NCBI RefSeq assembly: GCF_001192835.1
Contig: NZ_DF968182.1
Coordinates: forward strand, 380,349-444,348
DNA: 64,000 nucleotides
Direction: 5' to 3'
Origin: Lentimicrobium saccharophilum
GTDB taxonomy: Bacteria; Bacteroidota; Bacteroidia; Bacteroidales; Lentimicrobiaceae
Shown: piece by piece, positions 1 through 64,000 of the stretch
How the letters are laid out: each line of letters starts with the position of its first letter
How positions within the stretch are numbered: the stretch's first letter is position 1
Position numbers and translations under genes: made by a program
The notes under the pieces: generated by a model
Database searches by the model: none
What the model saw: only the letters and a program-made list of their open reading frames with translations
Told to the model about the DNA's origin: nothing

Positions 1-1842
1 GCGGCTGACAATCTGATCAATCTCCGGGAAATTTTCGATCAGGATATTTTCCATTTGCGTTGTCAGTTCAATGGTTTCCGACAACGAGGTTCCTGTCTTA
101 AGCACCGGTTGTATTACAAAATCCCCTTCATCAAGGGTGGGAACAAATTCACCTCCCATTCTGGAGAAAAGGATACCAACCAGTATCAGCGAAAGGGCTG
201 CCATCCCGAATACGGATTTTTTATGATCGTAAGCCCATTCAATTACTGGTTTGTAACTCCGATAGGCGAAGTTCATAATCCATGACGAAATGCTTTTTTT
301 ATTTTCCTTTACAGGCCTCAGGAAGATTGATGCGGCGACCGGCAGCCAGGTAAAACAAAAAATAATGGCTCCCAGCAGCGCAAAACTGAAAGAAAGGGCC
401 ATGGGCCTGAACATTTTTCCTTCGACCCCGCTGAGTGAGAGGATGGGAATGAAAACAATAAGGATGATGAACTGACCGAAGATGGCAGAATTCATCATTT
501 TGGAGGCGCCGGTAAAGGTAATGCTGTCGACGAGTTTCTGGCGTTGATTTCCGGCAAGGCCATCCAGTTCAGTTTTTCGTGTATTCAGGCTTAATGCAAT
601 AAACTCCACGATAATGACGGCACCGTCGATGATGATTCCGAAGTCAATGGCTCCAAGGCTCATCAGGTTGGCATCCACGCCGAAAATGTACATCATTGCA
701 ATGGTGAACAGCAGCGAAAGCGGGATCAGTGAGGCAATAACCATTCCTGACCTGAAATTGCCCAGCAACAGGACTACCACGAAAATCACGATCAGACAGC
801 CCAGGATAAGGTTTTCAGAAACTGTAAAGGTGGTTTTGCTGATCAGCTCGCTGCGTTCAAGGATTGGGTTGATATAAACACCCTCGGGCAGTGTTTTCTG
901 GAGCTCAGCCACCCGCTGTTTCACTTCCCGGATTACTTTGCTGGAGTTGGCGTCCTTCAGCATCATAATCTGACCAAGCACTTTTTCACCTTCGCCATTA
1001 CCGGTAATGGCCCCGAAGCGGTTGGCATATCCTTCATTAACTTTGGCAATGTCACCCACCAACAGCGGAATACCATTTATATTTCTGATAACGGTTGCAT
1101 TGATGTCATCGATTGATTTCATCAATCCTTCGCCGCGGATAAAATAGGTTTCATGCTGTTTCTCGATGTATGCTCCTCCTGCCACACTGTTATTCCGTTC
1201 AAGTGCTTCCAGCACCTCGGAAATTGTAACATGCATGGCATTAAGTACCGAAGGGTTAACCGCCACTTCGTACTGTTTTAGGTACCCGCCCCAGGTGTTT
1301 ATTTCAACAACGCCCGGAATACCCGACAACTGACGCTTAACAATCCAGTCCTGAATGGTTCTTAATTCCATCGCGTCGTATTTGTCCTTATAACCGGGTT
1401 TGGTATCGAGAATATACTGATAGATTTCTCCCAGTCCCGTGGTGATGGGCCCCATCTCTGGTGTACCGAACCCCTCAGGTATGTTGGCCGATGCACTTTT
1501 GATCTTTTCTGCAATCAATTGCCGGGGAAGGTACGTCCCCATTTCGTCATTAAAAACGATGGTAACCACAGACAATCCGAATTTTGAAACCGACCGTATC
1601 TCCTGAACGCCAGGCAGGTTGGCCATCTCGAGTTCAACCGGATAAGTGATAAATTGCTCAACATCCTGCGTTGAAAGATTTCCGGAGGTGGTGATTACCT
1701 GAACCTGGTTGTTGGTGATGTCCGGTACGGCACCGATGGGTATCTGGGTAATGGAAAACAACCCGAAACCAGCAACGGAGAGCGTGAATAGGATAACAAT
1801 CAGCTTATTGCGGATGCTGAACCCGATAATTCTTTCAAGCAT
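1..1842 (-). CDS. CzcA/CusA-family heavy-metal RND efflux permease (3' end beyond window)
   Basis: Inner-membrane proton-driven RND pump of the heavy-metal efflux branch, which exports cations such as Cu, Ag, Zn, Co or Cd through a tripartite complex. The visible 614 residues begin MLERIIGFSIRNKL and contain the family pattern PIGAVPDITNNQVQ in the first periplasmic loop. Near residues 398-412 is GAIDFGIIIDGAVIIVE, whose two Asp and Glu match the proton-relay D402/D408/E415 of CzcA. Further on is GGEFVPTLDEGDF. Family length is about 1040 residues (about 1440 when fused to TolC), so at least 40% lies left of position 1. It is the last visible gene of a minus-strand cluster starting at 6627, 35 bp after the TPR gene. 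No periplasmic adaptor or TolC is seen in this part of the cluster; they could lie outside. Metal specificity cannot be told from sequence. Confidence 0.93.
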   Translation of the reverse strand, partial: MLERIIGFSIRNKLIVILFTLSVAGFGLFSITQIPIGAVPDITNNQVQVITTSGNLSTQDVEQFITYPVELEMANLPGVQEIRSVSKFGLSVVTIVFNDEMGTYLPRQLIAEKIKSASANIPEGFGTPEMGPITTGLGEIYQYILDTKPGYKDKYDAMELRTIQDWIVKRQLSGIPGVVEINTWGGYLKQYEVAVNPSVLNAMHVTISEVLEALERNNSVAGGAYIEKQHETYFIRGEGLMKSIDDINATVIRNINGIPLLVGDIAKVNEGYANRFGAITGNGEGEKVLGQIMMLKDANSSKVIREVKQRVAELQKTLPEGVYINPILERSELISKTTFTVSENLILGCLIVIFVVVLLLGNFRSGMVIASLIPLSLLFTIAMMYIFGVDANLMSLGAIDFGIIIDGAVIIVEFIALSLNTRKTELDGLAGNQRQKLVDSITFTGASKMMNSAIFGQFIILIVFIPILSLSGVEGKMFRPMALSFSFALLGAIIFCFTWLPVAASIFLRPVKENKKSISSWIMNFAYRSYKPVIEWAYDHKKSVFGMAALSLILVGILFSRMGGEFVPTLDEGDFVIQPVLKTGTSLSETIELTTQMENILIENFPEIDQIVSR

Positions 1843-1877
1843 GGTATGATTCTTTCGGGATTTGCATATTTACAGGA

Positions 1878-2507
1878 TTATTTGATCAGATTATAGCCCT
1901 CTTTTGCTGAGGCATCCCCCGGGCGGTTCATCAATGCCTTTCCGAACAAAACCTTGGCCTCCCTGAGTTTGCCCATCCGGTAATTGGTCCAGCCAAACAT
2001 ATGCAGGGCATCGTAGTCGAAAGGATAAAGATTTGCGATTTTTTCAAAGTATTTGTATGCTGTCTGATACTCCTGACGGCTGTAATATATCATCCCCATC
2101 CGGTAATTTACAGTGTAATGATTGGGATCAATCTTCAACACTTCATTGTAGCGGGTAATTACCTGGTTCCAGTTGCCCAGGGCTGCAGCCGGCAGTACAA
2201 ATCCCAAGCGGGCCTCAACCGACATGGGCATTAGTTGTATGGATTTGTTGTAAAAGGCAATGGATTCGGTAAACCACCCGGCCTGATAGGTAAGCCACCC
2301 CAGCCTGAGGTTGATCTCGTATGAGGATTCATCATAAACTTTTTTCAGTGCTTCTATGGCTTTGCCATATTCCGCATTGTTTTCCAGGGCATAGCTGTTT
2401 TTGAAAACCTCTTCGAACTGAACCTTTTCCTGGGCTGAAACCCTTAAAGTCGCGAAAGCCATCAGCAGCATCAGGCTGATCATTGATTTTTTCAAGGCAG
2501 ATTCCAT
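1878..2507 (-). CDS. Secreted tetratricopeptide-repeat protein
   Basis: A 209-residue protein with a signal peptide (residues 1-25, ending VSAQE) followed by roughly five TPR units. Clear helices include a unit around residues 60-95 (WFTESIAFYNKSIQLMP) and another around 130-165 (YQTAYKYFEKIANLYP). TPRs form a protein-binding superhelix, so the likely role is a periplasmic scaffold or adaptor. No enzymatic motif is visible. Its start overlaps the end of the upstream gene by 16 bp, showing tight translational coupling, and it lies 35 bp before the RND pump. The gene order suggests it works with the TPR/beta-barrel protein encoded just upstream. The exact function is unknown. Confidence 0.8.
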   Translation of the reverse strand: MESALKKSMISLMLLMAFATLRVSAQEKVQFEEVFKNSYALENNAEYGKAIEALKKVYDESSYEINLRLGWLTYQAGWFTESIAFYNKSIQLMPMSVEARLGFVLPAAALGNWNQVITRYNEVLKIDPNHYTVNYRMGMIYYSRQEYQTAYKYFEKIANLYPFDYDALHMFGWTNYRMGKLREAKVLFGKALMNRPGDASAKEGYNLIK

Positions 2508-3817
2508 GTTAATCCTCCTGTTATACTTAATGTTTGGTAATTGTAATAATAAATCTTTCCCGTTGCCGGTTCCGGGAAAAACAGCTCGGTTCCTTCACGG
2601 AGAAAAAGCTGGGCCCTGAGGCTGAATCTGAGATAATCGTTGTGGATATATATCAGCCGGGCAGCGAAGCGGTTTTTTGTCTTATCGAAAGCGTTGTAAA
2701 ATACCTGCAGGTTGTTTTCAGCTGACCCGGTGAGGTTTCCCGCGGTAAATAAAGCTTCACCCCATAGCGCTGGCAGGATTTTTCCTCCCACCATCTGGCT
2801 GAAAATCAGACTTTGGGAATAATCGTTCTGATTCAGGGTAATGGTTGTGCTGCTATACAGGTTCAGGTTTCCGTAAGGTCTTACGATACATCCCAAAGAG
2901 GCCTGAGTAGTCCTCAGCTGATCCGCGTGCAGCGACCATAAACCGGCCGAAGCTTCCCAGACCGGCGAAAGGTAGCTGATCTCTCCCCCGTATGCAATAT
3001 CATCATATTTTGTATTTCGGGGAGGTCCGATCATGCGGGCGACGATGCTGTCGTCACTCCGCAAAGGATTGGAATACCTGACGTCCGATAATCTGAAGGC
3101 GGGACTGATCCTGATTTTGCGTCCGATTATAAACGATGGCGCAAGGTATGCTTCCAGTTGCCGCACGGAGTAGTTCCCGCTCAATGAATCAAACCCCGTA
3201 ATTTCAACTGTTCTTGTTTTATTGAAATTCATTGCTGACACGGCTGCATTGATCATCAGGCTTGAACCGGCCGGGATCAGCGCACCCGCCAGTGAATAGA
3301 AAGCGTTTTTGTTCAGATAGGCTTCAGTATAAAGCCCGTTTCCTTGTTGCCTGTGCTGATCAAACCGGCTGCTGTGGTCAGAAAAAGCCGGTCCTGCCTC
3401 CACATAGATCATTGGATTGAACAGGCGGTTGACTGCCTGGTTTGAATTGCCGGAAGGCAGGCTTTTCTGAAACCTCCTGGCCTTATCGGGCTGTCCGCTG
3501 TAGAGGTATGATTTAATAAGCAGCGAAATGGTAAGTTCATCAAAATTATTGAAATCCCTTGCTTTTTCCAGATGGCGTGCAGCCCGGGCATACCTTTGCA
3601 GTTCAAACGCCGCTATTCCTGTCCTCAGTCGGATGTAGAAGTAATCCCAGCCTTCCCCGATGGCCTGTTCGCCGGTGATAAGAAGACTGTCCCACTTTTG
3701 TTCGGTATATAACCTGTAGGTGAGTGCTTCGTAATCAATGGTAAACGGCTCCCTGGCGGATATTTCTCCGGTAAAAGTAAACAGTAGTAATATGAATGCC
3801 AGGAGTCGCAGGCGCAT
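2492..3817 (-). CDS. TPR domain / outer-membrane beta-barrel protein
   Basis: A 441-residue protein with a signal peptide (about residues 1-21, ending ISARE). Residues 25-125 are helical and TPR-like (for example RYARAARHLEKARDF and QPDKARRFQKSLP). From about residue 130 to the C-terminus the sequence alternates polar and aromatic residues as in outer-membrane beta strands, ending GGLTWNLP. A periplasmic TPR joined to an outer-membrane barrel is the simplest reading. I recognise no named family. It begins 7 bp after the transporter/peptidase fusion gene and overlaps the next TPR gene by 16 bp, so the three are almost certainly one transcript. Together they could link inner membrane, periplasm and outer membrane. 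Confidence 0.72.
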   Translation of the reverse strand: MRLRLLAFILLLFTFTGEISAREPFTIDYEALTYRLYTEQKWDSLLITGEQAIGEGWDYFYIRLRTGIAAFELQRYARAARHLEKARDFNNFDELTISLLIKSYLYSGQPDKARRFQKSLPSGNSNQAVNRLFNPMIYVEAGPAFSDHSSRFDQHRQQGNGLYTEAYLNKNAFYSLAGALIPAGSSLMINAAVSAMNFNKTRTVEITGFDSLSGNYSVRQLEAYLAPSFIIGRKIRISPAFRLSDVRYSNPLRSDDSIVARMIGPPRNTKYDDIAYGGEISYLSPVWEASAGLWSLHADQLRTTQASLGCIVRPYGNLNLYSSTTITLNQNDYSQSLIFSQMVGGKILPALWGEALFTAGNLTGSAENNLQVFYNAFDKTKNRFAARLIYIHNDYLRFSLRAQLFLREGTELFFPEPATGKIYYYNYQTLSITGGLTWNLP

Positions 3818-3824
3818 GGGCGTT

Positions 3825-6017
3825 TCAGTTATTTTTAAAGTGAACGGTTGTGTTTATTTTACCCGATCCGATGCTGACGGATTGCAGGCGGTTTTCTGCG
3901 ATAATCAGGCTGAATCGATAGCCGGCAAGATTTAAACCGGCAACGGACAGTTTACAGGAAGAGCCGAGTTGAAAGCGGTTGCCGGCCAGATCTTCCTGCC
4001 TTTCGGTGATGGCCATTTTATATTCCGGTTTAATGAAAAGATAAAACGGGGCGACAATATCCTGAATTACCCTTGCCCATGAAATCCCGAACGAGGAAGG
4101 CGGGAAGGTATCGCGGGTGACCAGGTCCCTGTGATAAACCATAGGTACCTTGTAAGCCGAGAGATAGAAAAAGTAAAGCAGGCTGTCGCGGCTCCCTTCA
4201 TAATGGGTGAAGAAGAACATAGACCCATCGGTGGTGAAATAAGCTTTCGCACCTGTGGAGGAATCTTCGATAAACTGGTTTTTGTAAAGGTCAGCATTCA
4301 CTTTCCAGGTGCCGTCAGGGAAGGTTCCGTTATCACTGCTATACTCAATGTTCTGACCGGGGATGAAATGAAATGCCTTTACAAGGGCTGGTTCGGGGGC
4401 AAGGTTACTCACCTGCTCATTTTTTAACGGAATTTCATAGAGTTTGAGCTGGACAGGTTCCTGGTAACTGAGGTACTGTGAAACAGGGTAGTTAAGGGTC
4501 GCCGAGCCTATGTGCGGTGTTGACTGAAGTTGAAAATGCAGGTGGGGATAGGGTGATCTGCCGGAATTGCCACAGCTGGCGATCACCTGTCCCTGATGAA
4601 CATAAGATCCCTGTTTTACCTTTATACTGCCTTTCTTCAGGTGACTGAGTTTGGAATAGAGCCGCTCCGAATGTCTGATTATAATGGTATTGCCCCAGTT
4701 GCGGCCAAGGTTGATTTCTCCGGGGGGATTGTCATCAATGCTGTCAACAATTTCTTCAACCCAGCCATTGGCCGGTGCTGTTACAGGTTTATCAAAACAA
4801 TAATAATCGGAAACTTTAGCCCCTTCCCCTGAAAACTCTTTACCGGCTTCATCCGTAATCACAAAATCCCAGGCATGCCGCCACTCCTCCTGATGGGTGA
4901 ATTCTCCGTTGTGGCCCTGGTTTACAGTCCAGACTCCGAAAAAGGGAAGGGAAACGGGCAGGTAGCTTTTGTTACGGAACCTTTCCCCGGAGTTTTGGCC
5001 GATGTATAAATTCAGTTCAGGAGAATAGTGCTGAACGGCAACAGGTTCCGGTTTCATTTGCATCTTTTCCCTGAACTTCATGGCATAGAGGAAAAGCAAT
5101 ACCATCAGGTTAAATGGCAATGAATACACCGGCAGTTGGATTATTCCGAGTAATTCCGCAAATCCTGCGGTAATCATTGAAATAATGGGTGTTACCAGGA
5201 TAACCCACAAAAACGACCAGCCTGATGCGATCATAAAGAAACCGCCGATGGCAATGGCGGTAAGAATATGGTTGAAACCGATGAAACCATAGTTCAATTC
5301 ATTCATGTTTGCCCCTATCAGCAGATAAAAGCCCCAGGCTGAAGCAAACCCGGTTACTGACAGCAGGAAGGCTATCCGGGAGTAAAAAAGCAAGCCTGCA
5401 GCAATCAATAAGCCTGCGAAGAGATGATATTGAAAGAAGATGGCTCCCAGGGATTTAAAGTAAGTTTTAATAAACAGTGGCCAGCTGACATCTCCGAACC
5501 ATTCGTAAATCCTGACAACCAGCGGGCCGCCCCTTTCATAAATGGTGCTCAGGGTATAAATGCCCGATTCCCCGGGGATCATGGTAGAATAATTCCGGGC
5601 GGCAAGTGTCGCTATCCAGATTGCTATAAGGAAGGGGAGTGTAAGGTAGGGCAGTGCATATTTACTTAACAATCCCTCGAAAGCCAGGGTAATAAAGAGG
5701 GTGGCTAGGGCCGTGGCAACCAGCAGCAGGTAAAACTCAGGGCCCGGCTGAAACGAAAGTCCGAGGCCCAGACCAGTAAGCAGGGAATTGAAACCATAGA
5801 AACCCGACAGTATATTCCGCCGGTTCAGGCCAAGTCCCCAGGCCAGGCCATTGGCCGTAAGCAGCGATAGCAACCCGGCAGCACCTGCATACACATCGAA
5901 GAATGAAACCACCATGAGTAAAAGGCCGAACCAGGGATTTTTCGAAAAGAAAACCATGGTGTAGCTGTTCACCGTACTGGTATATACCTTGCTCAGAAGG
6001 CCGGCTGGTTCTGACAT
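3825..6017 (-). CDS. Urea transporter domain fused to an M23 (LytM-like) peptidase domain
   Basis: A 730-residue, two-part protein. Residues 1-315 are a urea-transporter (UT/SLC14) channel with two pseudo-repeats: GFYGFNSLLTGLG at about 72-84 and YGFIGFNHILTAIAIGG at about 243-259, with LPYLTLPF at 122-129 as the UT family LP motif. Residues 350-525 resemble the M23 metallopeptidase fold, with RHAWDF (H381, D384), a middle His near 459, and CGNSGRSPYPHLHFQ carrying the HxH zinc ligands H492/H494. The last 200 residues are beta-rich and unassigned. UT proteins are usually about 300-340 residues, so the fusion more than doubles the length. It follows the ECF sigma gene by 34 bp. The channel could carry urea or another small amide. 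Whether the peptidase faces the periplasm is unclear, because UT C-termini are normally cytoplasmic. Confidence 0.85.
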   Translation of the reverse strand: MSEPAGLLSKVYTSTVNSYTMVFFSKNPWFGLLLMVVSFFDVYAGAAGLLSLLTANGLAWGLGLNRRNILSGFYGFNSLLTGLGLGLSFQPGPEFYLLLVATALATLFITLAFEGLLSKYALPYLTLPFLIAIWIATLAARNYSTMIPGESGIYTLSTIYERGGPLVVRIYEWFGDVSWPLFIKTYFKSLGAIFFQYHLFAGLLIAAGLLFYSRIAFLLSVTGFASAWGFYLLIGANMNELNYGFIGFNHILTAIAIGGFFMIASGWSFLWVILVTPIISMITAGFAELLGIIQLPVYSLPFNLMVLLFLYAMKFREKMQMKPEPVAVQHYSPELNLYIGQNSGERFRNKSYLPVSLPFFGVWTVNQGHNGEFTHQEEWRHAWDFVITDEAGKEFSGEGAKVSDYYCFDKPVTAPANGWVEEIVDSIDDNPPGEINLGRNWGNTIIIRHSERLYSKLSHLKKGSIKVKQGSYVHQGQVIASCGNSGRSPYPHLHFQLQSTPHIGSATLNYPVSQYLSYQEPVQLKLYEIPLKNEQVSNLAPEPALVKAFHFIPGQNIEYSSDNGTFPDGTWKVNADLYKNQFIEDSSTGAKAYFTTDGSMFFFTHYEGSRDSLLYFFYLSAYKVPMVYHRDLVTRDTFPPSSFGISWARVIQDIVAPFYLFIKPEYKMAITERQEDLAGNRFQLGSSCKLSVAGLNLAGYRFSLIIAENRLQSVSIGSGKINTTVHFKNN

Positions 6018-6051
6018 AAAATCAGTCTGAAATTTGGTTAAGCAGTGGGAA

Positions 6052-6627
6052 TCAGTCGATGTAATCTTTCATTCTCGGATCACTCATAATTGCCTTTTTC
6101 AAGCGTTCCTTGCAGTTGTACTTCTTGGTTTTGGCGTAATTCTCCGATCCGTAGCCCATGGTGTCTGCAATGTCCTTTGATGAAAATTTCTGAAGCGAAA
6201 GCAGCAGTATCCGCTGGCAATCCTTTTCCATGGCATTGAAATGCTCCCGGTAGATCCTGTATTTCATCTGTTCGGCTTCAGCAGCCTCCCTGGTGGCTGA
6301 TTCCGGTATGTTAAAGAACTTTTCGATAAGGTCAAAATTGGCGGCTCCCTTACGTTTTGTCTTGAGCTTTTGCATCCATAGATTCCGGCTGATGGAATAA
6401 AGGTAGGTCAGGAAAGAACAGGTAAGGTAGAAGTCATCTTTCTGAACATTTTTGAGCACCACGATCAGGGATTCCTGGAAAATATCTTCGGCATCTTCAT
6501 CATTGCCGGTATTTTTCTTGATCAGGTATCTGATGGTGGGGAAAAACTCCTGGTAAACATGCTTGATGATATAATCGCTGTTGAGCTTAAGCCCCTCCAC
6601 GATCGCCCTGTCGGAAAAATGTATCAT
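6052..6627 (-). CDS. ECF-type RNA polymerase sigma factor
   Basis: A 191-residue sigma-70-family protein. Region 2 spans about residues 20-95: YIIKHVYQEFFPTIRYLI, DAEDIFQESLIVVLKN, then FLTYLYSISRNLWMQKLK, the -10 recognition and core-binding part. Region 4 (about 125-180) has a helix-turn-helix, with CQRILLLSLQKFSSKDIADTMGY followed by CKERLKKAI. No anti-sigma gene is adjacent. It is first in the minus-strand cluster that continues with the UT-M23 fusion and TPR proteins, so it may activate its own operon. A plausible -33/-7 promoter lies at 6741-6770. Known ECF groups often respond to envelope stress, but the signal here cannot be read from sequence. Confidence 0.9.
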   Translation of the reverse strand: MIHFSDRAIVEGLKLNSDYIIKHVYQEFFPTIRYLIKKNTGNDEDAEDIFQESLIVVLKNVQKDDFYLTCSFLTYLYSISRNLWMQKLKTKRKGAANFDLIEKFFNIPESATREAAEAEQMKYRIYREHFNAMEKDCQRILLLSLQKFSSKDIADTMGYGSENYAKTKKYNCKERLKKAIMSDPRMKDYID

Positions 6628-6740
6628 CCAGCCCTTGAATTAATGACTTCTCTTATACTTCACGCAGGGTATAGCCGGAATTGCTCAGGAATAGCCGCTG
6701 TTTAGCCCTGCTGTGGTTAAATATGCCCTGTTTGAGATCA

Positions 6741-6770
6741 TAAAATTATAAAATTATGTTTGTTTGGCAA
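6741..6770 (-). promoter_or_regulatory. Predicted Bacteroidota promoter of the ECF sigma operon
   Basis: On the minus strand TTG (6768-6770) and TAATTTTA (6741-6748) are 19 bp apart, against the phylum consensus TTG-N19-21-TAnnTTTG (last base differs). The sigma start codon is about 110 bp downstream, and the surrounding AT-rich spacer separates it from the decarboxylase gene stop. Confidence 0.4.
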
Positions 6771-6783
6771 ATAATTTTACAAA

Positions 6784-8139
6784 TTATCTGAGTTTAATCA
6801 GGTGTTCCGGTATTTTCTCACTTCCGGTCACCGTTTCCATTGTTTCGTGTTCCCTGATCACGTGGGCTTTTCCGTTTTCGCCGATCAACACCACGTTTGG
6901 CCTGAGGGTAATAAACTGCATCCACTGGGTTACATTATACGCGCCAGTATGATGGATGACAACCTGATCGTTGATGTTCAGCATCGGCAGGTTGACGCTT
7001 TCGCGTACGCAATCGATGTTCATGCACAGGGGACCGTAGAGGGTGGTGTCTTCGCGATGCTGCGAAACGCCCTGAGCGACGGTGACCATGTGCTGGTACC
7101 AGAAGGCGGTGAAAAGAAGATTAACGCCGGCGTCGATGATGGTTGCCCTCCTGCCCGATGAAAGCCGTTTATTGGCGATCACGGATGAGATAATAAAACC
7201 TGCTTCGTCAACCAGGGCGCGGCCTGTTTCAAGAATCAGCAAAGGCAATTCGCCGGGGCTGAAATGACTGTTAATCAGTGCGCTGCTGATGGCTTCTGCA
7301 TATTCGTCAAACGAAGGGTTGGTGTCGCTGCCTGGCAGGTATGACCCCTTGAGCGTATTTTTTGAGGCAAATCCGCCACCGATGTCGATGTATTTCAGCT
7401 GGTGGTTGAATTTCTGCTGCAGCGACCGGGCCAGATCTGCAAGCTTTGTGGCGGCAACGGCATACGCATTTGCTGTCATGATAAAGGTCCCTATGTGGGT
7501 GTGAAGCCCCATCAGCTCAAGCTTGCCTGAGTGCATGATTTTGTTCAGGGCATCCCATGCCTGTCCGTTTTCGTAGTTGAACCCGAAGCGGTCCCACATG
7601 GGGTAAATCCCGGTATCCATATTTACCCGGATGGCTACCCTTGGCTTCTGAGAGGTGGTTTCAGCCACTTCAATCAACAGGTACAACTCGTCCAGGTGAT
7701 CGATGTGTATAAGGCTGCCCTTTTCAGTTGCCATGATCAGTTCTTCCCGGCTTTTACCAGGTCCGTTAAAGATGATTTTTCCCGGATCCACGCCGTTGGC
7801 AATGGCTTTATCGTATTCGTAACCGGATACCACTTCCGCCCAGGCTCCCTCCTGATGAAAAATATTGCATACGGCAGCAAGATAATTAGTTTTATACGAC
7901 CAGGCAAACTGTACTTTAGGGTACCGGGTCGAAAAAGCCCTGAAGGCTTTACGGTAAGTGCTTCTGATCGTATTTTCGGAAAGCACGAACAGGGGGGAGC
8001 CATAATTTGCTACCAGTTCTTTAACAGCCATGCCATCAATATGGGTGGTCGGGGCCTGTTCGGTCCTTATCCCTGATTTTCCGGGCATACCAGCTTCCAG
8101 TTTTGTTATATGCGGACGTTCATAATGTTTCTTTTCCAT
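6784..8139 (-). CDS. DAP/ornithine-decarboxylase-fold (type III PLP) enzyme of a PqqD/ATP-grasp cluster
   Basis: A 451-residue enzyme of the alanine-racemase/DAP-decarboxylase fold, which uses PLP to decarboxylate amino acids. The PLP lysine is K83 in FAWSYKTNYL. GLHTHIG (H213, H215) and GGGFA (254-258) bind the cofactor phosphate region, ETGRALV is at 304-310, and GPLCMNIDCV (C362) corresponds to the active-site Cys segment from the partner subunit. ETGR replaces the EPGR common in LysA, so the substrate may not be meso-DAP. The N-terminus carries an unusual 22-residue tail with YERPHITKLEAG (residues 6-17). It starts 11 bp after the ATP-grasp gene, in the same transcript. In butirosin biosynthesis the related BtrK decarboxylates a glutamyl group held on a carrier protein; a similar carrier-bound substrate is possible here. 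Ordinary lysA is the alternative, less likely given the neighbours. Confidence 0.85.
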   Translation of the reverse strand: MEKKHYERPHITKLEAGMPGKSGIRTEQAPTTHIDGMAVKELVANYGSPLFVLSENTIRSTYRKAFRAFSTRYPKVQFAWSYKTNYLAAVCNIFHQEGAWAEVVSGYEYDKAIANGVDPGKIIFNGPGKSREELIMATEKGSLIHIDHLDELYLLIEVAETTSQKPRVAIRVNMDTGIYPMWDRFGFNYENGQAWDALNKIMHSGKLELMGLHTHIGTFIMTANAYAVAATKLADLARSLQQKFNHQLKYIDIGGGFASKNTLKGSYLPGSDTNPSFDEYAEAISSALINSHFSPGELPLLILETGRALVDEAGFIISSVIANKRLSSGRRATIIDAGVNLLFTAFWYQHMVTVAQGVSQHREDTTLYGPLCMNIDCVRESVNLPMLNINDQVVIHHTGAYNVTQWMQFITLRPNVVLIGENGKAHVIREHETMETVTGSEKIPEHLIKLR

Positions 8140-8150
8140 ATTAATCTTTA

Positions 8151-9206
8151 TTAAAGTTCCCCGTTTACTGAGTAATTTTCAAATTCGCTGCGGTCAACTA
8201 TCATATCCCAGGCGTACCGGATAAAAAGTTTACCCACTTCGTAGCTTGTATATGGCCCGACCTTCTCGCCAAGGGCCAGCCTGGTGAGCGCTTCAGGGAT
8301 ATTCTGGCCAACACCGACCGCCAGGTAAACCCAGGCCGGAATTCTTGGGTTGATTTCCATCAGAAAATACCGCCCGTCGTTTGATTTCATCATTTCCAGC
8401 TCAAATCCCCCTCTCCATCCCGTTGATTCAACAAAACGGCGGGTCAGGCCCAGCAGGTTCTCATCGTCAATACTGATGCCGGCCCAGGCTTTTCCTTTAT
8501 CCGTGATGTATTGCTTACGCATGGGCACTGCAGCGATGGTATTCCCCCTGCCATCGCCAAGTCCGGTTACATTGTATTCGGTTCCGTGCACAAACTTCTG
8601 GAGGATTACCGGATATCCCCATTTCGCAACAATTTTGTTAAAATAGTTGCGGGCCTGTTCCATATTATAGGCAATATAGGCGTCATACCACTTTCCTTTA
8701 ACCATCAGCGGAAAGTCCAGTTCCTTTTCATGCTTGTATATCTCAGCCTGATCAGTGATGGCTATGCCCAGGGGAACATCAATCCCGTATTTTTCCCCGA
8801 ATTTTGAAAGGTTAACCTTATGCCGTTCTTCGAATTGCTCAAATGTGGGCAAAAACATATGGATGCCCATCTGCTTAAGCTTTGGCTCAAGTTTCATAAA
8901 GGAATAAAGCTCAGCGTCGAAGTTTGGAATGATTACATCGATGTTTTCCCGGCTGTGAATATAGGTCAGTCGTTCCATCAGCTCATCCGTTCCGGCGGTG
9001 GGATATGGAATCTGGTAGGTACGGTGGGTGAGGTTGGGCATATAGATGCCTGGCTCCAGCGATTCATATGCGAGTCCGATGATCCGGGCTTCAAAGGATG
9101 CAGCTTCGAGCAGTCCCCTGATCACGGCAACGCCCGGGCCGGGACTGTCGATGGCGTTCAGACCGGTAACTGCAATGGTATAGCAGGGCTTATTCATCCT
9201 TATCAA
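8151..9206 (-). CDS. ATP-grasp carboxylate-amine ligase-like protein
   Basis: A 351-residue protein with the ATP-grasp fold related to carbamoyl-phosphate synthase and amino acid ligases. The N-terminal part (TIAVTGLNAIDSPGPGVAVIRGLLEA) is a Rossmann-like pre-ATP-grasp domain. PLMVKGKWYDAYIAYN and ILQKFVHGTEYNVTGLGD form the ATP-binding lid, and FELEMMKSNDGRYFLMEINPR carries the Mg-binding E..N at the end of the fold. Such enzymes activate a carboxylate as acyl phosphate and join it to an amine or thiol. Its start overlaps the end of the longer reading of the PqqD gene, and it precedes the decarboxylase by 11 bp, so the three act together. BtrJ, the ATP-grasp ligase that charges a carrier in butirosin synthesis, is a useful precedent. 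The substrate is unknown. Confidence 0.85.
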   Translation of the reverse strand: MIRMNKPCYTIAVTGLNAIDSPGPGVAVIRGLLEAASFEARIIGLAYESLEPGIYMPNLTHRTYQIPYPTAGTDELMERLTYIHSRENIDVIIPNFDAELYSFMKLEPKLKQMGIHMFLPTFEQFEERHKVNLSKFGEKYGIDVPLGIAITDQAEIYKHEKELDFPLMVKGKWYDAYIAYNMEQARNYFNKIVAKWGYPVILQKFVHGTEYNVTGLGDGRGNTIAAVPMRKQYITDKGKAWAGISIDDENLLGLTRRFVESTGWRGGFELEMMKSNDGRYFLMEINPRIPAWVYLAVGVGQNIPEALTRLALGEKVGPYTSYEVGKLFIRYAWDMIVDRSEFENYSVNGEL

Positions 9207-9438
9207 GAAGTTGGTACATTTTCATTATTCCGGCGAATTCATGCAGATCTTTCTCAAAACTGTTCCGCTCAACCGCATAGTTTCCGGTAATTTCGTCAAT
9301 AATCTGTTCCCGGGTAAAACCCTGGCGAAGCAGGTTGATGATTTCGGCTCCGACAGGATTCACGGTAAATGATTCCCCTGTGGAAGGGTTGAAAAGAAAC
9401 CCGGTGTCGCTGACGGCAATCTGATGTTTGATTTTCAT
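9190..9438 (-). CDS. PqqD-family peptide-binding (RRE-like) protein
   Basis: A small protein of 82 residues from the ATG at 9438, containing GFLFNPSTGESFTVNPVGAE, then LLRQGFTREQIIDEI and FEKDLHEFAGIM. This is the PqqD winged-helix pattern (also called RRE) that binds leader peptides or partner tails in PQQ, lasso and other peptide pathways. A longer in-frame start at 9489 adds 17 residues with no domain similarity; I prefer 9438 because the domain begins there and an imperfect -7 box (TTACTTTG, 9468-9475 minus) lies between the two starts. It overlaps the ATP-grasp start by 17 bp. No obvious short precursor peptide was seen nearby. Confidence 0.8.
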   Translation of the reverse strand: MKIKHQIAVSDTGFLFNPSTGESFTVNPVGAEIINLLRQGFTREQIIDEITGNYAVERNSFEKDLHEFAGIMKMYQLLDKDE

Positions 9439-9579
9439 AACCTTTTCAATGGTTTTACATTGTATGACAAAGTAACGCAATAACAACATTCTGTGGTTTA
9501 TACAATTCTGCGAAAAGCGTATAAGATTTTATTGCCTTCCGCAAACCGGACCTGTGTGGGGGAGTTGAAGTTTTTATAA

Positions 9580-10188
9580 TTACTCCTTTTTCGGGTGTGC
9601 GGGAACTGACTGAGGTCCGATCAGATCAACCGGTGTCCGGGAATAACCACCTTTTTTATATTCAGTGACCGATATTCCTGTCACCTGCCTGAACTGTGCC
9701 GAAAGGTACTGTACTGAACTGTAGCCAAGCTGAACAGCGATCTCGCTCAGGGTGTATTCGTCGTATTCGATCAGTTCCTTCACTTTTTCGATTTTATGGA
9801 GTATGATGAATTTTTCGAGGGTAATATGCTCATACCTTGAAAAAAGGTTGGTAAGGTAAGCATAGGAAAGCCCCAGCCTTTCTACCAGGTAATCGGAATT
9901 TCTGATCATTGAATTCACATTTCCCGCTTTGTGAACCAGTTCAATTACCGCAAGTTTTATTTTTTCCACAATCTGATGCTCCCGGCTGAAAATGGGCTCA
10001 AATCCATGGGCTGCAAGTAGTTCTGAATAAAACTCCTTATTGTGCAGCAGCGGATCATACATGATTTCCACTTCTCCGGGTTTGATATTAAGAATTGTGG
10101 CCCCCTCCTTTTCAAGAAGTTGCCTGATCACCACAAAACAGCAACTGCAAATCATGTTTCGCGGGTAAAGGACAGTTGTTTTCTGCAT
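9580..10188 (-). CDS. AraC-family transcription regulator with HMA-like N-terminus
   Basis: A 202-residue regulator. Residues 1-70 resemble a heavy-metal-associated/ferredoxin-like fold with a cysteine-rich motif (ICSCCFVVI, residues 13-21) followed by GEVEIMYDP. Residues 105-185 hold the two helix-turn-helix motifs of AraC: LGLSYAYLTNLFSRYEHITLEKFI and YTLSEIAVQLGYSSVQYLSAQFRQVTGIS. This domain pairing is known in Bacteroidota, where the N-terminus is thought to sense metals or thiol chemistry. It lies 141 bp upstream of pqqD on the same strand, so it may control that cluster; the CzcA pump is 8 kb away in another transcript. Which genes it regulates is inferred from position only. Confidence 0.85.
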   Translation of the reverse strand: MQKTTVLYPRNMICSCCFVVIRQLLEKEGATILNIKPGEVEIMYDPLLHNKEFYSELLAAHGFEPIFSREHQIVEKIKLAVIELVHKAGNVNSMIRNSDYLVERLGLSYAYLTNLFSRYEHITLEKFIILHKIEKVKELIEYDEYTLSEIAVQLGYSSVQYLSAQFRQVTGISVTEYKKGGYSRTPVDLIGPQSVPAHPKKE

Positions 10189-10833
10189 CTTGTGAAACTC
10201 AGGATTTATCTGGCCAATTAAATCGTTCTCAAAATCTGACGCGTTTTTCAGTTAGTTATCCGGTTGGTTCTGCGCGTACCCCGAAGTTGTAACCTGTTGC
10301 CTCATTCTTTTTTTGCCGGCATCCACAATGCATTATATGAGGTCATTCGAAATGCTTATAGTAACAGATGATGATCAGATAATTGAATGTGCATGTTTGC
10401 ATATTTGTTTGACACGAAACTTTTCAATTTCCTGCGATCAGTGTAATAAACTGAACTTAATGTGATCGCAGATAAAGAGCGCTCTGTTAACCTGTTTGTA
10501 TTCAACATTCAAGACCCCGGTAATCAATTCTTCCGGTCTTTGCCTGCGACGGATAACCGGCATGAAGTATTCATTGATCCGCACAATTATCTGAATTTGG
10601 TCAAAGCGGTTGTAATCAACAATAAATTGGTAAAATTGCAGTTTAATAGTTCAGGTTTTATTACTGACTTCCAAAACGGGGAAGTGTTAAACCGAACTGA
10701 TTGATTTGTATTGTGAAATTAATGAAAGTACGGGGTTTGTGAAACAAAGTTCTGTCTTTTTTCTTTAATAAAAGGTTTAATGTAATTAGCAGGCCGGTGT
10801 TTCAGCAGGTCAAAAAAATTAAATTATCAACGA
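10189..10833. other. Intergenic region between AraC regulator and porZ
   Basis: 645 bp between divergent genes. A short open frame at 10462-10704 (80 codons) has no recognisable domain, no clear promoter and reads like non-coding sequence, so it is not called. The region must hold the promoters of both flanking genes, but I could not find a clear TTG-N19-21-TAnnTTTG pair. No tRNA, repeat or strong hairpin was seen. Confidence 0.5.
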
Positions 10834-13167
10834 ATGAGAAAGTCTGTATTCTTTTTATTTTTTGTTTTTCAGGCATTGGTTTTTCTCCCGTTCTCCGGAT
10901 GGTCTCAGGAAATCGGCATCGGACAATGGCGTGACCACCTGCCATATCGCAAGGTAATAGCAGTAGCCGAAGGCGATGGCAGGATTTATGCGGCCACCCC
11001 TTACAGCCTTTTTTATTACGATATCAATGACAACAGCCTTAACCGTCTGAGCAAGAATAACGGCCTGAGCGATGTCGGAATCAGCAGCATTAAATACAAT
11101 GATGATTTAAAGGCACTGGTCATCGCCTATACCAATGCAAACATTGACCTGCTGAAAGACGGAAATATCATCAATTTGTCGGATATCAAGCGTAAGCCCA
11201 TTCTGGGAAATAAAACCATCAACCGCATTGTTTTCATTGGCAAGCGGGCTTATCTGGCCTGCGGGTTCGGGATTGTGGTACTCGATATTGAAAAGGAGGA
11301 ATTTCCGGAGCCCATCTATTATATCGGAAGTCAGGGCAGGGCCATCAATATCAACGACATTACCTATAATCCGGTGGATTCGCTGATTTATGCAGCGACC
11401 GATGAAGGAATCTTCCGGGCCTCGTTTTATGGCTCAAACCTGGCAAATTTTGCGGAATGGACGCGCGAGAGTTCATTTGTTCTCCCCTCGGCTCCTTACA
11501 ATCATATTGCAGCTTTTAACAACAGGATTTATACGAACAAGAAGGGACCTGCTTATTCAACCGATGCCATGTTTGTAAAGATCGACGGTACCTGGGAGCC
11601 CTTCCAGGCAAATAACACATCCAACCGGTCCAGCCTGGAGGTCCATTATAATCGTCTTTTGGTGTGTAACAACCTTGCGGTTGAAATTTTCATGCCCGAC
11701 GGTTCGCTGGAACACAAACTCTATACCTATAACCCGGGCAACATTTTCCCAAAAGATGCAATTCTTGATAAAAATAATAACGTGTGGATAGGTGATGAAT
11801 TTGAGGGTTTGGTGAAAATTTCAGATTTTAATTCAGCTGAACGCTTTCTTCCCGATGGCCCTGATTTTCCTGATGTTTATTCAATGGCCGCCGGGAAGAG
11901 TGATGTGTGGATTGTTCCGGGAGGTCGAAATTCTGCCTTCGCGGCGATATACCGTCAGGCCCGGTTTGCCGGTTTTGTCGACGGGAAATGGAAAACCACA
12001 GATCAGAAAACGGATGCTTTCCTGAGTGATATGCGCGATGTTTTATCGGTTGCCGTTGATCCGTCAAACAACAAAAGGGTCTATTTCGGCACCTGGGGCT
12101 ACGGGCTGATGGAGTATGTGAACGAAGAGTTTTCGCAGCTCTATACCAGTGAGAACAGCAGTCTTGAAGGTACTGCCTATGAAAGTACATGGTATGGCAT
12201 TGGCGGGCTGGCTTTCGATGATCAGAATAACCTGTGGGTTACCAATTCAAGCGCCTCTTCTGTCTTATCTGTCAGGAAGAACAGCGGAGACTGGAAATCA
12301 TTTAACCTTGGCTCTGTGGCAACCGGGGTGGATATAGGGAAGGTTATGGTGGACAAATCAGGTCAGAAATGGCTGATGCCGCGCGATCATGCACTGATCG
12401 TTTTTAATGATAACAACACCCTGGATGACCCCACGGATGACAAGGCAAAGAGACTTACTTCCGTCGCCGGCAATGGAAGTCTGCCCGGCTCGTTTATACT
12501 GAGTATGGCAGTCGACCGCGAAGGTCTCGTGTGGGTCGGTTCCAATGAAGGCGTGGCGGTATTCTATTCACCGGCCAACATTTTCAGCGGCCAGAATTTT
12601 GATGCGCAGCGCATCCTGATAGAACAGGACGGATACGGTCAGTATCTGCTTGAAGCCGAAGCGGTGACCGCCATCGCCGTTGACGGTTCAAACCGGAAGT
12701 GGTTCGGTACCGACCGGGCGGGCGTTTTCCTGATGTCGGCCGACGGCACCAAGGAAATCCTGCACTTCACTGAAGAAAACAGCCCTTTGCTCAGCAATTC
12801 CATTACCGATATCACCATCAACGAGTCTGGAGAGGTCTTTATCGGCACGTCGCAGGGCGTAATCTCCTACAGAAGTGAATCCGTAACGCCCACACAGGAC
12901 CTGAAAGAGGTGGTGGTATTTCCGAATCCGGTGCGCGAAAGCTACGAGGGGGCCATTGCCATCCGTGGCCTTGTTGAGAACTCCAGCGTGAAGATTACCG
13001 ATATCAGCGGGAATCTGGTATATACAACGTTGAGTGAAGGCGGACAGGCGCTCTGGAACGGACGCAATTTTAACGGCGACCGGGTTCAGACGGGGGTTTA
13101 TCTGGTTTATGTCACCAACAGTGATGGATCCAAAACCACGGTGACCAAAATCATGTTTGTTAACTGA
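10834..13167 (+). CDS. porZ: T9SS component PorZ (two-component-propeller repeats, type A sorting domain)
   Basis: A 777-residue secreted surface protein. PorZ is part of the T9SS attachment complex, where in Porphyromonas gingivalis it delivers anionic LPS so that cargo can be anchored. After a signal peptide (residues 1-25, ending GWSQE) come many propeller blades with repeats such as RIYAATPYSLFYYDINDN, NNVWIGDEFEGLVKIS, LVWVGSNEGVAVF and RKWFGTDRAGVFLM, giving two beta-propellers. The C-terminal 80 residues (VVVFPNPVRESYEGA to VTKIMFVN) are a T9SS type A sorting domain. Length (783 residues in P. gingivalis) and the recO gene immediately downstream match porZ in other Bacteroidota. The ATG at 10834 begins directly with the signal peptide. 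A weak GC hairpin with a short T-run follows at about 13207-13228. Confidence 0.9.
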   Translation: MRKSVFFLFFVFQALVFLPFSGWSQEIGIGQWRDHLPYRKVIAVAEGDGRIYAATPYSLFYYDINDNSLNRLSKNNGLSDVGISSIKYNDDLKALVIAYTNANIDLLKDGNIINLSDIKRKPILGNKTINRIVFIGKRAYLACGFGIVVLDIEKEEFPEPIYYIGSQGRAININDITYNPVDSLIYAATDEGIFRASFYGSNLANFAEWTRESSFVLPSAPYNHIAAFNNRIYTNKKGPAYSTDAMFVKIDGTWEPFQANNTSNRSSLEVHYNRLLVCNNLAVEIFMPDGSLEHKLYTYNPGNIFPKDAILDKNNNVWIGDEFEGLVKISDFNSAERFLPDGPDFPDVYSMAAGKSDVWIVPGGRNSAFAAIYRQARFAGFVDGKWKTTDQKTDAFLSDMRDVLSVAVDPSNNKRVYFGTWGYGLMEYVNEEFSQLYTSENSSLEGTAYESTWYGIGGLAFDDQNNLWVTNSSASSVLSVRKNSGDWKSFNLGSVATGVDIGKVMVDKSGQKWLMPRDHALIVFNDNNTLDDPTDDKAKRLTSVAGNGSLPGSFILSMAVDREGLVWVGSNEGVAVFYSPANIFSGQNFDAQRILIEQDGYGQYLLEAEAVTAIAVDGSNRKWFGTDRAGVFLMSADGTKEILHFTEENSPLLSNSITDITINESGEVFIGTSQGVISYRSESVTPTQDLKEVVVFPNPVRESYEGAIAIRGLVENSSVKITDISGNLVYTTLSEGGQALWNGRNFNGDRVQTGVYLVYVTNSDGSKTTVTKIMFVN

Positions 13168-13243
13168 AGCGTCGCGTTTTTAATTTTCATTGATACGGGT
13201 GTTTCAGGCCGGTCCTGAGCCGGTTTTCAGTCATTATAATCCG

Positions 13244-13251
13244 TATTTTTG
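13244..13251 (+). promoter_or_regulatory. Predicted -7 box of recO (near-leaderless)
   Basis: TATTTTTG matches TAnnTTTG exactly and ends 4 bp before the recO ATG at 13256. Transcription would start at or just after the start codon, giving a leaderless or nearly leaderless mRNA. Confidence 0.4.
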
Positions 13252-13255
13252 ACCC

Positions 13256-13981
13256 ATGCTGATTTCAACGCATGGCATTGTATTTCACACCACCCGGTAT
13301 GCCGATTCAGGGGCTGTAGTGAAAATTTATACCGAAAAATTCGGGTTGCAGTCATTTTTGGTAAAAGGCCTTTTCAGTCGCAATTCAAAGCTGAAAGCCG
13401 CTCTTTTCGGTCACCTCAGCATATTGGATCTGGTGATTGACCGCCACGAGCACAGAAACCTGCATTATATCCGCGAAGCCGGCATTTATATCCCGCTTCA
13501 GCGGTTGCAGGATGATATGTCGCGAAGTTCCCTGGTGCTGTTTATCAATGAACTGCTCTACAAATGCATCAGGGAAGAGGAGCCCAATCCCGCCTTGTTC
13601 AGTTATCTGGTGACCGTGCTGCAACTGCTCAACGAACCGGGAATTTCCCTGCATTCATTCCATTTGCTGTTTATGCTGCGGCTTACCCGTTTTCTGGGGT
13701 TCAGCCCCAGATTTGCCAAAGCAGGTTCAGGTGAATTTTTCGATATGGAAGAAGGGCTGTTTCTGGATTCGGAACCCATGCACCGGTACTTTATTTCCGG
13801 GCCACCGGCCGAAGCCCTCGAACGGCTTCAATTGATGGAATTTCATGACCTGCATGACTTTGAAATTTCCAGGTCAGTGCGCGATACCCTGCTCGACCGG
13901 CTGATAGATTATTACCGTCTGCATATTCCCGATCTGGGTGAAATGAAATCGGTAAAGGTGTTGCAGGAAATTCTCGGATAG
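13256..13981 (+). CDS. recO: DNA repair protein RecO
   Basis: A 241-residue RecO, the recombination mediator that helps RecR load RecA on SSB-coated single-stranded DNA. The N-terminal OB fold begins MLISTHGIVFHTTRYADSGA, the usual RecO opening (THGIVL..KY.E). Helical RecO C-terminal segments follow (LFSYLVTVLQLLNEPG, FHLLFMLRLTRFLGFSP). The four zinc cysteines of some RecO proteins are absent, as in many Bacteroidota. It lies 88 bp after porZ with its own predicted -7 box, so it can be made independently of porZ. Confidence 0.93.
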   Translation: MLISTHGIVFHTTRYADSGAVVKIYTEKFGLQSFLVKGLFSRNSKLKAALFGHLSILDLVIDRHEHRNLHYIREAGIYIPLQRLQDDMSRSSLVLFINELLYKCIREEEPNPALFSYLVTVLQLLNEPGISLHSFHLLFMLRLTRFLGFSPRFAKAGSGEFFDMEEGLFLDSEPMHRYFISGPPAEALERLQLMEFHDLHDFEISRSVRDTLLDRLIDYYRLHIPDLGEMKSVKVLQEILG

Positions 13982-14200
13982 CATTTAAGATGAGTCTGAT
14001 ATTCAGATATATGATTAAATTAGTTTTGATTAAGTGTTTTAAATCCGGATAGCAGACTTTCAGGTAAGAAGCTGAATGTGATCATTGAAGAAATGAAAAT
14101 GATCAGAAAACCGGAAATGTTGCGATGCACCTGCATTGAAATCAGGCAATTCTCCTTAATTAAACATAAATGCATAATATAGCATTCTTAATCCACATTC

Positions 14201-14471
14201 GACCCCTCCGGGGTCGGAGAATTCAAAACGCATAACAAGTTCTACAAACATATGACCCCGCTGGGGTCAAATAAATATTCTGATCTGAAATTGATATTAC
14301 ATTCGATCCGGGTCAGGCAGGTAGAATGCGCTTCGGGCATTTTCCTTCATTTTGCTTCAGAACCCACTCCGAAGGTCAAACGCATAATTATGTACCAAAA
14401 TAATGACTCCGGAGGAGTCAGATGTTTATAGAAAAGAATCAGCCACGAAAAATCACGACCCCGGAGGGGTC
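14201..14471. repeat. Array of GACCCC-N3-GGGGTC palindromes (REP-like)
   Basis: Perfect or near-perfect 15-bp palindromes lie at 14201-14215 (GACCCCTCCGGGGTC), 14254-14268 (GACCCCGCTGGGGTC), 14405-14419 (GACTCCGGAGGAGTC) and 14457-14471 (GACCCCGGAGGGGTC). Decayed copies are near 14304-14314 and 14362-14376. Spacing is about 43-57 bp. The segments between them also share words, for example ACGCATAA, found before the 14254 and 14405 cores. It looks like a decayed tandem array whose cores can form hairpins in RNA or DNA. Similar GACCCC/GGGGTC elements are, to my knowledge, scattered in many Bacteroidota genomes. Confidence 0.7.
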
Positions 14472-14580
14472 GCATGATTACTGTTGTTATTCTTGATTTA
14501 CTTATAAAAATCAGGTGCATGTTATCCGGCATTATAGTCTGGTATACTGCTGACCTGTCAAAAAGAATGTAACAAAGTTT

Positions 14581-14663
14581 TCTCACCCTGTTCGGGATGA
14601 CAAATAATCAGTTCTTCAGATAGCTTCGTCATTCTGAACCCGGTAATCGGGTGAGGAATCATC
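14581..14663. repeat. Inverted pair of GTCATTCTGAAC-type repeats
   Basis: The plus strand at 14627-14660 reads CGTCATTCTGAACCCGGT then AATCGGGTGAGGAATC. The reverse complement of 14581-14602 reads GTCATCCCGAACAGGGTGAG, a shorter relative of the same unit. The two face each other about 25 bp apart. This sequence type is a common interspersed element in bacterial intergenic DNA. Confidence 0.5.
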
Positions 14664-14759
14664 AAATATTTAAAAGGGTACTAATGATATTTATACAGAA
14701 GTCGGTTAAACTGGCTATATCATCTTATTTCCAACAACATGAAATGCCGGACTAATCAT

Positions 14760-16268
14760 TTAAACCTTCCGGTACAACCGGAAGAACTGGTTTCGCCAGA
14801 TCAGTTCAATCTCCCTCCGGTTCGTTCTGATGTAGTTCTCCAGCGCCGGATCGGGCAATTCCGAATACAGCAGGAAATGGGTCGGGCCTATAGCCTCAAA
14901 TTGTTTATAGACTTCCACGGGGGTGCTTTCGGGCAGGTGTGCCATGCTGTTTCTTCCGGTAAACCTTGCCAGCGCCCTTGGCTTGATAAAAACGATCAGG
15001 GCATCTCCGGGCGTGATGGCATTGATCTGCTCAAAGGCATTCTGCGCATGCACGGCATAAGGGCCTTCCTGAATTACCGCCTTACGCTCCTGCAATTCCT
15101 TTAATGCCGGCATATACGTTACCAGTATCATCGCAGTCGCAAGGACTGACAGCGCAATTCCGCCCCTGCCGGGATTCATGGCACCGACCGCTGTGGCAAT
15201 ATAATTAAGTATCAGGGGCGCGAGGGGCAGCAGGAACCTGAATCCGGAATTGTGGTAGGGATAGACCAGCAGCAGTCCGAGGTATGCAAGCGTCACCCAT
15301 TCCGCTATGCCGGGGCCACGCCTGAAAGCAACGATCAGCCCGGTAAGGGCAAAGGTGACCGCCGCGGAACCGGCAATAAAACCAAACCAGAAAATCTGTG
15401 AATTAAGGCTGACAAAAAACAACCGCAACACCTCGGTATAGGTATAGAGATTCATGGCAACGGTTTCCGGCAGGCTCCCCAGCGAGAAAGTATTCAGATA
15501 GGAAGATGCGCCGGAAGCCCCGCGCATAAAAATCAGGTTCAGTAGCAGCACAATGCCCAAAGCAGCGCCAATGGACAGGGCGGGATCCACCGCAGATTTC
15601 CACAGGGACTTTATTGCTCTTTTTCTGAGGAACGCCATTATCAGATGCCAGCCTGTGTACATTGCCAGTCCGGCCGCAAGGGCGAATCCTGCCGTTTTCA
15701 CCGAAATGGCAACCCCTGTGACCACACCGGCAAGCAGCCATTTCCGACGGGATGAAAGCTGCTGCAGGTCCGGAATCATCACCAGAAACAATACAAACAG
15801 GAATGCGAAGGGGATATCGGCCATTACCTCTGCTTTCAACTCCATCACATAAGGATTATAATATACCATCAGGCTGAGGACAAGCGCCGGGATCAGTCCG
15901 AAATGCCTTTTCAGAAAGAGGACGGTGAGCAGGGCTGTTGCCAGAAGAAAAACAGAAATAAGATAATTGTAAGGCGGAATATAATTGCCGTATTTGCCTG
16001 TTATGGCTGAAATCATTAACGGGAATCCGGGAGGGTAGGCTTTCGGGCCTAGGCTTGGGTAAAATTCGTTATAAACATAGCCGGTCTGAGACATGGGATG
16101 GAAGCGGGCAATATTTTCGGCCTGGGCAAGGTATTGGGCAAAATCATCGCCCCAGTCGTGGTCGGCCCGGATATTCAGGAAAAGCAACGGCAGGAACAAC
16201 AGCAGGGCAATGGCTGCCGCAACGGATTGCCTGTTAAAGAATGCAGGGAGTTTCAATCCTGATTTCAT
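14760..16268 (-). CDS. Multi-pass membrane glycosyltransferase-like protein (GT39/ArnT-type)
   Basis: About 502 residues from the ATG at 16268. An early hydrophobic segment is followed by a short loop with ADHDWGDDFAQYLAQAENIA, then 9-11 further membrane segments and a soluble C-terminal part. The acidic pair in the first loop and the overall plan match the GT-C superfamily (dolichyl-phosphate mannosyltransferase/ArnT), which transfer sugars from lipid carriers on the outer face of the inner membrane. A longer frame back to 16370 exists, but a -7 box at 16291-16298 lies inside it, so the shorter start fits better. Its stop lies after the repeat region, convergent to recO, and it is 111 bp from the PFK gene on the same strand. 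Acceptor and sugar are unknown. Confidence 0.7.
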   Translation of the reverse strand: MKSGLKLPAFFNRQSVAAAIALLLFLPLLFLNIRADHDWGDDFAQYLAQAENIARFHPMSQTGYVYNEFYPSLGPKAYPPGFPLMISAITGKYGNYIPPYNYLISVFLLATALLTVLFLKRHFGLIPALVLSLMVYYNPYVMELKAEVMADIPFAFLFVLFLVMIPDLQQLSSRRKWLLAGVVTGVAISVKTAGFALAAGLAMYTGWHLIMAFLRKRAIKSLWKSAVDPALSIGAALGIVLLLNLIFMRGASGASSYLNTFSLGSLPETVAMNLYTYTEVLRLFFVSLNSQIFWFGFIAGSAAVTFALTGLIVAFRRGPGIAEWVTLAYLGLLLVYPYHNSGFRFLLPLAPLILNYIATAVGAMNPGRGGIALSVLATAMILVTYMPALKELQERKAVIQEGPYAVHAQNAFEQINAITPGDALIVFIKPRALARFTGRNSMAHLPESTPVEVYKQFEAIGPTHFLLYSELPDPALENYIRTNRREIELIWRNQFFRLYRKV

Positions 16269-16290
16269 GATACCCGATTTAAAGCAAAAG

Positions 16291-16320
16291 CAAAGGTAAT
16301 GAAACCTTTGTGAACTGAAA
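16291..16320 (-). promoter_or_regulatory. Predicted promoter of the GT39-like gene
   Basis: TACCTTTG (16291-16298 on the minus strand) matches TAnnTTTG and has TTT 19 bp upstream at the -33 position. It lies about 22 bp before the ATG at 16268 and supports that start. Confidence 0.4.
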
Positions 16321-16379
16321 ACCGGCGGGGCGCAATTACTCATCATCGCGCCCCGCCGGAATATAGTCACAATTATGTT

Positions 16380-17597
16380 TTACCAGTTCAGGATCTTCCT
16401 GAAGTCATAATTTTCGGGATCGGGAACATATTTCCGGGCGGCTTCGTAATCGGCCGGCTCAATGTACTGCAGACTGTCTTCAAACACCATTTTTGACTTC
16501 TGCCCTTCCATATTCACCAGGCGGGGCTTCACTTTGCCGTTTTCGTCTTCCACGTCCTTCAGGTAAAGGGGCGTGATGTCGCCGTTGGGGCCGCTCACCA
16601 CCATACAACTGGTCAGGCCCTGGTCGAAGAGGTGCTTCACGCCTATGCCCATCAGGGCGCAGTAAAGCATATCAAAGGCGATGGGCTGCACGCAGCGTAC
16701 CTCGTAACCGATTTCTACCGGACGGCTTTTCACGTTCAGTTTCAATTCCTTCGTTTTTTTCTGCAGGAGTTCGTTGAAGATATGCGCCTTGCTTACATTG
16801 CCCAGTTCCGGGTGCCCGTGGTCGTCGAAGGTAAAATGAATGCCCGAAGAGGTGATTTCATCGTCGGTCATAAAGTGGAAGACCCCCTCGCTGATGATGG
16901 CGACGCCGTAACTGATGCCCAGGATTTTACGCTTGATCATGGATGAAATCACCAGCCTGAGGATGCGGTCGAAGGTAACTTCGGCCTTGTTGAACATCTC
17001 AGGAATGATGATCATGGGATAATGGCAGGCGGCGCCAATGCCGAAGGCCAAATGCCCGGCCTCGCGGCCCATGGCCGAAACCACAAACCAGTTGCCGCTG
17101 GTGCGCGCATCTTCATAAACGGTGGTTGCCAGCCGTACTCCTTCCTGTTTGGCGCTCTGGTAGCCGAAGGTAGGAATGCCGTCGGGCAGGGGCAGGTCGT
17201 TGTCAATGGTTTTAGGAACGTGGATGTTCTGGATCTTCACGTTATTGGCGGCAAGGAATTTCGATATGCGGTTGGCGGTGGAAGCGGTATCGTCGCCACC
17301 GATGGTGACCAGCAGCTTCACGTTGTTGCTGACGAAAAAATCTGTATTGAAATCAGCATCTTTGGGTTTGTGCCGGCTCATAACCAGGAATGAACCGCCC
17401 TGGTTGTGGATGCGGTCGGCCATCTCAAAATCGATGTCGATGGTTTTAGGACTTCCCGTAAACAGGGTCTTGTATCCTTCGTGCAAACCGATGATGCGGT
17501 AACCATCCTTCAGAAAAACCTTGGCCACCGAGGCAATTACTGAGTTGATTCCGGGAGCAGGGCCGCCGCCTGCCAGTATGGCAATTGATCCTTTCAT
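16380..17597 (-). CDS. 6-phosphofructokinase, pyrophosphate-dependent type
   Basis: A 405-residue group II phosphofructokinase, interconverting fructose 6-phosphate and fructose 1,6-bisphosphate. GGGPAPGINS (residues 10-19) is the phosphoryl-donor loop. GGDDT (100-104) and PKTIDND (128-134) carry the Asp (second D) and Lys that in this family select PPi rather than ATP; ATP-PFKs have Gly at these places. MGREAGHLA near 178 and the fructose-phosphate segments follow. PPi use makes the step reversible, important beside the FBPase encoded at 30477. The start follows a predicted -7 box at 17652-17659. Donor preference is inferred from the two diagnostic positions. Confidence 0.92.
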   Translation of the reverse strand: MKGSIAILAGGGPAPGINSVIASVAKVFLKDGYRIIGLHEGYKTLFTGSPKTIDIDFEMADRIHNQGGSFLVMSRHKPKDADFNTDFFVSNNVKLLVTIGGDDTASTANRISKFLAANNVKIQNIHVPKTIDNDLPLPDGIPTFGYQSAKQEGVRLATTVYEDARTSGNWFVVSAMGREAGHLAFGIGAACHYPMIIIPEMFNKAEVTFDRILRLVISSMIKRKILGISYGVAIISEGVFHFMTDDEITSSGIHFTFDDHGHPELGNVSKAHIFNELLQKKTKELKLNVKSRPVEIGYEVRCVQPIAFDMLYCALMGIGVKHLFDQGLTSCMVVSGPNGDITPLYLKDVEDENGKVKPRLVNMEGQKSKMVFEDSLQYIEPADYEAARKYVPDPENYDFRKILNW

Positions 17598-17651
17598 TTT
17601 ATTGCTGGTTATATTTTACAGATTTGTTTATGCCTTTTATACAGGCAGGCG

Positions 17652-17659
17652 CAAATTTA
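17652..17659 (-). promoter_or_regulatory. Predicted -7 box of the PFK gene
   Basis: TAAATTTG on the minus strand matches TAnnTTTG exactly and lies 54 bp upstream of the PFK start. No clear TTG is found at -33. Confidence 0.3.
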
Positions 17660-18340
17660 GGAAGATTTGTGGTTTTATTTCCGGAATCATTCACCGTTTG
17701 GTCAGCAATCGCGTGACCGCCCGGTTCTGCTTCCATCGAAGCAGTTAAAGGGATCATGAGTTTTCTCCTGTTTTTTGATGCGGCTTCAAAGAAATCTACT
17801 ATTACGGTTTACCTGACTTCTGCAAAAAGCAATTTGCCGATGGATGAAAATCAACTGTCCGGATGCATGTGCAGCCCGTGTTCTACCGGATGCAAACCGG
17901 TGCGGGTGGTTTCCGGAAAGCTTTCACCGGCTACTCCACCGAGAATCTGTGTAGTTCTTTATATGCAGCATATTGATAAACAGCACAGTAGTCCGGCATG
18001 CTGCCGGTCGTAAAATTAAACTTGACTTTAGCGGAAGATTGGCTTATCTTGCGGAGCAATATATTCATAAGTGCCCGGGCTCAGTTAGCGGGGGAGATAG
18101 TGTATGAATTACAGCCTGTAATTTATAAATGTGATAAGCTAATACAAAATAATGTACCGGAAAATTATCCAAATGCAAACCAAGCTTCCCATTCTGAACA
18201 AGAAGAGAATCAGGGTCGGAAAATTATTAAATGGGGGGGGGTATCAAACTGTAAATCAAACAAATACAAATTTCAGGATTTCTTTTCCGGAAATTCATGC
18301 AATCTGTTTCATATGTTATCATTCCGGTTATCTAAGGAGA

Positions 18341-18379
18341 TACCCTCCATAGTTATATGATTTACCGGATGGAGGGATA
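18341..18379 (+). promoter_or_regulatory. Inverted repeat in the S8 protease leader
   Basis: TACCCTCCAT (18341-18350) and ATGGAGGGATA (18369-18379) pair with one bulged base around an 18-nt loop. There is no T-run right after the stem, so it is not a convincing terminator. It could be an operator or a leader hairpin for the gene starting at 18425. Confidence 0.35.
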
Positions 18380-18424
18380 CATCAGACCAGGGATATAACA
18401 TTTTTTACCTTAAAATTTAATTAT

Positions 18425-21400
18425 ATGAAATTTTTCAGATTTTTTCTTACAATAGCAGTGATATTTTTATGTTCTGCACTGAAGGGTCAAATACTTTATC
18501 AGGTGGGTGCCTTGAGTATACTGGAAAGCGATGGACAGTTCTACAGAATCAATGGTGATGATACAACAAAAGTATTTCCCGATAAAATTCTACTCAAATT
18601 TAAAGACGGTGTTACACCGGAAGCCAAAACCGGATTTGCAAATAACAACGGCTTAACTTTTATCAAATCTACACTCAATGGTGTTAGTCTTTATACGCTG
18701 AATCAGGGCTCAAACTTTATCGGAGTTACTCAAAGCCTTTCTGCTTCAACTCTTTTGGAATTTTTTGATTTAAACTACCTTTATAAAACTTTGTCAAATT
18801 TCATGCCACCCAACAATGATATTGACTGGTTTAGTTGGAATCCTTGGTGGGCTCAGGAAAATATCATGTGGCCTTACACCGAAACAGATGTTTATGGAGC
18901 CTGGAATATTACCAAAGGCACCCCTGATATTATTGTTGCAAATCTTGACAATGGTATCTCACTCAATCATTCTGACTTGGGTAATGGATCAGATGGGTAC
19001 TCAAATATTTGGGTAAACCATAAAGAAATTCCTGACAATGGAATAGATGACGATAATAACGGGTACATTGATGATTATTATGGCTGGAACTTCGGAACAT
19101 TTGACATTAATTGGGGAGATAATAATGTTACACATTACATGCCCGATCTATATTCTCATGGAAGTATGACAGGTTCAATTATTGCTGCAAAAACCAACAA
19201 TGGTAATACAAATGGAATTTTAGGAGCATTTGGCATTGCTGGTGGCTGGGGTAACAGAGGTGTAAGCCTCATGAATGTAAAAATCTCATCACCGAATGAG
19301 AATATCCAATCAGCTAACATACCCTATGCCATAGAATATGCTTGTTTGAATGGAGCCAAAGTTGTTAATATGGCTTTTGGGGGTGGTTATTCACAAGCTA
19401 TCGATGATGAAATAGGTTATCATTATGGTCAGGGTGTTGTGTTTGTTGCTGCAGTTGGTAATAATAGCAGTCCTGGCTATATTCTTTTTCCGTCTAGTTC
19501 AGAAAATGTTATAGCAGTTGGAGCTACTGAATTTGTATCTTGGGAAGCCAGATGGCACGAAAAAAATTCATCTTTAACTTGGGGCTCAAATTATATTGAC
19601 GATAATTATGGTGTAGAAATCATGGCCCCATGTAGCCCTATAAGTATTTCTGCCCAAGGACAAAACTCTTTTTATTGGGATACAGAGGATTATGACATAT
19701 TTTCAACCAAATCTTCAGCCAGTACTTCTGCTTCATCATCTTTTGTGAGCGGGGTGGTGGCTCTGATGCTCTCGGTCAATCCTTGTTTAACTCCTGATGA
19801 AGTTAGACAGATTCTTAGAGAAACAGCTGACAAATTACCTGGTATGATGGGACATGACACTTATGATTATAACTCAATACCTGGTTATCCGGGTTGTAAT
19901 GATCAAATGGGATATGGCCGAATCAACGCAGCACGTGCACTTGAAAATGTTGCTCCTGGTGCGCCAATTTTAATAACTGGTGCTGTGGCGCCCTGGACAA
20001 CAGACAGAAACATTTACTATAACATTACCATTGAACAAAATGGTGTTCTTGTAATTAATAATTGCGAAGTCTCTTTTGCTCCTGATGTAAAAATTATTGT
20101 TCAACAAGGCGGAAGGCTAATTGTTAACAACAGTGTATTGACCGGTCTTTGTGATGCAAACTGGCAAGGAATTGAAGTGTGGGGTCATAATTCAGCCAAC
20201 CAGTGGCCGGATGAAAATGGAAAATACTCGCAAGGTTATGTAGTTTTGGATAGTGCAACTATTGAAAACACTGTTAACGCCCTTAACCTTTGGAAACCTG
20301 GCGACCTTACTCAAACCGGAGGTATTGTTCACGCAACAGGCTCTACATTTAAAAACAATGCCAAGTCAGTTCATGCACTGCTTTACCGAAATTCTCATCC
20401 TATAAATGAAAGGGAGATGGATTATAATTCATCTTTTAGTGATTGTAACTTCGAGATTACAGCGGATTACAATGGTACACATACTTTCTACAAACATGTG
20501 GATTTAAACCAGATTAATGGTATGAAATTTAAAGGTTGCGATTTTAACCTGTCGCCCGAGGCAAACAATGTTTCAGATTACAACCAGGCAATAGCTGCTT
20601 ATAGCGCAGGGTTTAAGGTTGAAGCAAGGTGCGAAGGACTCACATCACCCTGTAATGCATGGGATAAATCAACTTTTAATGGTTTCAGAATTGGGGTTTA
20701 TGTGGGTAATACAAATTCTTTGTATTCATACCTCATTAACCGGGCACTCTTTACCGGCAATTCCATTGGTGTTCTTTCCAATAATGTTGACAATGCTATT
20801 GTAATTAACTCCGAGTTTTATTCGGCTAAGAACCAATACAACTGGGAAGACTGCACCTACGGCATTTTTGTAGAATCTGGTGCAGGGTTCACCTTCGAAG
20901 AAAACAAATTCTTTAAACAGGCAGGTGCACCACTATCTAATTATATAGGTATAGGTGCTTTTAACTGCGAAACGGTTTCCGACATTTACAAAAACGAGTT
21001 TACCGGCCTTACCGCTGGTAATTATGCCTACGGGAAAAATTATTCTGATTTCCTATACCAAGGTCTCGAATACATTTGCAACATAAACACCGGTAACTGG
21101 GCCGATTTTTATGTAAAGGGGAAAGAGGATGACTTTTTTAGTGGTATCCAATCCAAACAAGGGAGTACCCTTATGCCGGCACGCAACCAATTTTCGCCAA
21201 CCGGCGCCACCTGGCATTTTTACAACGAAACCAAAAATCTCATTGGCTATTATTACTGTCAGAGCTGCCCCGGCCATTACCCTGCATATGTTGAGAATGT
21301 TACGAGAGAACCCGTATCAGTTTCCGGTAATTGTTTGTCACACTATGGAAGTGAAGCTCCATCAACCAGTATCGTTTTAAGCACAGCTTCAAAATTAACT

Positions 21401-22528
21401 ATGGAAACTGCTTTTGCTTTTGCTGATATGGATTTTAACAGTGTAAAGGTGCTTTATAATGACCTGAAAGATGGGGGGAGTACTGCTGGAACCATAAGCG
21501 ATATTTCTCAGGCATTGCCTTCAGATATGATGGAATTACGCGCCAGGCTATTGGGCGATTCACCACACCTAACTACCGAAGTACTCAAATTGGTTGCAGA
21601 TCGCACCGATGTATTTACCGAAGCCGCCATTTTCGACATTTTGGCAGCCAACCCCGACGAGTTGAAGAAAGAAGAATTGATGAAGTATCTTGAAGAAAAG
21701 GAAAACCCGCTGCCTGATTACATGATATCAATTTTAAAACAGGTTGCCGAGGGTACATCCTACCGCACCGTACTCGAAATGGAAATGGCCAAATACTCCC
21801 ACGACCGCTCGCGTGCCGCAGGTGATATGATACGCAGTATTCTTAACGATGAAGAATTAGATATTGCCCAGCTCAGGTTGTGGTTGACCAATCTTGGTGG
21901 TATAGAAGCCGAAAGACAGATTATTGCTTCGTATGCACATGCCGGCGATTTTACACTTGCTTTAGCATTGGCCGAAACCCTGCCACAAACCTATCAGCTT
22001 GCGGGCGATGATTTAACCGGGCACAACCAATTTGTAAGTGTATTGCAAATGCAGCAAAATCTGGTTAATTCAGGGCGAAACATTGATCAGCTCACCCAAT
22101 CAGAACAGGATCAGTTGCGTATAATTGCCGAGGCCGACAATGCAGTTTCAGCCCCGATGGCAAAAGCCATACTCGAATCGTTTTATGGTGCTGAATTTTC
22201 AAGATGCAAACCCATTGACGGTACTTCCTCATACAAAAGCCAGCCTGCTACCCCCAACCAATTGGCAGTGGCTTATGGTCTGAGTATTACAGTAAAACCC
22301 AATCCGGCCAAAGAGTGGGCTGCATTTGATTACACCCTGCCCGAAGGCGTTGAAACAGCAAGTCTCGAAATTGTTGATGCCAATGGTAAACACGTTGAAA
22401 CCATTGCATTAAAAGGCAATCGTGGCCAGCAGTTGATTGATACCCGCACATGGATTGCAGGGCAGTATATTTACACACTTAAAGTTGCCGGGTTTACACA
22501 ATCGGGTAAACTTGTGGTAGTTAAGTAG
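18425..22528 (+). CDS. Secreted S8 (subtilisin) peptidase with beta-helix-like region and T9SS sorting domain
   Basis: A 1367-residue extracellular serine protease. It has a signal peptide (residues 1-22), a prodomain (about 40-120, KILLKFKDGVTPEAKTGF) and an S8 domain at about 150-490. The triad appears to be D175 (VANLDNG), H245 (YSHGSMTG) and S435 (STSASSSFVSG), with oxyanion Asn346 (AAVGNNSSP). The Ser motif lacks the usual Gly and Pro-His of GTSMSSPHVSG, so activity is not certain. Residues 510-1000 contain right-handed beta-helix-like strands. About 1040-1290 is helical. The last 80 residues (ITVKPNPAKEW to SGKLVVVK) are a type A sorting domain. The coding sequence is AT-rich through most of its length and richer in GC toward the 3' end. 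The stop lies 13 bp before the insertion sequence. Confidence 0.9.
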   Translation: MKFFRFFLTIAVIFLCSALKGQILYQVGALSILESDGQFYRINGDDTTKVFPDKILLKFKDGVTPEAKTGFANNNGLTFIKSTLNGVSLYTLNQGSNFIGVTQSLSASTLLEFFDLNYLYKTLSNFMPPNNDIDWFSWNPWWAQENIMWPYTETDVYGAWNITKGTPDIIVANLDNGISLNHSDLGNGSDGYSNIWVNHKEIPDNGIDDDNNGYIDDYYGWNFGTFDINWGDNNVTHYMPDLYSHGSMTGSIIAAKTNNGNTNGILGAFGIAGGWGNRGVSLMNVKISSPNENIQSANIPYAIEYACLNGAKVVNMAFGGGYSQAIDDEIGYHYGQGVVFVAAVGNNSSPGYILFPSSSENVIAVGATEFVSWEARWHEKNSSLTWGSNYIDDNYGVEIMAPCSPISISAQGQNSFYWDTEDYDIFSTKSSASTSASSSFVSGVVALMLSVNPCLTPDEVRQILRETADKLPGMMGHDTYDYNSIPGYPGCNDQMGYGRINAARALENVAPGAPILITGAVAPWTTDRNIYYNITIEQNGVLVINNCEVSFAPDVKIIVQQGGRLIVNNSVLTGLCDANWQGIEVWGHNSANQWPDENGKYSQGYVVLDSATIENTVNALNLWKPGDLTQTGGIVHATGSTFKNNAKSVHALLYRNSHPINEREMDYNSSFSDCNFEITADYNGTHTFYKHVDLNQINGMKFKGCDFNLSPEANNVSDYNQAIAAYSAGFKVEARCEGLTSPCNAWDKSTFNGFRIGVYVGNTNSLYSYLINRALFTGNSIGVLSNNVDNAIVINSEFYSAKNQYNWEDCTYGIFVESGAGFTFEENKFFKQAGAPLSNYIGIGAFNCETVSDIYKNEFTGLTAGNYAYGKNYSDFLYQGLEYICNINTGNWADFYVKGKEDDFFSGIQSKQGSTLMPARNQFSPTGATWHFYNETKNLIGYYYCQSCPGHYPAYVENVTREPVSVSGNCLSHYGSEAPSTSIVLSTASKLTMETAFAFADMDFNSVKVLYNDLKDGGSTAGTISDISQALPSDMMELRARLLGDSPHLTTEVLKLVADRTDVFTEAAIFDILAANPDELKKEELMKYLEEKENPLPDYMISILKQVAEGTSYRTVLEMEMAKYSHDRSRAAGDMIRSILNDEELDIAQLRLWLTNLGGIEAERQIIASYAHAGDFTLALALAETLPQTYQLAGDDLTGHNQFVSVLQMQQNLVNSGRNIDQLTQSEQDQLRIIAEADNAVSAPMAKAILESFYGAEFSRCKPIDGTSSYKSQPATPNQLAVAYGLSITVKPNPAKEWAAFDYTLPEGVETASLEIVDANGKHVETIALKGNRGQQLIDTRTWIAGQYIYTLKVAGFTQSGKLVVVK

Positions 22529-22541
22529 TTTTTAATAACCT

Positions 22542-22557
22542 GAGGCTGTCTCAAAAG
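22542..22557 (+). repeat. Left terminal inverted repeat of the IS
   Basis: GAGGCTGTCTCAAAAG matches the right end at 13 of 16 positions. It forms the first half of the hairpin GAGGCTG/CAGCCTC (22542-22548 with 22560-22566). Confidence 0.75.
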
Positions 22558-22573
22558 GGCAGCCTCTTTTTAA
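22542..22573 (+). terminator. Hairpin terminator at the left IS end
   Basis: GAGGCTG-N11-CAGCCTC followed by TTTTTAATTT. It lies 13 bp after the S8 protease stop and can end that transcript. Confidence 0.55.
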
Positions 22574-22656
22574 TTTATTGATTATCAACAATATTGTGTT
22601 GATAAGTCTTCACATCTATTTGATTGTCAATAAGATAAATTAGTTATCTTTATGAC

Positions 22657-24273
22657 ATGAAAACGAGCAAGCCCAGGTTTAAGCCATACCAACAAAATCA
22701 GTTGATGGCCTTTCCCCCAACTTTCGATGAATTGATAACACCTGAACACCCTGTGAGGGTTGTGAGCCATGTTATTGATCAAATCAACCTTGATCCTTTA
22801 TTACAGAGATATAAGGGAGGCGGATGTTCAAGTTATCATCCCCGAATGCTGCTTAAAGTATTGGTATATGGATATCTGAACAACGTATACTCTTCACGTA
22901 AGCTGGAATCCGCAACCAGAGAGAATATATATTTTATGTGGCTCAGCGGAATGGAAAAGCCGGATCACAACACCATAAACAGGTTCAGAAGTGATCGATT
23001 AAAAGGGGTTATAAAAAAAGTATTTACTCAGGTGGTAATGTTGATGGCAGAATCAGGGCATGTTGATCTTCAGAATGTCTATACTGATGGCACTAAGATA
23101 GAGGCCAGTGCTAACCGTTACACTTTTGTTTGGGGCAAAGCAATCAAGACAAATAAAGAACGCATAGCCAAGCAATTGGATGAACTTTGGCAGTATACTC
23201 AGGAAGTTGCTGCAGAAGAGCTTAAAGATACCTCGCCTACTCAGTTTACCAGGATATCCCCGGAAGAGGTTCGTAAAACAGTAGAAATCATTGATCAAGC
23301 CCTTCAGGATAAATCGGTCGACCCGAAGGTGAAGCAAAAAGTGAAATATGCTAAAAAAAACTGGCCTGATAAGTTGAAAGAATATCAACAGAAAGAGCAA
23401 ACCCTGGGAGAGCGCAATAGTTATTCTAAAACCGATCCGGATGCAACCTTCATGCGCATGAAAGAAGATCATATGCGCAATGGGCAGTTAAAACCGGGAT
23501 ACAATGCACAGATCAGCACAAACGAGCAAATCATTGTTAATTACACCCTGCACCAAAATCCAACGGATACTAAAACATTAAAGACGCACCTTGAATCATT
23601 CAGGGAGGCTTATGGCTTTATGCCCATGGAATTAACCGCCGACGCCGGTTATGGATCTGAGGAGAATTATGAATTCATGGAGCAAAACGAAATAGAGGCA
23701 TATGTTAAGTACAATTATTTTGATCAGGAGCTACATAAACAGCAAAAGGCAAAGGGGATTTTTCATCCGGACAACCTCTATTATAATAAAGAGCGTGACT
23801 GCTATTACTGTCCGATAGGTCAAGCCATGATTTGTATAGGAACAAAGATCGAGACTTCAGAGGCAGGCTATAAACGAATCCTGTCAAGATACCAGGCTGC
23901 TAACTGTGAAGGATGCCCATTAAGAGGAAAATGTCATAAAGCAAAAGGTAACAGAATCATTGAAGTAAGCCATCGGCTGAATGAATTGAGGAAAAAAGCA
24001 AGAGAGCGGCTGTGTAGTGAAAGGGGAATAGCACACCGAAAAAAACGGCCAATAGACGTAGAACCAGTTTTCGGAATGCTAAAACAAAACCGTGGCTTTC
24101 GAAGATTCCTGCTACGTGGAATAGATAAAGTAGCTATTGAATTTGGATTGCTTGCTTTGGCCCATAACCTCAAGAAAATGACTCAAAAACACCCATTTTT
24201 AGCCGTTTTTGACTCTCTGTTGATGAATATTAAACACAAAATACCCAATCCTATACTCTGTGCTGCCAATTAG
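22657..24273 (+). CDS. IS1182-family transposase (DDE type)
   Basis: A 538-residue transposase. The N-terminus (FKPYQQNQLMAFPPTFDELI, then EHPVRVVSHVIDQINLDPLL) and MLLKVLVYGYLNNVYSSRKLE are the IS1182 DNA-binding region. DDE catalytic residues are expected at VYTDGTKIEASANRYT (about residue 144, D), LTADAGYGSEEN (about 328, D) and the C-terminal RKKRPIDVEPVFGMLKQNRGFRRF (E about 470). A Cys cluster CEGCPLRGKCHKAKGN precedes the last block. It reads as intact and could be active. Confidence 0.93.
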   Translation: MKTSKPRFKPYQQNQLMAFPPTFDELITPEHPVRVVSHVIDQINLDPLLQRYKGGGCSSYHPRMLLKVLVYGYLNNVYSSRKLESATRENIYFMWLSGMEKPDHNTINRFRSDRLKGVIKKVFTQVVMLMAESGHVDLQNVYTDGTKIEASANRYTFVWGKAIKTNKERIAKQLDELWQYTQEVAAEELKDTSPTQFTRISPEEVRKTVEIIDQALQDKSVDPKVKQKVKYAKKNWPDKLKEYQQKEQTLGERNSYSKTDPDATFMRMKEDHMRNGQLKPGYNAQISTNEQIIVNYTLHQNPTDTKTLKTHLESFREAYGFMPMELTADAGYGSEENYEFMEQNEIEAYVKYNYFDQELHKQQKAKGIFHPDNLYYNKERDCYYCPIGQAMICIGTKIETSEAGYKRILSRYQAANCEGCPLRGKCHKAKGNRIIEVSHRLNELRKKARERLCSERGIAHRKKRPIDVEPVFGMLKQNRGFRRFLLRGIDKVAIEFGLLALAHNLKKMTQKHPFLAVFDSLLMNIKHKIPNPILCAAN

Positions 24274-24341
24274 AGAAAATTATGATCAAAAAATTTGTCT
24301 TTCATCTATTTCCAATCTTAAAATAAAAAAAGACCGCCTCG

Positions 24342-24357
24342 ATTATGAGACGGCCTC
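24342..24357 (-). repeat. Right terminal inverted repeat of the IS
   Basis: On the minus strand GAGGCCGTCTCATAAT. The outer base is at 24357, only 16 bp before the ATG of the downstream gene (24374), so that gene has lost whatever promoter lay upstream. Confidence 0.72.
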
Positions 24358-24373
24358 TTTTAAAATTTTTACC

Positions 24374-25978
24374 ATGAAGAGGTTATTATTAATTCTGCTT
24401 ATCATCTGCCATTATTCTTACCTTTTTTCTCAACCCATAGTATTGGAATGGCAAGCATGTTTTGGTACTACAGTAAAGGAGGTTGCTTATGATGTTTGTT
24501 CAACCGGAGATGGATATATTATTGTTGCAGAAAGGGAAAGTAACACTTTAGGCTCTGACATTATCCTTATAAGAACTGACTTGTATGGAAATTTGGTTTG
24601 GCAAAAATTTATCGGAGGCACATCTTCTGATGTTCCATATCGCATATTCCCTGCAGGTAATGACTGTTACTATATTTCAGCAATTTCTGCTTCAGAAGAT
24701 GGAGATATTTCAAATAATCCATATCCTGACGGTTATGTAAATTTTTGGCTTTTTAAGATAAATGGTAGCGGTGACATTATCTGGGACAAAATGTATGGTG
24801 GAACATGTTTTGATCAAGGATGGACTGCATGCCACACTCACGATGGAGGTATGGTAAGTTTGGGTTACACTTGTAGTGACGATGGCGATATCAGCAATTA
24901 TTTTGGCAGTTGGGATACCTGGTTGCTTCGCACCGACAGTCTTGGTAATAAAGTATGGGATTTCACCATAGGCACCAAATTTCTTGATTTTCCCAATTCC
25001 ATAACCCAAACCTCCGACCGTGGCTTTTTGGTGGCTTCGGGCTCCATGCCTACAACCGGTGGAAATATTACCTGCACACCATTTAACTACGAAAACTCAG
25101 ATATAGTGCTGTTTAAAATAGATTCATTGGCCAATATTGAATGGCAAAGATGTATCGGGGGTAGTGAAAATGAGGGAGTTAATGATATACTTGAAACCGA
25201 AGATGGATACATACTTGTATGTAATGTTTATTCTGCTGATGGCGATATGACAGGCTCCGGTTATCATTATGGAACTTTACCACAAGGCCACCCAACCGGT
25301 GATATATGGCTTGCAAAAATGGATTTTGAGGGCAATATATTATGGCACAAATGTTATGGTGGCACCCACAATGATTGGTCCAACAGCATTTTCCCAACCC
25401 CGGATGGTGGCTATATTGTTATCGGAGAAACCTACTCCAACGATGGGGATGTTTCGGGAAAGCATCAACCTCATGGTTACTATTCTGATATTTGGGTTTT
25501 TAAAATTAATGCCTCGGGTGATTTGCTTTGGCAAAAATGTTTTGGTGGTTTAGGCGATGAAAAACTTTGGAATGGTGTTATTGACAATGGCGATGGGAGT
25601 TATGTTATAACTTCTACCATGCATGTAGCCGAGAATGGTGGCGATATTACTTGTGTAACAAACTATGGCAGCATTGACATCTGGCTTATTAAATTACGCG
25701 ATACCACAGTGGTAAGTACCAATCATATACCCTATGATGCCGGTATGGTTAGCGTTTACCCCAACCCTGTCCATGATTACGTAGTTTTTGAATTAAAAAA
25801 ACCATTACCAGTGGGTAACATAACCATAAGTGATATTACCGGGCGGCTGGTAACAACCATGGCTTTAACCGGCGAGAAGACGGTGTGGCAAACAAGCGAA
25901 GTGCCAACCGGGGTTTACCTTTACAGAATTAAAGGGGCAACTTCGGTTGCTTCTGGCAAACTGTTGATTATGAATTAA
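24374..25978 (+). CDS. Secreted repeat protein with T9SS type A sorting domain
   Basis: About 534 residues from the ATG at 24374, where a signal peptide MKRLLLILLIICHYSYLFSQ begins. An in-frame extension back to 24260 runs inside the insertion sequence and is not real coding. The body is five to six repeats of about 65-70 residues with GGGYIVIGETYSNDGDVSG and DIWVFKINASGDLLWQKCFGG as typical blades, resembling a beta-propeller surface protein. The last 80 residues (VSVYPNPVHDYVVFE to GKLLIMN) form the sorting domain and closely match that of the next gene. Function is unknown; adhesion or binding are guesses. The spacing to the next gene (68 bp) suggests shared transcription. Confidence 0.8.
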   Translation: MKRLLLILLIICHYSYLFSQPIVLEWQACFGTTVKEVAYDVCSTGDGYIIVAERESNTLGSDIILIRTDLYGNLVWQKFIGGTSSDVPYRIFPAGNDCYYISAISASEDGDISNNPYPDGYVNFWLFKINGSGDIIWDKMYGGTCFDQGWTACHTHDGGMVSLGYTCSDDGDISNYFGSWDTWLLRTDSLGNKVWDFTIGTKFLDFPNSITQTSDRGFLVASGSMPTTGGNITCTPFNYENSDIVLFKIDSLANIEWQRCIGGSENEGVNDILETEDGYILVCNVYSADGDMTGSGYHYGTLPQGHPTGDIWLAKMDFEGNILWHKCYGGTHNDWSNSIFPTPDGGYIVIGETYSNDGDVSGKHQPHGYYSDIWVFKINASGDLLWQKCFGGLGDEKLWNGVIDNGDGSYVITSTMHVAENGGDITCVTNYGSIDIWLIKLRDTTVVSTNHIPYDAGMVSVYPNPVHDYVVFELKKPLPVGNITISDITGRLVTTMALTGEKTVWQTSEVPTGVYLYRIKGATSVASGKLLIMN

Positions 25979-26046
25979 TTAAAATAAATCGGGCAGCTCA
26001 ATTTTTAATGATTTAATTGGTTGAGTAAAACCTAAAAACTAATGTT

Positions 26047-27435
26047 ATGAAAAAATTTATTACCCTTTTGCTTTGTATGGTAAGTTTTGGCGCTTTTTCG
26101 CAGAACTTTATTAAGTCGTTTTCTTTTTTCGGAAACGCGGAAGCGGCCCGTGTTGATTTGGAAGAAACCGGCTACAGGATGATCGGCTCAGGAAGGGATA
26201 TTATTGGCGATTTTGTTTTTGTGCTACACCTGGATTTTTTTGGTGATACCATTAAAACCAGAAAAATGTATTTTGATTTTCAATTTTTTCATGGACTCTA
26301 CCCTTGTCTGGAAATTACTGACCATGTTGACAATCATTATATTGTTGTTTCGCGAAGCAGTGATTCAGCCCTTATTGTAAAATATTCTCCCGAATGGCAG
26401 GAGCTCAGGCGAAAAAGCATCCCAACCTTCGGCACTTTCCAGACTTACGCCATCACGCATACTGCCGATAACCATCTGGTGCTTGTTTGCGGGAATGATT
26501 TATTGAAACTTGATACGGATTTTAACATTATCTGGCATAAACAGTATGGCGGAGAAACCAATGGGACGGAATCTGAATCAAAGCCATATTCAGTCATAGA
26601 ATCTGACGGCGGCGACTTATTCGTTTATTCGTTAGACTACTTACTTGTTTTCCATTTTGACTATCCGCCTACTTTTCCTTACCTGCGTATTTTCAATACG
26701 GATGGTATTCTGCGCGATAGTATTGCAACCTCGCCCAGATACGAATGTTTGCCATACGAAGACAGGTATATTTGTGTAGGATCTTACCTGAATTTTTCAA
26801 ATGTTCCGGTAACAGGCAATTATCTGATGCACCATGATCTCAATGGCGCGCAGGTTTTAGTGAAAAAACTGGCTTATGTTGACAGTAGTTGTATCGTACA
26901 AAGACCAGTACAAAATCATGAAGGCAATCTGATTTTTTTTGGAGCTAATTGCGCTGATTTTAATAGAAATATTTATATGCACGCTGCTTCCATAGAAGGA
27001 GACAGCCTGTGGACAAGACAATTTCCTTTTCCTGATTATGATAAGAGCTGGGTTACTGATATCAAGGTTGCCCCTGATGGGGGTTATCTTTTTTCAACAT
27101 ATCATGAAGCCAATGACAACCGGGTATTTCCCGGATTAATCAAAACCGATGCCATGGGCAACATCAGTAGTCTGGGATTTGAAGAAAGTGTAATCAATGA
27201 GAAGGTCAGGGTTTATCCGAATCCTGCCGCCGGATTTGTAGTTTTCGAACTTGACCAGCCATCGCCCGGGGGTACAATAACCATAACCGACATTACCGGA
27301 AGAACGGTTGCAGAGATACCTGCCAACAGCGTGAAAGTCGTTTGGGAGCCGGCAGGGGCAAAGCCTGGCGTATATTTCTACAGATTGCGGGAACCCTCAG
27401 GAACCACCGGCGGTAAACTGCTGATCGCGCCCTGA
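26047..27435 (+). CDS. Secreted hypothetical protein with T9SS type A sorting domain
   Basis: A 462-residue protein with a signal peptide (residues 1-18, ending GAFSQN). It is rich in beta strands with recurring aspartate-glycine turns (DNHLVLVCGNDLLKLDTDFN, DGGDLFVYSLDYLL) that resemble the blades of the upstream gene but are more diverged. The C-terminus (VRVYPNPAAGFVVFE to GKLLIAP) is a T9SS type A sorting domain sharing VVFEL, DITGR and GKLLI with the upstream gene, so the two are likely duplicates. No catalytic motif was seen. Confidence 0.75.
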   Translation: MKKFITLLLCMVSFGAFSQNFIKSFSFFGNAEAARVDLEETGYRMIGSGRDIIGDFVFVLHLDFFGDTIKTRKMYFDFQFFHGLYPCLEITDHVDNHYIVVSRSSDSALIVKYSPEWQELRRKSIPTFGTFQTYAITHTADNHLVLVCGNDLLKLDTDFNIIWHKQYGGETNGTESESKPYSVIESDGGDLFVYSLDYLLVFHFDYPPTFPYLRIFNTDGILRDSIATSPRYECLPYEDRYICVGSYLNFSNVPVTGNYLMHHDLNGAQVLVKKLAYVDSSCIVQRPVQNHEGNLIFFGANCADFNRNIYMHAASIEGDSLWTRQFPFPDYDKSWVTDIKVAPDGGYLFSTYHEANDNRVFPGLIKTDAMGNISSLGFEESVINEKVRVYPNPAAGFVVFELDQPSPGGTITITDITGRTVAEIPANSVKVVWEPAGAKPGVYFYRLREPSGTTGGKLLIAP

Positions 27436-27596
27436 GTAAATCAGGTTATGGCAAGATCTGATGCAGTAAAGCTTAAGAGGGTTATTTTAACAGTTAAATT
27501 ACGCACTCTCAAAAAATACACCTTGAATTTTACAGTGTGGTCCTTTTCCACGTGAGAACCATTTTACTGCAAATGAAATTGAACCTAAGGTGATCT

Positions 27597-28889
27597 TTAT
27601 TGCCTGGGCTTCAGGTAGCGGTTATACAACAGCAGCCCGATAATGGTGGCGACGCCTATCATACTGAAGATAAACCACAGCAGCCCGGGGCGTCCCATAC
27701 CGTCGACAAATTTCACATAAAGCGTGGCGCCGAGTATGCCGCCAATGCCGCTGCCGATGACTCCGTAAAGGAAAGAGTAGCCCAGGTAAAGCGCCTTTTT
27801 GTCGGGCGGGGCAATCAGTCCGATGTAGGAGATAAATTTCGGGTGGGCGGTCATCTCACCAATGGAAAATATAATCAGTCCGGCAACAAATACCCAGGCA
27901 TAGGTACTGATGGCCAGTATGCCCATTCCCAGCGTCCCCAGCGCGATTCCCGTGATCATGGTGGGCAGGGCGGGGGTTTTCTTTACAATGGAAGAGACCA
28001 GTAGCTGCAACGCGATAATGGCCCCCGCATTGACCACCGTTACATGCTCGGCTTCAAACTTCCAGGAGGGGTTGCTGACAAACAGCCCCAGAAAACTGTT
28101 GATGGCATTGTTTACCGGTGTCATGTCCATGTAATCGGTCAGGTACCAGAGTATGGTATCGAACATCTGGAAATAGAGAATCCAGAAACCGCTGTATATC
28201 ACGATCATCAGCACAAAGCGATAATCCTTCAGCACCAGCAGAATGCCTTTCAGTACTTCCGCGAGGGGCTTGGTATTGGCCGGGCGGGGCGGCTCTTTGT
28301 AAACGAACAGGTTGAGCAGCAGCATGGAGCCCGTACCCACGGCAGCCATAATGAAAATATAATTCCATCCTATCCCTTTCAGGAAAGGTACCAGAATAAG
28401 CGGGAAAATAAATGCCCCCAGGTTGATAGACCAGTAAAAGATGCCGAATCCCAGGCCTGAATTGCTTTCGTCGGTTACTCGGGCGATGGTCCCCGAAATC
28501 ACCGGTTTGAAGAAACCGGCCCCGATGGCCATCAGGATCAGGCTCATAAATACAAGAACGTAGGAGGAGGAGAGGCTGGTAAAAAAGTAACCGGCGCTCA
28601 TCACCGTAAAGGCCATCATCAGCGTGCGGCGGTAGCCGAAGCGGTCGGCCAGTGCCCCCGAAAGTATGGGCAGCAGGTACAGCAGCGGCGTAATGGTGCT
28701 TTTGATTACCCCCACGCCTTCCTTGCTGAAACCCAGTCCGCCATCGCCCACCGAAGTGACGAGGTAGACCGAAAGTACCGACATCACACCGTAGTAGGAA
28801 CCTCTTTCGAAAAACTCCATCACGATGGCTGTCCAGAAATTGCGCGGGAAGGACTTGAAACCCGATTTGTTCGCAGGGGTGCTGTTCAT
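27597..28889 (-). CDS. MFS transporter, proton-dependent oligopeptide (POT)-like
   Basis: A 430-residue, roughly 12-TM permease. The first helix carries EFFERGSYYG (residues 25-34), close to the ExxERFxYYG motif that couples proton and peptide movement in POT/PTR transporters. RFGYRRTLM (65-73) is the MFS loop 2-3 signature. It is shorter than classic POTs, so substrate (di/tripeptides or other) is inferred. A near-perfect TTG-N19-TAnnTTTG promoter lies at 28912-28941. Neighbours are aspartate kinase (same strand, 115 bp upstream) and the convergent T9SS cargo gene. The abundance of secreted peptidases in this genome fits peptide uptake. Confidence 0.8.
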   Translation of the reverse strand: MNSTPANKSGFKSFPRNFWTAIVMEFFERGSYYGVMSVLSVYLVTSVGDGGLGFSKEGVGVIKSTITPLLYLLPILSGALADRFGYRRTLMMAFTVMSAGYFFTSLSSSYVLVFMSLILMAIGAGFFKPVISGTIARVTDESNSGLGFGIFYWSINLGAFIFPLILVPFLKGIGWNYIFIMAAVGTGSMLLLNLFVYKEPPRPANTKPLAEVLKGILLVLKDYRFVLMIVIYSGFWILYFQMFDTILWYLTDYMDMTPVNNAINSFLGLFVSNPSWKFEAEHVTVVNAGAIIALQLLVSSIVKKTPALPTMITGIALGTLGMGILAISTYAWVFVAGLIIFSIGEMTAHPKFISYIGLIAPPDKKALYLGYSFLYGVIGSGIGGILGATLYVKFVDGMGRPGLLWFIFSMIGVATIIGLLLYNRYLKPRQ

Positions 28890-28911
28890 GCCTGAAAATT
28901 TGAGTGATGCG

Positions 28912-28941
28912 CAAAAATAGGAATTTGCCGTTAATCTTCAA
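28912..28941 (-). promoter_or_regulatory. Predicted promoter of the MFS transporter
   Basis: TATTTTTG (28912-28919 minus) and TTG (28939-28941 minus) are exactly 19 bp apart, a full match to the Bacteroidota consensus. The start codon is 22 bp downstream. Confidence 0.6.
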
Positions 28942-29004
28942 CGGTGTGCAGGATGCTGCCGGAATCGGGACTTCCCTTTTGTTATTATGAAACCTGAGGC
29001 TCTT

Positions 29005-30276
29005 TTATTTTGATTTTTGGGATTCAACCACCAGTTGCACCGTTAGCCGGCTTTTCTGCTCCAGCAGCACCGGACGTTTGTTCACGATTTTATCGGTGAT
29101 TTTTTTGTTGTAGTAACGTATGGTGATCAGTTCAAGTCCGCGGTTGTACTTCACCCGAAAATCGCCGCTGAGGGCCTTGAAGAGTCGGTTCAGCTTGTCG
29201 GGATGGTCGTCGATACAGATGGAAAAACTGATGGCCGAATTCTGCATCAGGTTGATGCGGATACCCATGTGTGAAAGCAGTCCGAAAATGGTGTGCAGTC
29301 CGTCTTCGGCGATAAACGAAAAGTCGTTGGGCGAGACGGAGACCAGTACCTGTTCTTTTTTCACGATATAGCAGGGCGTATTCAGCGGCTGATCTTCGAA
29401 ACTGTGGATCAGGGTTCCTTTTTCCTCCGGTTTTTCAAAGGACTTCACGTATAGCGGAATATTCTTGTTCTGCAGCGGCTGTATGGTTTTCGGATGTATG
29501 ACCGAAGCCCCGAAATACGCCAGCTCGATGGCGTCGCGGTAGGAGATGCGGTCGAGCAGCACGGTGTCGTCGAAGTGGCGGGGGTCGGCATTCAGTACAC
29601 CGGGAACATCCTTCCAGATAATCATTTCTCCGGCATCGAGGGCGTAGGCAAAGATGGCCGCGCTGAAGTCGGAACCTTCCCTGCCGAGGGTTACCGGGTG
29701 GCCGTTGGTACTGCTGCCTATAAATCCCTGGGTGACGGTAACCGGGGCAAACTGCTCAGGGTTGGATTCATCGAAGGCTGCACGGATTTTCCCGGAAGTT
29801 TCTTCCCAGCTCACCCGGGCATTGCGGTAGGCCTCGTTGGTAATCAGCACCTTGCGGGCGTCGAGTTCCTGGTTGGTCAATCCGTTGAGGTTGAGATAGT
29901 CGCTTACGATGGCGGTCGACATCAGCTCTCCGTTTGAAACCACCAGGTCGTAGGCGGCATCGTAAAGGGCCGGAGGAGCCGACTGCAGCAGTTGCCTGAT
30001 TTCACGGATAATCAGCTTAAGCTGCTTGGAACCTGCACCATTGAGCTCTTTTGAGATATCCATATGAAATGTTTCAATTTCATTAAGCAGGGTAATGGCT
30101 GCCATATCCTGTTTTATCCAGGCATCCGCCACCGCTTCAAGGGCGTTGGTCGTTTTACCCATTGCTGACAGGACAACGCACAGCCTTTCTCCGTTGTAAT
30201 GAGAAAGAATCTCCCTGACATTTTTGACTGAAGCAGCATCTTTTACGGATGCACCGCCAAATTTGAATACTTTCAT
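29005..30276 (-). CDS. Aspartate kinase, monofunctional
   Basis: A 423-residue aspartate kinase, the first step of the lysine/threonine/methionine pathway. KFGGASV (residues 4-10) is the nucleotide-binding signature. VTQGFIGSSTNGHPVTLGREGSDFSAA holds the Asp/Ser residues of the active site. After about residue 300 (VKKEQVLVSVSPND) come two ACT domains, the usual site of allosteric control. It is not fused to homoserine dehydrogenase. A -7 box TACTTTTG lies at 30296-30303, giving a short 5' leader. Confidence 0.92.
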   Translation of the reverse strand: MKVFKFGGASVKDAASVKNVREILSHYNGERLCVVLSAMGKTTNALEAVADAWIKQDMAAITLLNEIETFHMDISKELNGAGSKQLKLIIREIRQLLQSAPPALYDAAYDLVVSNGELMSTAIVSDYLNLNGLTNQELDARKVLITNEAYRNARVSWEETSGKIRAAFDESNPEQFAPVTVTQGFIGSSTNGHPVTLGREGSDFSAAIFAYALDAGEMIIWKDVPGVLNADPRHFDDTVLLDRISYRDAIELAYFGASVIHPKTIQPLQNKNIPLYVKSFEKPEEKGTLIHSFEDQPLNTPCYIVKKEQVLVSVSPNDFSFIAEDGLHTIFGLLSHMGIRINLMQNSAISFSICIDDHPDKLNRLFKALSGDFRVKYNRGLELITIRYYNKKITDKIVNKRPVLLEQKSRLTVQLVVESQKSK

Positions 30277-30295
30277 ATACCAAGGTTTGATGACG

Positions 30296-30303
30296 CAAAA
30301 GTA
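30296..30303 (-). promoter_or_regulatory. Predicted -7 box of aspartate kinase
   Basis: TACTTTTG matches TAnnTTTG exactly with a TTT 21 bp further upstream. It lies 20 bp before the start codon. Confidence 0.4.
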
Positions 30304-30476
30304 CTTAATTTGTGAGGATGAATGAAAAACATATGATGAACGAAGGTTTGCAGGCAGCGAAATTAGTCATGTTTAATCAGCGATTCTTCTTAACTTTCGC
30401 CCGGATATGAACCGGCCTGACGATTTACAGACGGATTCCCGGAATTTTTTGGTTTAAGTCACAAACACATCATAAA

Positions 30477-31472
30477 ATGAAGACCCTTATTCAGTTTATT
30501 TCCGAAAAGCAGGCTGATTTCCCCTTCGCTACCGGTGAATTTACCCGTTTACTCAACGACATCGGCATAGCCGCCAAGCTGGTGAACCGGGAAGTCAACA
30601 AGGCCGGACTGGCCGATATCAACGGATATTTCGGGCAGCAGAATGTACAGGGCGAGGATCAGAAGAAACTGGATGTGTTTGCCAATGATTGCTTTCTTAC
30701 GGCCATGAGGCACGGAGGAATGGTTTGTGCCGTAGCCTCCGAGGAGAATGATGAGTTGTATACTTACGACAATGCCTTTTCGCAGAAAGGGAAGTACGTT
30801 GTGGCCATGGATCCGCTTGATGGTTCGTCCAACATCGAGGTAAATGTGCCCATAGGTACCATCTTTTCCATTTACCGGCGCAAAAGCGAATCGGGGCCCG
30901 GAACCGTTGAGGATCTTCTGCAACCCGGCAACCGGCAGATTGCGGCCGGATATATTATTTACGGCTCATCCACCATGTTGGTTTATACCACCGGGCATGG
31001 CGTGAATGGCTTTACGCTGGACCCGTCGGTAGGCCTTTTCCTGCTTTCGCATCCCGAAATGACCATCCCTGAAGGAGGGAATATATATTCCATCAACGAG
31101 GCAAATTACATTTATTTTCATGAGGGGGTCAAGCAATTCATCAAATTCTGCCAGCAGGATGACCCGGCTACACTCCGGCCTTATACCACACGTTACATCG
31201 GTTCACTGGTCTCCGATTTTCACCGGAACCTGATCCGGGGCGGCATATACATTTACCCCGGTACTTTGAAGAATCCCAACGGAAAACTGAGGCTGCTCTA
31301 TGAATGCAATCCCATAGCCTTCCTGGCTGAGCAGGCGGGAGGCAAAGCCTCAACCGGGTATGAACGTATCCTCGATATACAGCCCGAAAGTCTGCATCAG
31401 CGCGTGCCATTTTTTGTCGGAACGCGCCATATGGTAGAAAAAGCGGAAGAATTCATGCGGAAAAATGCCTGA
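30477..31472 (+). CDS. fbp: Fructose-1,6-bisphosphatase, class I
   Basis: A 331-residue enzyme that hydrolyses fructose 1,6-bisphosphate to fructose 6-phosphate in gluconeogenesis. [20 protein letters not shown] (starting residue 111) is the class I signature with metal ligands D112 and D115; E89/E90 (ASEEND) also bind metal. [10 protein letters not shown] and [23 protein letters not shown] are class I substrate-binding segments. Many Bacteroides use the class III form, so a class I gene is a mild lineage clue. A possible -7 (TAACTTTC) is at 30391-30398. It ends 16 bp from the convergent response-regulator gene. Confidence 0.94.
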
Positions 31473-31488
31473 ACCCGGGCAGCCGTTG

Positions 31489-32181
31489 TTAGTCTTTAAC
31501 AACGAGCTTGAATCCGATTCCGTGAACATTGATCAGTTCAACGTTGTCGTCGCCCTTCAGGTATTTGCGTAATTTGGCAATATAAACATCCATGCTTCTG
31601 GCGTTGAAATAGCTGTCGTCCTGCCATATCTTGTTCAGCGCATAACTCCGGTCAAGCACTTCATTGATGTTTTCGCACAAAAGCCTGAGCAGTTCATTTT
31701 CCTTCGAGGTAAGCCGGTGTTCCTGCCCGTCGCGGGTAAGTATCTGCCTGTTGTAGTCAAGGGTAAAGGAGCCGATGCCGAAGATTTTGCCCCCCTGGGT
31801 GCTGTAACCGGCACGCCTGAGAATGGCTTCGATGCGCAGCAGCAGTTCTTCCATGCTGAAGGGCTTGGTGAGGTAATCGTCAGCCCCGGCCTGAAACCCT
31901 TTCAGTTTATCTTCTTCGAGGGATTTTGCCGTAAGGAAAAGGATCGGGATATTACGGTCAACCTGCCTGATTTCACGGGCAAGGGTAAAACCATCCTTTA
32001 CCGGCATCATCACATCTACAATACAGAAATCAAACTGCTCTTTCGAAAAAAGCTCAAAGGCCTCCTGTCCGTTTACTACCAGTCGGGTGGAATAACCTTT
32101 GGCATCCAGGTATGATTTGAGGATATTGCCCAGGTTACGGTCATCCTCAGCCAGCAAAATCCTTGTTTTTTCCTTTTCCAT
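31489..32181 (-). CDS. OmpR-family response regulator (RprY-like)
   Basis: A 230-residue regulator with a receiver domain (residues 7-120; phospho-acceptor D56 in CIVDVMMP, Lys in YLTKPFS) and a winged-helix DNA-binding domain (about 135-228; LTSKENELLRLLCENINEVLDRSYAL). Size and pairing match RprY of Bacteroides, whose partner RprX is encoded directly upstream. The gene follows the kinase by 42 bp on the same transcript. RprY regulons elsewhere relate to envelope and oxidative stress; targets here are unknown. Confidence 0.9.
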   Translation of the reverse strand: MEKEKTRILLAEDDRNLGNILKSYLDAKGYSTRLVVNGQEAFELFSKEQFDFCIVDVMMPVKDGFTLAREIRQVDRNIPILFLTAKSLEEDKLKGFQAGADDYLTKPFSMEELLLRIEAILRRAGYSTQGGKIFGIGSFTLDYNRQILTRDGQEHRLTSKENELLRLLCENINEVLDRSYALNKIWQDDSYFNARSMDVYIAKLRKYLKGDDNVELINVHGIGFKLVVKD

Positions 32182-32223
32182 AGCTTTACACTTTAATAAC
32201 AGATTTCAGGGGATCTTATCCCT

Positions 32224-33789
32224 TTATTTTTCGCCCGAAGGCAGCCATACCCGGAAGGTTGAGCCTTTTCCGGGTTCACTTTCAACACTCACTTCGCCTT
32301 CATGTTTTTCGACAATAAATTTAACATAACTCAGCCCGAGACCAAAACCTTTTACGTTATGCACATCGCCGGTTGGCACACGGTAGAGTTTATCGAATAT
32401 TTTTTTCTGATTTGCTTTACTGATGCCTGTGCCATTGTCGGTAATGCTGATCAGCAAACCGTTGTTCCTGTTTTCGGTTGCGATGGTAATCAGCGGTTTT
32501 TTAGGGGTATATTTATTGGCATTGTCAAGCAGGTTGTTGATCATATTGGTCACATGCACCCTGTCGGCCAGTATTACCGGGTTTTGTGCATTCAGCAAGG
32601 GGGTAATGCTTCCGTCGCGGATCTGCACCTGTATGGCGATCTTGCGGACAATGTCGGAGATCACTTCGTGGAGGTCCGTTCTTTCTTTGCGGAGATTGAG
32701 CTGTCCTTTTTCAAGGATGGCTGTCTGCAGGATTTTTTCAGCCAGCACGCCCAGCCGTTTGTTTTCCTGACTGATGATGTCGATGTAGGAGTGCAGCAGG
32801 TCTTCTGTTTTCGGGACATCGGGGTCGTTCAGCACCTCACAGGCCAGCGATACTGTTGAAATGGGGGTTTTGAACTCATGGGTCATGTTATTGATAAAAT
32901 CATTCTTCATTTCCGAGAGTTTCTTCTGCCGGAAAATGGCAATGATCACGACGGCAAAAGCGATCACGATCAGCAGCATCAATCCGCCGGAGATCATCAG
33001 CATACCGCTCATCTGCAGCACCAGGTAACGGGTTTGTTTGGGGAACTGGATCAGCAGATAGTCTCCGGTAGGGTATCCGTTTCCTGCAAACATCGGGAAG
33101 AATAACCCTTCATCCATCAAAGTCTTCCGGAATGATGCGTTTTTCTCAAGTACCATGATATTTCTGCCTTCGCTGAAAACCCCGAACTCGTATTCTGCAT
33201 TGATCCCTTTTGCTTTAAGCGCCATGTTGATAAGGGTGTCGAGCTGACCCTTGGTAACCCTGCTTTCGATGTTAGGGGTAAAAGGAGAGTTGAACATCTC
33301 ATCAAACACCTGGTTAAGCAGGAAAGCTTTCTTCCGGTTCAGTTGCCTGGCCCTTTCGCTCAGATCGGAACGGACAATGGGCATGGAATCGGATCCCGGG
33401 AAATTTATGCGCGCTGAGTCAGATTTCTTAACCAGTTTCCATTGATTATCCTCAAAAACTTCTCCCCATTCCTGTTGGCGCTGGTAGTTAAACGAGCCGC
33501 CGGCCTGTTCATCGTCAGGCATCCTGCCCGTTTCCTGAAAAATAAGATAATCGAGTGAATCAATTGCCCTGAGCAGGTTATTGTATTCTTTGTTTTTCTT
33601 CATCTGCCGGCTCATTTCAGCTTTCTCCAGCCGGCTCATCACATCTCCCATGGCTTCGGCCACGCTGCGCTGAAACCCGGCTTCGCGCAGCTTCACCGCA
33701 CTGCGTATCCAGTAGGTCTGTATACCCGTCAGTATGATAAGTGCTACCCCTACCAGTGCCGTAATCAGTATGATGTGACGTTTATTCAT
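32224..33789 (-). CDS. Membrane sensor histidine kinase (RprX-like)
   Basis: A 521-residue kinase with two membrane spans (about 6-26 and 257-286), a periplasmic sensor of about 230 residues with no recognised ligand domain, and cytoplasmic HisKA and HATPase domains. The phospho-His is H304 in NMTHEFKTPISTV; the N, G1 and G2 boxes are NNLLDNANKYT, DNGTGIS and GFGLGLSYV. Length is nearly that of B. fragilis RprX. The predicted -7 box TACCTTTG ends 4 bp before the start codon, so its mRNA may be leaderless. It leads the kinase-regulator operon. Confidence 0.9.
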   Translation of the reverse strand: MNKRHIILITALVGVALIILTGIQTYWIRSAVKLREAGFQRSVAEAMGDVMSRLEKAEMSRQMKKNKEYNNLLRAIDSLDYLIFQETGRMPDDEQAGGSFNYQRQQEWGEVFEDNQWKLVKKSDSARINFPGSDSMPIVRSDLSERARQLNRKKAFLLNQVFDEMFNSPFTPNIESRVTKGQLDTLINMALKAKGINAEYEFGVFSEGRNIMVLEKNASFRKTLMDEGLFFPMFAGNGYPTGDYLLIQFPKQTRYLVLQMSGMLMISGGLMLLIVIAFAVVIIAIFRQKKLSEMKNDFINNMTHEFKTPISTVSLACEVLNDPDVPKTEDLLHSYIDIISQENKRLGVLAEKILQTAILEKGQLNLRKERTDLHEVISDIVRKIAIQVQIRDGSITPLLNAQNPVILADRVHVTNMINNLLDNANKYTPKKPLITIATENRNNGLLISITDNGTGISKANQKKIFDKLYRVPTGDVHNVKGFGLGLSYVKFIVEKHEGEVSVESEPGKGSTFRVWLPSGEK

Positions 33790-33793
33790 ATGG

Positions 33794-33801
33794 CAAAGGT
33801 A
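33794..33801 (-). promoter_or_regulatory. Predicted -7 box of the histidine kinase operon (near-leaderless)
   Basis: TACCTTTG (minus strand) matches TAnnTTTG and sits 4 bp before the ATG at 33789. No strong TTG is seen at -33. Confidence 0.4.
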
Positions 33802-33901
33802 AGCGGGCTGAGGGCATAAACCTCAGTGCATTAACAACTTTTAACGTTTGTTGCATTTCGTTAACATTCCGCCCGGAGCTGATATTGTAATTTTGCTTTG
33901 T

Positions 33902-34025
33902 GAAAAATACAACAGTAGTGTTCTGACCCTATTGTGTTTTGTTTTGGTGTGTTTTGTGTGTGTAAATGCTACCAAGTGTGTTGTGTTAAAAAGTGCAGTC
34001 TCCCCACAGGTCTGCACTTTTTTAA
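33902..34025 (+). ncRNA. Candidate small RNA upstream of pgi
   Basis: A TAATTTTG -7 box at 33888-33895 is followed by about 90 nt of G/T-rich sequence (repeated GTGTTTTG-type words, 33930-33960) and a strong hairpin terminator. The predicted transcript is about 124 nt. A 60-codon frame here (33848-34030) is low-complexity and not credible. The GU-rich unpaired stretch could base-pair with A/C-rich targets. pgi has its own -7 box beyond the terminator, so this need not be the pgi leader. Confidence 0.35.
33988..34025 (+). terminator. Intrinsic terminator before pgi
   Basis: AAAAAGTGCAG (33988-33998) pairs with CTGCACTTTTT (34012-34022) around a 13-nt loop, and the T-run extends the stem's 3' side. 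It closes the candidate small RNA. Confidence 0.65.
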
Positions 34026-34037
34026 TTTAGTCTGACG

Positions 34038-34045
34038 TATCTTTG
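34038..34045 (+). promoter_or_regulatory. Predicted -7 box of pgi
   Basis: TATCTTTG matches TAnnTTTG exactly, 29 bp before the pgi ATG and just downstream of the terminator at 33988-34025. Confidence 0.4.
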
Positions 34046-34074
34046 CCAAAACTTTTTCCAAACCTTTTTGAAAT

Positions 34075-35427
34075 ATGGTTGATCTGAAGATAAATACCGA
34101 TAAACTCGAAGGCTTTGTCAGCAAAGCGGCAATCTATTCTTATCAACAACAGCTGGTGTTGCATCAGGAAACACTGTTAAACAAAACCGGGAAAGGCAAT
34201 GATTTTCTCGGATGGATTACCCTTCCTGACGAAACAAATGAAGCAATGCTTGGCTCCATTATGCAGGATGCCCGTGAAATAGCTGCGATGGCCGACATTT
34301 ATGTAGTGGTTGGCATCGGCGGATCCTACCTCGGTGCCCGCGCGGTGATCGAAGCGCTTCACCACAACTTTGCCGGACTGCTGACAAAGCAGGAACGGAA
34401 AGCGCCTCTGATCGTCTATGCCGGCAACAATATTTCGGAAGACTACCTGGCTGATCTGATGGATGTGCTTGACAGGTATGACTATGCCATGACCGTGATC
34501 TCAAAATCGGGTACCACCACCGAACCTGCCATTGCATTCAGGGTTTTGCGCAGGCATCTGGAGCAGAAGTATGGTAAAGATGAGGCATGCCGGAGGATAA
34601 TTGCAATTACTGATAAATCAAGGGGCGCTTTAAAAAACCTGGCCGACGCCGAAGGGTATAAAACGTATGTTGTCCCGGATGATGTCGGAGGAAGGTATTC
34701 GGTGCTTACACCTGTGGGCCTGCTTCCCATTGCCGTAGCCGGTTTCGATATCCGCCGCTTTGTGGAAGGCGCCCGTGCAATGAAGCAACTGGTAACCACC
34801 GCCAAAACCATGGACGAAAATCCGGCTTTTCTCTATGCAGCGGCGCGCAACGCGATGTATGCCTCCGGAAAGCCGGTGGAAATTATGGTAAACTATCAGC
34901 CGTCGCTGATTTATATTACGGAATGGTGGAAACAGCTTTACGGCGAAAGCGAAGGCAAGCAAAACCGGGGCATTTTCCCGGCGGGCGTTAGTTTTACCAC
35001 CGATCTTCACTCCATGGGTCAGTATGTTCAGGAAGGTCTCCGGATTATTTTCGAAACGGTACTCAGCATCGAAAAGCCCAAACGCGATTTAACAGTTCCG
35101 GCTGAAACCGACGACGCCGACGGGCTAAACTTTGTGGCCGGAAAGCGTCTGCATGAGGTCAACCGCCAGGCGGAACTCGGCACCCTGCTGGCTCACGTCG
35201 ACGGTCAGGTTCCCAATATCGTCATCAGCCTGCCGCAGATCAATGAGCATACCCTGGGTCAATTGTTGTATTTCTATGAATTCGCCTGCGCCCTTTCGGG
35301 ATATCTGCTGGATGTAAATCCTTTTGATCAGCCCGGCGTTGAAGCCTACAAGAAAAATATGTTCGCCCTGCTGGGTAAACCCGGATTCGAAAAGCAGACC
35401 GAAGAACTCCGAAAGCGTCTGCAATGA
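34075..35427 (+). CDS. pgi: Glucose-6-phosphate isomerase
   Basis: A 450-residue enzyme that interconverts glucose 6-phosphate and fructose 6-phosphate. VGIGGSYLGARAVIEA (about residue 80-95) and SKSGTTTEPAIAFRVLR (about 143-159) are the two sugar-phosphate-binding motifs of the SIS fold; DVGGRYSVLTPVGLLP and SMGQYVQEG follow. The short bacterial type (about 450 residues) is typical of Bacteroidota and Firmicutes. A hairpin terminator lies just after the gene. Confidence 0.96.
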   Translation: MVDLKINTDKLEGFVSKAAIYSYQQQLVLHQETLLNKTGKGNDFLGWITLPDETNEAMLGSIMQDAREIAAMADIYVVVGIGGSYLGARAVIEALHHNFAGLLTKQERKAPLIVYAGNNISEDYLADLMDVLDRYDYAMTVISKSGTTTEPAIAFRVLRRHLEQKYGKDEACRRIIAITDKSRGALKNLADAEGYKTYVVPDDVGGRYSVLTPVGLLPIAVAGFDIRRFVEGARAMKQLVTTAKTMDENPAFLYAAARNAMYASGKPVEIMVNYQPSLIYITEWWKQLYGESEGKQNRGIFPAGVSFTTDLHSMGQYVQEGLRIIFETVLSIEKPKRDLTVPAETDDADGLNFVAGKRLHEVNRQAELGTLLAHVDGQVPNIVISLPQINEHTLGQLLYFYEFACALSGYLLDVNPFDQPGVEAYKKNMFALLGKPGFEKQTEELRKRLQ

Positions 35428-35463
35428 CCGGACTCCCGGTTGATCAGCCTGCTTGAATTTTAA

Positions 35464-35508
35464 CATAGCGAAAAGGGATTTCCCGTTTTTGCCATGTTCT
35501 TTTTTTTT
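35464..35508 (+). terminator. Intrinsic terminator of pgi
   Basis: An interrupted stem CAT.GC.AAAAGGGA/TCCCGTTTTTGC.ATG (35464-35496) is followed by a run of T (TTCTTTTTTTT). It starts 37 bp after the pgi stop. Confidence 0.65.
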
Positions 35509-35633
35509 GATCCCTTCAGCTGCAGGGTTTTTTACTGCCAAAGGCTGATGAATACCGGAGAATACTTTCCGGTTTTACTACGAATATCAGTAAAACCGGT
35601 GCGCTTGATAAAAAAAACCGGGCGCTTGATAAT

Positions 35634-35882
35634 TTGTCCGCTTCTGAACATTTTTCTGATGCATATTTGCAGGCACTGGATGATGTTTGTTGCTATTCTA
35701 TGCAGGACTACCTCAAAGAAATATTGAACAGGGTAAGTTTTGATAAGGAACTTTTCCTGAAAGAACTTAAAAAACACAGGCGATGGCTCACCCCGGAAGA
35801 ATGTGAAATGCTTGACGCCTGGGTATTAGAAAACCATAGTGAAATTATAGGTGACAGGACGAACCATCCGGTTGCCGGTTAA
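35634..35882 (+). CDS. Small hypothetical protein, non-ATG start
   Basis: A short acidic/basic helical protein of about 82 residues from a TTG at 35634, with DAYLQALDDVCCYSMQDYLKEILNR and LTPEECEMLDAWVLENHSEII. The frame stays open upstream to 35511 and continues with coding-like residues (ISKTGALDKKNRALDNLSASE), but has no ATG. Either a non-ATG start is used, or the 5' end is decayed or frameshifted near the A7 run at 35611. A terminator follows at 35954. No family recognised. Confidence 0.35.
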   Translation: MSASEHFSDAYLQALDDVCCYSMQDYLKEILNRVSFDKELFLKELKKHRRWLTPEECEMLDAWVLENHSEIIGDRTNHPVAG

Positions 35883-35953
35883 ACAAAGATCAGGTTTTAT
35901 GATGTCATGGCTATGTTTTTAGACCCATCCAATCAAATTAGTTAATTTCAATG

Positions 35954-35990
35954 AAGGCTGCCCGACAATAAGGCAGCCTTTATTGTTTTC
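35954..35990 (+). terminator. Hairpin terminator after the small ORF
   Basis: AAGGCTGCC (35954-35962) pairs with GGCAGCCTT (35972-35980), followed by TATTGTTTTC. It would end a transcript reading the small gene at 35634-35882, supporting that something is transcribed there. Confidence 0.55.
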
Positions 35991-36141
35991 AGGGGTTAAT
36001 TGTTCCGGCAGCTAACGGCCGAATGGTTTTTCCGTATTAACATGCTTTCTTTTGGCCGGCTAAATAAATGGAAATCAATCTGTATGACCACGTGGTTTAT
36101 TATTATCGGCAGTGCTGATCACAAAAACGACGGGTTTTCTT

Positions 36142-36149
36142 TATCTTTG
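36142..36149 (+). promoter_or_regulatory. Predicted -7 box of the outer-membrane protein gene
   Basis: TATCTTTG, an exact TAnnTTTG, 79 bp before the ATG at 36229. It supports the shorter start over an in-frame start at 36112, which lies upstream of the box. Confidence 0.4.
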
Positions 36150-36228
36150 TTGCGCAGGCATGTTTTTTTTATACCCTTCATTGGCAAGCCCGGTATTTTT
36201 AAGCCTTTTAAACATAAAATTGTTTCAG

Positions 36229-36897
36229 ATGAAAAAGTTACTTCTGTTTTTAATTTCATTCTTTGCATTAAATGCAGTCCTCCTGGCCCAGAAACCTTCG
36301 GAAAGTCTTTTTTCTGATAAGTTTGCAACCGGCATTGACGTTTTTAATGATGTTATCATGGATGCCCCCGAAGGAATCAAGTTCCGCGCAATCAATCCGG
36401 GTGTCAATATCTACGGCATGCATACCTTTCCCGTGAAAGAGTCAGATTTTGCTTTTGCCATTGGTCTTGGGCTGGGCATGCACAACCTTTTCAGTGATGC
36501 CACCCTTCAGGATACATCCGGTGTTTCGTTCTTTCAGGCAATACCTGATGACCTTGATTATAAAAAAAGCAAGCTGAGCCTTACCTATCTGGATGTACCT
36601 GCCGAGATCAGGTTTAAGACGGAAGGCGGATTTAAAGTTGCCTTAGGGATAAAGGTTGGTCTGCTCATCAATGCCCATACAAAATACAAAGGCAACGATC
36701 CGGCCGATGGCAGTAAAACGAAGATAAAGGTAAGTCAGCTTCCAAACCTGCAGACATGGAGGTTTGGCCCGAGTTTTCAGATTGGTTACAAGTGGATAAA
36801 TCTTACTGCTTTCTATTCCCTTTCGAAAATATTTGAAGAAAATGCTGGACCGGAGATTTATCCGGTATCTGTCGGAATTTCCCTGCGACCTTTCTGA
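36229..36897 (+). CDS. Outer-membrane beta-barrel protein (porin-like)
   Basis: About 222 residues from the ATG at 36229, starting with a signal peptide (MKKLLLFLISFFALNAVLLA, then Q). The remainder has alternating strands and Gly/aromatic turns typical of the small outer-membrane beta-barrel (OmpW/PorT-like) folds: FAFAIGLGLGMHNLF, YLDVPAEIRFKTEGGFKVALGIKVGLL, FGPSFQIGYKWINLTAFYSL and the C-terminal SVGISLRPF, where a final Phe is the usual barrel-assembly signal. Ligand or role is unknown. It converges with the PAP2-like gene (stop to stop 1 bp apart). Confidence 0.8.
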   Translation: MKKLLLFLISFFALNAVLLAQKPSESLFSDKFATGIDVFNDVIMDAPEGIKFRAINPGVNIYGMHTFPVKESDFAFAIGLGLGMHNLFSDATLQDTSGVSFFQAIPDDLDYKKSKLSLTYLDVPAEIRFKTEGGFKVALGIKVGLLINAHTKYKGNDPADGSKTKIKVSQLPNLQTWRFGPSFQIGYKWINLTAFYSLSKIFEENAGPEIYPVSVGISLRPF

Positions 36898-36898
36898 T

Positions 36899-37510
36899 TC
36901 AGAGCAGGATAAAGATTCCTGACATGATCAATGCACCCGCAACATAGCCTGAATAGACCTGGGCTTCGTTGTGGGTGTTCAGTTTCAGGCGGGCAAACCC
37001 GGTAATTCCACCCAATATGATCAGGAGAATAATCAGCAGCGGGGTGTTCAGGTGATGGGTAAACATCAGCCCGGCGAATCCACCCGCCAGGCCTCCGATG
37101 CCCATCATATGAATACTGATCTTCCAGAAAAGATTAATGATGGCGGCAACAACAACAAGTATGGACCCCCCCAGCAGAAAAAGCAGGAAAACAGCCGGCA
37201 GCCCCATGTTGCTCAGCATGAAATAAGTGGCGAAAAAAGAAATTGCAGCAATCACAAACGGGAAAGTCCTTTCTTTTCTTTCTGGCAATTGCAGGCTGCT
37301 GATGATTCCTTTCTGAAGCATCAGCCAGATGATCACTGTTGGCAAAATAAATGTGTTGCCCAGAATCAGTCCGGTAAGTGCCCATTTCAGTTTTTCAGGA
37401 AGAATCAGCACATAGTAAGTATTCTGGTTAAAGAGCAGCAGCAGTGCATACGTTGGCATCAGCAGGGGGTGCAGGATATAGGAAATCAGCCTCGCGATTT
37501 TTGATTCCAT
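36899..37510 (-). CDS. Integral membrane PAP2-like protein
   Basis: A 203-residue protein with about six membrane segments. The central ISIHMMGIGGLAGGF and the later LKLNTHNEAQVYSGYVAG (with His near residues 134 and 179) match the PAP2/acid-phosphatase-like family, which dephosphorylates lipid pyrophosphates. The first PAP2 motif (KX6RP) is not obvious, so catalysis is uncertain. A TATTTTTG -7 box lies 22-29 bp upstream of the start. It overlaps no neighbour but nearly abuts the outer-membrane gene. Confidence 0.6.
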   Translation of the reverse strand: MESKIARLISYILHPLLMPTYALLLLFNQNTYYVLILPEKLKWALTGLILGNTFILPTVIIWLMLQKGIISSLQLPERKERTFPFVIAAISFFATYFMLSNMGLPAVFLLFLLGGSILVVVAAIINLFWKISIHMMGIGGLAGGFAGLMFTHHLNTPLLIILLIILGGITGFARLKLNTHNEAQVYSGYVAGALIMSGIFILL

Positions 37511-37531
37511 ATTGGAAGGGGATTACCGGGG

Positions 37532-37564
37532 CAAAAATAGTGATTCCTCTCAAGGGTTGGACAA
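37532..37564 (-). promoter_or_regulatory. Predicted promoter of the PAP2-like gene
   Basis: TATTTTTG (37532-37539 minus) matches TAnnTTTG exactly, with a TTG at 37562-37564, 22 bp away (one over the usual range). Confidence 0.45.
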
Positions 37565-37568
37565 ACAA

Positions 37569-38117
37569 TTACCAGGGCAGCAAAAGGTAAGGATCATCTT
37601 CCGGATCCGGTTTCTGCTGCATAATGGTATCCTGGTCGTAAATTTCGAAGCCGGCCTTTTGATAAAGTCCGAGGGCTGACGGGTGATCGAGGTTGCAGGT
37701 GTGCAGCCACAGGCGATTTATTGGTCTTTCCCATGCCTTGCCTATACACCATTGAAGAAAAGGCATGCCTAGTCCTTTACCCGTAAACTCACAGGTAAGT
37801 CCGAAGTAAACCAGTTCTGTTTCCTTTTCTGACGAGAGGTCAAATTCTGCAAAGCCTGCCGGAACTCCCCCATAATACAATACCCAGATGTTGTTTGCCG
37901 GATTATCGAGCATTTGCTGAAGCTCATCTGCCGGGCACATGAGGCGGTTGTACCATTGGTACGGACGACCCACTGAAGTATATAAATAGAGATAAAATGA
38001 ACGCACCGGTTTAACAGCCTGCATTACTATGCACCTTTTCGGAAGGGCTTTTTCCGGTAGATCCGCCGGTGACGAATTCATCTGAAGCCACCAGGTAGTG
38101 GCTGCTATTTCATTCAT
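37569..38117 (-). CDS. GNAT-family N-acetyltransferase
   Basis: A 182-residue GNAT fold protein. The core runs from about residue 80 (WVLYYGGVPAGFAEFDLS) through the acetyl-CoA loop ELVYFGLTCEFTGKGLGMPFLQW (Q/RxxGxG-like, as TGKGLG) to LDHPSALGLYQKAGFEIYDQ, the typical terminal N..A..LY.K.GF motif. Acceptor unknown. Its start overlaps the end of the AlkD-like gene by 8 bp, so the two are co-transcribed. Confidence 0.85.
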   Translation of the reverse strand: MNEIAATTWWLQMNSSPADLPEKALPKRCIVMQAVKPVRSFYLYLYTSVGRPYQWYNRLMCPADELQQMLDNPANNIWVLYYGGVPAGFAEFDLSSEKETELVYFGLTCEFTGKGLGMPFLQWCIGKAWERPINRLWLHTCNLDHPSALGLYQKAGFEIYDQDTIMQQKPDPEDDPYLLLPW

Positions 38118-38802
38118 GGGTTTTGTTTTTCAGGATGACTTTCAAGGCTTCGCGCCTGCTGAGCGGCGAAAGGGTGTTGGCTTCCACAAAAGCGATCACG
38201 CGTTCGGGCCTGGTTTTCGAGTATTCGCGCAAGGCCCAGCCGATGGCCTTACGGATAAAGAATTCCCGGGACCCGGCCAACTGCCGGATGGCCCTGAAAA
38301 GAAGCTGTTCATCGGTTTTGTCGCGGTACTTCAGCTGGAAAAGCAACACGGTGCGCTGTAGCCAGAGGTTTCCTGAATTCAGCCATGATTCCGTGAGCTC
38401 CGCAGTCCTCTCTGGATAAAGCGACATCCAGGGGCCAACCAGGTTGCTTGCAATGTAATCCACCGTATCCCACCATGAGCGGTTGACGATCATTTCTTCG
38501 AACAGAAGGATACGCTCCGGATTTCTCAGACATTGCTTAGAGGAAATGATTTCCATGATGGCATATTGCAGCTCCCTTTCTTCCATTTCCCAGATCATCC
38601 TGACTGTTTCATTGAGTTGTAAGGGAGCCGGCAGGCCGTATTGTTGTTTGAAATCCCTGGTCAGCAGTTTTCGCTCAGGCGAAGGAATCCCGAAAAAACG
38701 AAACTGATTGAGCATATATTTTTCCATTGCCGGGGCATGCAACGGATTGGCCTTCTCCTGAAAAAGTGCCTTAAGTGAGTTTGCATAAAGAACAGCATCC
38801 AT
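38110..38802 (-). CDS. DNA alkylation repair protein (AlkD-like)
   Basis: A 230-residue HEAT-repeat protein of the AlkD family, DNA glycosylases that remove N3- and N7-alkylated bases without base flipping. The family motif NRSWWDTVDYIASNLVGPW (about residues 108-126) carries the Trp and Asp used by Bacillus AlkD to stabilise the sugar intermediate. The following LWLQRTVLLFQLKY and REFFIRKAIGWALREYSKT hold the conserved Arg. It is the first of a two-gene unit with the acetyltransferase. Confidence 0.9.
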   Translation of the reverse strand: MDAVLYANSLKALFQEKANPLHAPAMEKYMLNQFRFFGIPSPERKLLTRDFKQQYGLPAPLQLNETVRMIWEMEERELQYAIMEIISSKQCLRNPERILLFEEMIVNRSWWDTVDYIASNLVGPWMSLYPERTAELTESWLNSGNLWLQRTVLLFQLKYRDKTDEQLLFRAIRQLAGSREFFIRKAIGWALREYSKTRPERVIAFVEANTLSPLSRREALKVILKNKTHE

Positions 38803-38857
38803 AGTCAGCCTGTTTGTTCTGAATGATTTATTCGCTGAATCCTGCAGACAGGTGTAG

Positions 38858-41206
38858 TTACCTGGCTATTATCAGTCTTGCGACGTATTTCTTTCCCTGT
38901 GCAGAAACAAAATTTACCAGATAACTGCCATTGCTGAATCCTGAAGTGTTCATCCGTATTGATTTATCTCCGGTGGAAACTTCCCTGAAATATATTACCC
39001 TTCCGGTGGAATCGTGTATGGTGAGCCTTCCCGCTTCCGGTTTTGCCAGAATAATTTCAGTCATATATGTTGCCGGGTTGGGTGCAATTTTCAAAAAGGA
39101 AGTATTACCCGGCTCTTGTGATCCGGCATTTACAAACAGTTCATCCCAAACGGCCAGGGTGTATTCCCCGGGGAGGAGGTTGGGCACATAGATTATGCCC
39201 AGTTGCCAGGGCCCCTGCCGGGTAAACGGAACGGATTGCCATTCCTGGCCTGCGCCCGGCCGGAAAAGAATTACCAGGGAATCGGCCGATGAAGTAATAA
39301 GATTATTGTCCAATGCGTTGCCCCGGTTGTAGGTGAAGCGTCCTGTTGCCTGAAATCCTTCAGGGAATATGCCTTCTACACTCCAGTAGCGGTAATCGCT
39401 CAGGGTCAGCCCGGGCCGGGGCTCCAGCATGCCGTCGGGGGCTACCCAGTGGTGGGTAACCCTGACAAAGGCAGAATCGCCCGGATTGATGACATCCATT
39501 TTGAAATAGGTGTCAGGAAAATCGAAAAGGCCCGTGGCCCGGATGGTTTGGTAGTTATCGGTGGTGGCATCGCCGTTTCGTTCGTAAAGGTCGGCCATTA
39601 CAAGAGCAGGTTCAAACGGAAGCTGAAACACTGAAGATCCCTGCCATCCCGAAAAGGTGATGGTGCGCGTTTCCACGATGCGGTCACTGCTCATAAATGC
39701 AAGTTCGCTGCGACAGTTTTCGGCCGGCAGTTCAGCGCCCTTAAGTTTCTGCCGCACAAAAACCTCCACATCAACATGGCTGCCTGCCGGTGTTACATGA
39801 AATGAATCCACGGAAACGTGGTTGTATCCCGGGCCGAAAACATGAAAATCGAAAAACCCGGTCAGATCAGTGCCGGTATACTGGCTGAGGAAATCGCGCA
39901 GGTCATATGAGCTGGCCGGCTGATAGGCAAATTCATCCAGATAAGCCCTGATCCCGTTAAAGAAAAGGCTGTCGCCCAGGTAGCCCCTGAGGGCATGGGT
40001 CACCATACCGCCCTTGTCATAAACATGGGTTCCGTAAGTCAGGTTGGAAGGCATGGGGGAGAGGGGCAGGTAACCCCCTTCGCTGATGTGGGCATAGCGG
40101 AGCACTTCGCGAGCGAGGCTGCGCATGTTGTTGCGTGCTGTGGCTTCACCGTAAAGGTGTTCCCGGTAAAGTGTTTCGCACCAGCGGGCCCAGCCTTCGT
40201 TCAGCCACATATCGGCATCAGAAGCACAGGTAACTTTATTGCCAAACCACATGTGCGACAACTCATGGGCATAGAGCCATTCATCGGACAGGCCGCCGTT
40301 GATACTGCCATTCGGATAGGCAATGTTTTCGGCATGCTCCATGGCCCCCAGGGCTGTTCCGGTGAAACCGATCCGTTGAAAAGGATATGGCCCGAAACAG
40401 GTTTCATAATTCTGAGCAATCTCTTTTAAGTTCTGAAAGCTTCCGTTGACCCGTGCTGTATCCTGAGGCCGCACAAACCAGGTAATGGGAATATCCTGTT
40501 CCGTTCCCGGGAATGTATCCGTAAGCATCACATAAGGCCCCACCGCCACAGAAGCCAGGTAGGTGGGCAGGCTGCGGTCCGACTTCCAGAAAAACTCTTT
40601 GGTGCCGTCGCACATGGTAGACACCGACCGGAGGAGGCCCCCGCAAACGGCAAGCTTGTCGTTTTCCACCCTGATCCGGTATTCGTAAAATGCCCGGTCG
40701 GTAAAGTTGTCATTACAGGGGAACCAGGCTTTCCCAAGGTTATGCGGAATGGATTCAAAACCAACGCCCAGGTTAAACGCGTATGAACCGGAAAAATGAA
40801 AGCCCCCCCATAATTCGTGGAAAGGAACACCCTGATAATAAATCCTTACCAGGTTGGTGTCGCCGGCTGATAAGGGCTGATAAAGCTGTATGCGTAAGTT
40901 GTCTCCAATATGGGAAAAGTTCAGATGCTCATCATTTTCCGTCTTTACCGAGTCAACCTGCAACTGCTTTAAAGCCAGCGGCAGATGGCTGATGCTGCTC
41001 AGCGGGGTGGTAAATCTGACTTCGGTCATTCCCTGAATTTGCTGTGATGAAAGGTTGACAATTGATAAATTAATCGCATAACTTACTACATCAACCGTGT
41101 CATCTATTGCGGATGAATTCATGTTTTGCGCCTTTGCATGTAACCCGGTGCACAGGTTAAGCGTCAAAGCAGCCAGAAGAAAGAATTGCAGGAATTTCCT
41201 CATCAT
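38858..41206 (-). CDS. Secreted M1 aminopeptidase with T9SS type A sorting domain
   Basis: About 782 residues from the ATG at 41206 (a longer frame to 41257 adds residues before the signal peptide). The M1 zinc site is HELSH (H314, H318) with the third ligand E337 in NEGWA. The substrate motif reads GAMEH (287-291) instead of the canonical GxMEN, a variant I regard as common in Bacteroidota M1s. The N-terminal M1 beta domain precedes it. The last 75 residues (LKIAPNPATYMTEIIL to KYVARLIIAR) are the T9SS sorting domain. Such enzymes trim N-terminal residues from peptides outside the cell, likely after the endopeptidases encoded nearby. Divergent from tolC, with a 9-bp inverted repeat between them. 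Confidence 0.92.
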   Translation of the reverse strand: MMRKFLQFFLLAALTLNLCTGLHAKAQNMNSSAIDDTVDVVSYAINLSIVNLSSQQIQGMTEVRFTTPLSSISHLPLALKQLQVDSVKTENDEHLNFSHIGDNLRIQLYQPLSAGDTNLVRIYYQGVPFHELWGGFHFSGSYAFNLGVGFESIPHNLGKAWFPCNDNFTDRAFYEYRIRVENDKLAVCGGLLRSVSTMCDGTKEFFWKSDRSLPTYLASVAVGPYVMLTDTFPGTEQDIPITWFVRPQDTARVNGSFQNLKEIAQNYETCFGPYPFQRIGFTGTALGAMEHAENIAYPNGSINGGLSDEWLYAHELSHMWFGNKVTCASDADMWLNEGWARWCETLYREHLYGEATARNNMRSLAREVLRYAHISEGGYLPLSPMPSNLTYGTHVYDKGGMVTHALRGYLGDSLFFNGIRAYLDEFAYQPASSYDLRDFLSQYTGTDLTGFFDFHVFGPGYNHVSVDSFHVTPAGSHVDVEVFVRQKLKGAELPAENCRSELAFMSSDRIVETRTITFSGWQGSSVFQLPFEPALVMADLYERNGDATTDNYQTIRATGLFDFPDTYFKMDVINPGDSAFVRVTHHWVAPDGMLEPRPGLTLSDYRYWSVEGIFPEGFQATGRFTYNRGNALDNNLITSSADSLVILFRPGAGQEWQSVPFTRQGPWQLGIIYVPNLLPGEYTLAVWDELFVNAGSQEPGNTSFLKIAPNPATYMTEIILAKPEAGRLTIHDSTGRVIYFREVSTGDKSIRMNTSGFSNGSYLVNFVSAQGKKYVARLIIAR

Positions 41207-41532
41207 ATTTATAAAGTTTGTGTCGGCCGGATGAAAATGAAAACCGCCGGTTTGCAAATTTTTGTAAATTTAACTCAATGTAAACAACCTATCGCATAAA
41301 TTTGACCAAAGTTTACATTATGATGTTTGTTCACCATAATTGCCCGGTTTATGTGTTCATTATTGAACCTGATACTGAGCGAAACCGAACAGCAATTGAA
41401 AAGAATGAATTTTCAAGTTACTATAAATCAGGGTGATATTTTCATGGCACGATCTTTAATTATTGTGTGGTGAAATTATTGCCAGGCTTTTTTATTAAAC
41501 TCCGCATATTACGGATAGCTAATTGTTTTAAA
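41207..41532. other. Divergent intergenic region, M1 peptidase/tolC
   Basis: 326 bp. It contains a perfect inverted repeat AATGTAAAC (41277-41285)/GTTTACATT (41311-41319) and a -7 box TAAATTTG (41297-41304, plus) between its arms. The tolC 5' leader would be about 220 nt. The region downstream of the repeat shows nothing recognisable. Confidence 0.5.
41277..41319. promoter_or_regulatory. Inverted repeat with embedded promoter (possible operator)
   Basis: Two 9-bp arms, AATGTAAAC and GTTTACATT, are perfect complements separated by 25 bp, with TAAATTTG between them. This arrangement could bind a dimeric regulator that occludes the tolC promoter. Confidence 0.35.
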
Positions 41533-42969
41533 ATGATAAGAAAAACCATTTTATTTCTCCTGATTACCGGAATGATTTCCGGTGGGGTGACCGCACAGCA
41601 GGTATGGACCCTGGAGCAATGCATTGATCATGCCCTGACCAACAACCTGCAGGTGAAGCAGTCGATGTTACTGGTTGAAAGTGCCAAAGCCGATGTTTTG
41701 CAGTCGAAACTCGACCTGCTGCCAGGGATTACCGGAAATGCCTCGCATGCATACAATTATGGTCAGACCATTGACCGTTATACCAATCAGTTTGCAACCA
41801 GCAGGGTGCAGTCAAACAACTTTTATCTTCAGAGCGGAGTGACCCTGTTCAACGGTTTCCAGAAAATGAACCTGATCAGGCAGAATCAGCTTAACCTGCT
41901 GGCCAGTGAGAAAGATGCAGAGAAGTTTATGAACGACATCTCCATCAATATAGCCACATTCTACCTGCAGGTATTGTTTTACAAGGAACTTGTGCAGATC
42001 CGTTCAAACCAGCTGGATATAACCCGTCAGCAGGTGGTACGCATGCAGAAACTGGTAGATGCGGGTACCATGGCTGCAGGGGATTTGTTTGTTGTAGAGG
42101 CACAGCTTGCCGGGGAAGAGTCAAGCCTGGTGAGTGCCGAGAACAGCCTGGAAGTTTCCCTGCTTACGCTGGCCCAGTTACTCGACCTGCCCTCGACCGA
42201 TGGCTTTGATATTGAAATCCCTGTTCTTTCCATTGAAGGGGATCCGGGACTCGCCGGTAGCCCTGATCAGATTTTTAACCATGCAGTTACCGGAATGCCT
42301 GAAATCAGGGCGGCAGAATACCGTTTGCAAAGTTCTGAAAAACAACTGTTGCGTGCCCGCGGGACTTTCTATCCTTCACTGGCACTCAGCGGAAGCTGGG
42401 GAACCGGATATTCAGGTGCAAGGCAGGAAGTGGATCAGGTGATTCCTGCAGATCCTGCACTGATTGGTTTTGCCCGGAATACCGAAGGTGAAAACCTGGA
42501 TGTTTATGCATTTAATTCAGATTTTACCTATAAAACCACCTCGTGGGGCGATCAGATCAGGGACAACAACAACCAGACAATCGGCCTGTATCTGACACTG
42601 CCCATTTTTAACGGCTGGCAAACCCGCACTATGGTGAGCAAGTCGAAAATTGCGCTCGAAAACTCACGCCTCGACCTGGAGCTTCAGCGTATGGCCCTGC
42701 GGAAGACCATTCAACAGGCCTGGGCTGATGCCAGGGCTTCGCTGAAAAACTATCATGCATCCGAGAAGAAGCTGCATGCCACGCAGGAGTCCTTCCGTTA
42801 TGCCGAGCAGAAGTTCAACGTCGGGGTGATGAACTCCGTGGATTACAATAATGCCAAGAAAGATATGACCAATGCCGAATCGGAGGTGCTGCAAAGCAAG
42901 TTTGACTTTATCTTTAAAACAACGGTGCTTGATTTTTATATGGGCAAACCTCTGACGCTGAAAAAGTAA
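41533..42969 (+). CDS. TolC-family outer-membrane efflux protein
   Basis: About 478 residues from the ATG at 41533 (signal peptide MIRKTILFLLITGMISGG; an in-frame start at 41467 adds unrelated residues). Two TolC repeats are visible: WTLEQCIDHALTNNLQVKQSMLLVESAKADVLQSK and the second, FNHAVTGMPEIRAAEYRLQSSEKQLL, each followed by long helices. It is the exit duct of tripartite efflux or type I secretion systems. The membrane-fusion protein gene follows 321 bp later. A terminator lies right after the gene, so the two are not necessarily one transcript. Confidence 0.9.
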   Translation: MIRKTILFLLITGMISGGVTAQQVWTLEQCIDHALTNNLQVKQSMLLVESAKADVLQSKLDLLPGITGNASHAYNYGQTIDRYTNQFATSRVQSNNFYLQSGVTLFNGFQKMNLIRQNQLNLLASEKDAEKFMNDISINIATFYLQVLFYKELVQIRSNQLDITRQQVVRMQKLVDAGTMAAGDLFVVEAQLAGEESSLVSAENSLEVSLLTLAQLLDLPSTDGFDIEIPVLSIEGDPGLAGSPDQIFNHAVTGMPEIRAAEYRLQSSEKQLLRARGTFYPSLALSGSWGTGYSGARQEVDQVIPADPALIGFARNTEGENLDVYAFNSDFTYKTTSWGDQIRDNNNQTIGLYLTLPIFNGWQTRTMVSKSKIALENSRLDLELQRMALRKTIQQAWADARASLKNYHASEKKLHATQESFRYAEQKFNVGVMNSVDYNNAKKDMTNAESEVLQSKFDFIFKTTVLDFYMGKPLTLKK

Positions 42970-43290
42970 ACATTATTCCTGCTTACTGGTATTTTCCGTC
43001 CGGAGTTCTCCGGGCGGTTTTTATTTTAAGGGTAGGAATGGTGTTGAAGTAGGGTGGAATGATATGCTTAACATGATATTTTCAAAGAAGGAAGCCTGCA
43101 TTTGAATAGGTATTTGCCGGCAGCTGTCAGGGCGAAGGAGATATCAGGCTATCGCGAGGAGCGGGATCTGAAAGGCCGGATTTATTAAGGGCAAAAAGAT
43201 CTGTGCCGGTTAATATGTGTCAAATGTTTGTATAATTTCGAATATGAAAGGTAAAGTGCTTAATTTTATGCAATCAAAATCAGCCGGACG
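42970..43290. other. Intergenic region between tolC and the membrane-fusion protein gene
   Basis: 321 bp. After the terminator at 42996-43028 nothing recognisable was seen; no open frame of interest and no clear promoter for the downstream gene. Confidence 0.5.
42996..43028 (+). terminator. Intrinsic terminator after tolC
   Basis: CCGTCCGGAG pairs with CTCCGGGCGG (one mismatch) and is followed by TTTTTATTTT. Confidence 0.65.
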
Positions 43291-44643
43291 ATGAATAAGA
43301 AAAGAATGATCAGGATTGGAGTTGTATTAACTGCAATTATTGTTGTGTTTCTGGCTTTAGCCCGGAAACAGGGTTGGTTGGGCGAAAAGGACCTTATTCA
43401 GGTTACGGCTGAGAAGGCCGCTTTGCGCTCAATTACCGAAACCGTTTCGGCCAATGGTAAAATTCAGCCAGAGGTGGAGGTGAAAATCTCACCGGATGTC
43501 AGCGGCGAGGTGGTTGAGTTATTTGTAAAGGAAGGAGACCAGGTTGAGGCCGGTACACTGCTGGCACGCATCGATCCAAAAATTTACGCTTCGAATTACG
43601 ACCGCATGCTGGCCGGGCTGAACACCCAGAAAGCCAACCTGGCGAATACCCGGGCCCGGGTTGCACAGGTACAGGCCCAGTTTATTAATGCCAAAGCCAG
43701 TTACGAGCGCAGCGAACGCTTGTTTAAAGAGAAGGCGATCTCCGCTTCGGAATACGATGCGGCCAAATCAGCGTTCGAAGTTGCCAAAGCCGAAGTTACT
43801 GCTGCTGAAGAAAGTGTGAAAGCTGCCGAGTATTCGGTGAAGAGCGCCGAGGCTTCGGTAAAGGAAGCGGGCGAGAACCTCTATAAGACATCCATTTATG
43901 CACCGGTATCGGGTACCGTTTCCAAACTGAATGTTGAGAAAGGAGAGCGCGTTGCAGGGGCTTCGCAGTTCTCTGCCGGAACGGAAATTCTCCGGATCGC
44001 CAACCTGTCGGTAATGGAAGTGATAGTCAGCGTGAATGAGAATGATATTGTCCGTGTTGCCATTAATGATACGGCCCTCGTCGAGGTGGATTCCTACCTG
44101 AACCGTAAGTTCAAAGGCATCATCACGCAGATTGCCACCTCGGCCAATGTCACCGGCCTGAGCGCAGACCAGGTTACCAACTTTGATGTGAAAATACGCA
44201 TGCTCCCTGAATCTTACAGTGACCTGAAAGTCAAAGGCCAGCCCACAGCTTCTCCTTTCAGGCCGGGGATGTCGGCAACGGTTGATATCCAGACCGAGTC
44301 GGCTTACAACGTGCTTACCGTGCCGATTCAGGCCGTCACCGCCCGTCAGGATACCCTGAAAAATGAAAACAGGGAGCGGCCGGACAGGAATGTGGAGGAG
44401 GTTACGGAAAACAAGCCTGAAGAACCTGTGCAGGAGTACGTTTTTGTTATAAAGGAAGGTGTGGCTAAATTGCAAAAAGTAAAAACAGGCATTCAGGATA
44501 ACGTTTACATATGGATAACTGAAGGGCTTACCGAAGCGGATGAAGTCATTACCGGGCCTTACCGCGCTGTATCAAAAACCCTGAAGGATGGTGATAAGGT
44601 GAAGGTAGTTGATAAAGCCGCGTTGTTTGAAAAGAAGAAATAA
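43291..44643 (+). CDS. Efflux periplasmic adaptor / membrane-fusion protein (MacA/HlyD-like)
   Basis: A 450-residue inner-membrane-anchored adaptor. One N-terminal membrane segment (about 9-25) is followed by a lipoyl/barrel-sandwich half (VSANGKIQPEVEVKISPDVSGEVVELFVKEGDQV), a long coiled coil (about 100-195, alanine/lysine-rich) and the second half (SIYAPVSGTVSKLNVEKGERV). The beta-barrel and membrane-proximal domains end at about 440. It bridges an inner-membrane pump to TolC. MacA-type proteins usually pair with an ABC permease; here the next gene is tsaB, so its pump is encoded elsewhere. Confidence 0.88.
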   Translation: MNKKRMIRIGVVLTAIIVVFLALARKQGWLGEKDLIQVTAEKAALRSITETVSANGKIQPEVEVKISPDVSGEVVELFVKEGDQVEAGTLLARIDPKIYASNYDRMLAGLNTQKANLANTRARVAQVQAQFINAKASYERSERLFKEKAISASEYDAAKSAFEVAKAEVTAAEESVKAAEYSVKSAEASVKEAGENLYKTSIYAPVSGTVSKLNVEKGERVAGASQFSAGTEILRIANLSVMEVIVSVNENDIVRVAINDTALVEVDSYLNRKFKGIITQIATSANVTGLSADQVTNFDVKIRMLPESYSDLKVKGQPTASPFRPGMSATVDIQTESAYNVLTVPIQAVTARQDTLKNENRERPDRNVEEVTENKPEEPVQEYVFVIKEGVAKLQKVKTGIQDNVYIWITEGLTEADEVITGPYRAVSKTLKDGDKVKVVDKAALFEKKK

Positions 44644-44658
44644 TCGTTTTGGACCTTT

Positions 44659-45366
44659 ATGGCACTTATATTAAGCATTGAAACGGCGACCCCCGTCTGC
44701 AGCCTGGCATTGTCTGACGGCCCGGATGTGCTGGGCATCAGGGAAACCGCTGAAAAGAACTCGCATTCGCAGGTGGTTACGGTTTTCATCGATGAGTTGC
44801 TGAGAGAATGCGGATTACGGCCCGGTGACCTGGATGCCGTTGCGGTAAGCAGAGGTCCCGGATCATACACCGGACTCCGCATCGGGGTTTCAACCGCCAA
44901 AGGCTTGTGCTATGCCCTGGATAAACCGCTGATTGCCGTGGATACACTGGAAGCCATGGCCTATGGCATGGCCCGAATGGCTGATGAAAACACTGCATTG
45001 CCTTTGTTGTTTGCACCAATGATCGACGCCAGGCGGATGGAAGTGTACACGGCCCTTTTCGATGCACAAGGGAAAAAAGTCAGGGAGATACAGGCCGAAA
45101 TCATTGAAGCCGGAAGTTTTGCCGCTTTCCGCGAACAGCATGTCATCTGTCTTGCCGGTGATGGCGCCGGAAAGTGCCGGCAGGTGCTTCTGCACCCGAA
45201 TGTGCATTACCTTGAGCAATTCAGTGTTTCGGCGCGGTACGTGGCTCCGCTGGCATATGAGAAGTTCAGGAAGGGTTTGTTTGAAGATACCGCCTATTTT
45301 GAACCCTACTACCTGAAAGATTTTGTGGCCGGTGTGCCTAAGGTGAAAGGATTGAGGGAGGAGTAG
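44659..45366 (+). CDS. tsaB: tRNA threonylcarbamoyladenosine biosynthesis protein TsaB
   Basis: A 235-residue ASKHA-fold protein, the partner of TsaD in making the t6A modification at position 37 of ANN-decoding tRNAs. LSIETATPVCSLAL (residues 4-17), NSHSQVVTVFIDELL and VAVSRGPGSYTGLRIGVSTAKGLCYAL are the canonical TsaB motifs. It starts 15 bp after the membrane-fusion protein gene, so the two are likely co-transcribed; the pairing is a genomic habit in some Bacteroidota. Confidence 0.94.
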   Translation: MALILSIETATPVCSLALSDGPDVLGIRETAEKNSHSQVVTVFIDELLRECGLRPGDLDAVAVSRGPGSYTGLRIGVSTAKGLCYALDKPLIAVDTLEAMAYGMARMADENTALPLLFAPMIDARRMEVYTALFDAQGKKVREIQAEIIEAGSFAAFREQHVICLAGDGAGKCRQVLLHPNVHYLEQFSVSARYVAPLAYEKFRKGLFEDTAYFEPYYLKDFVAGVPKVKGLREE

Positions 45367-45450
45367 ATATTACAATGATGATTCTATCGACGTAGTCACA
45401 GACTATGCCGGACATTTGAATGATATAATCACAGATAAGTCTTCCGGTGA

Positions 45451-45491
45451 CAAAACAAAAACTCCTGCCTTTCGGACAGGAGTTGTTTTTT
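45451..45491. terminator. Bidirectional terminator between tsaB and rpmA
   Basis: AACTCCTG (45460-45467) and CAGGAGTT (45477-45484) pair around a 9-nt loop, with T-runs on both strands (GTTTTTTCC plus; TTTTGTTTTG minus). Confidence 0.7.
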
Positions 45492-45517
45492 CCGGTATGT
45501 TAAATCTGGTTTACAGA

Positions 45518-45784
45518 TTATTCTGCATCCTTGATGGGGAGAACGGAAACGTAGGATTTGTCGTTTTTCCTGCGGCGGAATTCAACGACACCATCTACGA
45601 GGGCAAACAGGGTGTGGTCCTTGCCCATGCCTACATTCAGGCCGGGATTGTGAACCGTGCCACGCTGGCGGATAATGATGTTACCGGCCTGTGCAGCCTG
45701 TCCACCATAAATCTTAACGCCGAGGCGTTTGCTGTGTGATTCCCTACCGTTCTGCGAACTACCGGCACCTTTTTTATGAGCCAT
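45518..45784 (-). CDS. rpmA: 50S ribosomal protein bL27
   Basis: An 88-residue protein beginning [24 protein letters not shown], the invariant bL27 start that reaches the peptidyl-transferase centre. There is no N-terminal extension needing cleavage, unlike Firmicutes. It is the second gene of the rplU-rpmA operon, 46 bp after rplU. Confidence 0.97.
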
Positions 45785-45830
45785 ATCTTTTCGTTTTTAG
45801 CGGTTATACAATGGTTTTGATACAGCCTTC

Positions 45831-46142
45831 TCAGGCGGTGATGGCATCGATCTGCAGCCTGGTAAGGTACTGCCTGTGACCGTTTGACTTCTGATAACCT
45901 TTTCTCCTCTTCTTTTTGAAGACGATTACCTTGTCGCCACGTAAATGCGAAAGGATTTTAGCCGTAACGACAGCGCCGGTAACCGTCGGCTGTCCGATGG
46001 TAACAGCTCCGTCGTTGTCGACCAACATTACGTTGTTCAGTTCAACGGTCGAGCCTTCTTCACCCTCAAGACGATGCACGAAGATCACCTGGTCTTTTAC
46101 CACTTTGTGTTGCTGGCCGGCGATTTCTACGATTGCGTACAT
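45831..46142 (-). CDS. rplU: 50S ribosomal protein bL21
   Basis: A 103-residue ribosomal protein: [18 protein letters not shown] at the start and [18 protein letters not shown] near the end are the bL21 signatures. Transcribed with rpmA from a promoter at 46188-46216. Confidence 0.97.
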
Positions 46143-46187
46143 TGTGAATTGTTTAATAGGTTAAGGTTCCCCTGATTATCGGGGGTG

Positions 46188-46216
46188 CAAAAATAGGAAT
46201 AATTTTCTAATTCCAA
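46188..46216 (-). promoter_or_regulatory. Predicted promoter of rplU-rpmA
   Basis: TATTTTTG (46188-46195 minus) and TTG (46214-46216 minus) are 18 bp apart. The start codon is about 46 bp downstream; the short leader contains a small CCCC/GGGG hairpin that could be a ribosomal-protein control site. Confidence 0.6.
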
Positions 46217-46221
46217 ACGAT

Positions 46222-47157
46222 TTAATCCGAAAATTTTACAACTCCTGCAATAAACCGTACAATCCGGTTATTGGTCAGGCTGCTGGTATTTACCAGCAGC
46301 ACTCCCGAGATCACAAGCATTACCCATAATAGGAACCCCGGACGGAATTTTTCACCGTCAGCTATGCCCCAAATCAGCGCAATGACGGGAATAAAATAGG
46401 TGACCGACGAGGCAAACACCGCGCTGCTCATCTGAATCAGCCTGTTGAACAGCATCAGGGCCAGACCGGTCCCGGCAATGGCCAGTATGGCAATATAACC
46501 GAGTCCTTTCCAGGATTCAGGGTTACTTTCAATTCCTGAAGCAAAAGGGGTGAATCCGAACAGATAGATTGCCGCCATGGGGCCGACGGTAAAAAAAGAT
46601 AAAGCCGTGATGGCTACAGGATCAACTCCCTGAAGATAAGCCTTCACTATATTTACATTGACTGCATAACAGATGGCGGCAATGATAATCAGGATGGCAA
46701 AACCCATATTGACAGTGAAATTGCCTGAGCCGCTAACACTTACCAGCCCGATGGCCCCTGCCAGTCCGATGATTACCCCTGTCACGTTGAACCATTTAGG
46801 CCTGTTTTTAAAGAAAACAATGCTTACAATTAAAGTGAAAAGCGGTGTAAGCGAGTTGAGGATACCTGCCAGCGAACTGTCAATCCCCCGCTGGGCTGCA
46901 GCGAACAGAAAAGCAGGAATCAGGCTGCCGACCATTCCTACTGCAATTAGAACCTTCCATTGGTCCAGCGGGATGCCTCTGAGCTTTTTTGCTGCAAATG
47001 GCAGCAGGAACAGCCATGTGATAACCACCCTCAGTGCACCGACTTCACCAGGGCTGAAACTTTCGAGTCCACGCTTGATCAGAATAAAGGAACTTCCCCA
47101 GACAAGGGCAAGTATTATTAGTATTAACCAGGGAAGCCAGGGCTTTCTTTCGGGCAT
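46222..47157 (-). CDS. EamA/DMT-family permease
   Basis: A 311-residue protein with ten predicted membrane segments in two EamA repeats. The first repeat opens with LIILALVWGSSFILIKRGLESFSPGEVGALRVVI, and the second begins about residue 150 (GFAILIIIAAICYAVNVNIVKAYL). DMT permeases export or exchange metabolites such as amino acids; substrate cannot be assigned. A -7 box (TAATTTTG) lies at 47238-47245. It ends 6 bp before the rplU promoter -33. Confidence 0.85.
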   Translation of the reverse strand: MPERKPWLPWLILIILALVWGSSFILIKRGLESFSPGEVGALRVVITWLFLLPFAAKKLRGIPLDQWKVLIAVGMVGSLIPAFLFAAAQRGIDSSLAGILNSLTPLFTLIVSIVFFKNRPKWFNVTGVIIGLAGAIGLVSVSGSGNFTVNMGFAILIIIAAICYAVNVNIVKAYLQGVDPVAITALSFFTVGPMAAIYLFGFTPFASGIESNPESWKGLGYIAILAIAGTGLALMLFNRLIQMSSAVFASSVTYFIPVIALIWGIADGEKFRPGFLLWVMLVISGVLLVNTSSLTNNRIVRFIAGVVKFSD

Positions 47158-47237
47158 AAATATTAGTCAATGATTGCAGGTTGTATTGAATCTTTTCTTC
47201 AGGATGCAGTATTAACTGTGTTGAGAGCAGAAAGTTG

Positions 47238-47245
47238 CAAAATTA
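47238..47245 (-). promoter_or_regulatory. Predicted -7 box of the EamA permease
   Basis: TAATTTTG on the minus strand, an exact TAnnTTTG, 81 bp before the start codon. Confidence 0.3.
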
Positions 47246-47504
47246 GCTGTTTGTGATGAAGTAATTGTTCATCCGTCGCAAATTAGATCTGTGAATTTAT
47301 AAGTTTGTAGTATCCATTAAATCAGGAGAATATATGTTAAAATAACAGGCAGTTCATTAGCCCGGGGAAATGAACATGATAAAATCCGGGGTTTCATGAA
47401 CCAATTTCCTTTCTGGCATGATAGTTTAAAGATTTCCTGCTCACAGGGGTTGAATGTTTTTGCAGGCATATTGCAGGCAGAAAGAAGAACAAACCAAAGT
47501 TTGT

Positions 47505-47512
47505 TAAATTTG
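47505..47512 (+). promoter_or_regulatory. Predicted -7 box of the DUF6984-like gene
   Basis: TAAATTTG, an exact TAnnTTTG, 86 bp before the ATG at 47598. No TTG at -33. Confidence 0.3.
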
Positions 47513-47597
47513 CTTTCCGGCCGCTTACATTGCCGGGGCTTGTTAAGGTGTGGGTTATCTGATTTTGGCGGGAAGAGTTCAATACAAAACGGGGAAT

Positions 47598-47942
47598 ATG
47601 TATAAAACCAGGAAAATAAGGGAGGAAGAGAAGGCTTTCATCCTCTTTCTGCTCGCTGAGTGCGGTGTTAATGAACAAACCTATCCCGTTGCCGGAGAAG
47701 TTTATGAGTATGAAGGCGGGATTATGGGCAGCATTAACTTGGCCGGCAGCGATCCTGATCAGTATGCCGGCGACCTTATACAGGTGGAATATACCGATTC
47801 GGATCAGGTTGAAGTAATTATCACCCTTACCCGTGATAAAAACAACCGTTTACTGGATCTTGACTTCTGGAAAGCAAACTTTTCAAAACTGATCCGTTAT
47901 CCTACGCCCGGACAGGTGACCATTCTGAGGAAATTTCAGTAA
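47598..47942 (+). CDS. DUF6984-like small protein
   Basis: A 114-residue protein from the ATG at 47598; an in-frame start at 47550 adds 16 unlikely residues. The start MYKTRKIREEEKAFILFLLAE is the opening typical of the DUF6984 family (RxI..EE..LI..LL), followed by beta strands (GIMGSINLAGSD, VEVIITLTRDKNNRLLDLDFW). No function is known for this family. It lies 69 bp before the aldehyde dehydrogenase gene. Confidence 0.7.
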   Translation: MYKTRKIREEEKAFILFLLAECGVNEQTYPVAGEVYEYEGGIMGSINLAGSDPDQYAGDLIQVEYTDSDQVEVIITLTRDKNNRLLDLDFWKANFSKLIRYPTPGQVTILRKFQ

Positions 47943-48011
47943 AGCGGAAGCATTTTTTCCTGTCATTTGTCCGGTGACCTTGAATCTAACTTAAAGAATC
48001 AATACCTGATT

Positions 48012-49424
48012 ATGGAAATATTTTCAGCAGGCCGGTTTATTAAGACCGGCAAAGAGCTCAGGGTAATGAATCCTTATAACGGCAGCCTGGTAAACACTAC
48101 ATACCTTGCCGGTGAAAAGGAGCTTGAAGATGCAATTACGGCTGCCCGGTCAGCACTGCTGCCCATGCGTGAACTGCCTTCATGGAAACGTTATGAAGTG
48201 CTGATGCACATCCGCAACCGGCTGACTGAGCAACGTGAAAAATTTGCACGCATGATCTGCGCTGAATCCGGCAAACCCCTGCGTTATGCCCTGGGCGAAA
48301 CGGATCGTTCCATACAGACTTTTACCGTCGCCGCCGAAGAGGCAAAGCGGTTGCCGGGCGAATATCTCAGTCTGGACTGGACAAAACCGGGAGAATGTAA
48401 AGAGGGCATTGTCAGGTATTTTCCGGTTGGGATTATCGCTGGTATTGCGCCTTTCAATTTCCCCTTAAACCTGGCCGTGCATAAGCTGGCGCCTGCCATT
48501 GCCGCGGGTTGTCCGATCATACTTAAGCCATCTTCAACCACGCCGCTCAGCACCCTGATGCTGGCGGAGATCATTCATGAAACCGGCCTTCCTGAAGGCG
48601 CCGTTTCCATTCTTCCGATGGACCGCAGCACAGGAAACAGGCTGGTCACAGATCCGCGGATTGCATTGCTGTCATTTACCGGTTCACCCGAAGTGGGCTG
48701 GAAGATGAAAGCAGAAGCAGGAAAGAAAAAAGTGGTACTTGAATTGGGCGGCAATGCCGGTGTGATTGTCGGTAAAAGTGCCGATCTGTCGCTGGCCCTG
48801 AATAAATGCCTGAGCGGTGCGTTTTCATACTCAGGACAGGTTTGTATCCACACGCAGCGCATTTTTGTACAAAAGGAACTGGTTTACGAATTCAGTTATC
48901 GTTTTGCCACAATGGTAAATCAGATCAGGTCGGGCGATCCTGCCCTGCCGGAGACCGAGTTCAGCAGTATGATTGACGAGGGCAATGCCATACGGGTGGA
49001 ACAGTGGGTAAACGAAGCGCTGACCGGGGGCGCCCGCCTTGTCTGCGGAGGCCGGAGGCAGGGAAACTGGTTTGCCCCCACAGTTTTAACCGGCACGCAT
49101 GATGATATGCGGGTATGCAGCCAGGAAGTGTTCGGCCCGGTGGTTACCCTTGAACCTTTCGATAGCTTTTCCGAAGCTGCAGCGCGCATCAACAATACCC
49201 GCTTCGGCCTGCAGGCCGGCGTTTTCACCAACGATCTCAGCGAAATGGATGAAGCCTTTGCAAACCTTGAAGTCGGCGGAGTCATCATCAACGACGTGCC
49301 GACTTTCCGCGTTGATCACATGCCTTACGGCGGAATTAAGGATTCAGGGCTGGGCCGTGAAGGGGTGAAATATGCAATGATGGATATGCTGGAGCCAAGA
49401 ATATTGGTGAAGGGGAGGAGATAA
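48012..49424 (+). CDS. NAD(P)-dependent aldehyde dehydrogenase
   Basis: About 470 residues from the ATG at 48012, oxidising an aldehyde to the acid. Catalytic residues are E in LELGGNAGVIV and the Cys in SGQVCIHTQRIFV; the nucleotide-binding FTGSPEVGWKMKAEA precedes. PFNFPLNLAVHKLAPAIAAGCPIILKPSS is the classic ALDH Rossmann segment. Similar to ALDH family 21-type enzymes; substrate unknown. An in-frame TTG at 47967 is less likely than this ATG. Confidence 0.93.
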   Translation: MEIFSAGRFIKTGKELRVMNPYNGSLVNTTYLAGEKELEDAITAARSALLPMRELPSWKRYEVLMHIRNRLTEQREKFARMICAESGKPLRYALGETDRSIQTFTVAAEEAKRLPGEYLSLDWTKPGECKEGIVRYFPVGIIAGIAPFNFPLNLAVHKLAPAIAAGCPIILKPSSTTPLSTLMLAEIIHETGLPEGAVSILPMDRSTGNRLVTDPRIALLSFTGSPEVGWKMKAEAGKKKVVLELGGNAGVIVGKSADLSLALNKCLSGAFSYSGQVCIHTQRIFVQKELVYEFSYRFATMVNQIRSGDPALPETEFSSMIDEGNAIRVEQWVNEALTGGARLVCGGRRQGNWFAPTVLTGTHDDMRVCSQEVFGPVVTLEPFDSFSEAAARINNTRFGLQAGVFTNDLSEMDEAFANLEVGGVIINDVPTFRVDHMPYGGIKDSGLGREGVKYAMMDMLEPRILVKGRR

Positions 49425-49592
49425 GTATCAGATACGCGGAATCATACCTTCAGTAATTTAAAAGACAAATATGAAATGGACTGAACAGTACCTTCCATAT
49501 CCGTAAAGTATTCTGAATAAATTTCTTCCTGTCCTGAAAAATCACCGGCGCATTGGCAGAGGAATCCACAACAGGCCAATGGCCATAAACTA

Positions 49593-51551
49593 CTATTTTA
49601 TCACCACTTTGATTACTTCAGCTTTTTCGCTGGTTGTTAGTTTAAGCATATAAACGCCGGGTGAAAGCAAAGGGTTCCAGGTAAATGTATGAACGCCCGG
49701 ATTCATGTTTGCACCCAGAAGGGTTTCCTTTTTCCTGCCGTTCAGGTCGAAAACATCAATGGATGTATATGATGCAGATCCCAGGGTGAAAGATAGCCTT
49801 GTTTCATTGTCAACCGGGTTTGGCGAAACCGAGAGAAGTGATTTGTCAGACTTCAGGCGGCCGGTATTTACCCCGGTCCTGACCTTTGCTTCAACGGGAA
49901 TGACCAGTTCATTCAGAAAATAGTCCCTGATAATGATTGATGAAAAATAATTGTCATCAGCCATACCGTTAGGATTTATTGTTATTGTGATGGTTTCGGG
50001 CTGGCTTCCGTGAAGTATTCCTTCAGTGGTATTAACTGAGAGCCAGGGAGTATTTTCCGGGGTTGAGACCGTAAAGGAATTTGTTTCACTTCCTGTTGCA
50101 GTGAGCTGTATATCAAGATTTGTAATGGTTTCCGGAGCGGTTAACAGTGAGATCATTGCCGGGTCGGTGGATATAGCAGGTGGATTTTGAACCATCTGCA
50201 GTGCATTAAGCAGGTTAAGCCGCCCTCCGCTCACAGTGCTGCCCACAAGAGAGGGTATGGTATCAACTGAAGCAATCAGGTATCTTTTGAATTTTGAGGA
50301 AATCAGTACAGGGTCATTTTTGTATTGCAGCAGGGTGGCCTCACCGGCAGCAGCATACATCAGTGCGATGGCTCCGGAAACATGGGGTGACGACATGGAT
50401 GTGCCTGATTTGTAACCATACTGATCTCCCGTCCGGGTTGAGTATATGTTGGTGCCCGGGGCTGCCAGGTCGATGCTGTTGGCCCCCCATGCGGCCTGTG
50501 AGTTCAGGACATCGGTATTGGTGCTGTTGGTCACTGCTACAATGGACTCGTTGGTCATGGCTGTTGGAATATCGCCGTTGATGTCAACATCCCAGCCGCG
50601 GTTGGCGGTAGAGGCCACATTCAGAATGCCGGCAGAACCCAGGGAGTCATAAATCGCCCCCCAGAGCGGATAATTGGTCGGATTGCCGCCATCGATGCCA
50701 AAGGAGGAATTGGTGACTACCACAAAAGCACCTGCAGCGCCGTTTGTTTCATCATATATCTTCCGCATGGTGAATATGTAATCATAGGATGCAACGGCAA
50801 CCGCTTCATTTGATCCGGAACCTGAAACGGGCATCAGATAGGTATTGAATGCCACCCCGGTTACCCCGAGACTGTTGTTCCCTTTTGCGGCCGATATTCC
50901 GGCAACATGTGTTCCATGGTCGCTTTGCGACACGTTGCCATTGCTGCCATAGGCATTCCAGCCGTTATAATCGTCAATATAACCATTCCCGTCATCATCA
51001 ATGCCATTGTAAGGGATTTCAAGCCTGTTTTTCCACAAATGCAGATCACTGTGGCCAAGATCAACACCGCCATCAACCATAGCGATAACAATGGTATCCC
51101 CTTCAACAGTCAACCCACTGGTGGTAATATCCCAGGCATAGCTGGCCCTGATATCGGCCCCGGGGGTTCCGCTCATCTGACCGGTATTTTTCAATGCCCA
51201 CAGGGCCGAAAATGATGGATCGTTGGGAATCAGTTCACGTTCGGTAAGTTTATGGTTGAATTGCGCAAGGTTTACCGACGGATGCCGGCGGATATCGTCA
51301 AGCAGCTTACTGGCATCAACAACTGTCTCGTTAAAACCAAGCAGCCAGATATTCATTCTGCGTGAAACCTGTTTCTCGATGGTTAATCCGGCCGGGCTGA
51401 AAGTGTTCATTAATCCGGAGAGCAGTTGCTGATCGCTCCCCTGCTTCAGCTGTATCAGGAGTTGTCCGGGTTCGCGTTCTGCTTCAGCGGTCTGAGCATT
51501 AATGTGGTATGCAATGGTTGCAAAAATCAAAATGGAATAGAGAAATTTCAT
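49593..51551 (-). CDS. Secreted S8 (subtilisin) peptidase with T9SS type A sorting domain
   Basis: A 652-residue protease. Signal peptide (1-19), prodomain (about 28-100, QLLIQLKQGSDQQLLSGLM), catalytic domain (about 115-450) with D160 (AMVDGGVD), H212 (DHGTHVAG), Asn317 (oxyanion) and S385 in the canonical SGTSMSSPHVSG. A short beta-domain follows (about 460-560), then the sorting domain (LLSVSPNPVDNETRLS to EVIKVVIK). Unlike the S8 protein at 18425, all catalytic motifs are canonical, so it should be active. Neighbour of a T9SS cargo series on the minus strand. Confidence 0.95.
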   Translation of the reverse strand: MKFLYSILIFATIAYHINAQTAEAEREPGQLLIQLKQGSDQQLLSGLMNTFSPAGLTIEKQVSRRMNIWLLGFNETVVDASKLLDDIRRHPSVNLAQFNHKLTERELIPNDPSFSALWALKNTGQMSGTPGADIRASYAWDITTSGLTVEGDTIVIAMVDGGVDLGHSDLHLWKNRLEIPYNGIDDDGNGYIDDYNGWNAYGSNGNVSQSDHGTHVAGISAAKGNNSLGVTGVAFNTYLMPVSGSGSNEAVAVASYDYIFTMRKIYDETNGAAGAFVVVTNSSFGIDGGNPTNYPLWGAIYDSLGSAGILNVASTANRGWDVDINGDIPTAMTNESIVAVTNSTNTDVLNSQAAWGANSIDLAAPGTNIYSTRTGDQYGYKSGTSMSSPHVSGAIALMYAAAGEATLLQYKNDPVLISSKFKRYLIASVDTIPSLVGSTVSGGRLNLLNALQMVQNPPAISTDPAMISLLTAPETITNLDIQLTATGSETNSFTVSTPENTPWLSVNTTEGILHGSQPETITITINPNGMADDNYFSSIIIRDYFLNELVIPVEAKVRTGVNTGRLKSDKSLLSVSPNPVDNETRLSFTLGSASYTSIDVFDLNGRKKETLLGANMNPGVHTFTWNPLLSPGVYMLKLTTSEKAEVIKVVIK

Positions 51552-51723
51552 GGGCGGTTAATCTGCTGGATTTATTCATTAACAAGTTACCGTCTGCAAT
51601 GTTTTAAGTTCTGTGGGCTGGCTTCAGACGCAGGCTGATACCTGGATGATCCGTTGATTTTCTGTCGTGCGCTTTCATTGCTTTAATGATCAGACTTTCC
51701 CGCTCCGGGGAATGTACGGATAT

Positions 51724-53217
51724 TTATTTTTTCCCGTACTTATCCTCATACATCCAGGCAGCATCCCTGCTGATCTGTTCATCTTCACTGATGCCGTTTT
51801 CCCTTGCTTTCCGCTTGATTTCCTCCATCCAGTCAGGGGTTCCGCGTATTCCCATTTCAAGGAGCCGGATCAGGTCGCGTTTGTCTGAATACTTTTCCGG
51901 AGCGCTGAGATGGTCTTCATAAAAAAGATAGTTTGCCTCTTTTGTAATCCTTTTCTCCAGGCTTATATTCAATGCAAGGCTTTCTTCATACATCCGTTTA
52001 AAACCATCCCCGTAAGTTCTGATCTGGTTACTGAAGACCTCTACGGGATCGCGGTAACCGGGATAAAACAGGTCGTAAAGCTGTTCATCAAAATTCCAGG
52101 CAAAGGCATGGTGAAATCTTTCGGTAATCATAATCAGGATGAAATCGCGCTGCATAATCTCATCCCTGAAATTCCGGTCAGCAGCCACCCCATCCTGCAC
52201 ATAATCACACCGGGTAATATTTTTGTTGTAGTACCAGAAATCGCAATTGCTGAAGACGTTGGGTGTAATCTGGTCATTCAGCCAGTTGAAGTAAAAACTG
52301 TCTCCGATAATCAGGGCATTGGGTTTGGTTTCGCTGCCGGTACCGGCAAATTCCAGCACGGGATAGACCAGTCCGGGCTGTGGAATCCTGAACAGGAGGT
52401 TCATTGCCAGGCCGATATCATAATCAGGGTGGCGTATGGTGTCCAGCTCAACAGTTTCCCGGATAATAAGTTCAGGGACCGGTTTTCCGCTGATTTTTCG
52501 CAGGTATTTCAATGTTGTATCAGCGGCCAGCGCTGCACCGTAATAACTCCAGTGAGTACCGCATTTCGGAAATAACGGATTGGCTGTTTTTTCTTTGATG
52601 TCGATGAAATACCTGTTAAGATCCAGAACGTTAACCCCGGATGCTTCAAGTTGGGTAAGCAGCATGCTGTAGTTTGATGTTTTCTCAGGCAGATTTCTGT
52701 ATTTTCGGGGCCAAAGGTCGGTATGAAAACTTCCTTTCCCCGGCTCAAAGATTACAACCAGGGTTTTACCCAGCCTGGCAAGGGTATCCTGAACGGCCCT
52801 GAGCTGCCGCGCTTTTTTTATCCACACACTGTCGCCAACATAATAGAGGCCGGTTACTTCCCTAAGGTAATCTTCTTCGAAAAGTTCGTTATTTCGGCCT
52901 ATGATCACTCCTTCGGCATTGGCCTGACGGAAAAACAGGAAATCCGCCTGGTTATTAAGTCTTACAAGATCGTTTCTGAAGCCGATATGATGTTCAAGGC
53001 GTGCATTAAACGTTTCCTGAAAAGAGCCGTTCAGCCAGCCGGCCCGGGAAAAATCATTGAATGACGGTTTTCCGGCATCCATAAAGGCGCCTGAAAGCGG
53101 TTTTTCGGGAAACAGCCCGAATCTTGCCTGAATTGCCGGTGCTGCAATAAGCAGCATCAACAAGAAAAACATGAAACTTTTAAGGCTGTTGCCGTCAGAT
53201 CTTTTGGTTTTACTCAT
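51724..53217 (-). CDS. AlgX/AlgJ-like SGNH-fold acetyltransferase-related protein
   Basis: About 497 residues from the ATG at 53217. One N-terminal membrane anchor (about 15-32). The domain then has AlgX/AlgJ features: HIGFRNDLVRLNNQADFLFF, GRNNELFEEDYL, KTLVVIFEPGKGSF, PKCGTHWSYYGAALAADTTL (Thr-His-Trp-Ser catalytic pair) and ALIIGDSFYFNWL (Gly-Asp-Ser nucleophile). These proteins usually add acetyl groups to exopolysaccharide together with an MBOAT (AlgI) partner; none is present in this window. A -7 box (TAAATTTG, 53236-53243) favours the ATG start over an in-frame TTG at 53238. Confidence 0.82.
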   Translation of the reverse strand: MSKTKRSDGNSLKSFMFFLLMLLIAAPAIQARFGLFPEKPLSGAFMDAGKPSFNDFSRAGWLNGSFQETFNARLEHHIGFRNDLVRLNNQADFLFFRQANAEGVIIGRNNELFEEDYLREVTGLYYVGDSVWIKKARQLRAVQDTLARLGKTLVVIFEPGKGSFHTDLWPRKYRNLPEKTSNYSMLLTQLEASGVNVLDLNRYFIDIKEKTANPLFPKCGTHWSYYGAALAADTTLKYLRKISGKPVPELIIRETVELDTIRHPDYDIGLAMNLLFRIPQPGLVYPVLEFAGTGSETKPNALIIGDSFYFNWLNDQITPNVFSNCDFWYYNKNITRCDYVQDGVAADRNFRDEIMQRDFILIMITERFHHAFAWNFDEQLYDLFYPGYRDPVEVFSNQIRTYGDGFKRMYEESLALNISLEKRITKEANYLFYEDHLSAPEKYSDKRDLIRLLEMGIRGTPDWMEEIKRKARENGISEDEQISRDAAWMYEDKYGKK

Positions 53218-53235
53218 CTGATGAATAATATCAGG

Positions 53236-53243
53236 CAAATTTA
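53236..53243 (-). promoter_or_regulatory. Predicted -7 box of the AlgX-like gene
   Basis: TAAATTTG (minus) matches TAnnTTTG exactly, 18 bp before the ATG at 53217. TTG lies 17 bp further upstream at 53261-53263, slightly short spacing. Confidence 0.4.
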
Positions 53244-53275
53244 ATGGTTTCTCCGGTTGTCAATCCTGAAATCAT

Positions 53276-56200
53276 CTATGGACCTGTTCTGATCAGCTTT
53301 TTCACCAGTGTTCCTTTGTTTGTTTTAAGCACGATCAGGTAACTGCCGGGCCCGGAGCCGTCAAATGCAGGTTCTAACTGGTATGTGCCTGGATTCAAAG
53401 GAACGGTGTAATCATAATGGTAACAGATCCTTCCCGGCAAATCGGTAATCATCAACGTAACCGGGCTGGTTTCTGTCAGTGTCCAGGTTATTTTCAGGTC
53501 GTGCTGCGCGGGGTTGGGGTAAACCGAGAATGCGGAAACGGGAATGACCTGACCGGGGACACCGGTGGGTACCGCATAAACGGGCAGCATTATGTAGTCA
53601 ATCCTGGCGCAGTCTTCTCCGTTGGAGACACTGTAATCTTTGGTATATCGCCACGAAAACACCTGCTCACCTGCAGGTACGTACTTTCTCGCGTAAGTCC
53701 AGTCCCAGTTCCCGGCCCACTTGCCGAGTTCTTCCGAATCGCTGAAAAATCTCAGAAAATCATAATTGGCTTCTGATGAAACCTTAAACCAAAAGGAAAC
53801 GGAATCGGCAAAGGCCACGTTCCAGTTTAACCACAGGCTGGAGGTCTGGTTATCGGTAATCGGGCCTGAACGGGCGTTGTGGTTTCCTTCATAGGCATTG
53901 CCATCTTCGATAAACCAGTTGGCACTTCCGCCGGTTTCCCAATCGAAGCTTTCAAAATTCCCGCTCTCAAAATCTTCGGCAATAAATCCGGTAAGCAGGG
54001 GAATGGTCTGAAGGAAGTCAAACTGATGGTAACCAGTTACATTAAGGTTCACCTGTACCACATAGTTCAGGGGTGTGGCAGCATCCAGTGCAGCCATAAA
54101 AGTTGTCTGCCACTCCTCCTGTGGTAGCAGGGTGTCTGTGGTCTGGGCCGTCCCGCTGATGATAATGTATGGATCCCAGGAAGAAAGGCTGGCTGAGGCA
54201 TTCACAAGTTTTGCTCCTCCCGTGTTGGAAAGGTTGATCCTGAGCAGGGCGTTTTCACCGGGTTCAAGAATCCCGTTGTTCCCGTCAAAAACTTCAAGCC
54301 CGCTGATACTGATAACCGGTCGGAATGCCTGAACCCTTACCGTGCGCGACCAGCTGCCTTCAGCCGAGGAGGCACTGATGATCATGGATGCCTGGTGGGC
54401 ATCGGGTACCTGGTTACTGGTGATGAATGTAAAAGCGTTTTCAATCATGTAGGTCTGGCCGGGTTGTAGCCCGGGAATGACGGATGTTCCTGCAGTAATG
54501 TTCAGGTAAGGATCAATGGAGGAGAGGTTAAATGTAAGCGGTCCGGTAGCATTGCTGTTCAGGTTTGTAACTTCAAGTGTCATCATGCAGGTTTCCCCGA
54601 ATTCTATAATGTCATCGTCACCCCCGGTGACCGAGTATTCCATCTGCAGACCTTCCGTGTTCAGCATGAAGGTTTTGAAAGTCCGGATATTATTTTTATC
54701 CGTAGCGCAGATTTTTATCGGTTGATCATCATAAAGCCGGTTGGTGGATCCTGAGAGGATTCCGGTTTCGCTGAGCTGTAAGCCCTGATGTAAGCGCATG
54801 GGGTTAAATCTGATAAACTGGTCTGTAACGGGAATGAAATCCGGACTGTTGGAAAGAATTACATAGTTTTCACCGTCTCCGGCTGATATACCGGCAAAAC
54901 GGTTTGTAAATGAAGGAATCAGGCACTCTCCGTAATTGAATTCTATGGTGCCGTCGGGATAAAGCCGGGCAGTGGCATTCAGCAACCCTCCCGAAACCTG
55001 ATAAACCGATAATTTCCATCGGAATGTGACATAATCTTCTGTTACCTCATACCATATCCCGTCACCCAGACCCGGGTCAATTACAAAAGGATGCGACATG
55101 CAGGGCGCGATCATGGCTGTCTGCATGAAATAGGTTCTTCCTTCGATATAGAAGGGCCAGGGCAGCAGGGTGTTTTCGAACATCAGGTATCCGTCGGTAG
55201 TGACATAAACTTTTGTGATTTCATTCCCAAAGAAGGGGAATGTAAAGGGTAGGTTAATTTCGGCTTTCCCGCTGCTGTTATTGTTGGGGGTAAGTTTTGT
55301 CTGCGTGATTACCGGCATTACAGCGGAAGAGTCGGTGCGTGTGTAATCTTCGGCAATGTGCCAGCGGTAAGGCGGAGTGCCACCTTCGGCCGTAAGTTGG
55401 GTGGAGTAACTGCTATAGATTTGCAGCGGAGGCAGATCCATGGTTGTAATCAATACAGGGTCATAATTTATGGAAGCATTGACACTCACCATGGTAATGC
55501 CATTGTCAACCAGCGGGATCTCATTTACCGGGCAGTTAATCTGATTTACACCTGAAGTGTAGTCAATCAGCGAAAAACTGATCAGGGAACCGCCAGATCC
55601 GCTTAAAGGATCATTTTCCTGGATTATCAGAAAGTATTTTGCTTCCTCGCCGGGTTCCACATAGGCGAGCAAAGGATTCAGATCGAGGCCGAATTCGATG
55701 GTTTCGGGGAACCCGCTGCCCTGCATAGGATTACATCCCCCCTGGAAGTCGAAGATCGGGAAATGCAGGATATGTTCGGGCTGTGAAGCCTGTGGGTCGG
55801 ATGATACCCCGACGGTGACTTTCAGGCTGTTGCGGCAACTGTGCGACATATTGACTTTGGCAGTTAGCTGCGGGAGGTGGTTGTCCCTGACATCCGTCAC
55901 CACAACGGTATTGTTCCATATGCCACCCTGGGTAAAGAGATCGGCGACTGATTTGTACATCATATAAGAAAATCCCTGATCGCCCCATCCGCTGATGGAT
56001 CCGTAAGTATTGGCCATTTTAAACCCGCCGATCTCCCAGTCACGGATATCCACAATCCCGTCACCGGTGATGTCGATATGGTTGGTATATTGTCCGTCTT
56101 CATTATAATCCCAGCGGATGGAATCATTATAACCGCATATTGTCATCGCATGGTTTGCCGAGCTGCCCCATGCTGTGATCACATGTTTGCCGGCCTCCGG

Positions 56201-56887
56201 AGTTCCGGCCGGGAGGGTGGCAGGCGGATTGGAGTATTGGGCGTAGAAACAGCCGACGCCGCCGGCCGAGGATCCGTTACCGTGGTCATAGATCCAGTTT
56301 TTCAGGGTTTGTAAACCATCAGGCGTGTTGACTTTTATGGAATAAACCTCCGTTACACGGTTATGCATGGCATTGTAATACTCGTTGTATCCGCTCATCC
56401 AGCGCGAAGGGCCGCCGGGAGCCATTCCGCCATAATCTGCAACGGTTGGATTTCCTGCCTTCTTCAGGATTTCATAGGTCTCATAAAAACTGATCCCTGT
56501 ATTGGTTCCACCGTTGATAAAGTTATAGGTAAAGTGAGTAGTATATTGGTTTTGCGGCAAATTGGCCGGCGCCTGGCGCAGATAATCAATTTCGTAGGTG
56601 AATGCCACACCAATACTGCTCGCCTGGCCGCATTCCAAACCAACCTGGGCTACCAGGGGCCTGAACCATGGAAGTTGCGAATTGTCAACCGCTGCCGGTA
56701 TAAGCCGGCGGACCGTTGATTCGGATAACCTTAACTCAGGGAGCTGCGAAAGCATGAGAGAGTCGTAACTGCTCATGGGAATCAGCTCAGGATAGGCATC
56801 ATTGTCAGCCGGTTTGTACTGTCCGAAAGTGAGAACTGAAAACAATATTGCTGATACAGCAAGGCTAAAGCGCAGGAGGTTCCTCAT
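53276..56887 (-). CDS. Secreted C1 (papain-like) peptidase, large multidomain, T9SS type A sorting domain
   Basis: About 1203 residues from the ATG at 56887 (signal peptide starts MRNLLRFSLA; the frame to 56944 adds a non-signal leader). Papain-like triad by position: C86 in QVGLECGQASSIGVAF, H246 in ANHAMTICGYND and N293 in MANTYGSISGWG. The Cys context is short by one residue and lacks the classic CGSCW, but fits other Bacteroidota C1 homologues. DYNEDGQYTNHIDITGDGIVDIRD holds acidic calcium-binding loops. Later come Ig-like strands (about 500-880), a cleaved-adhesin-like domain (about 940-1090; EDFESGNFESFDWE, YEGNHNARSG), and the sorting domain. It likely works outside the cell beside the C25 peptidase. 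Confidence 0.85.
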   Translation of the reverse strand: MRNLLRFSLAVSAILFSVLTFGQYKPADNDAYPELIPMSSYDSLMLSQLPELRLSESTVRRLIPAAVDNSQLPWFRPLVAQVGLECGQASSIGVAFTYEIDYLRQAPANLPQNQYTTHFTYNFINGGTNTGISFYETYEILKKAGNPTVADYGGMAPGGPSRWMSGYNEYYNAMHNRVTEVYSIKVNTPDGLQTLKNWIYDHGNGSSAGGVGCFYAQYSNPPATLPAGTPEAGKHVITAWGSSANHAMTICGYNDSIRWDYNEDGQYTNHIDITGDGIVDIRDWEIGGFKMANTYGSISGWGDQGFSYMMYKSVADLFTQGGIWNNTVVVTDVRDNHLPQLTAKVNMSHSCRNSLKVTVGVSSDPQASQPEHILHFPIFDFQGGCNPMQGSGFPETIEFGLDLNPLLAYVEPGEEAKYFLIIQENDPLSGSGGSLISFSLIDYTSGVNQINCPVNEIPLVDNGITMVSVNASINYDPVLITTMDLPPLQIYSSYSTQLTAEGGTPPYRWHIAEDYTRTDSSAVMPVITQTKLTPNNNSSGKAEINLPFTFPFFGNEITKVYVTTDGYLMFENTLLPWPFYIEGRTYFMQTAMIAPCMSHPFVIDPGLGDGIWYEVTEDYVTFRWKLSVYQVSGGLLNATARLYPDGTIEFNYGECLIPSFTNRFAGISAGDGENYVILSNSPDFIPVTDQFIRFNPMRLHQGLQLSETGILSGSTNRLYDDQPIKICATDKNNIRTFKTFMLNTEGLQMEYSVTGGDDDIIEFGETCMMTLEVTNLNSNATGPLTFNLSSIDPYLNITAGTSVIPGLQPGQTYMIENAFTFITSNQVPDAHQASMIISASSAEGSWSRTVRVQAFRPVISISGLEVFDGNNGILEPGENALLRINLSNTGGAKLVNASASLSSWDPYIIISGTAQTTDTLLPQEEWQTTFMAALDAATPLNYVVQVNLNVTGYHQFDFLQTIPLLTGFIAEDFESGNFESFDWETGGSANWFIEDGNAYEGNHNARSGPITDNQTSSLWLNWNVAFADSVSFWFKVSSEANYDFLRFFSDSEELGKWAGNWDWTYARKYVPAGEQVFSWRYTKDYSVSNGEDCARIDYIMLPVYAVPTGVPGQVIPVSAFSVYPNPAQHDLKITWTLTETSPVTLMITDLPGRICYHYDYTVPLNPGTYQLEPAFDGSGPGSYLIVLKTNKGTLVKKLIRTGP

Positions 56888-56976
56888 AGATGTTCCGGGA
56901 TTATAAGGATGTGAAATTAGGAAAAATGAAGATATATTGTGCAATTAATGCCCGGGCTTTTACAAAAGAAAGTAAA

Positions 56977-57000
56977 GGCCTGCCGACAAAGGCAGGCCCT
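56977..57000 (-). terminator. Intrinsic terminator after the C25 peptidase gene
   Basis: GGCCTGCC and GGCAGGCC (56977-56984/56991-56998) pair around 6 nt; on the minus strand a modest T-rich tail (TTTACTTTC) follows. It lies between the stop of the C25 gene and the start region of the C1 gene. Confidence 0.55.
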
Positions 57001-57047
57001 GGAAGTTACCCCTAAGTATCCGGCAGTAAATATGCAGATTCACTGTC

Positions 57048-60000
57048 CTACATTGTTTTAATAAACTTCCCGTTTTTAATGGTTTCTCCGTTTTCTACCC
57101 TCACCATGTAAACACCACTGGTTAGCATGCCAAGGTCAAGGTCATTTTGAAATGACGCCATTTCCTCCTGTTGCAACACCAGCTGCCCGGCCAGATTGAA
57201 TATTTTGATACTGACTTTTTCATTGTTGAATTCCGTCAGGTTAAGTGAAATGAATTCGCTGGCAGGGTTAGGATACAGGTGGAGCTGTGCGGTGATTTCC
57301 GGCCTTTTCGAATCGATCAGGGTAACCGTGAAACTGATCTCATCGCTGCACCCTGATTCATTTTCAGCAGAAATGGTCAGTGCATTGGGGCCAGGCTGCA
57401 ATTCATCTGAGTTAATGATAATGGTATTGCCCTGTGCACCGATCGGCAATAATTTATAGCCTGCATTGCTGTTGGCTGGCATAGCGATCTCAAGCGATTC
57501 CCCCGAATAGAGAATAGTATCCCTTACGACAGGCATTTCAGGTCTTTTATTCAGCGTTAATCTGACGGCTTCTGATACCGGGGTGCAAAAGTTATTTGTA
57601 AATACCCGGAGTGACAGCAGCACTTCTCCCGATGCAATATCAGCATTGGAGGGGTGGTAAATTGCATCAGGTGTTGTTGAATCAGAGAAATATCCTGTTC
57701 CGTTGCTTTCCCATAAAATTCTGGCATAGCCCGTAACCTGTGCACTTAACCCGATTTCCTGTTCAGGACAGGAAGTAACATCTTCAGCGATGATTACCGG
57801 GAGCTCATTTTCAGGAAGATAAATATTGTCAATCCATGCTGCATCAGTTCCGGCCGATCCGGTTTCGTTTTTTGTATAGATCCATTCAATCAGGTGTTCT
57901 CCCGGTTCAATGGGAAACAGCTCTTCCGACCAGTCGTGATTACCGCTCCATGCTGCGATAAGTTCTCCGTCGATTCGCAACTGAAGTTTATCAGCCCCGG
58001 CCTCAGAAGAAACCCTGATGTTGAATCCCAGGACATCGCAGGTGATGGTATTGCAGGTATAGGCAAGGGTACTGCTTTCATTGTCGGCGATCAGGCCTGA
58101 TCTTAATGAGTACCTTCCTTCAAAGGATGTATTGCCGTCGATGAACCATGCTTTTTCGCTGACATTCTGCCAGTTGCTGCGGGGAAAGCCCTGGTTTTCA
58201 AAATCCTCGTCCGGCGGGGCGATGGTGCTGAAAGTAAAGGTGCTGCTTTCGGAAGATCCGTTAAGGTTGTGTGAAATAACCTTCCAGGTATAGGTTGTAT
58301 TATAACGCAGGGGAGAAGGAAGAACCAGGCTCTTTTCAAATGTGATCATGGCCGGGTTGTTCCATTCAGGGTCTGAGCCTTCCGCCAGAAGCACTTCATA
58401 AAATTCAGGCTGCATTCCACCGGCTGTTTCCCATGAAAGCTTTGTGTAAGCTGAATTCTTTCGTGAATGGCTGACCGGGTCAGGATTTATGGCAACCGCG
58501 GGCAGATCGCTTATTTCAATTTCCGCGATATAGGGTTTATGGTTGTAGGCCGTAACAGTTAGGGTCAGTGATGCAGCTTCGGGCAATTGCGGCAGGCTGA
58601 TAATGGCAAACCCTTCTTCGGCCCTGGCTGCACCAAGCAGTTTTCCCTCATGCGTGATGCAGGCCAGGGCTTCAGAATCCGGCAATTTAACCACAAACTC
58701 CCGCGCATCACGGCCGGTTACCGGCGCATGATGTGCACGAATCTCCTCCGGACTGGCAGTACGAACCACCACCGAAGGATCCCCAAATACAGTCCAGGTA
58801 TCGGTTACGCGATACCCCCCCAGTCCATATTTATCATTCATTTTCATGCAACCACTCATCGAAATGCCGCCAAATGTGCGGGTGGTTACACTGTTCTTTT
58901 TAAGTGCCAGAATCAGAGCGATCTCATCCTGCGCCTCCATGGGCGGATACCAGCTCTGTCTGCTGGTCGACATCATCACGGCCACCGCACCGGTGGGCCG
59001 GCCGTTTTTTTCAGCCCTGAGGAAGGATTCGGCAAGGCAGGTGGTGGAAACAAAATCTCCGCTGCTGCAACCTGCCGACCAGATAAACGGATGGGTCTCT
59101 GTATTTCCCAGGCTTGATGCCTCTGTGGTTGAGAATCCTGAACTTGTCCACGACCTGGAAGTACCATGCCCGATATACATCACGGCACCCTGGCCTTGTT
59201 GCAGCGCTTCGGTTACCCCGGATGCCACAGGATTGCCTTCAGCGTCATTTTCTCCCTGGCTGCCGTCGTACATTTCATTAATCCGGCTGTAGTTATAATC
59301 CAGCAATTGTCTGCCAATATTGCGGATATGCTGAAAATCTGATTCCCCGTCATCTCCGGGGCCCAGTTCGCTGGCAATGCCCAGAAAACTGCTGTAGGCT
59401 GAATTTCCCCTGCCCTCTTTCTCATATGCGATGCTGCGGTCGATCATGATGCTGAGCTGTGCCTGGTTTTCAGCCGGAAAACGGCCCGTAAGTATTTCCG
59501 GATAATGATCATCTCCGGCGATGTAGCCATACATATTGTCGCTGGCTCCCGTTTCGGCCTGCAGCGTGGGAACCTGATGCGCATCTCCTGCCAGCAACAG
59601 GTAGGTCAGTCCTTTTGAGTAATAATACCCGGAAACAAATTGCCTGATGGCTTCTGCATTATTGAAGGCAGCGACATCCACCACTTCGCACGAAATTCCT
59701 GCCTGGGCTTTCCAAGTAGTAAAGGATTTCAAAGATTCAAAATAGGATGCCGGAGCAATAATCAGCATATTGCCTGCTTCTTCCACCGGGGTGTAGCGGC
59801 TGTTGTCTGTTCTGTTTGTGAAGTGCCGGGCAATTGCAGTGCGCATTCCGCTCAGAGAATTAAATTGCGGACTGTATCTGGTCAGTTCGTTGATGCGGGG
59901 CTCATTCGTAAACGAAAGTTCAAATTCAATGTAATGATAGACCCTTAATGTGTTGGTTACAGGATTGTACTGCAGGGGATATATCTGCACCGCCACTCCA

Positions 60001-60497
60001 CGGGTATCGCACCAGATATAGGGGCGGCCGGCCGAAGCCAGGGTGCCGGGGTAAAATTCGTCCTTGCCGTAGATGCCTGCATTTGCCCTGCTGTTGCGCC
60101 TGTTCTCTTTGTTTTTGATTCCGGGATCACCTTTTACAGGATGAATGATATAGTTTTTGTATTCTGTAAATTCACTGTGAACAATATTCAGAACCGGATG
60201 GCCACGTTCGGGCAGCCTCAGGCTGATGGTCAGGTGCTGTAAATCCGGTTTTCCGGCTTCAATTTCATTAACGCCTTCCTGCATCAATACCTTCCCACTG
60301 AAACCTTCCGGTGTGTTGTTTCCTGTCCTGTGGAAGCCAGTGAGACTGATCTGTACATTGCTTCCGTTAAATGCAAGCGGGCTTACAGTAATGGCAGCGG
60401 CTTCAGGATCGCCGGAGAATATGGGGATCCACTCCTGTGAAACGGCATGGAAAGAGAGCAGCAGCATACTCAACAGCAGGGTAAGGCTTTTCTTCAT
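57048..60497 (-). CDS. Secreted C25 (gingipain-like) peptidase with cleaved-adhesin domain and T9SS sorting domain
   Basis: About 1149 residues from the ATG at 60497; the signal peptide begins there (MKKSLTLLLSMLL) and an upstream in-frame start at 60629 is not signal-like. The prodomain (about 25-235) is followed by the gingipain fold (about 240-600) with catalytic H444 (VMYIGHGTSRSW) and C477 (SAGCSSGDF). The downstream region has a cleaved-adhesin/jelly-roll domain (about 800-960; EDFENQGFPRSNWQN, EGRYSLRSG, WIDNIYLPE), strands, and a type A sorting domain. Gingipains are the main T9SS peptidases of Porphyromonas; cleavage specificity (Arg/Lys or other) cannot be told here. The adhesin domain resembles that of the C1 gene. 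Confidence 0.9.
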   Translation of the reverse strand: MKKSLTLLLSMLLLSFHAVSQEWIPIFSGDPEAAAITVSPLAFNGSNVQISLTGFHRTGNNTPEGFSGKVLMQEGVNEIEAGKPDLQHLTISLRLPERGHPVLNIVHSEFTEYKNYIIHPVKGDPGIKNKENRRNSRANAGIYGKDEFYPGTLASAGRPYIWCDTRGVAVQIYPLQYNPVTNTLRVYHYIEFELSFTNEPRINELTRYSPQFNSLSGMRTAIARHFTNRTDNSRYTPVEEAGNMLIIAPASYFESLKSFTTWKAQAGISCEVVDVAAFNNAEAIRQFVSGYYYSKGLTYLLLAGDAHQVPTLQAETGASDNMYGYIAGDDHYPEILTGRFPAENQAQLSIMIDRSIAYEKEGRGNSAYSSFLGIASELGPGDDGESDFQHIRNIGRQLLDYNYSRINEMYDGSQGENDAEGNPVASGVTEALQQGQGAVMYIGHGTSRSWTSSGFSTTEASSLGNTETHPFIWSAGCSSGDFVSTTCLAESFLRAEKNGRPTGAVAVMMSTSRQSWYPPMEAQDEIALILALKKNSVTTRTFGGISMSGCMKMNDKYGLGGYRVTDTWTVFGDPSVVVRTASPEEIRAHHAPVTGRDAREFVVKLPDSEALACITHEGKLLGAARAEEGFAIISLPQLPEAASLTLTVTAYNHKPYIAEIEISDLPAVAINPDPVSHSRKNSAYTKLSWETAGGMQPEFYEVLLAEGSDPEWNNPAMITFEKSLVLPSPLRYNTTYTWKVISHNLNGSSESSTFTFSTIAPPDEDFENQGFPRSNWQNVSEKAWFIDGNTSFEGRYSLRSGLIADNESSTLAYTCNTITCDVLGFNIRVSSEAGADKLQLRIDGELIAAWSGNHDWSEELFPIEPGEHLIEWIYTKNETGSAGTDAAWIDNIYLPENELPVIIAEDVTSCPEQEIGLSAQVTGYARILWESNGTGYFSDSTTPDAIYHPSNADIASGEVLLSLRVFTNNFCTPVSEAVRLTLNKRPEMPVVRDTILYSGESLEIAMPANSNAGYKLLPIGAQGNTIIINSDELQPGPNALTISAENESGCSDEISFTVTLIDSKRPEITAQLHLYPNPASEFISLNLTEFNNEKVSIKIFNLAGQLVLQQEEMASFQNDLDLGMLTSGVYMVRVENGETIKNGKFIKTM

Positions 60498-60864
60498 GGT
60501 GCGGATATTTGTTTTTGCATCCGTAACCGGTGCGCACCACCATAGGCAAGGCCTGTTCCATATCAGGAGGTTAATTTGGTTAGTGTAAAGGGATCTATTA
60601 GAAGGTTTCTGTAAAACACAGAAATACAATAATATATAAAAACAATACTAATGCATAGTGTAATTATGATTTTTTAATTTTTCTGAAACACCAATTAGGG
60701 AGCCGGAAAATCACACACAAAACCGCACAATTGTGCGGTTTTAAAATGCATAAATAAGATGGTACGGAGATCAGCATCAGGAGAAACTGCCCTGACAAAA
60801 GTGACAGAACAGGAACGATGGCCTGACGGCATAAAATCAGGCAGGTGTTCTGATGAATAATCCT
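60498..60864. other. Intergenic region between C25 peptidase and NtrC-type regulator
   Basis: 367 bp on the minus strand. A perfect palindromic terminator lies at 60719-60742. The 220 bp before the C25 ATG is AT-rich; no clear TAnnTTTG box was found. Confidence 0.5.
60719..60742 (-). terminator. Intrinsic terminator after the NtrC-type regulator
   Basis: A perfect 24-bp palindrome AAAACCGCACAATTGTGCGGTTTT, 123 bp after the regulator's stop; its T-run serves either strand. Confidence 0.65.
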
Positions 60865-62268
60865 TTAATCCTGTTCTTTCATGATCCGGATATTGAATTT
60901 TTTCATTCTCCTGATCAGTGAGTCCCTTGATATGCCGAGCATCTTGGCTGCAAGCATCTGGTTGTAGCCGCATTCATTCAGTGCCTGGAGAATCAGGTTC
61001 TGCTCCTGTTCATCGAGGTTAAGCACCACACTTCTGGCGGATTTGCCATTTTTGGAATTTGACAACTGAAAGTCTACAGGGCTGAGCGTCTGCGTATTGC
61101 AAAAGATCATGGCACGTTCTATCATATTGCGTAGTTCGCGGACGTTGCCAGGGAAGTCATATTCTTTCAGCGATTCCACCAGCTGGGCGTTGATTTTCGG
61201 GAGCGGCTTGTTGAGCTTGGCCGAAAAATAGTTGACAAAATACCGGAGCAGTGGTTCAATATCCTCGGGTCGCTCACGTAATGGCGGGATATTGATGGTA
61301 AGGGTATTGAGCCGGTGAAACAGGTCGAGCCGGAATTGACGGCTTTCGATCAGGTTTTCGACATTGTGGTTGGTGGCCGCGATAATCCTGAAATCAACCT
61401 GTATCTCTTCGTTTCCGCCGACCCTTTTGATCTTTTTTTCTTCGATGGCGCGCAGCAGTTTGGCCTGAAGGGCAAATGGCATATCGGCAATCTCATCCAG
61501 AAACAACGTGCCTCCGTTTGCCACTTCAAAATAACCTTTCTTATCATTAATGGCACCTGTAAAGGAACCCTTGACATGGCCGAAAAACTCGCTTTCGAGC
61601 AATGAATCTGTAACCGCACTGCTGTTGACTGCGCAGAAAGGCTGGTTGCGTTGCTCGCTGGCATAATGGATGATGCGGGCCACAATCTCTTTTCCGGTTC
61701 CGCTTTCGCCCGTAATCAATACATTGGTATTCGGATATTTTGCCGCGGTGCTCGCAAGTTCCAGCACTTGCCTGATCGGACGGCTTTCACCGATAAAAGT
61801 CCGGTCAATCATCCGCTCAAGTTCTGAAGAGATGAGCGAGTGCTGATCCTGCATTTCGAGGTAACGGCGGTAAAGTTTCAGGTATTTTTCAGTCCGTTCT
61901 ATAGAAAGCTGTATATCAATATGCCTGAATGGTTTACGCAGATAATCGATGGCTCCGTCGCGCATTGCCTGGATAACCGTGTCCATATCGCCATGACCGG
62001 ATATCATAATCACTTCCATCGACGGATATAGTTTTTTAACCTGCTGCAGAATGTCGAGGCCGCTCATCCCCGGAAGCTTTATGTCCAGTATCATCAGGTC
62101 ATAAGGTCTTCGCCTGAGGCTTTCGAACCCTTCGCCCGGGGTGTTTGCGGTATAAACTTCAAAATCGCGCAACTGAAGGAACTCTTTCAGCTCTTCTGCA
62201 AAATCGGTTTCATCATCCAGTATAAGTACCCTTAGTTTCATTTTGCTCATAATCGTTAGGTTATCCAA
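60865..62268 (-). CDS. Sigma-54-dependent response regulator (NtrC/AtoC type)
   Basis: A 467-residue regulator with a receiver (about 12-125; phospho-Asp D62 in LMILDIKLPGMSG), an AAA+ domain (about 160-380) with Walker A GESGTGKE (187-194), GSFTGA sigma-54 loop (234-239), Walker B GTLFLDEI, and a Fis-type helix-turn-helix (LILQALNECGYNQMLAAKMLGISRDSLIRRM). It activates sigma-54 promoters after phosphorylation. It directly follows the sensor kinase gene (adjacent, 0 bp apart), its probable partner. Targets are unknown. Confidence 0.94.
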   Translation of the reverse strand: MDNLTIMSKMKLRVLILDDETDFAEELKEFLQLRDFEVYTANTPGEGFESLRRRPYDLMILDIKLPGMSGLDILQQVKKLYPSMEVIMISGHGDMDTVIQAMRDGAIDYLRKPFRHIDIQLSIERTEKYLKLYRRYLEMQDQHSLISSELERMIDRTFIGESRPIRQVLELASTAAKYPNTNVLITGESGTGKEIVARIIHYASEQRNQPFCAVNSSAVTDSLLESEFFGHVKGSFTGAINDKKGYFEVANGGTLFLDEIADMPFALQAKLLRAIEEKKIKRVGGNEEIQVDFRIIAATNHNVENLIESRQFRLDLFHRLNTLTINIPPLRERPEDIEPLLRYFVNYFSAKLNKPLPKINAQLVESLKEYDFPGNVRELRNMIERAMIFCNTQTLSPVDFQLSNSKNGKSARSVVLNLDEQEQNLILQALNECGYNQMLAAKMLGISRDSLIRRMKKFNIRIMKEQD

Positions 62269-64000
62269 TCATGATTTATTTTTAGTCTGATCTGGTATAG
62301 CAGGCAGCTTCAGCGTTACTGTTGTGCCTGTTCCGGGCGTACTGCTGAAAATCATTTCACCTTTGTGTTCTTTCATGATACCGTATGAAATGGCGAGTCC
62401 AAGGCCGGTACCTTTGCCGGGTTCCTTGGTGGTAAAGAAAGGTGCGGTGATGTGCTCCATGTGTTCAGCTTCAATCCCGCTTCCGTTATCCGTAACATGA
62501 ATACAGATTTTCTGTCCTTCCCTGCCGGATGATATTTTTATCCGGGGGAGATAGCCGGCATCGCCCGGTTTTTGCATTTCCTCAATTGCATCACGGGCAT
62601 TCGACAACAGATTTAAGATAACCTGCTCAATTTTATAAGTATTGCCCATGGCCGAAACCTCCTCTTCACCGGCCAGTTCCGTGACGATTTCGAATCCGCG
62701 GCTCTTCAGTTGCTCGCTGATGAGTGAGAGTGCATTAAGGATGGCTTCATTCGCGCTGAATTTTGAATGAATAAAGTCATCGTTGTTTCTTGAGAAAGTG
62801 CGGACATGGTCGATGATGGTTCGCATGCGGTGGATGCCTTCGAATATTTTTCTGGATTTTTCCCTGATATATTCTTCGCTGGCCTGATGGTTGCTTATGG
62901 CATGCATGAGGTTATCAATACCAAAAGAGATGGTATTAAGAGGCTGGTTAATTTCATGTGCAATTCCGGTGGCCATTTCTCCAATACCAACCATGCGTTC
63001 CGTATGAATAAGGTGTTTCTCCATTTCACGGGCAGTGGTGATGTCGGTGCAGAAAATCAGGTAATTCTTATCGGGCAGCCTGGAACTTTCCGCTTTGATG
63101 ATCCGGGAAGTTTTGCCAGCTGTTATAAAAAATTCAGCCCTGCTGCCTTCTCCCGAGGTCAGCCCCTGAAAATCAGGAAAGTTTCCGGCAAGGGTTTCAG
63201 GATTCAATATCTTATTGATATCCTGTTGGATAAAGTTTTCCCGGTTGGTATTAAAAATCTTCCGGGCCGCCGGGTTCACTTCCGTGATCAACCCTTTTTT
63301 GTCGGCAACCAGTATTCCTTCAGGGGCGCTTTCAATATAACTCCTGTATTTTGATTCACTGGCCTCAAGTGCTGCCCTTGTTTTCGAACGTTCAAGCGCA
63401 TTGCCTGTTATTGTTCCGAACACCCCGAGGGCGCAGATATCCTGTTTCTCCCATTGATGCAGGTCAGTGCAATCGTTCAGTAAAATAACCCCTGTAAGTG
63501 TTTCGGCAACGTTAACCGGAATAGCTACACTGACTGCAGATGGTCCGGATGCCGAAATGGCGGCCGGACTGATCCATGGACCTGTAAGTCCGTTTTGACT
63601 GACCATTACGCGGCATACTTCTTCATTTCCGGCAAGGGCCTGGTAGATCGTATCTCTCTCGGGTTTACCGGGAGTTGTCCGGGTTATTCCGGATCCGGTA
63701 TTTCCGGTATGGCCTGTCAGATGCTCTTTCCGGTCAAAATAAGTGAATCCGGCAGAGGCTGCGCCGCAAAGTCTTTCCATATCGAGCAGCATGAAATCAA
63801 TGGAGCTGTCCGGGTCAAAATTGCCGGAGAAGCGCGCTGAAGCAAGGGAAACGGCCCGCTCGAACTGATACTTGAAAACAATGGTCTGTTCAGCTTTCTG
63901 ATACCTGTGCAGGCTTTCATTCAGTGCTTTGCTCTGCGCCTGCAATTCACGGTTTTGCTGATATAGTTTAAGGAATATCCTGACCTTGCTGATCAGAATC
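62269..64000 (-). CDS. PAS/GAF sensor histidine kinase, probably with N-terminal receiver (5' end beyond window)
   Basis: At least 577 residues, entering from the right edge. The frame is open to 64000. The visible N-terminal KVRIFLKLYQQNRELQAQ is the linker typical after a receiver domain, so the whole protein may start with one. Then come GAF-like (about FERAVSLASARFSGNFDPDSS) and PAS (YRSYIESAPEGILVADKKG) domains, HisKA with HEINQPLNTISFG (phospho-His), and HATPase (N box NLLSNARDAIEE, G boxes DNGSGIE and GKGTGLGLAISYG). No membrane segment in the visible part, so it senses cytoplasmic or signal-chain inputs. It abuts the NtrC-type gene, giving a two-component pair. Confidence 0.88.
   Translation of the reverse strand, partial: ILISKVRIFLKLYQQNRELQAQSKALNESLHRYQKAEQTIVFKYQFERAVSLASARFSGNFDPDSSIDFMLLDMERLCGAASAGFTYFDRKEHLTGHTGNTGSGITRTTPGKPERDTIYQALAGNEEVCRVMVSQNGLTGPWISPAAISASGPSAVSVAIPVNVAETLTGVILLNDCTDLHQWEKQDICALGVFGTITGNALERSKTRAALEASESKYRSYIESAPEGILVADKKGLITEVNPAARKIFNTNRENFIQQDINKILNPETLAGNFPDFQGLTSGEGSRAEFFITAGKTSRIIKAESSRLPDKNYLIFCTDITTAREMEKHLIHTERMVGIGEMATGIAHEINQPLNTISFGIDNLMHAISNHQASEEYIREKSRKIFEGIHRMRTIIDHVRTFSRNNDDFIHSKFSANEAILNALSLISEQLKSRGFEIVTELAGEEEVSAMGNTYKIEQVILNLLSNARDAIEEMQKPGDAGYLPRIKISSGREGQKICIHVTDNGSGIEAEHMEHITAPFFTTKEPGKGTGLGLAISYGIMKEHKGEMIFSSTPGTGTTVTLKLPAIPDQTKNKS

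Follow-up and report, generated by a model that had tools for sequence, protein, structure and literature searches.

The window, a 64,000-nucleotide stretch of Lentimicrobium saccharophilum (GCF_001192835.1, NZ_DF968182.1, forward-strand positions 380,349–444,348), carries a gene set that is conserved across many Bacteroidota and has as yet no name. Within it, a PqqD-family RRE very probably docks onto the N-terminal tail of the decarboxylase encoded beside it, as judged from the register of the tail, homology and covariation. The module is ordered PqqD, ATP-grasp ligase, decarboxylase, urea-transporter/M23-peptidase (UT/M23) fusion, TPR-barrel protein and TPR protein (Table 1). An earlier note on this DNA had described the first three genes as a packed minus-strand cluster with an AraC regulator 141 bp upstream. 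The reading frames bear this out, with a 5-base overlap between PqqD and ATP-grasp and an 11-base gap before the decarboxylase; the 141 bases to the AraC gene follow from a PqqD start at ATG 9438, the most likely one (an alternative longer frame begins at 9489). The trio is the front half of the module: the operon runs on downstream into the UT/M23, TPR-barrel and TPR genes, which the first reading overlooked along with the leader-like tail. As an explanation of the whole, we favour with modest confidence a six-gene module that builds a small product of amide type and probably exports it.

Table 1. Features of the module and its flanks (positions within the window)
Feature	Position	Strand	Basis
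TPR protein, 209 aa	1878..2507	(-)	TPR families
TPR domain + predicted outer-membrane barrel, 441 aa	2492..3817	(-)	AlphaFold2 model, Foldseek
Urea-transporter/M23-peptidase fusion, 730 aa	3825..6017	(-)	PF03253 3e-59, PF01551 6.2e-16
ECF-type sigma factor	6052..6627	(-)	TIGR02937; sits within the operon at 10 loci from close relatives
Alanine-racemase-fold PLP decarboxylase, FigC-like pocket, 451 aa	6784..8139	(-)	PF02784 + PF00278; best PDB match 7kh2
Leader-like motif of decarboxylase tail, Y6-G23 (YERPHI...K21-S-G23)	8071..8124	(-)	Conservation, register, PqqD64 covariation
ATP-grasp ligase, 347 aa, ATG 9194	8151..9194	(-)	PF15632 + PRK12767-type models
PqqD-family protein (RRE), 82 aa	9190..9438	(-)	PF05402 6.2e-11 on longer frame
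AraC-type regulator, upstream of module	9580..10188	(-)	PF12833 helix-turn-helix 2.8e-15

The decarboxylase tail, a stretch that is disordered in the AlphaFold2 model, carries the motif [Y/F]xxPx[ILV]...KxG in the register of lasso leaders, in which YxxPxL occupies −17 to −12, −2 is Thr and +1 is Gly, according to the accessible part of PMC10368454. Pro (−14), an aliphatic residue (−12) and Lys (−2) are each found in all 96 tails compared, Gly (+1) in 95, and position −17 is Tyr (91) or Phe (5); since these counts come from a script that chooses the best-scoring register, columns taken from alignments are the less biased measure. One of the two alignments shows Y6 and G23 without variation, the other with at least 90% conservation. 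Lasso and PQQ systems, as far as the excerpts of PMC13381572 and PMC10368454 describe them, likewise combine a discrete PqqD-fold RRE with a leader motif in matching register. They differ in that the leader there belongs to a precursor peptide, whereas here it forms the N-terminus of a catalytic enzyme, and lasso leaders have Thr at −2 instead of Lys. A family scan of the window, covering ten proteins between 1878 and 13981, recognised no lasso cyclase, B2 peptidase or radical SAM maturase. A leader carried by an enzyme and not by a precursor peptide looks like a new use of this element.

The best solved relatives of the PqqD profile are the lasso RREs TbiB1 and TfuB1, and the PqqD of the window carries N27 and D64. 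The counterpart of the Asn that fixes the leader Pro (PMC13381572, PMC10368454, both in their accessible parts) is present in PqqD at all 111 loci. Where the tail begins its motif with Tyr, the PqqD Asp or Asn matches the Tyr-fixing residue of lasso and PQQ RREs, as given in the same parts of PMC13381572 and PMC10368454. LppB D70, which matches PqqD64, forms a hydrogen bond to the leader Tyr in the crystal structure, and the D70A mutation reduces complex formation, as reported in the available portion of PMC13381572. Across the 111 loci, residue 64 follows the tail with zero exceptions: it is D (95) or N (2) opposite the 97 Tyr tails, and Y (12), H (1) or F (1) opposite the 14 Phe tails. No other column tracks the tail in this way among 80 scorable PqqD columns and 739 columns of the ligase and decarboxylase bodies. 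The covariation amounts to about two coordinated changes, both within one 17-tip clade, and the node that separates these changes is weak (support 0.053).

The role of docking protein that the earlier note gave to PqqD is thus supported, but the docked partner appears to be the decarboxylase tail; the separate carrier or peptide that the note had in mind was found neither by motif scan nor by tail profile (395 genomes) nor in the 14 largest groups of small frames. When the 65 first-set loci were scanned for the motif in six frames, seven matches fell outside decarboxylases, one being a truncated decarboxylase (L060) and the other six chance-like by eye. The tail profile retrieved the decarboxylase and one further match at E 9.86 from its own genome, and gave strong matches in 34 of 395 genomes, all in frames of 449–496 aa. 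Small frames numbered 4140 in the 98 fetched loci where a decarboxylase was recognised; their 14 largest groups held no precursor-like frame, and by eye the members are fragments of larger genes or antisense shadows of them. The only candidate ligand of PqqD that these searches returned is the N-terminal tail of the decarboxylase itself. Both the lasso type of the RRE and the full leader register of the tail would also fit a classical RiPP pathway, in which a precursor encoded elsewhere is the true substrate of the trio and the tail is either an additional docking site or vestigial. We regard this as quite improbable in view of the profile, which finds the decarboxylase alone in its own genome and only long frames elsewhere, and of the lack of a precursor-like frame near the loci examined; a vestigial tail also sits poorly with its strict conservation alongside PqqD. 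It is possible that a precursor with an unrelated leader exists.

The decarboxylase itself is almost certainly not a DAP decarboxylase. K83 (the PLP Lys), R307 (the Arg of the ExGR motif), C372 (the catalytic Cys) and Y401 are kept in all 24 homologues. At the distal-substrate site, the Arg and Glu found in 29/29 LysA sequences are replaced in every homologue, by Thr (23) or Ser (1) and by Met (24). The protein scores 231.9 bits with the curated TIGR01048 LysA model, below the cut-off of 297.9, and a midpoint-rooted tree does not group the module decarboxylases with LysA. The earlier note had asked whether the enzyme clusters with housekeeping LysA in a genome that has no other lysA; the genome indeed gives no match above the cut-off when searched with the LysA model, but the decarboxylase lies outside the LysA group. 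A housekeeping LysA within an unusual operon would share the fold and account for that missing match, yet it is hardly credible given the sub-threshold score, the exchanged Arg and Glu, and a separate strong lysA match in 29 of the 34 sampled genomes that carry the module.

In butirosin biosynthesis, BtrJ is the ATP-grasp member of the set. The earlier note had drawn on this pathway, with which the trio shares the logic of an ATP-grasp enzyme and an alanine-racemase-fold decarboxylase (for BtrK and BtrI, see the accessible part of PMC7857480). The note's view that ligase and decarboxylase act together is supported. A carrier of the butirosin kind was not found, with no acyl-carrier protein among the ten scanned window proteins and no carrier-like group among the 14 largest small-frame groups. 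A BtrK-type pocket is ruled out by the alignment: the specificity loop reads Cys-Met-Asn-Ile-Asp here and Cys-Thr-Pro in BtrK, and the pocket residues resemble those of FigC/FslC. The butirosin analogy is therefore looser than thought.

The closest solved relative of the decarboxylase is an N-citrylornithine decarboxylase (PDB 7kh2). FigC/FslC, the N-citrylornithine decarboxylase of rhizoferrin synthesis, and its relative SbnH share the fold and have Thr and Met at the Arg and acidic positions of DAP decarboxylases (PMC7857480, as far as the text at hand goes). In FigC, His357 is proposed to contact the citryl group (PMC7857480, same portion); the corresponding residue is Ile in 24/24 homologues, and Trp stands at the position of FigC Thr330. 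The gene neighbour of FigC/FslC is an NIS synthetase, whereas here it is an ATP-grasp enzyme, and the tail and RRE are additions. A metallophore-type pathway, with the ATP-grasp enzyme replacing the NIS synthetase, the decarboxylase using a free acyl-amino acid as FigC or SbnH does, and the PqqD–tail contact as a scaffold in which the tail lysine has no role, would agree with the Thr and Met of the pocket, with fold relatives in citrate siderophore pathways (PMC7857480, in part) and with an upstream AraC protein with clustered cysteines (by eye), the gene for which is frequent but not universal (34/65 loci). Nevertheless, the loss of the citryl-contact His makes it unlikely, as does the retention of K(−2) in 96/96 tails, which plain scaffolding does not explain; the ten scanned window proteins include no recognisable siderophore synthetase or receptor.

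Residues K166, E206, E267, E280 and N282 of the ATP-grasp enzyme, which we take to be the conserved ligands of nucleotide and Mg in this fold, are invariant in 46 sequences. The single sequence has no PDB match at E 0.01, and its profile retrieves distant relatives only. On a plasmid of Streptomyces zaomyceticus, a related ATP-grasp domain (27.9% identity over 86% of the query) is fused to a decarboxylase in one chain (WP_327166871.1), and the specificity loop of the latter has Cys-Met, as in the module enzyme. Neither PqqD nor a leader tail was detected in the 17-kb locus of this fusion.

In lasso systems, the partner enzyme acts at the −2/+1 end of the leader. By analogy, the PqqD RRE would clamp the lasso-leader-like tail, hold the decarboxylase against the ligase and show the latter the invariant K(−2)-x-G(+1) end. 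The ATP-grasp enzyme would join an amino acid to a partner, and the PLP decarboxylase would then strip the alpha-carboxylate from the joined amino acid, a step suggested by the FigC-like pocket. We consider such ligate-then-decarboxylate synthesis slightly favoured. The partner could be the tail itself: PqqD would present K21 to the ATP-grasp enzyme, an amino acid would be joined through its side-chain carboxylate to the lysine amine, and the decarboxylase would remove the alpha-carboxylate. This version, which if true would unite leader, carrier and enzyme in one protein, we advance tentatively as rather unlikely. Since the K-x-G end coincides with the place where lasso leaders are cleaved, the tail might instead be a maturation signal that is cut off before G23, with PqqD guiding the processing of the decarboxylase. 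However, the scan of ten window proteins showed no leader-peptidase gene, and the M23 peptidase, placed behind a membrane transporter domain, would be expected outside the cytoplasm, so we judge processing of this kind most improbable.

The fate of the product of the ligase and decarboxylase may lie with the envelope genes. The urea-transporter domain of the fusion is assigned by homology, and H375, D384, H459, H492 and H494 of its M23 domain, presumably the His/Asp zinc ligands and the catalytic His of the metallopeptidase, are invariant in 42 sequences. The TPR-barrel protein gives a confident AlphaFold2 model (mean pLDDT 90.6) with FadL as best Foldseek match. A barrel-like protein encoded after the TPR gene was compared with it through an HMM of 14 sequences: a plain profile search finds no TPR-barrel sequence, but the profile–profile comparison gives a probability of 95.8, so homology is likely, not settled. 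The UT/M23 fusion, TPR protein and TPR-barrel would carry the product over the inner membrane, peptidoglycan and outer membrane. Export by this route has a little under an even chance in our estimate, and the UT, M23 and barrel proteins could instead serve in uptake or wall remodelling.

RREs are known for recruiting precursor peptides. An RRE that recruits an enzyme through a leader-like tail would part leader recognition from RiPP synthesis, with the tail as an assembly tag, and RRE-based genome mining could then reveal non-RiPP pathways. The ligand of an orphan RRE could likewise be an enzyme's own N-terminus, in which case the hunt for a missing neighbouring precursor would fail. The module further pairs the trio with an envelope apparatus around a urea-channel/peptidase fusion, if the roles suggested by homology hold.

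Many other genomes keep the trio in this order, so the arrangement is more than chance, and conservation beyond the strain, on which the earlier note had made its proposal depend, is established. Its suggestion that the system is undescribed is also supported: a full-text literature search, with most subscription journals outside its reach, returned no description of the gene set or of an RRE that binds an enzyme tail. The tailed decarboxylase and the full-length UT/M23 fusion co-occur in the same 34 of 395 sampled Bacteroidota genomes. Strong tail-profile matches span 27 of 171 genera in one Bacteroidota sample, and the product is therefore probably useful in nature. Counting weak matches, the profile reaches 43 genomes at E ≤ 0.1, nine of them no better than 0.004; in the one of these nine whose locus was fetched (L166), the module genes are absent. 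A role in anti-phage defence was rejected, as six proteins compared with PADLOC gave no match at E 0.001. Of the 33 module loci fetched, 30 have a recognisable TPR protein, and at one locus whose flanks are complete (L021) the trio has no UT/M23 gene nearby. The T9SS-sorted proteins, aminotransferase and GNAT protein encoded upstream, and a histidine-kinase-like protein (read by eye), are not universal, and we place them outside the core.

All four genes described in the earlier note, encoding a PqqD-family protein, an ATP-grasp ligase, a PLP-dependent decarboxylase and an AraC regulator, were found in the window, the PqqD gene most likely starting at position 9438. The genome is 4.5 Mb in size and its nearest named relatives are Bacteroidales. 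Genes for PorZ and RecO lie next to this region (see the table); related proteins occur in only 8 (PorZ) and 7 (RecO) of the 65 first-set loci described below.

The module is larger than the trio first named and comprises six genes, the further three encoding a urea-transporter/M23 fusion, a TPR-barrel and a TPR protein. Our first set consisted of 65 loci from Bacteroidota metagenome assemblies, found with the ATP-grasp protein as query (53–98% identity); predicted genes were clustered and then read, and many of the loci end at contig ends. The decarboxylase is present in 64 of the 65 loci (its cluster has 65 members, including the other decarboxylase of the window's own genome and excluding a truncated copy in L060), the ATP-grasp protein in 64 (in L047, a masked stretch fuses it with the decarboxylase) and PqqD in 63. 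The fusion gene occurs in 52 loci and as a group of fragments in five more, the TPR-barrel in 50, the TPR protein in 40, AraC in 34 and an ECF sigma factor in 10. In the tightest loci (e.g., L030), the six genes overlap or almost abut. Since L021 has ample flanks on both sides and yet no fusion gene, the link of this gene to the trio is not absolute. In five loci (L046, L048, L052, L057 and L068), the decarboxylase and fusion genes are separated by an inserted class I/II aminotransferase gene (PF00155) together with a gene that by eye resembles histidine kinases. One locus has a second PqqD gene, and in other lineages the gene immediately upstream of PqqD often encodes a protein with a C-terminal sorting domain for type IX secretion.

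Coordinates of features in the window and in compared stretches (L numbers); G000 is the genome containing the window
Feature	Location	Strand	Remarks
PorZ, type IX secretion system	window 10834-13167	+	NF052228, 655 bits; beside module
RecO	window 13256-13981	+	beside module
Second PqqD gene	L040:842-1090		~5.5 kb upstream of ATP-grasp gene
Type IX-sorted protein	L142:4839-5687		upstream of PqqD
Type IX-sorted protein	L152:4917-5762		upstream of PqqD
Type IX-sorted protein	L162:11470-12309		upstream of PqqD
Type IX-sorted protein	L023:35-826		upstream of PqqD
Other LysA-family match, own genome	G000:C1:617922-619103 (L004)		73 bits
ATP-grasp/decarboxylase fusion gene	L167:7992-10268 (NZ_CP108525.1)		Streptomyces zaomyceticus plasmid
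195-aa protein	L167:10265-10852		after the fusion gene
Two alanine-racemase-fold decarboxylase genes	L170:5019-8056		Antarctobacter heliothermus plasmid pSMS3-3
ATP-grasp and decarboxylase genes	L172:2676-5584		Nitratidesulfovibrio vulgaris plasmid pDEVAL01

When 395 genomes sampled across the phylum were searched with a profile built on the decarboxylase tail (see below), 34 of them, own genome included, gave matches below 1e-5. We compared stretches from the other 33 and from one weak-match genome (L166), in which none of the module's genes was recognised. PqqD, ATP-grasp, decarboxylase and fusion gene are present in 33/33, so that the trio, whose recurrence elsewhere the earlier note had left to be checked, does occur together in other genomes. 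Minor variations are an extra frame between PqqD and ATP-grasp (L156), additional frames between decarboxylase and fusion gene (L160) and a fusion split into two frames (L141). Of the 33 stretches, 30 have a recognisable TPR protein and 11 a recognisable TPR-barrel; in 14, a same-strand frame of 230–330 aa follows the TPR gene. A plain profile search did not match these frames to the TPR-barrel family, but profile comparison did (probability 95.8). Searched against the same 395 genomes, the fusion-protein profile gave two-domain matches in the same 34 genomes (as two frames in G005, and up to profile position 543 of 732 in G255); the other 60 genomes listed have single-domain matches only, at 9e-49 or weaker. 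Presence within groups is patchy (4/92, 16/148 and 1/98 genomes), a pattern suggestive of horizontal transfer or frequent loss.

The module decarboxylase scores below the LysA cut-off. In a midpoint-rooted tree of 58 sequences (24 module decarboxylases, 29 LysA and 5 others), module decarboxylases and LysA form separate groups with supports of 0.66 and 0.985. Two residues of the distal-substrate site that are Arg and Glu in 29/29 LysA sequences are Thr (23) or Ser (1) and Met (24/24), respectively, in the module enzymes. Score, tree and the replacement of both residues in 24/24 sequences set the enzyme apart from LysA. A separate lysA matches at E < 1e-100 in 29 of the 34 module genomes; in the remaining five, own genome included, the best LysA match is no stronger than ~1e-69. 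The distinction from housekeeping LysA on which the earlier note depended stands in the tree, but the own genome has no match over the cut-off in the LysA family search. Its sole other family member adjoins a protein that reads like agmatinase by eye.

The same two distal-site changes are reported for the N-citrylornithine decarboxylase FigC/FslC (PMC7857480), which is the nearest solved relative by sequence and ranks first in Foldseek for the predicted structure (mean pLDDT 89.7). FigC His357, proposed there to contact the citryl group, corresponds to Ile in 24/24 module decarboxylases, and judging from this exchange citrate is therefore probably not part of the substrate. From such a pocket, the substrate would be expected to be an amino acid with its distal end already joined to an uncharged group.

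The decarboxylase fold is preceded by a tail, with a leader-like motif at residues Tyr6–Gly23, that is predicted to be disordered (AlphaFold2 pLDDT < 50 at residues 7–26) and nevertheless ranks among the most conserved regions of the protein. Tyr6, Pro9, Lys21 and Gly23 are invariant in a 50-row tail alignment; in a 50-row whole-protein alignment including more divergent members, Pro9 and Lys21 are invariant and Tyr6 and Gly23 nearly so. Placing 96 decarboxylases by script in their best-scoring register (L047 and L060, in which the motif is also visible, were left out), we found Tyr (91) or Phe (5) at position 1, Pro at position 4 (96/96), Ile, Leu or Val at position 6 (96/96), Lys at position 16 (96/96) and Gly at position 18 (95/96). 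Lasso leaders are described as carrying YxxPxL at -17 to -12 and Gly at +1, in most cases together with Thr at -2 (PMC10368454). The spacing is identical, with Lys standing where lasso leaders have Thr. Among solved structures, TbiB1 and TfuB1, both of them lasso RREs, are the best relatives of the PqqD profile.

According to PMC13381572, LppB D70 hydrogen-bonds the leader Tyr in the LppB–leader crystal structure, and the Pro kink is held in place by N33. Binding is lowered by D70A and nearly abolished by N33A, and PbaB1 G42N/Q79D, with both residues introduced, takes up the Tyr leader. We mapped D70 and N33 by hand to PqqD positions 64 and 27, using a gapless alignment to 9x90 with a numbering offset of 18, which also fits five further residues named in that paper (I44, L65, D68, E70 and F83). 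Among 114 tailed loci, 111 have a same-strand upstream PqqD (L051 and L065, which are contig starts, and L156 were dropped); the sample was deliberately enriched for Phe tails. Asn27 is present in 111/111. Position 64 is Asp (95) or Asn (2) with the 97 Tyr tails and Tyr (12), His (1) or Phe (1) with the 14 Phe tails, without exception. Over all loci, no other scorable PqqD column (80 in all) and 0/739 control columns of ligase and decarboxylase body separate the two tail types. Phe tails are confined to one 17-tip clade (14 Phe, 3 Tyr); taken by itself, this clade has three further columns of PqqD and 27 of the controls that separate them. Parsimony gives two changes on each side; because the node carrying the second event has a support of 0.053, a single event followed by reversal is possible. 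The pairing is strong but not conclusive evidence that PqqD holds the decarboxylase tail as lasso RREs hold their leaders. We detected no other PqqD ligand near the examined loci, nor in the own genome with the tail profile.

The ligase and decarboxylase belong together. A plasmid of S. zaomyceticus encodes a single 758-aa protein made of both, its ATP-grasp part being related to that of the module (27.9% identity; profile E 1e-40) and its decarboxylase part retaining the Cys-Met motif; across the 17-kb locus, no PqqD and no tail were detected. Covalent fusion in the absence of RRE and tail would be expected from a docking role, but this is a single, distant case. The 195-aa protein that follows has a Cys/His/Asp pattern that looks transglutaminase-like by eye.

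The first half of the urea-transporter/M23 protein matches solved urea transporters, and the second is an M23 peptidase, in which five His/Asp positions, those of the zinc ligands and catalytic His, do not vary among 42 sequences. The 441-aa TPR-barrel protein is predicted to consist of TPR helices followed by a barrel of ~14 strands; its best Foldseek match is FadL, and BcsC and PelB, which are TPR-barrel exporters, appear lower in the list. We read the two proteins as a putative export route through the envelope, but they would also be compatible with import or with remodelling of the wall.

Gene set, order and co-occurrence, the non-LysA pocket, the leader-like tail and the PqqD–tail pairing are observed or well supported; beyond these, the ligase may act first, with tail Lys(-2) presented to it, and the decarboxylase after, and the product would be exported. 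The docked carrier originally proposed is retained in modified form: the best candidate for a carrier, if any, is the decarboxylase's own tail lysine. The module works like an RRE system but does not qualify as a RiPP pathway, no separate precursor having been found near the examined loci or with the tail profile; it works like the butirosin ligase/decarboxylase pair, but no carrier protein was recognised among the ten window proteins scanned; and its decarboxylase is similar to FigC, although the residue for citrate contact and the usual partner of that enzyme are both missing. The parts all come from known families, and full-text literature searches found no description of the module. Since the whole satisfies the membership tests of none of the known systems considered, we call it categorically new; if the RRE-leader principle is weighted more heavily, it could be regarded as a variant of that principle.

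Related genes also adjoin one another on two further plasmids. In A. heliothermus, the two neighbouring decarboxylase genes are followed by one for a 76-aa protein without Pfam match; in N. vulgaris, an ATP-grasp and a decarboxylase gene stand immediately side by side, with a gene annotated as XrtA/PEP-CTERM histidine kinase close by.
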